Shown in pieces: positions 1-40,918 of a DNA stretch of 40,918 nt (its first letter is position 1; the number at the start of each line of letters is the position of its first letter). The translations under genes and the position numbers were made by a program. The stretch lies in the NCBI GenBank assembly GCA_026986535.1, contig JALSOK010000072.1:1-40918 (forward strand), written 5' to 3'. The notes below the pieces were generated by a model that saw only the letters and a program-made list of their open reading frames with translations, was not told where the DNA came from and made no database searches. The DNA is from Caldifarciminota bacterium. Lineage in GTDB: Bacteria; Hydrothermota; Hydrothermia; LBFQ01; DSFT01.

Positions 1-1003
1 ATACATCATTGTAAGTTCCGCATGTCACCCAGTCTCCCCACCACTGATGTCCCATTTCGTGAACGGCCATGTCCAGGTAAGCAGAAGATATGGTGAAAGT
101 ATTGGTCTGATTCTCCATTGCACCGCTGAAGAACCCCTGCTTTATCTCCACCTGAGAGTACTTCTCCGTATAGAAGGGATAGAGGCCATAGGCATCGGAC
201 AGGACTGTGAGGATGTCGGGCAGAGTGCCCAGGAAAGAACTTACGGAATCCACCCACTCGTAAACCGGCATGGTTATGAGTCCGTAGTTCCAGGTCTGCT
301 CCAGCACCTTCCACCTGTTGGAAGCAGCAAGGACGATGAGGTATGGCGTGATGGAATATGCCTCGAGCCATGTATATGCGTACTTATCGCCCAGAGTATC
401 CACATCCACCAGCCTTCCATTGGCAACGGCAAACCAGGGGGTATCCACCACTATGGTGGCGAGAACTGTATCCGCTTTTTCATAGGGCTCATCGTAAGAG
501 GGAAGCCATCTCCGGGTTCCGTACATCTCCCCCTGCGTATGGATGTAGTTGTCCTGGAACTCCATTCCCTCCCCCACAAATCCATCCTGTCCCACCTGAC
601 CGTGATAGTAGAAGGTCAGATAGAATTCATCGCCGGCAGAAACTGTCGTTCCCAGATGGACAGTCAGCCTGGGCTGTACGGATGTGTAAGATACGGGATA
701 GGATACAGAGCCGTACTGAAAGACAACGGAATCGATCGTCAGATTATTGTAGCCGTCCTGCATCACGAAATGCAGCCACACGCTGTCTGTGGGAGATGTG
801 GCGAGGAATTTGATCCTGTCGATGGCATAGCCTATGGTATCCCCGTATGTGTCCAGGTATATCCAGTATTCATACTTTTTCACATCGAAGGGCTTGTTCT
901 CCAGATCCATGAGCCGGTACGCAGGCCACCTGCGGTAATGCTGAATCTCGCTGTAGTAAAATTGCTCCATGGAAGGCGAAGTTAAAATCAGTAAAGTTAT
1001 CAT
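1..1003 (-). CDS. M1 family metallopeptidase (aminopeptidase N-like), 3' truncated by window edge
   Basis: This gene is absent from the ORF track because its 3' end lies outside the window. I translated it by hand from the minus strand. About 334 residues are present, starting MITLLILTSP, a short signal-peptide-like stretch. The substrate-binding GAMEN motif appears as SGAMENQTNT, followed by the zinc site HEMGHQWWGD (HExxH plus the WGD typical of M1 gluzincins). The second zinc-ligand Glu and the C-terminal domains lie beyond base 1. The M1 family removes N-terminal residues from peptides; the N-terminus suggests export. There is no Shine-Dalgarno site; a TAAAAT box lies 9 nt upstream of the ATG. 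The two plus-strand ORFs here (47-985, 358-813) are shadows. Family assignment is strong; the exact substrate is unknown. Confidence 0.9.
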   Translation of the reverse strand, partial: MITLLILTSPSMEQFYYSEIQHYRRWPAYRLMDLENKPFDVKKYEYWIYLDTYGDTIGYAIDRIKFLATSPTDSVWLHFVMQDGYNNLTIDSVVFQYGSVSYPVSYTSVQPRLTVHLGTTVSAGDEFYLTFYYHGQVGQDGFVGEGMEFQDNYIHTQGEMYGTRRWLPSYDEPYEKADTVLATIVVDTPWFAVANGRLVDVDTLGDKYAYTWLEAYSITPYLIVLAASNRWKVLEQTWNYGLITMPVYEWVDSVSSFLGTLPDILTVLSDAYGLYPFYTEKYSQVEIKQGFFSGAMENQTNTFTISSAYLDMAVHEMGHQWWGDWVTCGTYNDV

Positions 1004-1012
1004 GATAGGAGA

Positions 1013-1018
1013 ATTTTA
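1013..1018 (-). promoter_or_regulatory. -10 box of the M1 peptidase gene
   Basis: TAAAAT on the minus strand, 9 nt before the ATG, followed by TCTCC. It matches the TAAAATTTTCCC-type start-proximal element found before several other genes in this window. No clear -35 box is seen. Confidence 0.45.
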
Positions 1019-1099
1019 CGCCCTGCACTCTGTTTTTGCAAATAATTCCCGCGAGAAGGGAAGGATGGGGAAAACAGGGGAACAGATAATCCCCCGAAC

Positions 1100-1306
1100 T
1101 TACTCCCTTTTCTCCAGCTTATCGGCCTGGTCATACAGGAAAGTCAGAAGGAGAGGAATCTGACTCTTAATATCAGTCTCAGAGATATCCTCATCCTTCA
1201 GGGCCCGGGTCAGCTGTCCAAGAATTTCCAGAAGTGCCTTGTAAAAACCGCGGGGATCCAGCTCTCCCCTCTTCCTCTTCTCCACCAGCTCATCCAGTTT
1301 TCCCAT
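1100..1306 (-). CDS. small charged helical protein of unknown function (68 aa)
   Basis: The start MGKLDELVEKRKRG is preferred over the longer track start at 1324 because GGAG lies about 8 nt upstream of this ATG. The protein is soluble, strongly charged and predicted all-helical (KRKRGELDPRGFYKALLEILGQLTRAL), with no membrane segment or recognisable motif. It lies 52 nt downstream of the Roadblock/LC7 gene in the same orientation, so the two may be co-transcribed and functionally linked; that is an inference. I do not recognise the family. Confidence 0.6.
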   Translation of the reverse strand: MGKLDELVEKRKRGELDPRGFYKALLEILGQLTRALKDEDISETDIKSQIPLLLTFLYDQADKLEKRE

Positions 1307-1358
1307 TATTGCTGCTCCTTCCATTTTATCCCTCCGGGGGATTTCAATTTACACCTTC

Positions 1359-1730
1359 TCAAAGTATAATGGCCCGCAATTTTTCTATCATTTTGGGAAT
1401 TACCAGCCTCAGCACCCCAAGATTTATATCCTTATGGGTTATGACAGCCAGTATAGCAGAATCGTCTATCGTATAGCAGAAGATCTTACCCTCATCGGCC
1501 TCCACGGCTATGGCCTCCATTTCCCCCACCTCGAGTTCGGAGGTTACCTTCTTCGACAGGGTCACCAGAGCCGATACCATTGCCGCAATCCTGTTCTGCC
1601 TTTCCACCGACTTGATATCGGAGGCGACAGGAAGACCATCGAAAGTGGAGAGCACTATACCCTTCAGTCCGGGTATATCGGCCCCCACATCCCTGAACAC
1701 CTCCCTGATCTTCTCATCTATTCCAAACAT
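1359..1730 (-). CDS. Roadblock/LC7 domain protein (MglB-like)
   Basis: The 123-aa protein fits a single Roadblock/LC7 fold: GLKGIVLSTFDGLPVAS forms the first strands, a central helix carries RIAAMVSALVTLSKKV, and the second sheet contains MEAIAVEADEGKIFCYTIDDSAILAVIT. Proteins of this family dimerise and regulate small Ras-like GTPases (for example MglB acting on MglA). No MglA-type GTPase is visible in this window, so the partner must be elsewhere. The ATG is preceded by GGGGAGG at a good distance. It lies 111 nt downstream of infC with a possible promoter in the gap. Family confidence is good; the specific role is unknown. Confidence 0.8.
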   Translation of the reverse strand: MFGIDEKIREVFRDVGADIPGLKGIVLSTFDGLPVASDIKSVERQNRIAAMVSALVTLSKKVTSELEVGEMEAIAVEADEGKIFCYTIDDSAILAVITHKDINLGVLRLVIPKMIEKLRAIIL

Positions 1731-1841
1731 TCTTCAAACCTCCCCTTTTGATGAATTTGTTTAATACCAGACACTTCCCCCATTCAATTTGAAAGTTTAA
1801 AGGGTGAATACCCACCGGAGTATCCAGTGAACACCTAATGC

Positions 1842-2399
1842 TTATTTTTTCTTCGATGCAGGCCTGAGGACCATCGTCATAATCCTCCCCTCGCCCTTGA
1901 TATCCTGCTCCACCTCCGCCATATCCGACAGTTCATCAGCGATTCTCCTCATCAGGTCTCTGGCTATCTCCGGGTGAACGATCTGCCTTCCCCTGAAGAC
2001 GAGGCGGAAGCGCACCTTATGGCCATCTTCCAGCATCTCCCGTGCCTTGCGGAGCTTGACCTCCAGGTCGTGCTTATCTATGTTGGGTGTGAGCTTGAGC
2101 TCTTTGGTCTCGGCCGATACCTGCTTCTTCCTGGCCTCCTTGAGCTTCTTCTTCTGACTGTAGAGGAATTTCCCATAATCCAGAATCCTGGCCACCGGGG
2201 GATTGGCATTGGGGGCCACCTCCACCAGGTCCAGCCCCATCTCACGGGCAAGATTTATGGCATCTATGGTCCGCATTATTCCCAGATTATTACCATCCGG
2301 TCCGACCACCTGCACCTCCCTTGCCCTGATCCTCTCGTTCACCCTGTAGAACAGGTCCTTATTCTTCTTCCCCTTATCCTTTCCTCTCTTCTTTCCCAA
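1842..2399 (-). CDS. infC: translation initiation factor IF-3
   Basis: The 185-aa protein matches IF-3 along its length: NERIRAREVQVVGPDGNNLG begins the N-terminal domain, a lysine-rich linker follows (YSQKKKLKEARKKQ), and the C-terminal domain includes TPNIDKHDLEVKLRKAREML and VRFRLVFRGRQ. IF-3 binds the 30S subunit and discriminates against wrong start codons. The start is TTG with AAGGAGG upstream; a non-AUG start is common in infC and allows autoregulation. The start overlaps the end of the upstream MazG-like gene by 26 nt. rpmI and rplT, the usual downstream partners, are absent; the next gene is the Roadblock protein. Confidence 0.97.
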   Translation of the reverse strand: MGKKRGKDKGKKNKDLFYRVNERIRAREVQVVGPDGNNLGIMRTIDAINLAREMGLDLVEVAPNANPPVARILDYGKFLYSQKKKLKEARKKQVSAETKELKLTPNIDKHDLEVKLRKAREMLEDGHKVRFRLVFRGRQIVHPEIARDLMRRIADELSDMAEVEQDIKGEGRIMTMVLRPASKKK

Positions 2400-2709
2400 G
2401 AATTACCTCCTTGTTTCCCGCTCTCTCGTTATCGCATACGCATGGAATTCGCCCGCACTTTGGACACCCATTCGAATAGCGGGCAACTGCCTTCTCCACA
2501 TCGATGTCCAGAAGATTGGCAACGCTGAAAATCCAGGCTATGACATCCGACAATTCGAGCTCTATGTCCTCTCTATCCCCGCGGTTTACGGCCTTTGCAA
2601 ATTCTCCAAATTCCTCCACGAGCCACAGGAAAGTCCTCTCAAGCCCCCTCCTGCTATCTTTTTCGTAGTATGTGGACCTTATGATTTCCTGAAATTCCCT
2701 GAATGTCAT
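2374..2709 (-). CDS. MazG-like nucleotide pyrophosphohydrolase with C-terminal Cys cluster
   Basis: 111 aa. The MazG-type metal-binding helices are visible: WLVEEFGEFAKAV supplies the first EExxE-like motif and IELELSDVIAWIFSVANLL the second (ExxD). Such all-alpha NTP-PPases hydrolyse non-canonical nucleotides. After the helices, CPKCGRIPCVC forms a compact four-Cys, probably zinc-binding, tail, as in several archaeal and deep-branching MazG-like proteins. Its ATG overlaps the stop of tyrS (ATGA), and its own 3' end overlaps the TTG start of infC by 26 nt, so the three genes are translationally coupled. Confidence 0.82.
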   Translation of the reverse strand: MTFREFQEIIRSTYYEKDSRRGLERTFLWLVEEFGEFAKAVNRGDREDIELELSDVIAWIFSVANLLDIDVEKAVARYSNGCPKCGRIPCVCDNERAGNKEVILGKEERKG

Positions 2710-3893
2710 GATAACTCTATCTTCAGAAATCTGCGCTTTCCAACCCTTACGACTGTACTTCTATCTATCAACTTATCCTCGAAAACCTTCTGACCATCGA
2801 TTCGAATGGAACCCTGGGACAACAATCTCCTGAACTCGTTTCTGGACTTCACCAGACCACCCATCAACAATGCTTCCGATAATTTTACAGGCTCATCGGT
2901 CCTCAGGACCGGAATATCATCGGGGAGATCCCTCTTTCTGAAGACCCGGTTGAAATGCTCCCGACCCCTCCGTGCTCCCTCCTCCCCGTGGAATATACGG
3001 GTAATCTCGTAGGCAAGGCGCTCCTTGGCCCTCAGGGGATCCCTTTCTATGAGCTTCCTGATTTCGGCCATCCGGTCCTCATCGTAGTAGAGGACAAGAC
3101 GGTAGTAATCCTCCATGAGTTCATCCCTGATGCTCATCACCTTACCGTACATGTCCTCGGGAGAATCGTTGAAGGCTATGTAGTTGTTCTCCGACTTCGA
3201 CATCTTTTTTACACCATCGAGGCCAATCAGAAGGGGAACGGTAAGGATGATTTCCGGCTCCTGCCCATAAGCCTTCTGAATGTCCCTGGTGAGGGCAAAA
3301 TTGAACACCTGATCCTGCCCCCCCACCTCCATATCGGCCCTCAGATGAACTGAATCGTAAGCCTGAAACAGGGGATAGAGGAACTCGTGGATATAAATGG
3401 GCTCCTGCGCCTCCATCCTCTTGTGGAAATCATCCCTCTCCAGCATGCGTGAAACTGTGTATCTGGCCGACAGTTCGATTATATCCTGAGGCGTGAGTTT
3501 CGAAAGCCAGGTGGAATTGTACTCCACCCGGGTCCTGCGGGCATCCAGAACCCTGAATACCTGCTCGAAGTAGGTCTTCGCATTGGCCTTTACCTCCTCC
3601 GGAGTGAGCCGGGGTCTGGCCTTAGAACGGCCCGAGGGGTCCCCTATCATGGCAGTGAAATCCCCGATTATTATTATTATTTCGAATCCCAGATCCTGAA
3701 GGTCCTTCAGCTTCCTCAGGCTCACATAATGGCCCAGATGGAGGTCAGGCCTGGTGGGATCCGCCCCGAACTTTACCCTCAGCGGTCCCCTTCTGCCTTC
3801 GGCAAATGCCCTGTACTTTTCTACGAACTCCTCCTCAGGGAAAAAGTAGGATGTGTTCTTCTTTACTATCCGCAGGACTTCCCCGAGGTCCAT
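2706..3893 (-). CDS. tyrS: tyrosyl-tRNA synthetase
   Basis: 395-aa class Ic aminoacyl-tRNA synthetase. It has the HIGH-like motif in KFGADPTRPDLHLGHYVSL, the tyrosine-pocket segment FLYPLFQAYDSVHLRADMEVGGQDQ, and the KMSKS loop as KKMSKSENN. The C-terminal 60 residues form an S4-like RNA-binding domain (ALLMGGLVKSRNEFRRLLSQGSI). The KFGADPT signature is that of the TyrZ-like bacterial group rather than the E. coli TyrS group. It starts 2 nt after the stop of the zinc-ribbon gene and overlaps the MazG-like gene by 4 nt, with no separate Shine-Dalgarno site, indicating translational coupling. Confidence 0.97.
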   Translation of the reverse strand: MDLGEVLRIVKKNTSYFFPEEEFVEKYRAFAEGRRGPLRVKFGADPTRPDLHLGHYVSLRKLKDLQDLGFEIIIIIGDFTAMIGDPSGRSKARPRLTPEEVKANAKTYFEQVFRVLDARRTRVEYNSTWLSKLTPQDIIELSARYTVSRMLERDDFHKRMEAQEPIYIHEFLYPLFQAYDSVHLRADMEVGGQDQVFNFALTRDIQKAYGQEPEIILTVPLLIGLDGVKKMSKSENNYIAFNDSPEDMYGKVMSIRDELMEDYYRLVLYYDEDRMAEIRKLIERDPLRAKERLAYEITRIFHGEEGARRGREHFNRVFRKRDLPDDIPVLRTDEPVKLSEALLMGGLVKSRNEFRRLLSQGSIRIDGQKVFEDKLIDRSTVVRVGKRRFLKIELS

Positions 3894-3894
3894 A

Positions 3895-4236
3895 TCAGTT
3901 GTCGAAGTAGAGAATGAGGCCGCAGATATTACACTGGACTATTTCATCCGGACCCGGAGGCTGAACCCCCACGGGGAGCTTCGCAAAGCAGTTGGAACAT
4001 GTATCCCCTTCTATAACGATGGCAACAGCGCGTCCATGCATCTTCATGAGACTCTTGAAGAGGTTCAGCTTGTCCTTCGGAATTTCCGCCTCCAGCTTTT
4101 CCTTTGCCTCCTCCAGAGCCTTTATCCTCTCCTCATCCACATGCCCGAAGGTTTCTATATAGCGAGGGTCCCGAAGGTCCCTCAGCTTCAGCTCTATATC
4201 CTGAAGAACGAGCAACTTTTTGCTTAAGCTGTCCAT
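3895..4236 (-). CDS. C4-type zinc ribbon protein (zf-RING_7-like) with coiled coil
   Basis: 113 aa. The N-terminal half is a charged helical stretch (VDEERIKALEEAKEKLEAEI) likely to form a coiled coil. The C-terminal half carries a zinc ribbon: DTCSNCFAKLPVGV then IVQCNICGLILYF, giving CxxC...CxxC. This matches the C4-type zinc-ribbon family (PF02591-like), usually with a longer coiled coil, so this is a short member. Its function is not established; nucleic-acid binding is commonly proposed. It lies 3 nt after the ptsN-like gene, whose last codons supply the AAGGA Shine-Dalgarno, and 2 nt before tyrS. Confidence 0.8.
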   Translation of the reverse strand: MDSLSKKLLVLQDIELKLRDLRDPRYIETFGHVDEERIKALEEAKEKLEAEIPKDKLNLFKSLMKMHGRAVAIVIEGDTCSNCFAKLPVGVQPPGPDEIVQCNICGLILYFDN

Positions 4237-4239
4237 GAT

Positions 4240-4701
4240 TTATTCCTTTTCGAGGGACGAGAGGAGCTCTATCAGCTCTTCGGGCGTCTCGACGGAGAGG
4301 TAATCCACATCGTTCTCCACCACTTTCTTTGCGAGCTGGGCCACCCTCCCCAGATAGATGAGATACCTGCTTCCCGGGTCGTTGGGGGGAGCAACCAGCA
4401 GGAAGAATATATGCACGGGCCTCCCATCGACCGCATCGAAATCCACTCCCTCCTTACTGACACCGATGACCAGATAGATGTCATCTATAACGGTGCTTCT
4501 GGAATGGGGTATGGCTATTCCCCTTCCGATTCCGGTGGAGCCCAGTTCCTCTCTCCTCTTGAGGGCTTCGAGCAGAATCTCCTTGTTCTCCTCAGGCAGA
4601 TCCAGCAGGTCCACAAGTTCCTTCAGAACTCCCTCCTTATCCTTCGCCTTCAGACCAATCTTAACCCTCCGGGGGTTCATAAGTTCGCTGAGTGCACTCA
4701 T
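4240..4701 (-). CDS. PTS EIIA type-2 domain protein (PtsN/FruA-like)
   Basis: The start MSALSELMNPRRV is chosen because GGAGG stands before it; the track start at 4737 has no such site. The 153-aa protein is a single PTS EIIA type-2 domain: LKAKDKEGVLKELVDLL, then GSTGIGRGIAIPHSRS with the phosphorylatable His, and VDFDAVDGRPVHIFFLLVAP. In the nitrogen PTS this domain is regulatory; no HPr, EI or sugar permease gene lies nearby, which favours a regulatory role. A TATAAT-like box occurs about 60 nt upstream, next to the YfhO stop codon. Confidence 0.88.
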   Translation of the reverse strand: MSALSELMNPRRVKIGLKAKDKEGVLKELVDLLDLPEENKEILLEALKRREELGSTGIGRGIAIPHSRSTVIDDIYLVIGVSKEGVDFDAVDGRPVHIFFLLVAPPNDPGSRYLIYLGRVAQLAKKVVENDVDYLSVETPEELIELLSSLEKE

Positions 4702-4739
4702 ATTCAACCTCCTTCCGACATACTGTTGAAGTGCCAAAA

Positions 4740-6830
4740 TTATAAACCACGCTTCCTTCTAAAATTAGGTACAACCATAATCAGGGGGACAAGGGTTCCG
4801 GCGATGAACAAAAGGAGCGAAAGGAGAAGTCCTCTGGAATCCATGTAGAATTCCACCACATGCGTACCCTTTCCAAGTTCCACACCGGAAAATGCCCAGT
4901 TGGCTCTGATTACGGGCACTTCTCTTCCATCAACCCGGGCCCTCAGAAGCCGCTGATATGTCTTCGAAAGGTAAAGGAAGCCATTGCTCCTTGCATTGCA
5001 TGTTAGAACTATCTTCTCAGCGTCGTACCTGTCGATGCGGCAGGGGTCAAAGCCGCTGGAGCTGTAGGTGGAAGAAACGGGCATCTGCACATAGGCTGTC
5101 TGCACGAAGTTCATCCTGTCGGCCATGCTGAAGAAGGTGGCGCTGTCCGCTATTTCCCTCACAGAATAAACGACATAAGCCCTGGGCAGTTCCCTCATAC
5201 GGGCAAACCCCTTGTCCGTAATGTAGTACCTGACATTCATCACTGCCAGGAGATTGAGGAAACCCTTTCTCCTCTCAAGGACATGCTGATAAAGCTGGGC
5301 ATAATGATAGGGCATCATGGGATTGTACCCTTCCGTCAGCTCCAGCCCGGTAATCATTCCAGAATTCCTCCTGAGAACCATCCCCCGGGATGAGCGGGCA
5401 TTGATGCGGAACATACCTTTGTCCATCCTGAACCTCTGCACGAGACGCATGTTGTAATAGCCGTAGAGGTCCTCCTTCCATCTCAGGTAGGGATTCCCCG
5501 CAAGATACAGGTCCACGAAGGACACCAGAGCAAGAGAATACACGAATGGGACCGAAGAAACCGCATTCCTGATAAAGGCAAAAACGAGCAGAAGGATGAG
5601 GGTCAGCAGAATAAAGAATTTGAACATTTCCCCCTCCATGGGGGGCATTCCAGAATGGGTGAGCATATAGGCAACCGCAACCATCACCATACCCATCACG
5701 CTGTAGATTACCGGACGAAACAGTCTGTCCTTTTCAGAGATAAAGGCATTCAGGCCATAAGCGGCCAGTATGGGGACGACGAATGCCACGATGTACATGG
5801 CCCTGGAGGGATTTCTGATTCCGGAGAAGAGGCCGGTCTTATAGAGGGCCACCACAAGGGGATTGGATTTCCCCAGTGCGAAGAACACGGCAACGATCAC
5901 CACCAGCCCAAAGAACCTGAAGAGGGGCTCCTTCCACCCCTTCCACAGGCCCAGAATCGCAAATAGAAGGGCCGCAAGGGAGAAATACTGGGTTATTTCG
6001 ATGTAGAAGTAGTAGGGACCCCCGGCGAATCTGGCCCCCGGCTCGAGGGCACCGTAGAACTTGGGAATCAGGAGCTGGATGAAGAACTTCGGATAAAAGG
6101 AGATCTCCAGGAGCTGGTCGAGGGTATAGGAGAGCCTCGGAGAATCCCTCACCACATCTATAAAAGCAAAATAATAGGCGGCGAAGAAGGGAACGGAACC
6201 CAGAACGAAGAAAACCAGATTCTTCAATTTCCTGAAGTAAAGATAAAAAGCCAGCCCCATAAGAAATGTGTATATGGGAATCTGGGGATGGCCCGCAAAG
6301 AGCATGAAACCGACCAGAGCTCCCGCAATCATGGAAAAGCGCCAGTCTTCTTTCTCCAGAGCCAGCATAAAAAGGGGCAGGACCCACAGGCTATCCACGG
6401 CGAAATTATGGATAAAAACGACGATGTATCCGAGCGAAAACATGTAGGTGATGGCTCCGAACAGGGCAATCTCGTCCCTGAACTTCTTCCTGAGGTACAG
6501 GAACATGAATATGCCTGCCAGGAGATAGGGGATCGCGAGCCCCATCAGAAAGGTATGGATATCGTTATTCATGAAGAGACCCATCGCATACCGCAGAATC
6601 GCAGTGGGATTCAGATTGAAAACCTGGGGATCGTGGAGGAAATGGATGGAGGAGAAGATCTTATGGTTAAAAAAGGGAATTATACCGTCTCTGAGGTTCT
6701 GGGTCATATAGTAGAAGTTGGGAAAATTCTGCTCCAGTACATCCTCGAACATGGTAGAATGTCCCGAAAGAACCGGAAAGAAGAAAATCAACCATGCCAG
6801 GAATATTATGCCCACATAAACCACTGCCAT
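4740..6830 (-). CDS. YfhO family multi-pass membrane protein
   Basis: 696 aa. The N-terminal roughly 430 residues contain about a dozen hydrophobic segments, beginning VVYVGIIFLAWLIFFFPVLSG, with short charged loops typical of GT-C-like YfhO proteins. A soluble C-terminal beta-rich domain (about 440-660) precedes a last membrane helix and a basic tail (NFRRKRGL). The motif LYLSKTYQRLLRARVDGREV near the C-terminus matches the YfhO-type end domain. In Gram-positives YfhO transfers GlcNAc or similar sugars to cell-wall polymers; the substrate here is unknown. A second homologue is at 19879-22200. No Shine-Dalgarno site is seen; TTTTTAAAC directly precedes the ATG. Confidence 0.85.
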   Translation of the reverse strand: MAVVYVGIIFLAWLIFFFPVLSGHSTMFEDVLEQNFPNFYYMTQNLRDGIIPFFNHKIFSSIHFLHDPQVFNLNPTAILRYAMGLFMNNDIHTFLMGLAIPYLLAGIFMFLYLRKKFRDEIALFGAITYMFSLGYIVVFIHNFAVDSLWVLPLFMLALEKEDWRFSMIAGALVGFMLFAGHPQIPIYTFLMGLAFYLYFRKLKNLVFFVLGSVPFFAAYYFAFIDVVRDSPRLSYTLDQLLEISFYPKFFIQLLIPKFYGALEPGARFAGGPYYFYIEITQYFSLAALLFAILGLWKGWKEPLFRFFGLVVIVAVFFALGKSNPLVVALYKTGLFSGIRNPSRAMYIVAFVVPILAAYGLNAFISEKDRLFRPVIYSVMGMVMVAVAYMLTHSGMPPMEGEMFKFFILLTLILLLVFAFIRNAVSSVPFVYSLALVSFVDLYLAGNPYLRWKEDLYGYYNMRLVQRFRMDKGMFRINARSSRGMVLRRNSGMITGLELTEGYNPMMPYHYAQLYQHVLERRKGFLNLLAVMNVRYYITDKGFARMRELPRAYVVYSVREIADSATFFSMADRMNFVQTAYVQMPVSSTYSSSGFDPCRIDRYDAEKIVLTCNARSNGFLYLSKTYQRLLRARVDGREVPVIRANWAFSGVELGKGTHVVEFYMDSRGLLLSLLLFIAGTLVPLIMVVPNFRRKRGL

Positions 6831-6889
6831 GTTTAAAAAGTTAAAGTCGATGGTAATGCAAACTGATTTCGCCTGAATTTCAGGGAAGA

Positions 6890-7405
6890 CTAACGGAACC
6901 TGTAGAGGCGATCGCTCGTCAGCAGGAATCCCGCGGCCAGCAGAAACACCCCCAGGCCCTCCATGACGGGATTCTGAAGAATCTGAAAGATCACCCCCAG
7001 GAACACGAGACCCCCGGAGAGTTCAAGTCCTGAGCCCGGTCTGGCTTTACCGAGTTCGTATAGGAGCAGACTGAAGGAGACGATGGCTAGAGCCTGTATG
7101 GAGATTCCAAGGAGCCCCAGGGACGGCATGATTCTCAGGACATTGTTGGCAGTAATCAGTCCACTCGCCACCAGAAGCATGCCCCCGAAGACATGCTTGA
7201 AGTTTCCGCTCAGGCGGTAAATGCAGAACATACCCCATGCAAGGAGCATCTGAACCACAGCCCAGTACAGGAGGATGGGTGGAAGCAGAGAAACGCTCAG
7301 AAATTGCAGATATACGGCCCCGAGGAAAAGGGCAAAGAAAAATCCCATAAGGCTCGCCAGCCTGAGCCTTCCGAGGCATCCCGAACCTTTAACGGATGAC
7401 TTCAT
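6890..7405 (-). CDS. small integral membrane protein, unknown function
   Basis: 171 aa from the ATG of MKSSVKGSGCLG, preferred over the track start (7444) because GGAGGGACC lies immediately before it and the longer version would run through a stem-loop. It has about six hydrophobic segments (SLMGFFFALFLGAVYLQF, LLPPILLYWAVVQMLLAW, VFGGMLLVASGLI and others) and a short basic end. I do not recognise the family. It is 43 nt downstream of the YeeE/YedE transporter in the same orientation, separated by a GC-rich hairpin, so it may be an occasional read-through partner of the transporter. Confidence 0.7.
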   Translation of the reverse strand: MKSSVKGSGCLGRLRLASLMGFFFALFLGAVYLQFLSVSLLPPILLYWAVVQMLLAWGMFCIYRLSGNFKHVFGGMLLVASGLITANNVLRIMPSLGLLGISIQALAIVSFSLLLYELGKARPGSGLELSGGLVFLGVIFQILQNPVMEGLGVFLLAAGFLLTSDRLYRFR

Positions 7406-7424
7406 GGTCCCTCCACTGAAAAGG

Positions 7425-7442
7425 GCCCCGCGAAAGCGGGGC
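7425..7442 (-). terminator. GC hairpin after the sulfur transporter gene
   Basis: GCCCCGC-TTTC-GCGGGGC on the minus strand, 6 nt after the transporter stop codon, followed by CCTTTTC. The stem is perfect over 7 bp but the U tract is short, so this may be a weak terminator or an attenuator before the next membrane gene. Confidence 0.55.
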
Positions 7443-7448
7443 ATATAA

Positions 7449-9068
7449 TCAATCCTTCCGAGCCTGATCGTAGAGATCCCTCTCCAGATTGTCCATATCC
7501 TCGAACCTGCCTTCCTTCTGAAGCTGCTGAATCCTGTGAACCACCATATCCTCAGTGGACATGGTCAGGAGCCTGCCGGGAGTGACACCCAGGAACTGGG
7601 CCCCCTTGCGAGCAGCCCACCAGAACATGTAAGCCCAGAACAGCACATAGAGGAGGTAAATTGCCGACTGGAGGAAGAAGCTCTTGGGAGCCAGAAGGGC
7701 AGGCACGAAGGTAGTGGGAGCATAAATGTAATTGCCCATCAGGTTATCCCAGAAGTCGCGGGCCAGGGTGTAGGGGAGATAACCGAGATAGAAAGCGGGC
7801 CATATAAGCAGACCGGTTATGTACAGCAGTCCGGTCCTTCCGTAGTTTCTGAACTCACAGCCTATCATGAACACGGTTCCCAGACCCAGAAGAAGTCCAC
7901 CGAAGATGTCCATGGGGAGAGAGGTCTTTTCCCTTATATGCTTCAGACCGGCATCGCTCACCTTATGAAACTCGGGTCCCACATAATTCTCTGCGAAGCC
8001 GGTGGTGGCCCAGTGGTGGCCTTCCATTATGTTGAAGAAGGTGAAGCCAATCCACATCACGAAGGAAACTATGGCAATATGAAGTGCAAGGGCACCGAAG
8101 GGCTGGAGGGAGCCGAACACCGTTCTGAGGCTGAAGGGCATACCCCATACCCTGGCAGCCCTCTTCTCATCCACATGCACCTCCCTTCCCATCTCGGGAT
8201 TGATGAGGCCACATTCCGTTCCGAAACCCGTTTTTGCAACCGCTATTCCCAGCAGAGAACCTATGATAAGCAGCAGGATTATGTTGGGAAGGTTCTTTCC
8301 GGTGAGCATCGCCTTGGCCATCTTGGTCTTGGCGGGGTCAACGCCGAATGCCTCCACAGCATAATTGTTTCCAAAGAAGGCATTGTACATGATAACCAGG
8401 AAGAAAAAGACGAGGAAGGCCATGAGCACTCCGCTGAGTATGGGGTAGGGGTTCTTCTCGGAGTAGGTGAGACCATCAGCCCACTTGAGCTCCTTCGCCT
8501 GCACAACATACCACTGCGTATCCTGGCTCTTGAAGTACTGGGAAAGCTGGAGTTTGCGGAATGTCAGGAATGCGATGAGGGCCCCCACCGTGGCGGATCC
8601 CATAACCACGAAGCTCTTCAGGTTAAAGGCGGCAAAACCACCCAGCAGGTGATGGAGGGTACATCCTCCCGCCACACGGGTTCCCCATGCGAACAGGGCA
8701 CCACCCAGTATAGTGAAGAAGAGCATGGGTTTGGGGTACCTCACCCATGTGCGGAACTCCCCCTCCAGCCATGCGAACACCAGAGCCGCAATCATCGCCC
8801 CTATGATCACCCACTGGATGGATGGCTGATAATCCGGACGGGTGGCAATAAGACTTCCCCCGAAGAGGGTGGACTCGAATGCCGCATACATCCTGGCCAT
8901 ACCGCTGGTGACGCCTATGAACTTATGCTTCGGGTGACCCAGCGGTATGAACACATAGTTTATTACCTCCGCCAGAGCCGTAAGGAGACCGGCGATCCAC
9001 CACGGCCACTGACGCTTCAGCCACCCCTTACCTGTCCAGCCGTTCTTTATATTTACCAGCTGACTCAT
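7449..9068 (-). CDS. YeeE/YedE family sulfur-compound transporter
   Basis: 539-aa polytopic membrane protein. It shows the duplicated YeeE/YedE architecture, each half with a conserved Cys-containing motif: GTRVAGGCTLHHLLGGFA, GFGTECGLINPEMG and IGCEFRNYGRTG. In TsuA/YeeE such cysteines lead thiosulfate through the pore; in YedE proteins the substrate is thought to be a sulfur or selenium compound. No selenium genes are in this window, so I call only a sulfur-compound transporter. A good AGGAGG precedes the ATG. The start sits after a 240-nt AT-rich gap that probably holds its promoter. Confidence 0.88.
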   Translation of the reverse strand: MSQLVNIKNGWTGKGWLKRQWPWWIAGLLTALAEVINYVFIPLGHPKHKFIGVTSGMARMYAAFESTLFGGSLIATRPDYQPSIQWVIIGAMIAALVFAWLEGEFRTWVRYPKPMLFFTILGGALFAWGTRVAGGCTLHHLLGGFAAFNLKSFVVMGSATVGALIAFLTFRKLQLSQYFKSQDTQWYVVQAKELKWADGLTYSEKNPYPILSGVLMAFLVFFFLVIMYNAFFGNNYAVEAFGVDPAKTKMAKAMLTGKNLPNIILLLIIGSLLGIAVAKTGFGTECGLINPEMGREVHVDEKRAARVWGMPFSLRTVFGSLQPFGALALHIAIVSFVMWIGFTFFNIMEGHHWATTGFAENYVGPEFHKVSDAGLKHIREKTSLPMDIFGGLLLGLGTVFMIGCEFRNYGRTGLLYITGLLIWPAFYLGYLPYTLARDFWDNLMGNYIYAPTTFVPALLAPKSFFLQSAIYLLYVLFWAYMFWWAARKGAQFLGVTPGRLLTMSTEDMVVHRIQQLQKEGRFEDMDNLERDLYDQARKD

Positions 9069-9311
9069 CTTCCACTACCTCCTGCCTGTTCCTCTATATC
9101 GTCATTTTAGGATTTTCGTACAAAACTGGTGAGTTTTAATTTTAAAGGTATATTTTATGGTTATGTTTTTAAACTTACTGCTAAATTCTAAATTGCTTTT
9201 CTGATAAGGATTTTATGAATTTCTGGATTTATAGTTGATATACACTTAACATTATGCGTCCTTGAATACTTTACACAATAGAAGAAAATTATACTGACCA
9301 GTGACTTGTAT
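9069..9311. other. AT-rich intergenic region upstream of the sulfur transporter
   Basis: 243 nt, markedly richer in A+T than its surroundings, between the stop of the histidine kinase and the start of the YeeE/YedE gene, both on the minus strand. No ORF or RNA gene is visible. Several TATAAT-like and TTTAAA-like hexamers occur on the minus strand, so it probably carries the transporter promoter and possibly regulatory sites. Confidence 0.5.
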
Positions 9312-10412
9312 TCAGTGAGCAGACGGAAACTCTATTCTGAAATGGGTATAACCCCTTCTGGATTCAACCAGATATACCCCTGCATCGTGCATGCGAAGGA
9401 TTCGCTCCACCAGTATGAGCCCGATACCCCATCCCCCCTCCTTGGTGGTTCTGCTCTCCACGAATAGATGGCGCTTCACTTCCTCCGGAACCCCCCTTCC
9501 GTAATCTATAATGTCAACGATACACTTTCCATCCTCCGTCCGAATCTTTATCTCCATCCTTCCACCATCCCCCATCCGGGCTTCGAAGGCATTCTTTATG
9601 AAATTCTCGAATACCCACACCAGGAGTTCCTCATCCCCCCTCACCCTGCAATTTCCCTCCACATCGACCCTGAACTTCCCCCGAATCCGGAATCCCAGGA
9701 ACCGAATGGCCCTTTCCACAGCCCTCCTCAGCTCCACCTCCCGCATGGACAAACTGCTTCCTATCTTGGAAAAGCGCCTCAGTATGGCATTGATCCTCTC
9801 CATATCCTCCGAAATTCGCTCGAGAACATCTTCCCCATCCGGGCATATTCGCCTCAGCCTCTCCATATAAGCATTGATGGAGGTTATGGGATTTCCCAGC
9901 TGATGGGCAAGGCCCTTCGCAAATATGTTCCAGAAGCGCTCCGACTCGTACCTAACTGCCCCCCTTATGGAGAAGAAAGCGAGGATAAAGGTGAGAAAAA
10001 CGATGATCAACAGGGCAATGGGCAGGAGCGTCAGGTACACAATGGAGCGGGGCTCTCCGAAGTACATGCGCCCGATGTAGAAGTCCTGATAGTATATGTC
10101 TATAAAGTTGCCCTTTTTCTCCAGTTCCTTCAATTTGCCTTCGATAAAGCTCCTGTGAGGGGGATATCCCCTCACATACCTGATTCTCCCCCTGTCATCC
10201 GTCAGTATTATGGGAAACTCGATGTAATTCATGAGGGTATCCAGCTGTGGAGAGCCGGATATGAGCATCTCAGTAATGCTCCTTGCAAGGGCATCGGTGT
10301 ACTTGCGGATATCGGCCCTTATGTGGGAGATGGCCATGCTGGAGAGGACATATGAAATTATGACGATGAGGGCAAAACTAAGAGAAAGAATGATTTCGGT
10401 CCGTATCCTCAT
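9312..10412 (-). CDS. membrane sensor histidine kinase (orphan)
   Basis: 366 aa. The first helix is IILSLSFALIVIISYVLSSM, an extracytoplasmic sensor of about 100 residues follows, then a second helix SIVYLTLLPIALLIIVFLTFILAF. The kinase core has the H box FAKGLAHQLGNPITSI with the phospho-accepting His, the N box WVFENFIKNAFEAR, G1 IDYGRGVPEE and G2 GGWGIGLILVERIL. No response regulator is adjacent; the start overlaps the stop of the enoyl-CoA hydratase gene (TAATG), an unusual coupling. It could respond to a fatty- or amino-acid-derived signal, but that is speculation. Confidence 0.92.
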   Translation of the reverse strand: MRIRTEIILSLSFALIVIISYVLSSMAISHIRADIRKYTDALARSITEMLISGSPQLDTLMNYIEFPIILTDDRGRIRYVRGYPPHRSFIEGKLKELEKKGNFIDIYYQDFYIGRMYFGEPRSIVYLTLLPIALLIIVFLTFILAFFSIRGAVRYESERFWNIFAKGLAHQLGNPITSINAYMERLRRICPDGEDVLERISEDMERINAILRRFSKIGSSLSMREVELRRAVERAIRFLGFRIRGKFRVDVEGNCRVRGDEELLVWVFENFIKNAFEARMGDGGRMEIKIRTEDGKCIVDIIDYGRGVPEEVKRHLFVESRTTKEGGWGIGLILVERILRMHDAGVYLVESRRGYTHFRIEFPSAH

Positions 10413-11173
10413 TACTTCTTTTTCTTCTCCAGGAAGCGGCGAAGTCGCTCCCTCGCATCCTGCGTTGCTCTGGCCCGGGCTATGATCTCCGCGCTATAGG
10501 ATAGAAGCTCCTCATCTGCGATGGTCCTGAGTCTTATGAGCAATTCTTTCGTGAGCCTCAGAGCCTGCCTTCCGGCAGAACGGAGAGCGGATATTATATC
10601 TTCCACTTTTTCGTCCAGCTCCTGAATACTGGAAACCAGGTCATGCACCAGTCCAATTTCCTTCGCCACCTTTCCATCGAAAATTTCCCCCGTCAGAAAA
10701 TATCTGCGGGCATTCGAATAGCCCACCTTTCGGACGGCAAATGTCGATATAACAGCCGGGACCAGTCCCAGGCCCACTTCTGTCCATCCGAATCTTGTAT
10801 CCCCGGTAGCCACCACTATATCGGAGACCGCCACCAGACCCATCCCCCCACCGATGGCCGCCCCATGAACCCGGGAGACTACAGGGACTGGAGCTGTATC
10901 TATCAGCTCGAACATGCGGGCCATCCTGAGGGAACTCCGATAATTCTCCTGAAAATCGGCCTCCCCCATCCGCCTCATCCACTCAAGGTCCGCACCGGCG
11001 GAGAAAACCCTGCCGTTTCCCCCCATCAACACGCAGCACACATCTTCGGGAATGCCGGAGAAGACTTCAATGAGTTCCTCTATCATGGTCTCATCGAAAG
11101 CGTTGCGCTTTTCGGGGCGGTTCAGAGTAATCCGGAGAACACCGTCAGTAATTTCGGTGCTGAGGGTCTTCAA
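10412..11173 (-). CDS. enoyl-CoA hydratase/isomerase family protein
   Basis: 253-aa crotonase-fold protein. NRPEKRNAFDETMIEELIE is the N-terminal signature; GNGRVFSAGADLEWMRRMG forms the oxyanion-hole and CoA-binding segment, close to methylglutaconyl-CoA hydratases of leucine degradation; VHGAAIGGGMGLVAVSDIVVA is the second oxyanion segment, and FGWTEVGLGLVPA places the catalytic Glu. The only start that keeps the N-terminal signature is TTG at 11173, the base next to the 3' end of tRNA-Lys, with no room for a ribosome binding site. The downstream histidine kinase overlaps its stop. It belongs to acyl-CoA oxidation; the exact substrate is uncertain. Confidence 0.88.
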   Translation of the reverse strand: MKTLSTEITDGVLRITLNRPEKRNAFDETMIEELIEVFSGIPEDVCCVLMGGNGRVFSAGADLEWMRRMGEADFQENYRSSLRMARMFELIDTAPVPVVSRVHGAAIGGGMGLVAVSDIVVATGDTRFGWTEVGLGLVPAVISTFAVRKVGYSNARRYFLTGEIFDGKVAKEIGLVHDLVSSIQELDEKVEDIISALRSAGRQALRLTKELLIRLRTIADEELLSYSAEIIARARATQDARERLRRFLEKKKK

Positions 11174-11246
11174 TGGGCCGGCTGGGACTCGAACCCAGGA
11201 CCCCCGGATTAAAAATCCGGTGCTCTGCCTGCTGAGCTACCGGCCC
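11174..11246 (-). tRNA. tRNA-Lys (anticodon TTT)
   Basis: A 73-nt cloverleaf on the minus strand. The acceptor stem is GGGCCGG/CCGGCCC with discriminator A, the D stem is GCTC/GAGC, the anticodon arm is CCGGA-TTTTTAA-TCCGG giving TTT, and the T arm is CTGGG-TTCGAGT-CCCAG. CCA is not encoded. A TATAAT box lies on the minus strand about 15-20 nt upstream. The enoyl-CoA hydratase start codon follows with no gap. Confidence 0.97.
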
Positions 11247-11279
11247 GAGCGTATGGACGAAAATTATACAGTTTATAAG

Positions 11280-12353
11280 CTACAGCAGTTTCCCGAACCT
11301 GACAACCGCCACGACGGTATCCCCCCTCTGATCAATGTAGAAGTTCCATCCGTGAAAATCCGCAATGAACTTGACAGTCTTTATACCGGTTCCCTCGTCT
11401 CCCATGTAGTTTCCCCTGTTCTTGATGGACAGCATGCCACTGCGCAGCGTGATCTCTATCGTGGAGCCCCTTGGAGAGTAGCGGATGGCATTGTCCAGCA
11501 GGTTGAGGAGCAAACGGCGCAGCATGTACTTATTGGCCTTTACCCTCACATCGCTCAGCTCGAGCTTCACATTTATGTCCTTGGCCCTGAGGTTGGCGGA
11601 GAATACGCGAAGGATATGCTCAACCTCATCTTTCACATTTACATCCTCCAGGGTCCTCTGCTCATCGTACAGGGACTTGAAGGAAAGGGTTATCTCGTCC
11701 ATATATCTCAGAGCATCTTTTATGGACTGGCGGACCTCCGGTCTTATGCTGTCATCATCCAGATTCAGCATGATTACCGACAGAGGTATCCTCAGGTCGT
11801 GATGGAACTTCCGGACGAGCTGGGAGAGATAACGGTGCCTGTCTATGAGGGTCCGGGTCAGAAATGTGGATATATCCCTTGCAATGGAATACACTATCAG
11901 GAGCAGGAGAATGTCCAGGAAGATGAAAATCCTGTAAATCTTCTTCAGCCTTCCCCCGAGGAACTCCCCGAAGGAATCCCCCACGGTAATGAACAGGTAG
12001 GGCTTGAACTTCTCGAACTTGAAGAACTTCACCGTGATGAAAACCGTATCCCCATAGTGCCGGATGCCCTCCTCCTTTATATCCGGAATGGAAAAATTCC
12101 TCACCAGGACAGTATCGGGGGTATAAATGGCAAACATGAATGTACTGCTGAGATTTCCGGGGTCCTTCTCCAGCTCCATCTGGTTGAGGAGGGCGATGAT
12201 TTCCCCCTGCATCCTGTAGAGAAATTCCGAATACAGGCGTCCCCTGTAATTGAAAAGGTATATGGCCTCCACAAGCACCACTATTCCCATTATGAAGGCA
12301 GTAATCAGCAGGGAGAGGCGATTTACGGTTCTTCTAAGTTCCCTCTCAAACAT
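11280..12353 (-). CDS. membrane sensor histidine kinase paired with OmpR-type regulator
   Basis: 357 aa. Helix 1 is LSLLITAFIMGIVVLVEAIYLF, an extracytoplasmic sensor of about 110 residues follows, then helix 2 IFIFLDILLLLIVYSIA. The H box is RKFHHDLRIPLSVIMLN and the N box LLNLLDNAIRYSPRGS. The ATP lid is very short: after SIKNRG only about eight residues lead to GTGIKTVKFIADFHGW, so the usual DxGxG and F box are reduced. Catalysis or nucleotide affinity may be altered. The start overlaps the end of the response regulator by 8 nt, so the two form one operon. The signal is unknown. Confidence 0.88.
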   Translation of the reverse strand: MFERELRRTVNRLSLLITAFIMGIVVLVEAIYLFNYRGRLYSEFLYRMQGEIIALLNQMELEKDPGNLSSTFMFAIYTPDTVLVRNFSIPDIKEEGIRHYGDTVFITVKFFKFEKFKPYLFITVGDSFGEFLGGRLKKIYRIFIFLDILLLLIVYSIARDISTFLTRTLIDRHRYLSQLVRKFHHDLRIPLSVIMLNLDDDSIRPEVRQSIKDALRYMDEITLSFKSLYDEQRTLEDVNVKDEVEHILRVFSANLRAKDINVKLELSDVRVKANKYMLRRLLLNLLDNAIRYSPRGSTIEITLRSGMLSIKNRGNYMGDEGTGIKTVKFIADFHGWNFYIDQRGDTVVAVVRFGKLL

Positions 12354-12999
12354 CCAGCATGTACCCCGAGCGCTTCCTGCTCTTTATAGCATCCTTTCCG
12401 AGTATATTCCTCAGCCTTACAATGTAAACCCTGATGGCGTTATCGTAATTCTGGGGAAGCTCAGAACCCCATATATACCTGGCCAGCTCTTCCTTAGAAA
12501 CAAACCTGCCCCTGTCCATGATGAGCCTTTCCAGAAGCCGCAGTTCATTGTTCTGCAATTCATATTCCTTTCCATCGGGTCCAACGATGATACCGCTTTC
12601 CCTGAGCAAACGATATTCTCCAAGATTTACCACCTCCGCCTTTCCCACCCTCCGCATGAGGGCTTCGATTCGTGCAAGCAACTCCTCCATATCGAAGGGT
12701 TTGGTTAGAAAATCATCCGCTCCCCTGTCGAATCCCTTGAGTTTATTCTGCAGATCCGTAAGAGCGCTTATTATGATAACGGGTACCGCATGCTCCTTAC
12801 GGATTTCCCTCAGGATTTCGAATCCATCCACATACGGTAGCATCAAATCCAGGAGTATTATATCGTAATCGCCGGGATCCCCCATTTCCTTCACACTGTG
12901 GAATAGACTGACCCTGTGCCCCCTCTCCTCCAGCTTCCTCTTCAGAATCTCGCCGAAAACAGCATCATCCTCTATGATCATTATGCGGTACATGGACAT
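12346..12999 (-). CDS. OmpR/PhoB family response regulator
   Basis: 217 aa (or two residues shorter if the second Met is used). Receiver domain: acidic pocket EDD at 10-12, phospho-acceptor D51 in ILLDLMLPYVDGF, and K100 in DDFLTKPFDM. The C-terminal winged helix (about 125-217) includes NNELRLLERLIMDRGRFVS and YDNAIRVYIVRLRNILG, typical of PhoB/OmpR DNA-binding domains. It is followed by and overlaps the histidine kinase gene. A TTTAAA box lies 6 nt upstream of the ATG, suggesting a leaderless mRNA, and the promoter region is shared with the divergent symporter operon, which it may regulate. Confidence 0.95.
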   Translation of the reverse strand: MSMYRIMIIEDDAVFGEILKRKLEERGHRVSLFHSVKEMGDPGDYDIILLDLMLPYVDGFEILREIRKEHAVPVIIISALTDLQNKLKGFDRGADDFLTKPFDMEELLARIEALMRRVGKAEVVNLGEYRLLRESGIIVGPDGKEYELQNNELRLLERLIMDRGRFVSKEELARYIWGSELPQNYDNAIRVYIVRLRNILGKDAIKSRKRSGYMLDV

Positions 13000-13003
13000 C
13001 TTA

Positions 13004-13026
13004 ATTTTAAACGGGCTCTTTATAAT
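13004..13026. promoter_or_regulatory. divergent promoter region of response regulator and symporter operons
   Basis: Only 36 nt separate the two start codons. The minus-strand TTTAAA/TAAAAT box (13004-13011) sits 4-6 nt before the regulator ATG, and the plus-strand TATAAT (13021-13026) sits 9 nt before the ATG of the small symporter subunit. Back-to-back core promoters this close would have overlapping -35 zones and should interfere with each other. Confidence 0.6.
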
Positions 13027-13035
13027 TGTGGAGCC

Positions 13036-13137
13036 ATGGATTTCCTGACCATTATTGTGGTTTTTGGAAGCTGGGTCACCCTGTTCATACTGACCCTTCT
13101 GTATTACTTCGTGTGGAGTAAGGAGGTGGAGTCATGA
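13036..13137 (+). CDS. small single-pass membrane peptide, symporter accessory subunit (33 aa)
   Basis: MDFLTIIVVFGSWVTLFILTLLYYFVWSKEVES is a 33-residue, single-helix membrane peptide too short to be listed alone in the ORF track. Its TGA overlaps the ATG of the symporter gene (TCATGA), and the AGGAGG within its last codons is the ribosome binding site of the symporter. This arrangement recalls the small accessory proteins encoded just before several Na+ symporters (MetS-type and YhdT-like subunits). TATAAT stands 9 nt upstream. The role is inferred from position and shape. Confidence 0.75.
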   Translation: MDFLTIIVVFGSWVTLFILTLLYYFVWSKEVES

Positions 13138-14555
13138 ACGCCATCATGGTGGGCCTCATCTTCTATGTGCTCGCGATGATTATAATCGGCTTCATCTCTT
13201 ACAGATACATGGGATCTCTGGACGATTTCCTCCTGGGGGGCAGGAGGCTGGGTCCCACTGTCATAGCCTTTTCCGAAAGGGCATCGGGGGAAAGCGCATG
13301 GTTCCTTCTGGGTCTTCCGGGATTCGCGTACGCGACGGGCATGTCCGCCTACTGGACAGTGATCGGTTGTGCCATAGGCATATTCGTAAGCTGGGTCTTC
13401 ATCGCCACCCGCCTGAGGAAGCTCACAGGGGAGTACAGGGCCCTTACGATACCGGATTACCTGGAGGAGAAATTCGAGGACAGGAGCAAAGTCATAAGGC
13501 TCATAAGCACCATAATCATACTCGTCTTCTATGTGGTGTATCTGGGAGCCCAGTTCATAGGAGCCGGAAAGGTCCTGAATGCCACATTCGGCCTCGACCA
13601 GAACATAGGCATGCTCATAGGGGCCTCCGTGGTGGTTCTGTACACCATGTTCGGAGGATTCCTGGCTGTTGCCCTCACGGACCTCGTTCAGGGGATAATA
13701 ATGCTGGCAGTGGCCGTTATAATGCCAGTAATAGGTATAATAGCTATTGGAGGATTCGGTGAGATTGTAGGCAGACTCCTGGAGATGGACCCCGGCCTTC
13801 TGTCCATCACGGCAGGGAAGCACGGAAGAGACCTGCTCCTGGGCGTCATCCTGGGCGGGCTGGGAGTGGGACTCGGGTACATGGGACAGCCCCATCTCCT
13901 GACCAGGTATATGGCCATAGATAAAGTGGAGCATGTCAGAAAGGGGGTCCTGGTGGCAATGCTCTGGGTCCTCTTTGCCTACTGGGGTGCCGCTTTAATC
14001 GGTGTGGTGGGGCTTGCATACTTCGGAAAGGGGCTTCCCGACTCGGAAGCAGTTATGCCCATGCTGGCCATGGAACTCTTTCCTCCCATCGTGGCGGGCT
14101 TTATCATAGCGGGAGCCATTGCGGCCATGATGTCCACAGCCGACTCCCAGCTGCTTGTGGTCACATCCGCCGTAGTAGAAGACATATACCGGAAACTCAT
14201 GGGGAAAGAACTCTCCCGGAAAAATGCCGTAAGGTTCTCCAGAGCCGTGACTCTCATTGTTTCGATACTGGCATTCATAATAGCAGTCTATGCCAAAAAT
14301 CTGATCTACTGGCTGGTCCTCTATGCATGGTCGGGACTGGGAGCCAGTTTCGGTCCAGTTATACTGCTTTCCCTGTGGTGGAAGAGGGTAAACAAATGGG
14401 GAGCAATCGCGGGACTGATAACAGGAACCCTGACAACCATAATCTGGTACAATGTGCCCATTCTCAAAGGGCTGGTTTACGAGCTGGTTCCGGCATTTAT
14501 CTTCAGCACCATAGCAGTGGTCGTGGTAAGCCTCCTCACCCAGAAAGAGCGATAA
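13134..14555 (+). CDS. sodium:solute symporter (SSS family, PutP-like)
   Basis: 473 aa with about 13 membrane helices. It begins MVGLIFYVLAMIIIGFISY and carries family signatures such as DDFLLGGRRLGP, ERASGESAWFLLGLPGFAYA, MFGGFLAVALTDLVQGIIML and MSTADSQLLVVTSAVVEDIY, the last close to the Na+ site of PutP. It imports an organic solute with Na+; proline is a good guess because the best-matching motifs are PutP-like and P5C dehydrogenase is encoded at 36.3 kb, but this is not proved. It is translated from within the small membrane peptide gene. A GC hairpin follows the stop. Confidence 0.9.
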   Translation: MNAIMVGLIFYVLAMIIIGFISYRYMGSLDDFLLGGRRLGPTVIAFSERASGESAWFLLGLPGFAYATGMSAYWTVIGCAIGIFVSWVFIATRLRKLTGEYRALTIPDYLEEKFEDRSKVIRLISTIIILVFYVVYLGAQFIGAGKVLNATFGLDQNIGMLIGASVVVLYTMFGGFLAVALTDLVQGIIMLAVAVIMPVIGIIAIGGFGEIVGRLLEMDPGLLSITAGKHGRDLLLGVILGGLGVGLGYMGQPHLLTRYMAIDKVEHVRKGVLVAMLWVLFAYWGAALIGVVGLAYFGKGLPDSEAVMPMLAMELFPPIVAGFIIAGAIAAMMSTADSQLLVVTSAVVEDIYRKLMGKELSRKNAVRFSRAVTLIVSILAFIIAVYAKNLIYWLVLYAWSGLGASFGPVILLSLWWKRVNKWGAIAGLITGTLTTIIWYNVPILKGLVYELVPAFIFSTIAVVVVSLLTQKER

Positions 14556-14569
14556 TGGATTCGACCTTC

Positions 14570-14584
14570 GGGGGTGAAGCCCCC
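14570..14584 (+). terminator. short GC hairpin after the symporter gene
   Basis: GGGGG-TGAAG-CCCCC begins 15 nt after the symporter stop codon. No U tract follows, so intrinsic termination would be weak. Confidence 0.4.
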
Positions 14585-14594
14585 GCATACACAC

Positions 14595-14694
14595 TTTCGC
14601 ATCCGGCCTTCGTGTTGTAATTCCTCACCGGCTACCCTCAATGCCAAACATGTAATACAAAATTGAGGAACCGGTGGTGAAGGAGATGCGGAAA
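14595..14694. repeat. long imperfect inverted repeat between two transporter genes
   Basis: The right arm (14662-14694) read in reverse complement begins TTTCCGCATC and ends CCTCAAT. The left arm (14595-14642) begins TTTCGCATC and ends CCCTCAAT, with about 18 extra bases in the middle. The loop is about 19 nt. It could be a decayed miniature element or a structured leader of the permease gene. Confidence 0.45.
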
Positions 14695-14700
14695 TTCCAT

Positions 14701-14706
14701 TAAAAT
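14701..14706 (+). promoter_or_regulatory. -10 box of the SLC13/ArsB-like permease
   Basis: TAAAAT 8 nt before the GTG start, followed by TTCCCGGA; no Shine-Dalgarno site is present. It is the same start-proximal element as upstream of uvrC, uppS, etfB and pyk. Confidence 0.55.
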
Positions 14707-14714
14707 TTCCCGGA

Positions 14715-15806
14715 GTGGACTGGATAAAGAAACTCGCTCTGAGAAACCTGACACTCACCATACTCCTTATCCTTTTCGGACTCATGCTCATCATCCATCC
14801 GGTTGCTCCCGCACACCTGTTCGGGTACATAGACCTCAAAACCATATTGAGCCTGACCGGACTCCTGATGATTACGAAAGGGTTCCAATTGAGCAATTTC
14901 TTCGAAAATCTGGCCCAATCATGGATAAAGGTAATCCAGAGCGAGAGACAGCTGGCCGCACTTCTGATTCTATTGACCTCCATTATTTCTCCCATTCTCA
15001 CCAACGATGTGGCCCTGTTCATAATGATTCCCCTGACCCTTTCCTTTCAGAGGTTCCTGAAGAACGACCTGGACAAAATCATAATATTCCAGATCCTGGC
15101 CGCCAATACCGGCTCCAGCCTCACGCCCATAGGCAATCCCCAGAATCTGTACATCTGGCACAGATGGGATATTCCATTCCTCAAATACACGGCCCATATG
15201 ATTCCGGTGTTTATCGTAACCACCGGACTGCTCCTTCTCATGACTTTTTCCTTTCCTCCCAGAAGACTTATGCTCAGAGACACCCATCCCCCCTCGACCA
15301 GCCTTCCCCTGCTCCTGATATCATCCATCCTGCTAATGCTCTTCATCGTGGCCATGGAAAAGGACTGGATACGGCAGGGAGTACTGCTCATCTTTCTCAT
15401 ATATTTGTTCGTAAAGAGGGAAGCCAACCAGAGCCGATTGGGGTATAGTGCTCATAATCTCCCTCATGTTCATCGACTTCAATATCCCTGCCGATATTCC
15501 CCCTTTACGAAACCTCCTGGAAAACCTGCCCATGAGCACCTATGGAAATGTGATACTGATATCCGCCCTGCTTTCTCAGGTTATAAGCAATGTACCCGCC
15601 ACAATAGTGCTCTCCGGTTTCACCCATAATTACAGTGCCCTATCGTGGGGGGTCAATCTGGGGGGAATGGGCTTATTCCGGCCTCCCTGGCCAACATCAT
15701 CGCCCTCCGGCTGGCAGGGGGCAGGAACCTCTGGTTCAGGTTCCACTTCTACTCCATTCCCTTCTTCCTTATCACACTCCTGCTGTTCCTTTTCCTGACC
15801 CACTAA
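14715..15806 (+). pseudogene. SLC13/ArsB-type (YbiR-like) permease disrupted by two frameshifts
   Basis: Read across three frames this is one permease of about 363 residues, the usual length for YbiR-like proteins. Frame 1 starts at GTG 14715 (VDWIKKLALRN) and contains LTNDVALFIMIPLTL and NTGSSLTPIGNPQNLYIW, typical of the ion transporter superfamily. Near 15435 one extra base moves the reading to the frame of DWGIVLIISLMFIDF and SQVISNVPATIVL. At the GGGGGG run at 15660-15665 one missing base returns it to the first frame (NGLIPASLANIIALRLAGG), ending with TAA at 15806. The errors compensate, so they may be sequencing errors rather than true decay. Confidence 0.75.
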
Positions 15807-16376
15807 TCAATCCAGGCTCATCGTACCTATGAGAAACTTCACCCTTCTGCTCCCTATGTGTGCTTTCCTCCCTTCCATGCTTCCTATACCCATGTTCGAA
15901 TCCAGTAAATCCACATCCACCCCGTCCATCTCAATGGCACCAATCGACGAATTTACCTTCATGTACGGGATTCTGGAATTCCTGAGCCCCATATACAGAA
16001 TGCCCACATTCACATTGAGGGTATCCCCCCTGAACCCTTCCACATCTACAGTTCCCACCTTTCCATTCATGGCAAGGAGTTTTATTGTAGAAGGTATCAG
16101 GACCTCCACACTGCCCCGGTCCACATCGTCATTGCACAGAGGAATACCGAAGATTACAATCTCACTCCCGCCGCAGAAGGGGGAAACATCTATGTTCAGA
16201 TTACGCCCCTCTCTTTCGAAATCCACCCTGTAGCTGTTCTCCGACCAACGGATTTCCACATAAGGCTCATCGTGGGAAGCCACCCTGACATCGGACACAT
16301 TCCACTTTAGAACCACCCTGTCCACCCCGCGAAACACAGCAGTTGTATCAGCGGAAAAGAGCACCAGAATCAACAT
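15807..16376 (-). CDS. secreted DUF4097-like beta-repeat protein
   Basis: The start MLILVLFSADTTAVF is chosen because GGGAGGTGAGT precedes it; the track start at 16451 has none. The 189-aa product has a short signal peptide, then beta-rich repeating segments (KVGTVDVEGFRGDTLNVNVGILYMGLRNS, KVNSSIGAIEMDGVDVDLLDS) like the ladder of DUF4097/LiaF-type putative adhesins. Such proteins are poorly understood, and some act in envelope-stress sensing. A TATAAT box lies about 20 nt upstream of the ATG. Its stop codon begins at the base after the permease stop on the other strand, so the two genes converge with no spacer. Confidence 0.65.
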   Translation of the reverse strand: MLILVLFSADTTAVFRGVDRVVLKWNVSDVRVASHDEPYVEIRWSENSYRVDFEREGRNLNIDVSPFCGGSEIVIFGIPLCNDDVDRGSVEVLIPSTIKLLAMNGKVGTVDVEGFRGDTLNVNVGILYMGLRNSRIPYMKVNSSIGAIEMDGVDVDLLDSNMGIGSMEGRKAHIGSRRVKFLIGTMSLD

Positions 16377-16440
16377 ACTCACCTCCCTGTAATAATTATA
16401 CGCCCGGGAAGGGATAACGGTTTCACAGAAATCCATTATC

Positions 16441-17000
16441 CTTTTAAGCAACTGGAGTTCACAGGAGGCATCGTTAAAGGCCGGCAGGGTTTTGAGCCAG
16501 CGGGAAAACAGAGAACAGGGACATAATCTCCTGCCTTCTGACCTGCCTGAAAACAGCCTCTATGGGATTGGTAGAATAGATGTGCTTGTGGATTGAAGAG
16601 GGATACTTCAGAAAAGACCAGTAAAAGGGAGCATTATCGATAAGGGAGGATCCTCTTGCTCAAATCCATCAGCCTGTCCACAAACCTCTCCTTTTCGGTC
16701 TCCTTCACGGGCAAATTCCTCCTTAAGGACATGAAAGGTCAGACCGGGGAAATATGGGCTGAATCACCTGTGAAAGACCATTGAGGCCCTTCCCACCAGG
16801 AGTTATAATATCTGTGCCCATCCAGATACACGAAAGCCGCGCTCTCATCCACGGGAGAGATGTTTATGGCTTCTATGTCCCCTGCTTTTATGCCCGGTTC
16901 CAAGAGGACTGTCTTTGCAGTACCACGGGCATAACCCATGGAAATCCCGTTCCTCTTCCATCTCTCTGGCAGAAGCTTGCTTTCCGGTTCGGGGGACCTT
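16441..17000 (-). mobile_element. IS256/Mutator-type transposase remnant, copy 1
   Basis: Translated on the minus strand, fragments in shifting frames match a Mutator transposase in order: VDESAAFVYLDGHRYY around the first catalytic Asp, FMSLRRNLPVKETEKERFVDRL resembling the xxLRNxLxKV region, and YPSSIHKHIYSTNPIEAVFRQ, the family's C-terminal signature. Stops and frameshifts break it and the N-terminus is missing. The left edge CTTTTAA-CA-CTGGAGTTCA is shared with the copy at 40.24 kb, as are many stretches up to about 17000. It lies directly upstream of uvrC. Confidence 0.8.
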
Positions 17001-17067
17001 CAGGCATTTCTACTGCCTCCCTCCACGCGATTTCTAAGTGTATATCCCCAGAAACCCACCGAAGTGT

Positions 17068-17073
17068 TAAAAT
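17068..17073 (+). promoter_or_regulatory. -10 box of uvrC
   Basis: TAAAAT followed by TTTCC, 10 nt before the GTG start, with no Shine-Dalgarno site. It is just outside the transposase remnant. Confidence 0.55.
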
Positions 17074-17083
17074 TTTCCATCGG

Positions 17084-18850
17084 GTGGAGAGGAAGGAATT
17101 AAAGCGGATAGTGGAATCCATTTCGCCGAAGCCGGGAGTTTATCTATTTAAAAAAGGGGACACTGTCCTGTATGTGGGGAAGGCCCGCAACCTGAGGAAT
17201 CGACTGATGAACTATACCCAGTACTCGTCCAACAATCCCCGCATAAACGAGATGGTGGACGAGGCCGACTCCCTGGAGTATATAATCACCAGGAACGAAA
17301 AGGAAGCCCTCCTCCTCGAACTCTCTCTGGTTCACCACCACGACCCCCCCTTCAATATTCGTCTCAAGGGCAAACCCTACCCCTACATAGCCATAACGAA
17401 GGAGAAGATACCACGCATCACACTCATAAGGACCCGAAACAGCGAAAAATATCATCACTTCGGTCCATTCGTGAGTCCATCGCAGGCAAGGCATCTCGTA
17501 TCCATAGTCAGGCAGGTATTTGGCCTGAGAAACTGCGGTTTGAGACTGCCATCGAGAAAAACCCACAAACCATGCATAGAATATCACATAGGCAGGTGCT
17601 CCGCCCCATGCGCCGGGCTGATCAGCGAGGAAGACTACAGGAGGAATGTGGATATGGCCCTGCAGTTCCTCTCGGGAAAGACATCACAGGTGGAGGACTT
17701 CATTCGCAGGGAGATAGAAAGGGCCGTTTCTGAATTAAAGTTCGAAAGAGCGAAGGCCCTCAGGGATGCCCTCAGAAGTATAATGAGCTACACAGCCCGC
17801 CAGAGCGTATGGGGAAATGATGAGTACAGCAGGGATTACATCGGTGTGGCCCTCGCAGGGGACACCGTGGCCGTGAGCAGACTCCTGTGGAGGGATGGAC
17901 GTGTGGTGGGAAGGGAGAATTACATAATGGAAAAGGCCCGGCTCGAAGAACCCATGGAGCGCTTCCTCGCTGAAAATTATCTCAACGCCGGCGGCTTCAT
18001 AGATGCAGTCGTGGTGGATTTTCCCGTCGATGAGGAATTTAAAAAGCTCCTTCCGGTGAAAGTGAGGCAATACACCCCCCAGGAGTACAGATTGAGGGAT
18101 ATAGCGAGGCAGAATGCGGAAGAACATCTGAAACAGTACATGGTAAATCTCTCCCATCGGAGAGCCCACCCGGGCCTCAAAGAACTGGAGAAGCTGTTCA
18201 GGAAGGAAAAGATAGATCACATAGAGGGAATAGACATATCCCACTTTTCCGGTGAGGGAATAGTGGGTTCAGTGGTGGTATTCCTGAACGGTAAGCCTGC
18301 CAGATCCCACTACAGGCGATACCGCATAAGGGGACTTGCAGAGGGGGAGATAGACGATTACCGCTCCATAGAGGAAGTGGTTTACAGGAGATACAGACGG
18401 GTTCTGGAGGAGGGAAAGGGGCTTCCGGACCTGGTCCTGATCGATGGGGGTCTGGGGCAGTTGAGGGCCGCTCTGAAAGCGGCGGGGAAGCTCGGCATAG
18501 ATGATAGGGTTCTATTCGTGGGACTGGCAAAGCGCCTGGAGGAAATCATCCTGGAAAGCGGCGAGAAGATAATACTGCCGGGAAGTTCCTGGGCTCTGAG
18601 ACTGCTCCAGCATGTGAGGAACGAGGCGCACCGGTTCGCCCTTTCCTACCAGAAAAAGCTGAGGGAAAAGAAGATGAAAAATTCGATACTGGACACCGTG
18701 GAAGGACTGGGGGACAGGAAGAAACGGGAACTGCTCAAATACTTCGGCTCGGTAGAAAGGATTAAGGCCGCATCCATCGAAGAGCTCATGCGGGTTCCCG
18801 GAATAGGCCAGAAACTGGCCCGTAGGATAAAGGAAGTTCTCTCATCATAG
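17084..18850 (+). CDS. uvrC: excinuclease ABC subunit C
   Basis: The ORF runs back to 16781 through transposon debris; GTG at 17084 (VERKELKRIVESI) gives 588 aa, the normal UvrC length. The GIY-YIG nuclease domain comes first (KPGVYLFKKGDTVLYVGKA, NLRNRLMNYT), then a Cys-containing region (KPCIEYHIGRCSAPC), a UVR helical hairpin (VEDFIRREIERAVSELKFERAKAL), the RNase H-like domain (IEGIDISHFSGEGIVGSVVV, DLVLIDGGLGQLRAAL) and C-terminal helix-hairpin-helix motifs (SIEELMRVPGIGQKLARRI). UvrC makes both incisions in nucleotide excision repair. A TAAAAT box lies 10 nt upstream of the start, which argues against the upstream extension. Confidence 0.97.
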   Translation: MERKELKRIVESISPKPGVYLFKKGDTVLYVGKARNLRNRLMNYTQYSSNNPRINEMVDEADSLEYIITRNEKEALLLELSLVHHHDPPFNIRLKGKPYPYIAITKEKIPRITLIRTRNSEKYHHFGPFVSPSQARHLVSIVRQVFGLRNCGLRLPSRKTHKPCIEYHIGRCSAPCAGLISEEDYRRNVDMALQFLSGKTSQVEDFIRREIERAVSELKFERAKALRDALRSIMSYTARQSVWGNDEYSRDYIGVALAGDTVAVSRLLWRDGRVVGRENYIMEKARLEEPMERFLAENYLNAGGFIDAVVVDFPVDEEFKKLLPVKVRQYTPQEYRLRDIARQNAEEHLKQYMVNLSHRRAHPGLKELEKLFRKEKIDHIEGIDISHFSGEGIVGSVVVFLNGKPARSHYRRYRIRGLAEGEIDDYRSIEEVVYRRYRRVLEEGKGLPDLVLIDGGLGQLRAALKAAGKLGIDDRVLFVGLAKRLEEIILESGEKIILPGSSWALRLLQHVRNEAHRFALSYQKKLREKKMKNSILDTVEGLGDRKKRELLKYFGSVERIKAASIEELMRVPGIGQKLARRIKEVLSS

Positions 18851-18887
18851 TTTAAAATCCGGAATCCGCATCCGATGAAGAGACTGC

Positions 18888-18893
18888 TATAAA
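18888..18893 (+). promoter_or_regulatory. -10 box of tRNA-Gln
   Basis: TATAAA(AT) ends 13 nt before the first base of tRNA-Gln, in the short gap after uvrC. No strong -35 hexamer is visible. Confidence 0.45.
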
Positions 18894-18906
18894 ATTTTTT
18901 ACAGAC

Positions 18907-18978
18907 TGGGGCGTCGTCTAAGCGGCAGGACAGCAGGTTTTGGACCTGCGAGTGGAGGTTCGAGTCCTCCCGCCCCAG
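18907..18978 (+). tRNA. tRNA-Gln (anticodon TTG)
   Basis: 72 nt. The acceptor stem is TGGGGCG/CGCCCCA with discriminator G; the weak U1-A72 pair is characteristic of bacterial tRNA-Gln. The anticodon arm is GCAGG-TTTTGGA-CCTGC (TTG) and the T arm GGAGG-TTCGAGT-CCTCC. CCA is not encoded. Confidence 0.97.
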
Positions 18979-19040
18979 CTTAGAAGACTTCCCTGCAAAT
19001 CCACTGCGCCACAGGGATGCTCAGGGGGGAACAGATATAC

Positions 19041-19739
19041 TCACTCCTCCACCACTCTTCCAAATCTCCTGATCCTGCGGGAGTAATCCTCTATAGCCTC
19101 AATGAATTCATCCCTCCTGAAGTCGGGCCAGAGGGTATCCGTAAAGTACAGCTCGGTGTATGCAAGCTGCCAGAGGAGGAAATTGGAAATGCGCTTCTCT
19201 CCCGCCGTTCTTATGAGGAGGTCCGGATCCGGCGCCTCAGGAGCATACAGATACTTCCTGAAACTCTCCTCGTCTATTTCTCTCCTGCCCTCCGAAATAA
19301 TTCTGTTGACAGCATCCACAATTTCGGCCCTCCCCCCGTAGGAGATGGCCAGATAGAGGTACAATTTAGAGTTGTCTTCCGTGAGCTCCATGGCCTTCTT
19401 CACCACCTTCAGCACATCCCCCGGGAGTCTTCCGAGCCTTCCTATGACCCTTATGGATATCCCCTCCCTGTATATGAACTCCACTTCATTCTGAAGCAGT
19501 CCTTTGAGCAGATGCATGAGGCCCCTCACCTCCTCCTCAGGCCGATTCCAGTTCTCCGTGGAGAAGGCGAAGAGGGTAAGGTACTTTATACCCAGTTCGA
19601 GGGAAACCCTTATGACATCCCTTACGGATTCAGCACCCACCCTGTGTCCCACATTTCTGGAGAGTCCCCGCATCTTTGCCCATCTACCGTTGCCATCCAT
19701 TATTATGGCCACATGGGTGGGAATCCTGTCCACTTTCAC
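19041..19739 (-). CDS. uppS: isoprenyl transferase (undecaprenyl diphosphate synthase)
   Basis: 232 aa from a GTG start. The cis-prenyltransferase signatures are clear: HVAIIMDGNGRWAKMRGLSR with the catalytic Asp, ELGIKYLTLFAFSTENWNRP, YLAISYGGRAEIVDAV, and the C-terminal DLLIRTAGEKRISNFLLWQLAYTELYFTDTLWPDF. It makes the lipid carrier for peptidoglycan and other envelope glycans, a plausible link to the YfhO proteins encoded nearby. The usual neighbour cdsA is absent. A TAAAAT box stands 9 nt before the GTG and the promoter is back to back with that of tRNA-Thr. Confidence 0.97.
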   Translation of the reverse strand: MKVDRIPTHVAIIMDGNGRWAKMRGLSRNVGHRVGAESVRDVIRVSLELGIKYLTLFAFSTENWNRPEEEVRGLMHLLKGLLQNEVEFIYREGISIRVIGRLGRLPGDVLKVVKKAMELTEDNSKLYLYLAISYGGRAEIVDAVNRIISEGRREIDEESFRKYLYAPEAPDPDLLIRTAGEKRISNFLLWQLAYTELYFTDTLWPDFRRDEFIEAIEDYSRRIRRFGRVVEE

Positions 19740-19748
19740 CGCCCGGAA

Positions 19749-19773
19749 ATTTTAAGGGGATTTCCTTTAAAAT
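19749..19773. promoter_or_regulatory. mirror-image divergent promoters of uppS and tRNA-Thr
   Basis: AAATTTTAAGG on the left and CCTTTAAAATTT on the right form an inverted repeat. Each arm supplies a TTAAAAT -10 box, one for uppS (minus) and one for tRNA-Thr (plus). The whole gap between the two genes is 48 nt. Confidence 0.6.
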
Positions 19774-19787
19774 TTATGCACAACAGA

Positions 19788-19861
19788 GCCAGCGTAGCTC
19801 AGGAGGTTAGAGCGCGTCCTTGGTAAGGACGAGGTCGGCGGTTCGAATCCGCCCGCTGGCT
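19788..19861 (+). tRNA. tRNA-Thr (anticodon GGT)
   Basis: 74 nt. The acceptor stem is GCCAGCG/CGCTGGC with discriminator T, the D stem GCTC/GAGC, the anticodon arm CGTCC-TTGGTAA-GGACG (GGT) and the T arm GGCGG-TTCGAAT-CCGCC. CCA is not encoded. It converges on the second YfhO gene with a 17-nt gap. Confidence 0.97.
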
Positions 19862-19878
19862 CTTCCTATAATATCCCC

Positions 19879-22200
19879 TCAATCTCTTCGCCTGAGTGCC
19901 ACAGCAGAAAGAAGGGTCATAATAAAGAGTCCCGCTATGGTGTACATCATAACGGCCCTGTCGAAACCGCTGTCGTAGTAAAACTCCACAGTGTGCTCCC
20001 CCGCATCCACAGGAACCGCCATCTGTACATAATTGGCCCTCAGGACCTTCACCGGATTCCCATCCACCCGGGCCCTCCACCTGTGATGATAGTTCTGGGC
20101 CAGGACCGCATAACCCCCCTTATCCAGATTCAACCTCACCACGACCCTGTCCGTCGTGTACTCCTGGAATTTCAGCCTGTATTTCACATCTCCATTATCG
20201 AATTTCTTCCCGGGCTCCTCCTCGAGGACAACCCTTCCCCGGTACTGGAGGACATCCTTGAGGGGGTCCCCCGAAACGATATAGGAACCCGCCACATACA
20301 CCGAGGGCATAGCATTGGGGTTCTCGTATATTTCGTAAAATCCATCATCATAAACCTTCCTGTAGCCACGGGAATCCACCAGGTCGAAGAAGGCCTGGAT
20401 AATCGGCTCCTTGATATCTCTGGGGAGCTTCCTGGTGGCAATGTACCTGATGGAAAGTATATCGTTCAGATGCGGATACATGACGAGATTCTTGCTGGTT
20501 ATGGGATTGAACATAAGGGAATTTCCAGCCCCTATGAGCTGGAACAGGCGGGCAGGCTGTATTCCATGATGGCCCCCTATGGTCTCTATGTGATGGGGTA
20601 TGAAGATGTTTTCATCCGTCCTGTAGGTATAGGGATAGACCTTGTACGGGCCCCTATTCTTCTTCAGGAAAGCGAGCACACCGTCCTCACCGAATATTCT
20701 GTACTCATCCTGCACATACTGGATGAAGTTCTTATCAATCAGCCACAGATCCACAAGGGTTAAACCCAAGAGGGAATACACGAGCAATCCAGAACTTATG
20801 GACTTCCTGGAATAAGCCCAGAGCAAATACGATCCCAGACCAGAAAAAACAACTGCCATAAACACAGAGAATTTAATTCCCCCCGCATGCTGATAAAGGA
20901 CCGCCATCTTCTTCTGCGAAACGGAAAAGAGGGATGCGAGGGTGGAGGGACCGGCCACGAGCCAGAGGACCAGTAGAAGGGATGGAAGTGCGAAGAGGAG
21001 AAACCCTTTCTTCTGGAGAACCTTCCCATCCTCCAGCACAGACTTAATGGTCATGGAAGCAACGATGACAGCTGAAAAGATGGCAAGATAGAAAGCCATT
21101 GAGGGGGCGCGAAACTTCTTGTAGGCCGGGAGGATATTCCAGATGAGCTTATACAGAGGAGTGGCACCCCCCAGGGCGATTATGGAGAACAGAATAAAGG
21201 CAAAAATCAGAAAATTCCTGAGCCTTCTGCCATCCTCATCCTTTATCGCGACGAACCCCACCAGAAAGAGCAGAAATACGATTACACCCATGTATTCCGA
21301 ATTGATTTTAAAAGCATTGGGGCCCCAGTAGGCGGAGTACTGGCTCGGAACATCGAATCCGGAAAATCCCCCCACGAATGTGGAAATCCAGTCCTGCCAG
21401 CCCAGAGCCCAGGAAGTGGCGAACTTGTAGTCCACTATCTGGCCCCTCTGGGAATAGTGCTGAAGGTAATCCAGTACCATGAAGATCTGGCCGGACGATA
21501 GAAGGAAGGCGACCGCCACAGAAACCGCACCGAGCAGAGCGGCCCTGATGGCAACGGCTTTCTCACCGCCCCTGAACAGATAGTAGAGTTCGTAAAAGGC
21601 ATAGAGAACGGAAAACAGTACCAGGTAGTAAATGATCTGCGCATGAAAGACGAGAACTATGAGAAAGATGAGAAAAGTCAGAAGAATGCCATTCCTCCAG
21701 TCCGGTCTGCGAATACTCCTCCTGAGAAACATGAAATAAAGCGGAAGAAGGGCATATATGGACAGCTTTCCCAGATGACCGCTGTAAACATAACCGAAGT
21801 ATATGGGGCTCATAGAATAGGCCACGGCACCGAAGAGGGCCACCCTCCTGTCATCGACCAATTCCCTCACCAGAAGGTACATTCCGAAACCCGCGAGCAT
21901 CATGTGGACCACGGGATAATATGCAAATACCGTCTTCACGGGAAGGAAAGCCAGCAGAAGATAGAAGGGATAGAACACGATGTGCATCGTGGGGAATGTG
22001 GGAACCCCATAGAACAGATATGGATTCCAGTAGTTGATCGCCATCCTTTTGAACCCCTCTGCCACATAATGGGCGGTGTATATACCGTCCGTGATGACAT
22101 CCGTCATAACCGGCAGCTTCCCCACCAGCACCCCCACGAAGAGGATAAGGGGAAGCACGAGCACGAAGATAAGATGCCAGTCCGGATTAAAACGCCTCAT
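19879..22200 (-). CDS. YfhO family multi-pass membrane protein (second copy)
   Basis: The start MRRFNPDWHLIFVL is preferred over the track start (22227) because GGAGGC precedes it and its ATG overlaps the stop of the upstream gene (ATGA). 773 aa. The N-terminal two thirds hold about a dozen hydrophobic helices beginning LIFVLVLPLILFVGVLVG; a soluble region with HHIETIGGHHGIQPARLFQ follows, then a C-terminal domain with YAVLAQNYHHRWRARVDG, a final helix and an RRRD end. Organisation and C-terminal motif match the 696-aa homologue at 4740-6830. It is likely an envelope glycosyltransferase-like protein; the substrate is unknown. Confidence 0.87.
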   Translation of the reverse strand: MRRFNPDWHLIFVLVLPLILFVGVLVGKLPVMTDVITDGIYTAHYVAEGFKRMAINYWNPYLFYGVPTFPTMHIVFYPFYLLLAFLPVKTVFAYYPVVHMMLAGFGMYLLVRELVDDRRVALFGAVAYSMSPIYFGYVYSGHLGKLSIYALLPLYFMFLRRSIRRPDWRNGILLTFLIFLIVLVFHAQIIYYLVLFSVLYAFYELYYLFRGGEKAVAIRAALLGAVSVAVAFLLSSGQIFMVLDYLQHYSQRGQIVDYKFATSWALGWQDWISTFVGGFSGFDVPSQYSAYWGPNAFKINSEYMGVIVFLLFLVGFVAIKDEDGRRLRNFLIFAFILFSIIALGGATPLYKLIWNILPAYKKFRAPSMAFYLAIFSAVIVASMTIKSVLEDGKVLQKKGFLLFALPSLLLVLWLVAGPSTLASLFSVSQKKMAVLYQHAGGIKFSVFMAVVFSGLGSYLLWAYSRKSISSGLLVYSLLGLTLVDLWLIDKNFIQYVQDEYRIFGEDGVLAFLKKNRGPYKVYPYTYRTDENIFIPHHIETIGGHHGIQPARLFQLIGAGNSLMFNPITSKNLVMYPHLNDILSIRYIATRKLPRDIKEPIIQAFFDLVDSRGYRKVYDDGFYEIYENPNAMPSVYVAGSYIVSGDPLKDVLQYRGRVVLEEEPGKKFDNGDVKYRLKFQEYTTDRVVVRLNLDKGGYAVLAQNYHHRWRARVDGNPVKVLRANYVQMAVPVDAGEHTVEFYYDSGFDRAVMMYTIAGLFIMTLLSAVALRRRD

Positions 22201-22904
22201 GATATTGCCTCCAGAAATTTCTCCCACTTCTCATCGAGAAACTTTTCGAGCACATCCTCAGAAGGGAGGAATTTGAAATACACAATTTTTTCCCTCTCCT
22301 TTACGAGCTCCACGAAGCCATCGAAATGGCCCACATCGGAGCGTATGGCCTCGATAAGACGAACATCCCCCATTATTCGGTTTCCAAACGCAAATGAAAT
22401 CTCCCTCACCAGGTCATCCTGAGAAATGTTCTCCACGATTATCTGAGGAAAAACGGTGCTATCATCCACCAGCCCCCTAAGGGCATGGGCTGCCTGAGAG
22501 GAGTTTTTCACAAGTCTGGAGCCCTTCTCTGTACGGATGATGAAGGGATATTCGTCCGTGTACTCGAGAAAATCATAGATATCATCCAGATTGTCGAATA
22601 TTTCGGCCCTCGTCGTGGGAATGTCGTTCCTTATTAAAAACGCCTTGCTTTCTGCAGGCCTGGCAAGGGCAAAAACCTCTGTGGTGGGAACTATATGAGG
22701 CACTTCCCTCTTGTACAGTTCATTTCCATAACCATCTAAAATATAGCGGACATTGAACGAAAGGACCAGAGAATAACCACCCGACATGAATTCATCCAGC
22801 ACCTCTTCACAGGAGGAGGGTTCTATGGCCTTTATCCCCGCGGAATTCCTTTCGAAGAGCCTGTTCTGGGGAGCGCTACCGATGGCGAGAAATCTCTTCT
22901 CCAT
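22197..22904 (-). CDS. PurD-like ATP-grasp fragment protein, function unknown
   Basis: 235 aa. The order of segments recalls the first half of phosphoribosylamine-glycine ligase: LAIGSAPQNRLFER (degenerate GSGGREHAL), SLVLSFNVRYILDGYGNELY, REVPHIVPTTEVFALARPAESKAFLIRNDIPTT and YPFIIRTEKGSRLVKNSS. The catalytic C-terminal ATP-grasp domain of the roughly 420-aa enzyme is missing and the glycine-rich loops are altered, so PurD activity is unlikely. The frame is intact and the gene is coupled (ATGA) to the YfhO gene, suggesting a repurposed protein. TATAAAAT lies 8 nt before the ATG. The homology is judged by eye. Confidence 0.6.
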   Translation of the reverse strand: MEKRFLAIGSAPQNRLFERNSAGIKAIEPSSCEEVLDEFMSGGYSLVLSFNVRYILDGYGNELYKREVPHIVPTTEVFALARPAESKAFLIRNDIPTTRAEIFDNLDDIYDFLEYTDEYPFIIRTEKGSRLVKNSSQAAHALRGLVDDSTVFPQIIVENISQDDLVREISFAFGNRIMGDVRLIEAIRSDVGHFDGFVELVKEREKIVYFKFLPSEDVLEKFLDEKWEKFLEAIS

Positions 22905-22912
22905 AGGGAGAA

Positions 22913-22920
22913 ATTTTATA
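22913..22920 (-). promoter_or_regulatory. -10 box of the PurD-like/YfhO operon
   Basis: TATAAAAT on the minus strand, 8 nt before the ATG, followed by TTCTCCC, with no Shine-Dalgarno site. Confidence 0.55.
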
Positions 22921-23044
22921 GTTGGTGTATTGAAAGCCGATTCGCACAGGCAAAGGTCTGCTTCGACCGAATTCAGCCCCGAACAGGAGCGGACGGAGAT
23001 GTAAAATAAGTTATTGCTTACTCAACATCATAAAAGGAGCATAC

Positions 23045-23050
23045 TTTAAA
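23045..23050 (+). promoter_or_regulatory. -10 box of the unknown gene at 23057
   Basis: TTTAAA, exactly 6 nt before the ATG, which would place the transcription start on or next to the start codon. Confidence 0.5.
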
Positions 23051-23056
23051 CTTTTT

Positions 23057-23596
23057 ATGGTAAAAATGCTCATAATTCTGCTTACAGGAGGCCTGGAATT
23101 CGAAGTAGAACCTGGAAAGTATTACGCAGTGATAATCCAGACCATAGAGGATATGGACTCCATAAAATTGAGCCTGGGGAATATTTCGTGGAATCTCTTC
23201 AAATACTTCAGCTTCCACTACACATTCTTCCACACGGAAAACCTCCCCGAAGGGCAGATTGCCCATATAGACATACAGGAGGAAAGCATATCCGGAATAT
23301 TAATCGCAGAGGCGGATACGGTTATGGAGGTGAGGGCTCCGGATTCCATCGAATACATTATGAAACCCTATACCCCCATCGGAATATTCGTATTTCCATC
23401 CCCCCCCTCGCGAATCGACAGCATCACCATCTTCACAAGGGGAGGCGTAAACAGAACCATAGAACTCCGCGAGTCGGATATCGAGCAGTTTACCGTCGTA
23501 CCCGTGATAATGATTTCCGGTAGAAGGAACTTCATCCGGTTGTTTGGAAAAGGTAATTTTAAGATAATGGTGGGCAAAATCTTATTCCTTCACTAA
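23057..23596 (+). CDS. hypothetical protein (179 aa), possibly exported
   Basis: The N-terminus MVKMLIILLTGGLEFEVEPG could be a short uncleaved or weak signal segment. The rest is beta-strand rich with alternating hydrophobics (YYAVIIQTIEDMDSIKLSLG, ISGILIAEADTVMEVRAPD, SRIDSITIFTRGGVNRTIELR) and no Cys. I do not recognise a family. It is divergent from the PurD-like/YfhO operon and 219 nt upstream of the sigma-factor gene. TTTAAA 6 nt before the ATG and no Shine-Dalgarno site support this start. Confidence 0.6.
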   Translation: MVKMLIILLTGGLEFEVEPGKYYAVIIQTIEDMDSIKLSLGNISWNLFKYFSFHYTFFHTENLPEGQIAHIDIQEESISGILIAEADTVMEVRAPDSIEYIMKPYTPIGIFVFPSPPSRIDSITIFTRGGVNRTIELRESDIEQFTVVPVIMISGRRNFIRLFGKGNFKIMVGKILFLH

Positions 23597-23670
23597 TTTC
23601 ATACTATTTTTATAAGTTTTTTAAAGTCCGATTGTAAATTTTTTCCTCACAATGGTGTCTAATTTAGTGG

Positions 23671-23754
23671 ATGCGGATGCCTGAGCCTCCCCTGTCAGGA
23701 GCAATTGAAAAAGAAATCGCCCGAAACATTGGCAGAATCAATCAGGAGGACTAA
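23671..23754 (+). other. possible 27-aa leader ORF upstream of the sigma-factor gene
   Basis: ATG at 23671 opens MRMPEPPLSGAIEKEIARNI, ending with a TAA directly before a very strong GC hairpin. There is no ribosome binding site and no homology I recognise. The position, between two promoters and a hairpin, would suit a leader peptide, but it may be chance. Confidence 0.25.
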
Positions 23755-23755
23755 T

Positions 23756-23775
23756 CCCCGCCCCCCGGGGCGGGG
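23756..23775 (+). terminator. strong GC hairpin in the sigma-factor leader
   Basis: CCCCGCCCCCCGGGGCGGGG can fold into a 7-8 bp all-GC stem. No U run follows, so it is either a weak terminator for upstream transcription or an attenuator. A TAAAAT box lies 9 nt downstream at 23785-23790, which would start a separate sigma transcript. Confidence 0.5.
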
Positions 23776-23815
23776 CTTCAACTGTAAAATTCTAAAAATC
23801 CCGGGGCAACGCCGT

Positions 23816-24514
23816 ATGGATAGAAAATCCCATATTTTCCGGTCCATCCTGAGCCAGATATACATAGATGATGAAAGACTGCAGGACAGAATAATCGAGG
23901 CATTCACCCGATTTTACCAGCCGGAAAAGGGGGAAGATGAAGCCATCCTGGTAAGCAAGCTTGCAGGGTTTGTCTATTCCTATATCAAGAGCAACCTGTG
24001 CCGGAAGGATGACCTTGCATGGGAGTCCTTTATAGAGATGTTTTCAGGGCTGTTCCATAACCAGCTGATTTCCAGATTCAATCTCAGGGATGAACTGCTC
24101 CGGGAAGAAATCATACAGGCTTTTCTTCACCACATAATGAGGAAATGCGAGGAGGGAAGATTCAATCCGTCGTCGCAGGAAATAAACGGATTCAGGGGCT
24201 ACATAATGACAGCATTCAGGAACTTCACCACCAATTACCTGCAGAGAAGGATGCCCAGGATACAGTCCATCGATGACATCCAGTCCATGATAGAATCCGG
24301 AGAAGGACCAGAACTGAAATGGTGCGAAAAAATCCAGCTCATAATGGAGATTCACGGGTTTTCTACAGAAGAGAGGATGATCATCCGTCTGAAATGCGAT
24401 GGGTTCACGCAGAAGGAAATCGCTGAAATACTCAACAGGTCCGAAGCCTACATTTCACGAAAGTTCAGGGCCACAGTGGAGAGGCTGAGGCAGTACTTCA
24501 GCGGGAAGGCTTAG
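23816..24514 (+). CDS. RNA polymerase sigma factor, sigma-70 family (ECF-like)
   Basis: The start MDRKSHIFRSILSQ is preferred to the track start (23705) because the upstream part would translate a GC hairpin and a TAAAAT promoter box lies 25 nt before this ATG. 232 aa. The N-terminal part is helical, with a sigma-2-like stretch (INGFRGYIMTAFRNFTTNYLQRRM). The C-terminal helix-turn-helix is sigma-4-like: FSTEERMIIRLKCDGFTQKEIAEILNRSEAYISRKFRATVERLRQYF. It is somewhat longer than a minimal ECF factor. Its 3' end overlaps by 17 nt the convergent gene for a zinc-binding membrane anti-sigma factor, which supports the call. Confidence 0.82.
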   Translation: MDRKSHIFRSILSQIYIDDERLQDRIIEAFTRFYQPEKGEDEAILVSKLAGFVYSYIKSNLCRKDDLAWESFIEMFSGLFHNQLISRFNLRDELLREEIIQAFLHHIMRKCEEGRFNPSSQEINGFRGYIMTAFRNFTTNYLQRRMPRIQSIDDIQSMIESGEGPELKWCEKIQLIMEIHGFSTEERMIIRLKCDGFTQKEIAEILNRSEAYISRKFRATVERLRQYFSGKA

Positions 24515-24959
24515 CCTTCACCTTTACGAGATTCCCATGCGGCTCCATCTGAAATTTGAATAGACCCATCTGACCGCGCAGATAAAAGAAGTGCAGTGCG
24601 AGAGTATCGATGTAAATGTACTTAAGTCTGGGAGCAGTGTAAACCGATACACCAGCAGTATCGTTCACATATCTGGCAGGAACTGTGTCCCTGAAAGTCG
24701 GGGTGAACCTGGAAAAATAAACGCTTGAGGAAATAAACAGGAGCAGTCCTGCAAGGAGGGATGCGAACCTCGAAACATAATCGGATAAGGGGATTCGACG
24801 ATTCGTGTTTTTCATATACTTTCTGAGGACTACATACCTGAACCTGCAATCATCACATCCAATTATATGATTCATCAATTCTTCGTATTCCTCGCCCTGA
24901 ATCTTCCCCTCCGCCAGCCTCACCAGAACCTTATCGCTTATATGCTTCTCCAATCCCAT
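24498..24959 (-). CDS. membrane anti-sigma factor with zinc-finger (zf-HC2-like) domain
   Basis: 153 aa. The N-terminal cytosolic domain shows H31-x3-C35-x2-C38 in NHIIGCDDCRFRY, the anti-sigma zinc-binding motif, preceded by helices LVRLAEGKIQGEEYEELM. One membrane helix (about 62-80, ASLLAGLLLFISSSVYF) separates it from an extracytoplasmic tail of about 70 residues. It probably sequesters the sigma factor encoded convergently. The usual order is sigma then anti-sigma on the same strand; here they are tail to tail and overlap by 17 nt, so antisense effects are possible. TATAAC lies about 10 nt before the ATG. Confidence 0.8.
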   Translation of the reverse strand: MGLEKHISDKVLVRLAEGKIQGEEYEELMNHIIGCDDCRFRYVVLRKYMKNTNRRIPLSDYVSRFASLLAGLLLFISSSVYFSRFTPTFRDTVPARYVNDTAGVSVYTAPRLKYIYIDTLALHFFYLRGQMGLFKFQMEPHGNLVKVKAKPSR

Positions 24960-25027
24960 TTCTCTGTGTTATAAGACACATTTATGGTCAAAAAAATTTC
25001 TGTTAAAGTTTACAGGGCATCCCCCAC

Positions 25028-26437
25028 TCAAACCTCGGTTATATGTATGAGATTGGTAATGCCGGGTATCTTGAGGGGAAGCCCCGCCACTATGACGATC
25101 CTGTCCCCCACATCCGCGAGACGATTCTGAACAATCCTGCGGCGGCTCAAATAAACCATATCCTCGAAGGATTCCAGAACATTTGCAATAGAGGGCTTCA
25201 CACCCCACACCATGCCCAGCATCCTCACCACCCACTCATTCGGAGTTATGGCAAGCACCATCTGTCTGGGGCGATACTTGGCGATATTGATGGCAGTCAT
25301 CCCCGAGAAGGTGAAAGCCACGATTACCCTGGCATTCGACAGGTTGGCAAGTTCGCATGCAGAATAGGCCACGGATTCGTCTATCTCCCTTTCCCACTCG
25401 GGACGGGATGAGAGGTACCTGTACTCCTCCGAACTCTCCACCTCCTCTATGACCCTCCTCATCATGCGGACCGCATCCACCGGATATCTGCCTATCGCGG
25501 TCTCCCCCGACAGCATCAGGGCATCGCTTCCGTCGATCACTGCATTGGCGACATCTGCCACTTCCGCCCTGGTAGGAGTGGGATTGTGAATCATGGAATC
25601 AAGCATCTGGGTGGCCGTGATTACCGGCTTACCCTTGTATATGGCCTTCCTTATGATCCTCTTCTGAATAACAGGAAGCTCCTCCATGGGGATCTCGAGG
25701 CCCAGATCCCCGCGGGCTATCATGATGCCATCGGCCACATTCACTATATCATCGAATCGCTTTACTGCGGATGACTTCTCTATCTTGGCCACCACTCTGG
25801 CATTGGAACCGCTTATCTTAAGATAGTATCTGGCCAGTTCCACATCGCTGGCCCTCTGAACGAAAGAAAGGGCAACCCAGTCGAACCCGGCTTCCGAGCC
25901 AATCTCTATATCCCTAACATCCTTATCCGTAAGAGCGGTGATATCCAGCTCCTTACCGGGAAGGTTTATTCCGGCCCTGGAAGAGACCTCTCCCCCCTTC
26001 ACCACCACTGCATATACATCTGACCCGGAAACCTTGAAAACCTCCAGGTGTATCTTGCCATCGGAAAGCAGAATCCTGTCCCCCGGAGAGACGAAGCTGG
26101 AAAGCCTGGCGAATTGAACCGGAAGGACCTTCGAATTATCATCATTGGAGGGAGAAGGGGACAGGACAATTTCTTCACCATCAGATAGCCTCAGGGTCCC
26201 ATCCGGCAGATCTCCCAGTCTCAATTTGGGACCGGAGAGGTCCTGAAGCAGGGTTATATTCCTTCCCGACTCCCTGGCCAGCTTCCTTATTCGGAGCGCA
26301 TTTCTTACATGGGTCTGCGGGTCCGAGTGGCTGAAGTTAAAGCGGAACACATCCACCCCCTCATCCATCATCCTCAACAGGACCGCATCATCATCTATCG
26401 CAGGGCCAAATGTGGCCACGATCTTGGTTCTCTTCAT
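25028..26437 (-). CDS. pyk: pyruvate kinase
   Basis: 469 aa. Conserved elements in order: RTKIVATFGPA at the N-terminus, VDVFRFNFSHSD, DLSGPKLRLG, the B domain (about 70-165), DWVALSFVQRASDV, VVAKIEKSSAVKRFDDI with the active-site Lys, GIMIARGDLGLEIP, KPVITATQMLDSMIHNPTPTRAEVADVANAVIDGSDA, and a C-terminal regulatory domain (ANLSNARVIVAFTFSGMTA). It converts phosphoenolpyruvate and ADP to pyruvate and ATP, acting after the enolase encoded at 35 kb. It follows rimM by 45 nt but has its own TATAAAAT box 10 nt before the ATG. Confidence 0.98.
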   Translation of the reverse strand: MKRTKIVATFGPAIDDDAVLLRMMDEGVDVFRFNFSHSDPQTHVRNALRIRKLARESGRNITLLQDLSGPKLRLGDLPDGTLRLSDGEEIVLSPSPSNDDNSKVLPVQFARLSSFVSPGDRILLSDGKIHLEVFKVSGSDVYAVVVKGGEVSSRAGINLPGKELDITALTDKDVRDIEIGSEAGFDWVALSFVQRASDVELARYYLKISGSNARVVAKIEKSSAVKRFDDIVNVADGIMIARGDLGLEIPMEELPVIQKRIIRKAIYKGKPVITATQMLDSMIHNPTPTRAEVADVANAVIDGSDALMLSGETAIGRYPVDAVRMMRRVIEEVESSEEYRYLSSRPEWEREIDESVAYSACELANLSNARVIVAFTFSGMTAINIAKYRPRQMVLAITPNEWVVRMLGMVWGVKPSIANVLESFEDMVYLSRRRIVQNRLADVGDRIVIVAGLPLKIPGITNLIHITEV

Positions 26438-26447
26438 CCCCGGGAAA

Positions 26448-26455
26448 ATTTTATA
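26448..26455 (-). promoter_or_regulatory. -10 box of pyk
   Basis: TATAAAAT on the minus strand followed by TTTCCCGGGG and the ATG. It is the longest member of the start-proximal motif set (10 nt spacing). Confidence 0.55.
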
Positions 26456-26482
26456 CGCAGAGGTAAGCGAAAGCCCGGAATC

Positions 26483-26986
26483 TCACATATCGTACTCCGG
26501 AATGCGCTTCACATAGATTCTTCCTTCTTCGAGGTCTATCTTCTCCACGAATTCATCGTGAAATGGGACATAAACTTCATCATCCCCCGTAGAAACTCTG
26601 AAAAGGGGATAGGGACCGGGCTGTATCACCGCCCGCACCTTCCCGATCACTTCACCCCCATATACGACTTCGAGACCCTCCAGTTCATACACATAGTACT
26701 CCCCCTCCTCCTTGGGGGGTAGCATATCTTCCTCCACCAGCAATTCCCTTCCCCTCAGGAGAGCAGCAACCTCCTTATCTTCTATTCCCCTCAACTTGAT
26801 GACGGCCATATTTCCATACTGGTGCCGGGCATATTCCACCTCATATTCCTGAAGACCCATGGGGGTTTCCACGAAGAAAGAAGTATAATTGAAGAAGGGC
26901 TCGGGGGGCGTCAGGTAGATCCGGATTTTCAGTTCACCCCCGAGCCCAAATTCTCGCAGTATTCTGGCAACAGGCTGTTTACTCAA
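26483..26986 (-). CDS. rimM: ribosome maturation factor RimM
   Basis: 167 aa. The N-terminal barrel begins [22 protein letters not shown] (G-x-x-G-E-L-K signature) and runs through [21 protein letters not shown]; the PRC-barrel half has [21 protein letters not shown] and [22 protein letters not shown]. RimM assists 30S assembly at the S19/h33 region of 16S rRNA. Its start overlaps khpA by 8 nt. trmD and rplS, the usual next genes, are missing; pyk follows instead. Confidence 0.95.
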
Positions 26987-27218
26987 GGATTTCTATAACA
27001 GCCTTCTTACCCTTCTTCAGGGACACTGCCGCCACGATCGTCCTGATAGCCTTGGCAGTCCTGCCTTCCCTTCCGATGATCTTTCCGAGATCCTCAGGGG
27101 CAACCCTTACCTCGTATATCACGACCCTCTCGCCGGGTATCTCTTTTATCTCCACCTGCTCGGGATTATCCACGATGGACTTTATAATGTGCTCCAGCAG
27201 CTCCTTCACGCCTTCCAT
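26979..27218 (-). CDS. khpA: KH domain RNA-binding protein KhpA
   Basis: 79 aa, a single KH domain with the GxxG loop in [21 protein letters not shown]. KhpA proteins bind RNA and often act with KhpB (Jag) in control of cell division. It lies between rpsP and rimM, the conserved order in many bacteria, with 1 nt to rpsP and an 8-nt overlap with rimM. Confidence 0.95.
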
Positions 27219-27219
27219 T

Positions 27220-27468
27220 TCAGCTACCTCCTTTTAGTTTCTTCTGCAATTTAACGATGCTCACCACCCTGGAAGTAGGTTGTGCTCCCTGACCGAGCCA
27301 ATACTCATACCTTTCCAGATCCACTTTAAAGTCTTCCTTCCTCTTGGGATTATAATGGCCCAGAACCTCTATGACTTTACCGTCCCTCCTCCATCGAGAA
27401 TCGGCCACGACGATTCTGTAAACTGGATAATTCCTCTTCCCGTGTCTCTGAAGGCGAATTTTTATCAT
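27220..27468 (-). CDS. rpsP: 30S ribosomal protein S16
   Basis: 82 aa, complete S16: [41 protein letters not shown], with the C-terminal [19 protein letters not shown]. First gene of the rpsP-khpA-rimM operon. TATACT lies 7 nt before the ATG and there is no Shine-Dalgarno site, so this ribosomal-protein operon probably has a leaderless mRNA. Confidence 0.98.
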
Positions 27469-27475
27469 ATCGAAA

Positions 27476-27481
27476 AGTATA
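27476..27481 (-). promoter_or_regulatory. -10 box of rpsP operon
   Basis: TATACT on the minus strand, 7 nt before the rpsP ATG, in the 33-nt gap after the TPR gene. Confidence 0.5.
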
Positions 27482-27501
27482 AGGGATAGGATTCTGACAT
27501 T

Positions 27502-28881
27502 TTACTTAAGGGATTCCAGCTCTCTTCTGACCTTATCTATCTCTTCCCTGCTCCCCACTTCCTTGTACACCATTTCTGCTCTGCGCAGGAGACCCTTTGC
27601 CCTCTCCACATCCCCCTTCCTGGCATAGGAAGCCCCCATAAGATAGTAAATCTCCGCCTTGTACTTCAGGGGCAATTTCTCATCCCTGTACTTCGAAAGG
27701 AGCTTTATCACCGCATCGTAGTCTCCCCGCTCGAAGTACATTCTCGAAAGTTCTATGCGGCACCTGTAATCGCGGCACTTCTTCAGGTAATTTTCAGCAC
27801 TGGATGTATCCCCGAGTTTGATATAGCATTTTGCAACATAAAGCAGTGCATCCGATACGAATGGATCCTCGCTGTATCTCCTGAAGAATATGAAGTATCT
27901 CCTCTCCCTGCTCCTGAGGTAGCGCTCCAGATGTTCTATCGCTGTTCCACAGTTCCCCTTTTCATAGTTCAGGTACCCCTCGAGGAAGTGGTAATAGGGA
28001 TAATCCTCATCCACGATATAGGGACCCGATGTATATGCCTGCGTAATGTATCTTTTTATGGAAGGAACATAATCGCTCTCAGGATACTCTTTGAGGAAAT
28101 CCCTTACCACATCGGCCAGTTCCTCATACCGCTTCTCCTGATACAGGGTTCGGGCCAATATGTAATAGGCCTGGGGGCGAAGTTCGAAATCGGGATATTC
28201 CTCCAGTATCAGCCACAGGTACCTGACCGCATCATCCACATAGCCCGTCTTCAGATAAATCGTCGCTATGCGGAAAAGGGCATACGGGGCAAGGGGGCTG
28301 TTCGGATAAAGTTCGTAGAGCCTGTTGAGGGATTTCAGAGCCAGGTCATAATTGCCCAGCATGTAGGTGGCATAACCCCTGACGAGCAGGGCTTCTGGTG
28401 TGTCGAAGCCATCGAGGGCACTGTAGGCTGTTGAGTAATCCTTCAGGGCAATAGAAGACAGGGCTTTCAGGAGGCTGGCACTGTAGAAGAGGGAGGTGTC
28501 GGATATCCTCCCCGATATCTCAAGGGCTCTCTCGTACAGGTTTCTCCTGTAGTAGGTCCAACCCTTGGAAAGGAGTGCCATTTCCTTTATGAGTGTATCG
28601 GCATCGCTCCGCAGAATAATCGAGTAAATAGAATCTGCACCCGGATAATCTCCGGTATAATAGAGAGCCTCAGCAACCAGCAACCGATATACAGGGGAAG
28701 TGCTGGAGGAATAACGCTTTATTATCTGTGTGAACTGCCTGCTCCTGTAAAGTCCTTCGATGAGGGAATCTGCGCCGGATATGGTGTACAGGGGCTTCTC
28801 TATCCTGCTGATTTCTTCCAGAAAACGGGAGGAGACCACCTCCTCCCCAACGAAGGTCTGCCCGAGAACCAATAACAGCAT
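27502..28881 (-). CDS. exported tetratricopeptide-repeat protein
   Basis: 459 aa. A short hydrophobic N-terminus (MLLLVLGQTFVGEEV) suggests export. The rest is a long chain of TPR-like helix pairs with the A/G-Y-A/P pattern: VAEALYYTGDYPGADSIYS, ATYMLGNYDLALKSLNRLYELYPNSPLAPYALFRIATIYL and AYYILARTLYQEKRYEELADVV, similar to YbgF/BamD-type repeat proteins. It probably scaffolds an envelope complex. Its ATG overlaps the etfA stop by one base (TGATG), so it is translated as part of the etf operon although no link to electron transfer is obvious. Confidence 0.82.
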   Translation of the reverse strand: MLLLVLGQTFVGEEVVSSRFLEEISRIEKPLYTISGADSLIEGLYRSRQFTQIIKRYSSSTSPVYRLLVAEALYYTGDYPGADSIYSIILRSDADTLIKEMALLSKGWTYYRRNLYERALEISGRISDTSLFYSASLLKALSSIALKDYSTAYSALDGFDTPEALLVRGYATYMLGNYDLALKSLNRLYELYPNSPLAPYALFRIATIYLKTGYVDDAVRYLWLILEEYPDFELRPQAYYILARTLYQEKRYEELADVVRDFLKEYPESDYVPSIKRYITQAYTSGPYIVDEDYPYYHFLEGYLNYEKGNCGTAIEHLERYLRSRERRYFIFFRRYSEDPFVSDALLYVAKCYIKLGDTSSAENYLKKCRDYRCRIELSRMYFERGDYDAVIKLLSKYRDEKLPLKYKAEIYYLMGASYARKGDVERAKGLLRRAEMVYKEVGSREEIDKVRRELESLK

Positions 28882-29852
28882 CAGCTTTTCTTAATCTGCT
28901 TTAATTTTTCGATGAGTTCCGGAACCACCTGATTCAGGTCCCCCACTATCCCGTAATCGGCCACCTTGAAGATGGGAGCCTCGGGATCCTTATTGATGGC
29001 TATGATGTACTTGGAGGTCCTCATACCCGCCAGATGCTGTATGGCGCCGGATATTCCTATTGCGAAGTAGATCTGGGGGGATACGGTCTTTCCGGTCTGA
29101 CCCACCTGATGGGAGTGGTCTATCCATCCAGCATCCACGGCCGCACGGGATGCACCAAGGGCCACCTTCAGGCCCGTTACCTGCGTCAGGACATCGATGA
29201 GCTCCCTCAGGAGCTGAAACTTCTCCGGACCACCGAGACCCCTTCCGCCGGAGACCACGATGTCCGCTTCCGTGACATCGATTTCACCCTTCTCCTTTTC
29301 CTTTATGTGCTTTACCGAAAGGCCGCCCCTGTCGGTGTCGGGTGTGATTTCCACTATCTCCCCGGAAGAATCGCCGGCCTGAGCAGGAGCAAATGCCTTC
29401 GGCTTCACAGCGACGACCTTCTTCTCCTTCAGGAGCTTTATGTGGGCAAAGGCCTTGTTGGATACCACAGGTTTTATAACAACTTCAGCATCCTCCATTC
29501 CCGTTACTTCTTCCACTGATATGGCATCCACCAGACCTGCCACGAGAGGAGCGATCTCCCTTCCCACCACTGTGGAGGATATGAGGAAGTAGTCAACACC
29601 CTCCTTCTCGATTACACCAGCTATGGTTCTTGCAAAGGGCAGAGGATACGGATAATCCAGAGCATCGCTCTCGGCCACAAAAAGCTTATCCACATACCGG
29701 GCGGCATCGTCCTTCAGGGAGGAAACACCACTGCCTATGAGGATTCCATAAACCTCGCCGCCGATGATATTCCTCGCAACACCCACTGCTTCCAGACTGG
29801 CGGACCTCACCTCTCCATCAAGAACCTCGAGAAACACCAGTGTTTTTGCCAT
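28881..29852 (-). CDS. etfA: electron transfer flavoprotein subunit alpha
   Basis: 323 aa. The C-terminal FAD domain is fully conserved: VVSGGRGLGGPEKFQLL, VALGASRAAVDAGWIDHSHQVGQTGKTVSPQIYFAIGISGAIQH and IIAINKDPEAPIFKVADYGIVGD. The N-terminal part is the usual nucleotide-fold domain. With EtfB it carries electrons from acyl-CoA or other dehydrogenases to the membrane quinone pool, or takes part in bifurcation; no fixABCX partners are present here. It follows etfB by 11 nt and has a good GGAGG. Confidence 0.97.
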   Translation of the reverse strand: MAKTLVFLEVLDGEVRSASLEAVGVARNIIGGEVYGILIGSGVSSLKDDAARYVDKLFVAESDALDYPYPLPFARTIAGVIEKEGVDYFLISSTVVGREIAPLVAGLVDAISVEEVTGMEDAEVVIKPVVSNKAFAHIKLLKEKKVVAVKPKAFAPAQAGDSSGEIVEITPDTDRGGLSVKHIKEKEKGEIDVTEADIVVSGGRGLGGPEKFQLLRELIDVLTQVTGLKVALGASRAAVDAGWIDHSHQVGQTGKTVSPQIYFAIGISGAIQHLAGMRTSKYIIAINKDPEAPIFKVADYGIVGDLNQVVPELIEKLKQIKKS

Positions 29853-29863
29853 GACCCACCTCC

Positions 29864-30613
29864 TTATATGACCTTTATCTCGTTTTTGAGGACCTCTACC
29901 AGCTCATCCACGGACTCCAGTATGCGGCCGCCTTCCTTCTTGGGAGGAGGTGTCAGCTTCACAATCTCATAAGCAGGAGTAACAGTAATTCCGAGGTCTT
30001 CCAGTTTGAGGACATCCAGGGGTTTGCGCTTGGCCTGCATAATGCCCCTGAGGTTCGGGAGCCTGGGCTCGTACTTACCCCTTTCGTGGGTAAGGATGGC
30101 GGGCATGGAAATGGAGAGGGTCTCGCTTCCCCTATCGGTCTCCTTCTCCACCACCAGCTCATCCCCCTCCAGTGCAGCAGAAACGATATGGGAAACATAG
30201 TTCAGGCCCAGAAACGCCGCAAGATAGCCCCCTATTGCATAGCTGTTGTCATCGATGGTCACCTTCCCGGTCAGAATGAGGTCATAGGGGCCCTTCTGCT
30301 TTATAACCTCTGCGTAAATGCGGGACAGATTGTAGGGATCCAGTTTGTCGTAATCGGCGTACTCCACCATATACGCTTTATCGGCGCCCACAGCAAGTGC
30401 ATTCCTGAGGATATCCTGATTGTCGGAAACAGCCAGTACCTCCAGCTGTCCACCCTTTGCTTCCTTCAAGCGGAGGGCGGTCTCGAGGGCGTATTCATCA
30501 TAAGGGTTCGTAACATAATTAAGATTGGTTTTGTCTATCCCCGAACCGTCCTCCAGAATCCTGATATTGGCGGCTGTGTCGGGAACTCTCTTGATGATAG
30601 TTAGGATTCTCAT
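29864..30613 (-). CDS. etfB: electron transfer flavoprotein subunit beta
   Basis: 249 aa: MRILTIIKRVPDTAANIRILEDG, NPYDEYALETALRLKE, AVGADKAYMVEY, DLILTGKVTIDDNSYAIGGYLAAFLGLNYVS and the C-terminal MQAKRKPLDVLKLEDLGI. The Ala-Val-Gly-Ala-Asp stretch and the adenine-nucleotide site match the family. First gene of etfB-etfA-TPR. A TAAAAT box lies exactly 6 nt before the ATG with no Shine-Dalgarno site, so the transcript probably begins at the start codon. Confidence 0.97.
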   Translation of the reverse strand: MRILTIIKRVPDTAANIRILEDGSGIDKTNLNYVTNPYDEYALETALRLKEAKGGQLEVLAVSDNQDILRNALAVGADKAYMVEYADYDKLDPYNLSRIYAEVIKQKGPYDLILTGKVTIDDNSYAIGGYLAAFLGLNYVSHIVSAALEGDELVVEKETDRGSETLSISMPAILTHERGKYEPRLPNLRGIMQAKRKPLDVLKLEDLGITVTPAYEIVKLTPPPKKEGGRILESVDELVEVLKNEIKVI

Positions 30614-30920
30614 GGGAAAATTTTACAGGGAATGCCGGAACTGTTATGATTTTAGTGAAACCGGATGGTCGGTTTCATCCATTTTGCATTTGCAGAGAAA
30701 AACTATTGATTTACATAGTCTTACACACAACAAAATTGAACCCCATCCATTATAATGGACACTGTGATGATTGGGAAAGAAGAAAATGGATTTCCGGGCC
30801 GGGGAACCCGGAAGAATTAAAAAACCAATGGATAAGTTATTGGATTATATGATTCGAACCATGGATGGGGGTGGGGGCTCTTCTCATAACAGGAGGGAAC
30901 GAACCCTGCTCCCTCCAGTA
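30614..30920. other. 307-nt intergenic region between etfB and the small barrel protein gene
   Basis: It holds the etfB -10 box (30620-30625, TAAAAT on minus), the hairpin GAAACCG-GATGGT-CGGTTTC near 30655, a perfect 14-bp palindrome TCCATTATAATGGA at 30746-30759, and a CCGGG...CCCGG stem near 30800 that could terminate the upstream gene. No convincing ORF; a 17-codon plus-strand frame at 30768 has no support. Confidence 0.55.
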
Positions 30921-31307
30921 CTACCATTTATATCCAGCACCCAAAAGGAGGAAGGACAGGCCCTTTTCCATTCCTGGAAAGAGCTTCCACCCGAGATGGG
31001 CTCTCCATCGGGAGCCGAACTGCAGGCCCATATATACCGATGAACCGACAGCCATCTCATGGGCGTCGTTTCTGCTTCTGACATACACGCCTCCCTCCAG
31101 ACCCAGAGAAAAGATTCTGTATCTGTATCTCACACCCGCAGTCACGGCCGTAAAGGAATATTCTCCGGAACCCGATACCCTGAAAAGGGAAGCGCCCATG
31201 TATCCGTGGGAAACCTGTGCGTCGAATCCGTACGAATAATAAACCATGGGCTGAACGGGGACCGCATAGTAAGCCGAAAAGGACAGGGTTATAATCGAGA
31301 ACAGCAT
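30921..31307 (-). CDS. small outer-membrane beta-barrel-like protein
   Basis: 128 aa. The signal peptide is MLFSIITLSFSAYYAVP. The mature part shows alternating aromatic/hydrophobic strands ending in turns (YMGASLFRVSGSGEYSFTAVTAGVRYRYRIFSLGLEGGVYVRS, SSVYMGLQFGSRWRAHLGWKLFP) and finishes with an aromatic residue (GAGYKW), typical of BAM-dependent barrels. That would mean a diderm envelope. It starts 40 nt after the subtilase stop, across a GC hairpin, so it may be a regulated distal gene of that operon. The family is unassigned. Confidence 0.65.
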   Translation of the reverse strand: MLFSIITLSFSAYYAVPVQPMVYYSYGFDAQVSHGYMGASLFRVSGSGEYSFTAVTAGVRYRYRIFSLGLEGGVYVRSRNDAHEMAVGSSVYMGLQFGSRWRAHLGWKLFPGMEKGLSFLLLGAGYKW

Positions 31308-31321
31308 GGAGAAAGGTTAAA

Positions 31322-31337
31322 GGGGGCATCCGCCCCC
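31322..31337 (-). terminator. hairpin between subtilase and barrel protein genes
   Basis: GGGGGC-GGAT-GCCCCC on the minus strand, then TTTAACC. It starts about 10 nt after the subtilase stop and ends 15 nt before the next ATG. It would be a partial terminator. Confidence 0.55.
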
Positions 31338-31347
31338 CAGCAGGATA

Positions 31348-34300
31348 CTACCGGATGTAAACCGCTTTCTTTACTATGGACCTCTCGGGAGTGTCTAACC
31401 TCAGGATGTATATCCCGGTGGAAGGCAATCTCAAATCGTAAGTATATACGCCCGCATTCAATTTGCCCCTGACCACATCGGCCACCTTACGGCCAACGAT
31501 GTTGTAAACGGAAAGGTTCACATTCATGGAAGAAGGTATGGTGAGCCTGATGGACAGGGCTCCCCTCTTCACCACAGGAGTCATGGTAAGGAAGTAGGGT
31601 CCGGATGCTATATCCGATTCGTTCTGAGAAACGGTCCCCTCAGGCAGGAAGAGTATCGCAAAGGAATCGGTGATGGCCTCAGCCCCCTGATTGAAGGCTC
31701 CATCGTATGCATAAACGAGATAATAGGTGGTATCAGGGGTTATGCTCTCGAGCCCCAGGGTGAAGTCCGACTGGACCGGAGCGGTCAGGAACTGGACCTT
31801 TATGAGTCCATCACCGCTGGTCGTTGGATACTGGGCAGGGTCGTACAGGATTACCTGGAAGTTCTCCAGGTCGGTGGAAGAACCATAGTGGGGAACACCC
31901 CTGTACTCCACTATGAACAGGCTGTTGAGGGAATCGTAATGGTAGAGAACCTGTCCGCCATTGGAGGGATTGAGGTCGTCCCAGTAAGCGGCAATCATAA
32001 TATTCGGCTGGGAGGTGTCGGGAATCGGGTCGTTGCTGAAATCGTTCGTTCCGGGGTCGGGGCCGAAGGCAAGCCATCCGTTGGAGTTGATCCACAGGGT
32101 GTCGTAATCAACCCCATAGAAGCGGAATGTGAAGGGCAGAACCACAGCAGTCCTGTCATCATCCCCCAGAGTCACCGCCGTTCCAACGGTATCTATTTCG
32201 ATCCACTGGAAATCGGGAGCACTTGGTGTGTAGGCAGCATCAGTGACATCATACGCTATGTATGCCCCAACACCAGGTGTCCAGTACAGCTTCCCTATGA
32301 GTATTTCGGAACTGATAGTGTCGTTCACATTATCACCGGAGAGAACCAGCTGTATATCGGCAGGGGTTCCATGGGGGGTGGAAGCATCCGTCTGAACTTC
32401 GAAGTAGAGGGTATCAGCCCCTCCCGACAGTATATCGCCGGCACTGTAGGAAGGACTGGTTATATTCAGGTAGGAATTCGTGGTGGAAAGGGTGGCCACC
32501 ACATTGGTTGCCGCATCGCTTCCATTATTGACAACGACCCATTTGAGGAAAGCGGTCTCACCGGGGTCGAGGTGGCCATTGTTGTTATCGCCGGAAAGGG
32601 TGTCGATTACGGTATAGCCCAGACTGATTAAATACGCCCCTGTAATGGGAATATCCTGCTGTAGGACCACATCATCCACATACCATCCATCCTTGGTCAC
32701 AGAGCCATCGCTCTCCAGCAGGAACCTCACATACACCTGCTGACCCATGAAATCCGAGGGTATGTAAAGGGTCTCAGCAACCCAATCGCTCTGCGTCCCG
32801 CTGTAGCTTCCTATAGTGGTCCAGGAAGCCGCATCGGATGAATCGGTGGATACCTGTACATAGCCATAATCGTATCCGCTTTCGATATCGTACTTGTGAT
32901 GGAATATGATTCTGGCAAAATAGGCATCGCTCAGGTCGAAGGCGATGGTGTGAAGCAGATAATTGTGCTCGTAGTTGCCATAATCCCCGGAAGGAGAATC
33001 TGTATAGGAGGAAGGAGGCGAGTTATAATCCGAAGTGGTCAGGGCCCATGTTCCATTGGTCGTCCATGGCCCCTCGGCCGTAAAGTCATAGTAGAACCAT
33101 GTGTAGAAGGTGGGCGTTCCAAGCTGAAGAGCAAATGTGTCGTATTTCTCATATCCACCATCCGCCACTATGTGCAGTTCGAATCTGGCAGGAAGACCCG
33201 GCCTCCTCTCGGAAGATACCGAAAATGCAAATCCATCACCGGAGGAAGTATCCCCCTGGGCAAGGGTACCGTAGAAGGAAGAGTTATCAGAGACGGTCAC
33301 CCCCGTGTCCAGAACAGTTATTGTTGCGCTCACATTGGTGGCATCGAGCCCCAGATTCTTCAAAACCACAAACAGATTTACGCTCTCCCCGGGATCAGCG
33401 ATGCCATCCCCATTGCCAGACCCATCGTCCACTATGTAAGCCACGGGCTTTATGAAAGGCTCGCTCAATGTGGGGGTGTTCTGTATAACTTTGAGAGCAT
33501 TTATCCGCCCCCAGCCGTAATCGTTGTTGGGATATGTTCCCCCCTGCGAAGGCTGGTCCACCCCGTAGTTCGTCAGAATGTCATACACCGTGTAGTAATC
33601 CAGAGTTGGATTGAGTTCGAACATGAGGGCTATGACGCCGGTCACATGGGGAGTTGCCATGGAAGTCCCATCCCATGTATCATAACCACCACCGGGCACT
33701 GAAGAGCGAATCCCCGCACCGGGTGCCGAAATGTCGGGCTTTATGAAGTTCCAGTCAGGCCTGGACCAGTAGGTGGTATCGTTGTAGGGTGCTGTGTTGG
33801 GCGCGGGTCCCCGGCTGGAGAAACTGGCCACATTATCTGCATTATCGGTAGCACCAACGGCGATCACTATTGGATAATCACCGGGGCTTCCCACAGTCCC
33901 TGTTCCCGGACCGCTGTTTCCCGCGGCGAAGACCGGGATTATATCCATTCCCCTCCAGTTGTTCCAGATATCGTCCCACATCCAGGTGTCTCCACCACCG
34001 CCGCCCCAGGAGTTGCTGATGGCCACGAGGGGAACTCCCGAGTCGGCCTTCAGGGAAACGAACCACTGGGAGCATTCGAAGATGTCCGTGTCGGTTCCAC
34101 TACCGCTGGCGCTGAAAGCCTTACACGAGGATATCTGCGCATTGTACGCAACCCCTATGTCGTCGGTAAAGGGACCAGGACCGTCCCCACCAGCTATCGT
34201 ACCCGACACATGAGTACCGTGTCCGTGGTCATCGTAAGGGGTCGTCTGGCCGTTAACCGCATCGAAAAAGTGCCCCGAAAAGTTGCCCTCGAGGGCAGGA

Positions 34301-34824
34301 TGATTGGGATCTATGCCCGTGTCCAGCACTCCAACATGCACACCATCTCCCGATAGTCCATACTGGTACCATACAGAGTCGGCCTTTATCTTATCGATGT
34401 TCCACTCCACAGTGTTCAGCCTGGGAGGAGTTTTGTAGGATTTTACCGGCTCTATGATGTGGTACTTCTGCACGGGTCTTATGTAATCCACATCAGGTAG
34501 CTGCGCCAGTTCCTCTATCACCTCAGGTGTAGCCTTCACATGTATCGCATTTATGATCCAGAAGGATTCCACCTCTTTGACCCGCTTCCCCTGCCCATTG
34601 AGATACTTCAGTATGGGCCCTTGTGTGATTCGGGCAGTCTGCCTCAGGAGGTCGGCCTTCTCTTTATAGGACAGGCCCTTCACCTCCATGAGGTTCACCT
34701 GCTCCTTCAATACCACTATCGCATCTATGTACCCTTCGCTGTCCACGCTGCTGAGCAGTCCGGGCGCAATCTCCCCGGCGCTCAGAACCCCGGCAGACAG
34801 CAGCAGTATCCATACATATCTCAT
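31348..34824 (-). CDS. secreted subtilisin-like serine protease with Por/T9SS-type C-terminal domain
   Basis: 1158 aa. The signal peptide is MRYVWILLLSAGVLSAG; an inhibitor-I9-like propeptide follows (about 30-125). In the S8 domain (about 150-430) the catalytic Asp168 is in VGVLDTGID, His202 in DHGHGTHVSGTIAG, the oxyanion Asn303 in FAAGNSGPG and Ser388 in DGTSMATPHVTG. After it come CARDB-like repeats (DDGSGNGDGIADPGESVNLF; DNNNGHLDPGETAFLKW), a MAM/immune-inhibitor-A-like segment ending KDGWYVDDVVLQ, a nidogen-like segment (LWINSNGWLAFGPDP), and a C-terminal NLSVYNIVGRKVADV...STGIYILRLD domain resembling Por/type A T9SS sorting domains. It is probably a cell-surface or secreted scavenging protease. 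GGAGGTG precedes the ATG. Confidence 0.95.
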   Translation of the reverse strand: MRYVWILLLSAGVLSAGEIAPGLLSSVDSEGYIDAIVVLKEQVNLMEVKGLSYKEKADLLRQTARITQGPILKYLNGQGKRVKEVESFWIINAIHVKATPEVIEELAQLPDVDYIRPVQKYHIIEPVKSYKTPPRLNTVEWNIDKIKADSVWYQYGLSGDGVHVGVLDTGIDPNHPALEGNFSGHFFDAVNGQTTPYDDHGHGTHVSGTIAGGDGPGPFTDDIGVAYNAQISSCKAFSASGSGTDTDIFECSQWFVSLKADSGVPLVAISNSWGGGGGDTWMWDDIWNNWRGMDIIPVFAAGNSGPGTGTVGSPGDYPIVIAVGATDNADNVASFSSRGPAPNTAPYNDTTYWSRPDWNFIKPDISAPGAGIRSSVPGGGYDTWDGTSMATPHVTGVIALMFELNPTLDYYTVYDILTNYGVDQPSQGGTYPNNDYGWGRINALKVIQNTPTLSEPFIKPVAYIVDDGSGNGDGIADPGESVNLFVVLKNLGLDATNVSATITVLDTGVTVSDNSSFYGTLAQGDTSSGDGFAFSVSSERRPGLPARFELHIVADGGYEKYDTFALQLGTPTFYTWFYYDFTAEGPWTTNGTWALTTSDYNSPPSSYTDSPSGDYGNYEHNYLLHTIAFDLSDAYFARIIFHHKYDIESGYDYGYVQVSTDSSDAASWTTIGSYSGTQSDWVAETLYIPSDFMGQQVYVRFLLESDGSVTKDGWYVDDVVLQQDIPITGAYLISLGYTVIDTLSGDNNNGHLDPGETAFLKWVVVNNGSDAATNVVATLSTTNSYLNITSPSYSAGDILSGGADTLYFEVQTDASTPHGTPADIQLVLSGDNVNDTISSEILIGKLYWTPGVGAYIAYDVTDAAYTPSAPDFQWIEIDTVGTAVTLGDDDRTAVVLPFTFRFYGVDYDTLWINSNGWLAFGPDPGTNDFSNDPIPDTSQPNIMIAAYWDDLNPSNGGQVLYHYDSLNSLFIVEYRGVPHYGSSTDLENFQVILYDPAQYPTTSGDGLIKVQFLTAPVQSDFTLGLESITPDTTYYLVYAYDGAFNQGAEAITDSFAILFLPEGTVSQNESDIASGPYFLTMTPVVKRGALSIRLTIPSSMNVNLSVYNIVGRKVADVVRGKLNAGVYTYDLRLPSTGIYILRLDTPERSIVKKAVYIR

Positions 34825-35021
34825 CCATACACCTCCTTATTTCCGCTTTTGCGGATAAAATATTAAAGCAGTCGGAATCCAGCTGTGGAAAGTTCAGCGT
34901 TTCATATAAATTTTCGAAAATGCAGGTATCACGCAGTTTCAAATCCTTGAAAACGAATTTTTTAATTGCACGATAAAACTTGAGAAAGCTTGTAGGAATG
35001 TCTGCAGGAAAATTCGAAACA

Positions 35022-35034
35022 GGGGGAGGCCCCC

Positions 35035-35035
<1 letters not shown>
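35022..35035 (-). terminator. hairpin at the end of eno
   Basis: GGGGG-GCCT-CCCCC on the minus strand immediately after the eno stop codon, followed by TGTTTCGAATTTTCC. A plausible intrinsic terminator with an interrupted U tract. Confidence 0.5.
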
Positions 35036-37850
<2,815 letters not shown>

Positions 37851-37877
37851 GATTCACCTCCTTTTTGCACCTAAATT

Positions 37878-37885
37878 TTATAGGG
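37878..37885 (-). promoter_or_regulatory. -10 box of the pruA-eno operon
   Basis: TATAAAAT on the minus strand about 27 nt upstream of the pruA ATG. Unlike the leaderless set, this promoter leaves room for a leader containing the strong Shine-Dalgarno AAGGAGGTGA. Confidence 0.5.
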
Positions 37886-37944
37886 ATTATTCCGCTCCTG
37901 CCCCCGGGAAAACTCATCTCCTGAAAAAATTTATCCATTGCCAG

Positions 37945-38017
37945 CAGATGGATCATACAACTGCTTCGAAGGAAGAGAAAGCAAAGTGCGTCCATTACTA
38001 TCTGGTTGTATCATCTG
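37945..38017. repeat. imperfect inverted repeat between the FtsB-like gene and pruA
   Basis: CAGATG(GATC)ATACAAC at 37945-37961 is the reverse complement of GTTGTATCATCTG at 38005-38017 apart from a 4-nt bulge. The loop is about 43 nt. Its function is unknown. Confidence 0.4.
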
Positions 38018-38065
38018 GACTTGAAAATGAAAAGAGAAGGAGGAAAATCCCCGGGATCGAAAGCC

Positions 38066-38260
38066 CTACCGGGCGGATTTGAGAAAATCTTCCAGATTCA
38101 GCAGACGGGACCTGTACAGGATGTAGCCCGTTTTGTATCCCTCGATTTGCCTTTCGAGCAGGCGCATTTCGGAATACAGATTGACCAGATGATAGATGGT
38201 CAATGCATAGTATATGCCAAACCACAGAAGAACGGCCGTGAACAAAGCCCGATAAATCAT
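38066..38260 (-). CDS. FtsB/DivIC-like septum formation protein (putative)
   Basis: 64 aa. One N-terminal membrane helix (IYRALFTAVLLWFGIYYAL) is followed by a heptad-like coiled coil (HLVNLYSEMRLLERQIEGYKTGYILYRSRLLNLEDF). Size, topology and a location two genes upstream of eno (ftsB is often an eno neighbour) support an FtsB/DivIC-type cell-division protein, though sequence identity is too low to be sure. It starts 66 nt after the 16S rRNA 3' end on the same strand, with no clear promoter between them, so it may be expressed by read-through from the rRNA promoters. Confidence 0.55.
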   Translation of the reverse strand: MIYRALFTAVLLWFGIYYALTIYHLVNLYSEMRLLERQIEGYKTGYILYRSRLLNLEDFLKSAR

Positions 38261-38290
38261 CCGAGAACCCCCGAAGGATGATATAAAAGA

Positions 38291-38307
38291 GCAGGTGGCG
38301 TACCGCC
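38291..38307 (-). ncRNA. 3' arm of the pre-16S rRNA processing stem
   Basis: On the plus strand this is GCAGGTGGCGTACCGCC. Its perfect 17-nt reverse complement is at 39914-39930, so the two flanks pair in the precursor and enclose the 16S RNA, the classic RNase III-type stem. Confidence 0.85.
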
Positions 38308-38326
38308 TCTGGATTTTACCTTATAA

Positions 38327-39888
<1,562 letters not shown>

Positions 39889-39913
39889 GAGTTATCAACA
39901 AAACTACCTTCTC

Positions 39914-39930
39914 GGCGGTACGCCACCTGC
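39914..39930 (-). ncRNA. 5' arm of the pre-16S rRNA processing stem
   Basis: On the plus strand this is GGCGGTACGCCACCTGC, the exact reverse complement of the arm at 38291-38307, located about 26 nt before the mature 16S 5' end. Confidence 0.85.
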
Positions 39931-39965
39931 TTATATAAAACGAGGTCTATATCAGAGCGATTGAA

Positions 39966-39994
39966 AGTTTAAAGGAAACTCCACTTCCTGTCAA
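39966..39994 (-). promoter_or_regulatory. rRNA promoter P1 (proximal)
   Basis: On the minus strand TTGACA (39989-39994), 17 nt, TAAACT (39966-39971). The -35 box lies inside an 8-bp hairpin sequence (CTCCACTT...AAGTGGAG) and the outer flanks ATTGAAAG/CTTTCAAT are also inverted. Confidence 0.85.
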
Positions 39995-40038
39995 GTGGAG
40001 CACGCTTTCAATAAATCGAGCTATCCGACTGCTCTATA

Positions 40039-40067
40039 AGTTTAAAGCAACTTTCCCCCCGTGTCAA
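40039..40067 (-). promoter_or_regulatory. rRNA promoter P2
   Basis: On the minus strand TTGACA (40062-40067), 17 nt, TAAACT (40039-40044), identical hexamers and spacing to P1 and 73 nt upstream of it. Confidence 0.87.
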
Positions 40068-40114
40068 CCCACCGCAGTCCAAGAAAGGAACTTCTATAAA
40101 CCGAGGCGTGATAA

Positions 40115-40143
40115 TTTTAATACCTACCCAGCATTGGTTTCAA
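40115..40143 (-). promoter_or_regulatory. rRNA promoter P3 (distal, weaker)
   Basis: On the minus strand TTGAAA (40138-40143), 17 nt, TTAAAA (40115-40120), 76 nt upstream of P2. One -35 mismatch; probably the weakest of the three. Confidence 0.55.
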
Positions 40144-40236
40144 GCAGGCGGATTGAGCACATCAAAGAAGAGCATTGAAGCAATTGAGGCAAGAGGAGGA
40201 ACATTTGGGGACATATCCTCAAGATTATATAATTTT
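40144..40236. other. intergenic remnant upstream of the rRNA promoters
   Basis: About 90 nt with no gene I can support. The plus-strand ORF 40108-40347 crosses promoter P3 and the transposase remnant and is not credible. Confidence 0.4.
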
Positions 40237-40892
40237 ACTCTTTTAATCAGCTGGAGTTCACAGGGGGCACCGTTAAAGGCCGGAAGGGTTTTGATCCAGC
40301 AGGAAAAGAGGAACTCCAGAACCAGAGCAACAGAGAGCAAAGCATAATCCAGAGAAGCAAAGAAGCCCATATTATTCTCTGCCTGAAAACAGCCTCTATG
40401 GGATTGGTATAAGGGGGAGCATTATCGATAAGGGACCTGAAATAGAACCCCGGACGGGGAATCTCTTCCACGGTTTCCCCATAATCCCCGGCCCTCTCCT
40501 GTCCCTCTTCAATACCCGCATAAAGCAGGCTTTTCTATACTCTGTGCCCATCCAGATACACGAAAGCCACGCTCTCATCCACAGGGGAGGTGTTTATGGC
40601 TTTTATATTGCCCGGTTCTGAGAGGACTGTCTTTGCAGTGCCACGAGAATAGCTCATGGAAATCCCCGTTCCTCTTTCATCTCTCCGGCAGGAGCTTGCT
40701 TTCCGGTTAGGGAGACCTTTACTTCCTCTCTTAATGTCCATTGGCAGGGTCCTCGGGGTTCCTCTTCGTGTATTCTTTCCTCCCGGATCTCATGACCTCC
40801 TCAAATCCCGGGCTCTCCACTATCTCCATGACCATCTCCCTCAGCTTCCTCTCCCTCTCGCTCATCTTCCTCCTCCTTCCCCCTCGCATCTC
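40237..40892 (-). mobile_element. IS256/Mutator-type transposase remnant, copy 2
   Basis: Same orientation as copy 1 and clearly homologous to it. On the minus strand the N-terminal piece is MSERERKLREMVMEIVESPGFEEVM (frame opens at 40889, stops at 40731), followed in other frames by VDESVAFVYLDGHRV and, after an internal deletion of the catalytic centre, by NPIEAVFRQ and the degraded C-terminus. The left edge CTTTTAATCAGCTGGAGTTC matches copy 1. It is non-functional, and the true outer end may lie beyond the window. Confidence 0.8.
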
Positions 40893-40918
40893 TGCCACCT
40901 CCCTCTACACAATTTTAA

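Follow-up and report, generated by a model that had tools for sequence, protein, structure and literature searches.

A half-size protein of probable PurD origin overlaps a YfhO membrane protein gene in one genus of WOR-3 bacteria

Introduction

The membrane protein YfhO of Bacillus subtilis shares an operon with the cytosolic glycosyltransferase CsbB, and both proteins are needed for lipoteichoic acid glycosylation (PMC5836110). A comparable unit, in which a cytosolic-looking protein is encoded together with a YfhO membrane protein, is described here from a 40,918-nucleotide stretch of DNA (contig JALSOK010000072.1 of Caldifarciminota bacterium assembly GCA_026986535.1; hereafter the window). 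CsbB is an active glycosyltransferase, whereas the partner in the window is PurD-like and its host is no Firmicute. The csbB-yfhO operon is the known precedent for a cytosolic companion of YfhO, and we do not claim that the same chemistry takes place.

The second point of comparison is PurD itself, the phosphoribosylamine-glycine ligase or glycinamide ribonucleotide synthetase (TIGR00877; PF02844/PF01071/PF02843). Residues 55-160 of the half-size protein (half-PurD) are collinear with PurD 74-190. In contrast to PurD, which has ~420 aa, half-PurD has 235 aa and lacks both GARS_C and a recognisable catalytic half, and its two known genomes are without purF, purL, purM and purH and so offer no context of de novo purine synthesis. 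A further PurD relative occurs in the same bacterial family: in the sister genus, a strongly diverged second PurD-like protein (L024, 463 aa; G002:C52:3456-4745) is found beside a normal purD and scores 82.8 bits against TIGR00877. Unlike half-PurD it is full length, and it shows no specific kinship to half-PurD (hhalign probability 0.5%), for which reason it was rejected as the parent. Searches of the open-licence literature found no description of a truncated PurD that has lost catalysis, nor any account of purine auxotrophy in WOR-3. The parts are known; what is new is a shrunken, apparently non-catalytic PurD paired with YfhO and restricted to one genus.

Results

The half-PurD gene reads from ATG to TGA through 235 codons without interruption, and its stop codon overlaps the start of the YfhO gene (Table 1). 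Both the intact frame and the overlap had been claimed in an earlier sequence-only reading of this DNA, and both hold; its naming of the neighbour as YfhO is supported by a Pfam score of 45.3 bits, above the gathering cut-off of 28.5. YfhO is 85% identical to its counterpart in the sister species and 46% identical to that in the other genus of the family. A tRNA-Thr on the opposite strand and then a GTG-started uppS lie downstream of YfhO. Because TTAAAATTTCC precedes uppS, this gene is probably transcribed separately from half-PurD and YfhO. A second YfhO-like membrane protein is encoded at 4740-6830 (-), with 696 aa from its ATG; its similarity to the first YfhO lies in the C-terminal part (E=4.5e-11), and an NCBIfam search with it gave no match.

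Table 1 Coordinates of the half-PurD/YfhO locus within the window
Feature	Coordinates	Strand	Remarks
TATAAAATTTCTC promoter-like box	22908..22920	-	Pattern match; ends 3 nt before the half-PurD ATG
Half-size PurD-like protein	22197..22904	-	Cytosolic-looking; 235 aa; homology to PurD 74-190 at residues ~55-160; residues 161-235 unassignable
Segment with demonstrated PurD homology (residues 55-160; from the last part of GARS_N into the first part of the ATP-grasp A domain)	22425..22742	-	
YfhO-family multi-spanning membrane protein	19879..22200	-	773 aa; PF09586, E=5.6e-12
ATGA overlap of half-PurD stop and YfhO start	22197..22200	-	half-PurD TGA 22199-22197, YfhO ATG 22200-22198; translational coupling; identical in sister species
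Divergent neighbour	23057..23596	+	179-aa protein; flank, probably outside the unit

The TATAAAATTTCTC box in front of half-PurD is kept in the sister species with one mismatch, while the rest of the intergenic region has diverged. Given this conserved box at 3 nt from the ATG, half-PurD and YfhO are probably carried on one leaderless or near-leaderless transcript from the predicted promoter. Five boxes of the form TAAAATTTYYC are found in the window against 0.14 expected by chance, at 14701-14711 (+), 17068-17078 (+), 22908-22918 (-), 26443-26453 (-) and 30615-30625 (-). All five stand 1-5 nt upstream of a plausible start (GTG at 14715 and 17084; ATG at 22904, 26437 and 30613), and the start at 17084 would be the true start of uvrC. 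The pattern suggests that this lineage makes leaderless transcripts from promoters that have an extended -10 element.

Homology to PurD was assessed with profiles. In the NCBIfam search purD was the sole family match of the window protein (E=8.9e-4, 18.2 bits), and the orthologue from the sister species matched the same family (TIGR00877) more strongly, at PurD positions 74-190 (E=6.4e-7, 28.5 bits), both scores being below the curated cut-off of 288 bits. Alignment of the two orthologues with 16 WOR-3 PurDs by hhalign gave a probability of 93% (E=2.8e-7) over residues 55-146, against at most 1.5% for 30 column shuffles and at most 0.2% for the ATP-grasp controls AccC, SucC and Ddl of the same genome. 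A search of the PDB with the single sequence returned weak PurD matches only (E 0.39). The likeness to PurD that the sequence-only reading had noted is therefore above chance. Its statement that the protein follows the order of the N-terminal and central regions of PurD stands for residues ~55-160 and is a slight overstatement elsewhere, as the sequence homology covers these ~105 residues. In a profile-profile comparison, residues 1-60 alone reached only 1.1% against PurD; aligned globally, the protein runs collinearly with PurD from residue 3 onward, which makes a PurD origin of residues 1-54 plausible. The C-terminal half of PurD was also sought within residues 161-235, which matched PurD no better than shuffles. 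The parts outside the ~105 homologous residues could be of other origin. Weak family matches to DNA_pol3_beta_3 and phrog_25854 were dropped because they were absent from the orthologue, and plasmids, phages and viral contigs yielded no closer relative of half-PurD.

Structure models were generated with AlphaFold and compared with the PDB. With the two orthologues only and no PurD in the alignment, the model had a pLDDT of 43, and its best matches by Foldseek were mostly ATP-grasp proteins at low confidence. Adding PurD N-halves brought most of residues 1-160 to a pLDDT of about 70-92; pLDDT stayed low over 163-214, a region that is unreliable in both models. The ten best PDB matches of this second model were all PurDs (E from 3.8e-9; among them 3lp8, 2yrx and 1gso), a result that is not independent, since PurDs were present in its alignment. 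In the low-confidence region the same model predicts a hairpin (E197-202/E205-212) followed by helices.

Few of the residues that define PurD are left. Over the aligned part half-PurD keeps 11 of 46 PurD-invariant residues. Three motifs have disappeared (GxGGRE, GPE and NTGGMG) and of GLAAGKG only EKG is left, in agreement with the earlier remark that the glycine-rich loops are altered, and the ATP-binding lysine K139 and the glycine loop are changed. The protein does not carry the PurD motif set (IKAxGLAAGKG, EE, QDHK, NTGGMG, EFNxRxGDPE), and no equivalent of EFNxRxGDPE and no E-x-N metal-binding motif was seen in its sequence. The catalytic C-terminal part, already described as missing, is indeed not recognisable: a Pfam search found no GARS_C (PF02843), no section of PurD corresponds in sequence to residues 161-235, and the protein stops after residue 235. 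Judged from these sequence changes, PurD activity has almost certainly been lost. Taken with the profile and fold matches, this supports the description of a degenerate PurD-like protein.

The orthologue in candidate division WOR-3 bacterium S143_66, the sister species, is encoded in the same place with the same ATGA overlap, and the proteins are 80% identical. Comparison of the pair gave pN 0.119, pS 0.663 and a dN/dS of about 0.08 (0.080; 0.085 for YfhO), values to be read as approximate because they come from a single species pair with dS near saturation. Residues 84-172 evolve most slowly, being 94% identical with a pN/pS of 0.045, a constraint like that on pyruvate kinase, and residues 184-215 are also highly conserved between the two species. 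There are no frame breaks in either gene. Half-PurD is, on this comparison, under strong purifying selection, which supports taking the intact frame as functional. Identity to the sister species is just 53-60% for three neighbours, namely the sigma factor, the anti-sigma factor and the 179-aa protein. The 179-aa protein (locus L012, 7319-7858 (-), in S143_66) belongs to no known family, is 53% conserved, and adjoins a divergent sigma-70-like factor and a zinc-finger anti-sigma-like protein.

The half-PurD and YfhO pair, which the sequence-only reading had proposed to look for in related genomes, occurs in both genomes of the genus; neither the family's second genus nor the remainder of the phylum has it. 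No half-PurD was found outside the genus among 147 WOR-3 genomes, 123 of which have purD above cut-off; the other WOR-3 lineages that lack purD have therefore kept no half protein. Full-length purD is also missing from several other WOR-3 families. In the other genus of the family purD lies away from YfhO, beside a gene that we take from its sequence to be ispG, and YfhO has no half-PurD partner, being preceded by a presumably thioesterase-like gene.

A full-length purD elsewhere in the genome had likewise been suggested as a point to check, and none was found. Profile searches, in which control genomes were positive in nearly every case, found no full-length purD, purF, purL, purM or purH in either genome of the genus; all five are present in both genomes of the family's other genus. 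With completeness at 96% and 95% and five genes jointly absent, an assembly accident is unlikely. Hypoxanthine phosphoribosyltransferase is present in the genome of the window (207.6 bits, cut-off 150). The gene content points to purine auxotrophy in both genomes (G000 and G003).

Discussion

Half-PurD is very probably derived from PurD. That it is a partner of YfhO, an idea raised in the sequence-only reading, is suggested by the translational coupling through the ATGA overlap, and on this evidence the partnership may or may not hold in about equal measure. We propose that, when the purine pathway was lost, a copy of purD shrank and was exapted, and that what it retained was the scaffold where the ATP-grasp A domain begins; either the loss or a duplication may have come first. 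Half-PurD would most likely bind the inner face of YfhO from the cytosol, perhaps along with a small ligand, for example a nucleotide or phosphosugar, and would regulate or stabilise YfhO. It would thereby occupy the gene position held in Bacillus csbB-yfhO by the cytosolic glycosyltransferase, and overlapping translation would yield matched amounts of the two proteins. With moderate confidence, we favour a non-catalytic PurD derivative that was exapted as a cytosolic partner of YfhO at about the time when purine synthesis was lost. More tentatively, a purine enzyme left redundant once its pathway was gone may have been halved, have lost catalysis and have become, within one genus, an obligate cytosolic subunit of an envelope glycosyltransferase of the YfhO type.

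The main rival to partnership with YfhO is a role in salvage or nucleotide sensing, in which a PurD-derived protein has its own function as a sensor of nucleotides or PRPP derivatives or as a scaffold for purine salvage, unrelated to YfhO, the overlap being compact packing. Short overlaps between unrelated genes are common in bacteria, the neighbour of YfhO differs in the other genus (the gene labelled thioesterase-like from its sequence), and conservation is highest in the PurD-like core (residues 84-172), as would be the case for a ligand-binding part. However, the overlap and the pair were kept though the sigma, anti-sigma and 179-aa neighbours diverged to 53-60%, and half-PurD and YfhO have the promoter-like box in common; we regard a separate function as possible, if rather doubtful. 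The box directly before the start and the ATGA coupling would also suit a cistron that serves mainly as a translated leader setting YfhO expression, yet the amino-acid sequence is conserved beyond the reading frame (pN/pS 0.045 over residues 84-172), which makes this a very improbable account.

Two further readings concern the protein itself. Half-PurD could be a compact, active ATP-grasp ligase of new specificity, its last 75 residues forming a shortened second ATP-grasp half in which a hairpin at 195-212 replaces the catalytic hairpin. The predicted hairpin and helices do resemble the end of an ATP-grasp domain, and residues 184-215 are strongly conserved across the two species, but the models are unreliable over just this region, residues 161-235 align to PurD sequence no better than shuffles do, K139 and the glycine loop are altered, and the E-x-N motif was not seen; activity of this kind is improbable. 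The truncation and the loss of purine synthesis in the genus would also fit a decaying purD pseudogene that is open by chance. Against decay stand the dN/dS of ~0.08, the unbroken frames in both species, a central part as slow-evolving as pyruvate kinase, and a pS of 0.66 that excludes a very recent split of the lineages, and we give this explanation hardly any credence.

Annotation pipelines could misread half-PurD as purD and so attribute part of a missing pathway to the organism. Understood as an exapted PurD derivative, half-PurD would be a small, clean case of an enzyme becoming a non-enzyme, coinciding with the loss of a whole pathway in an uncultured lineage, and it may bear on what, if anything, regulates the glycosyltransferases of the YfhO family from the cytosol.
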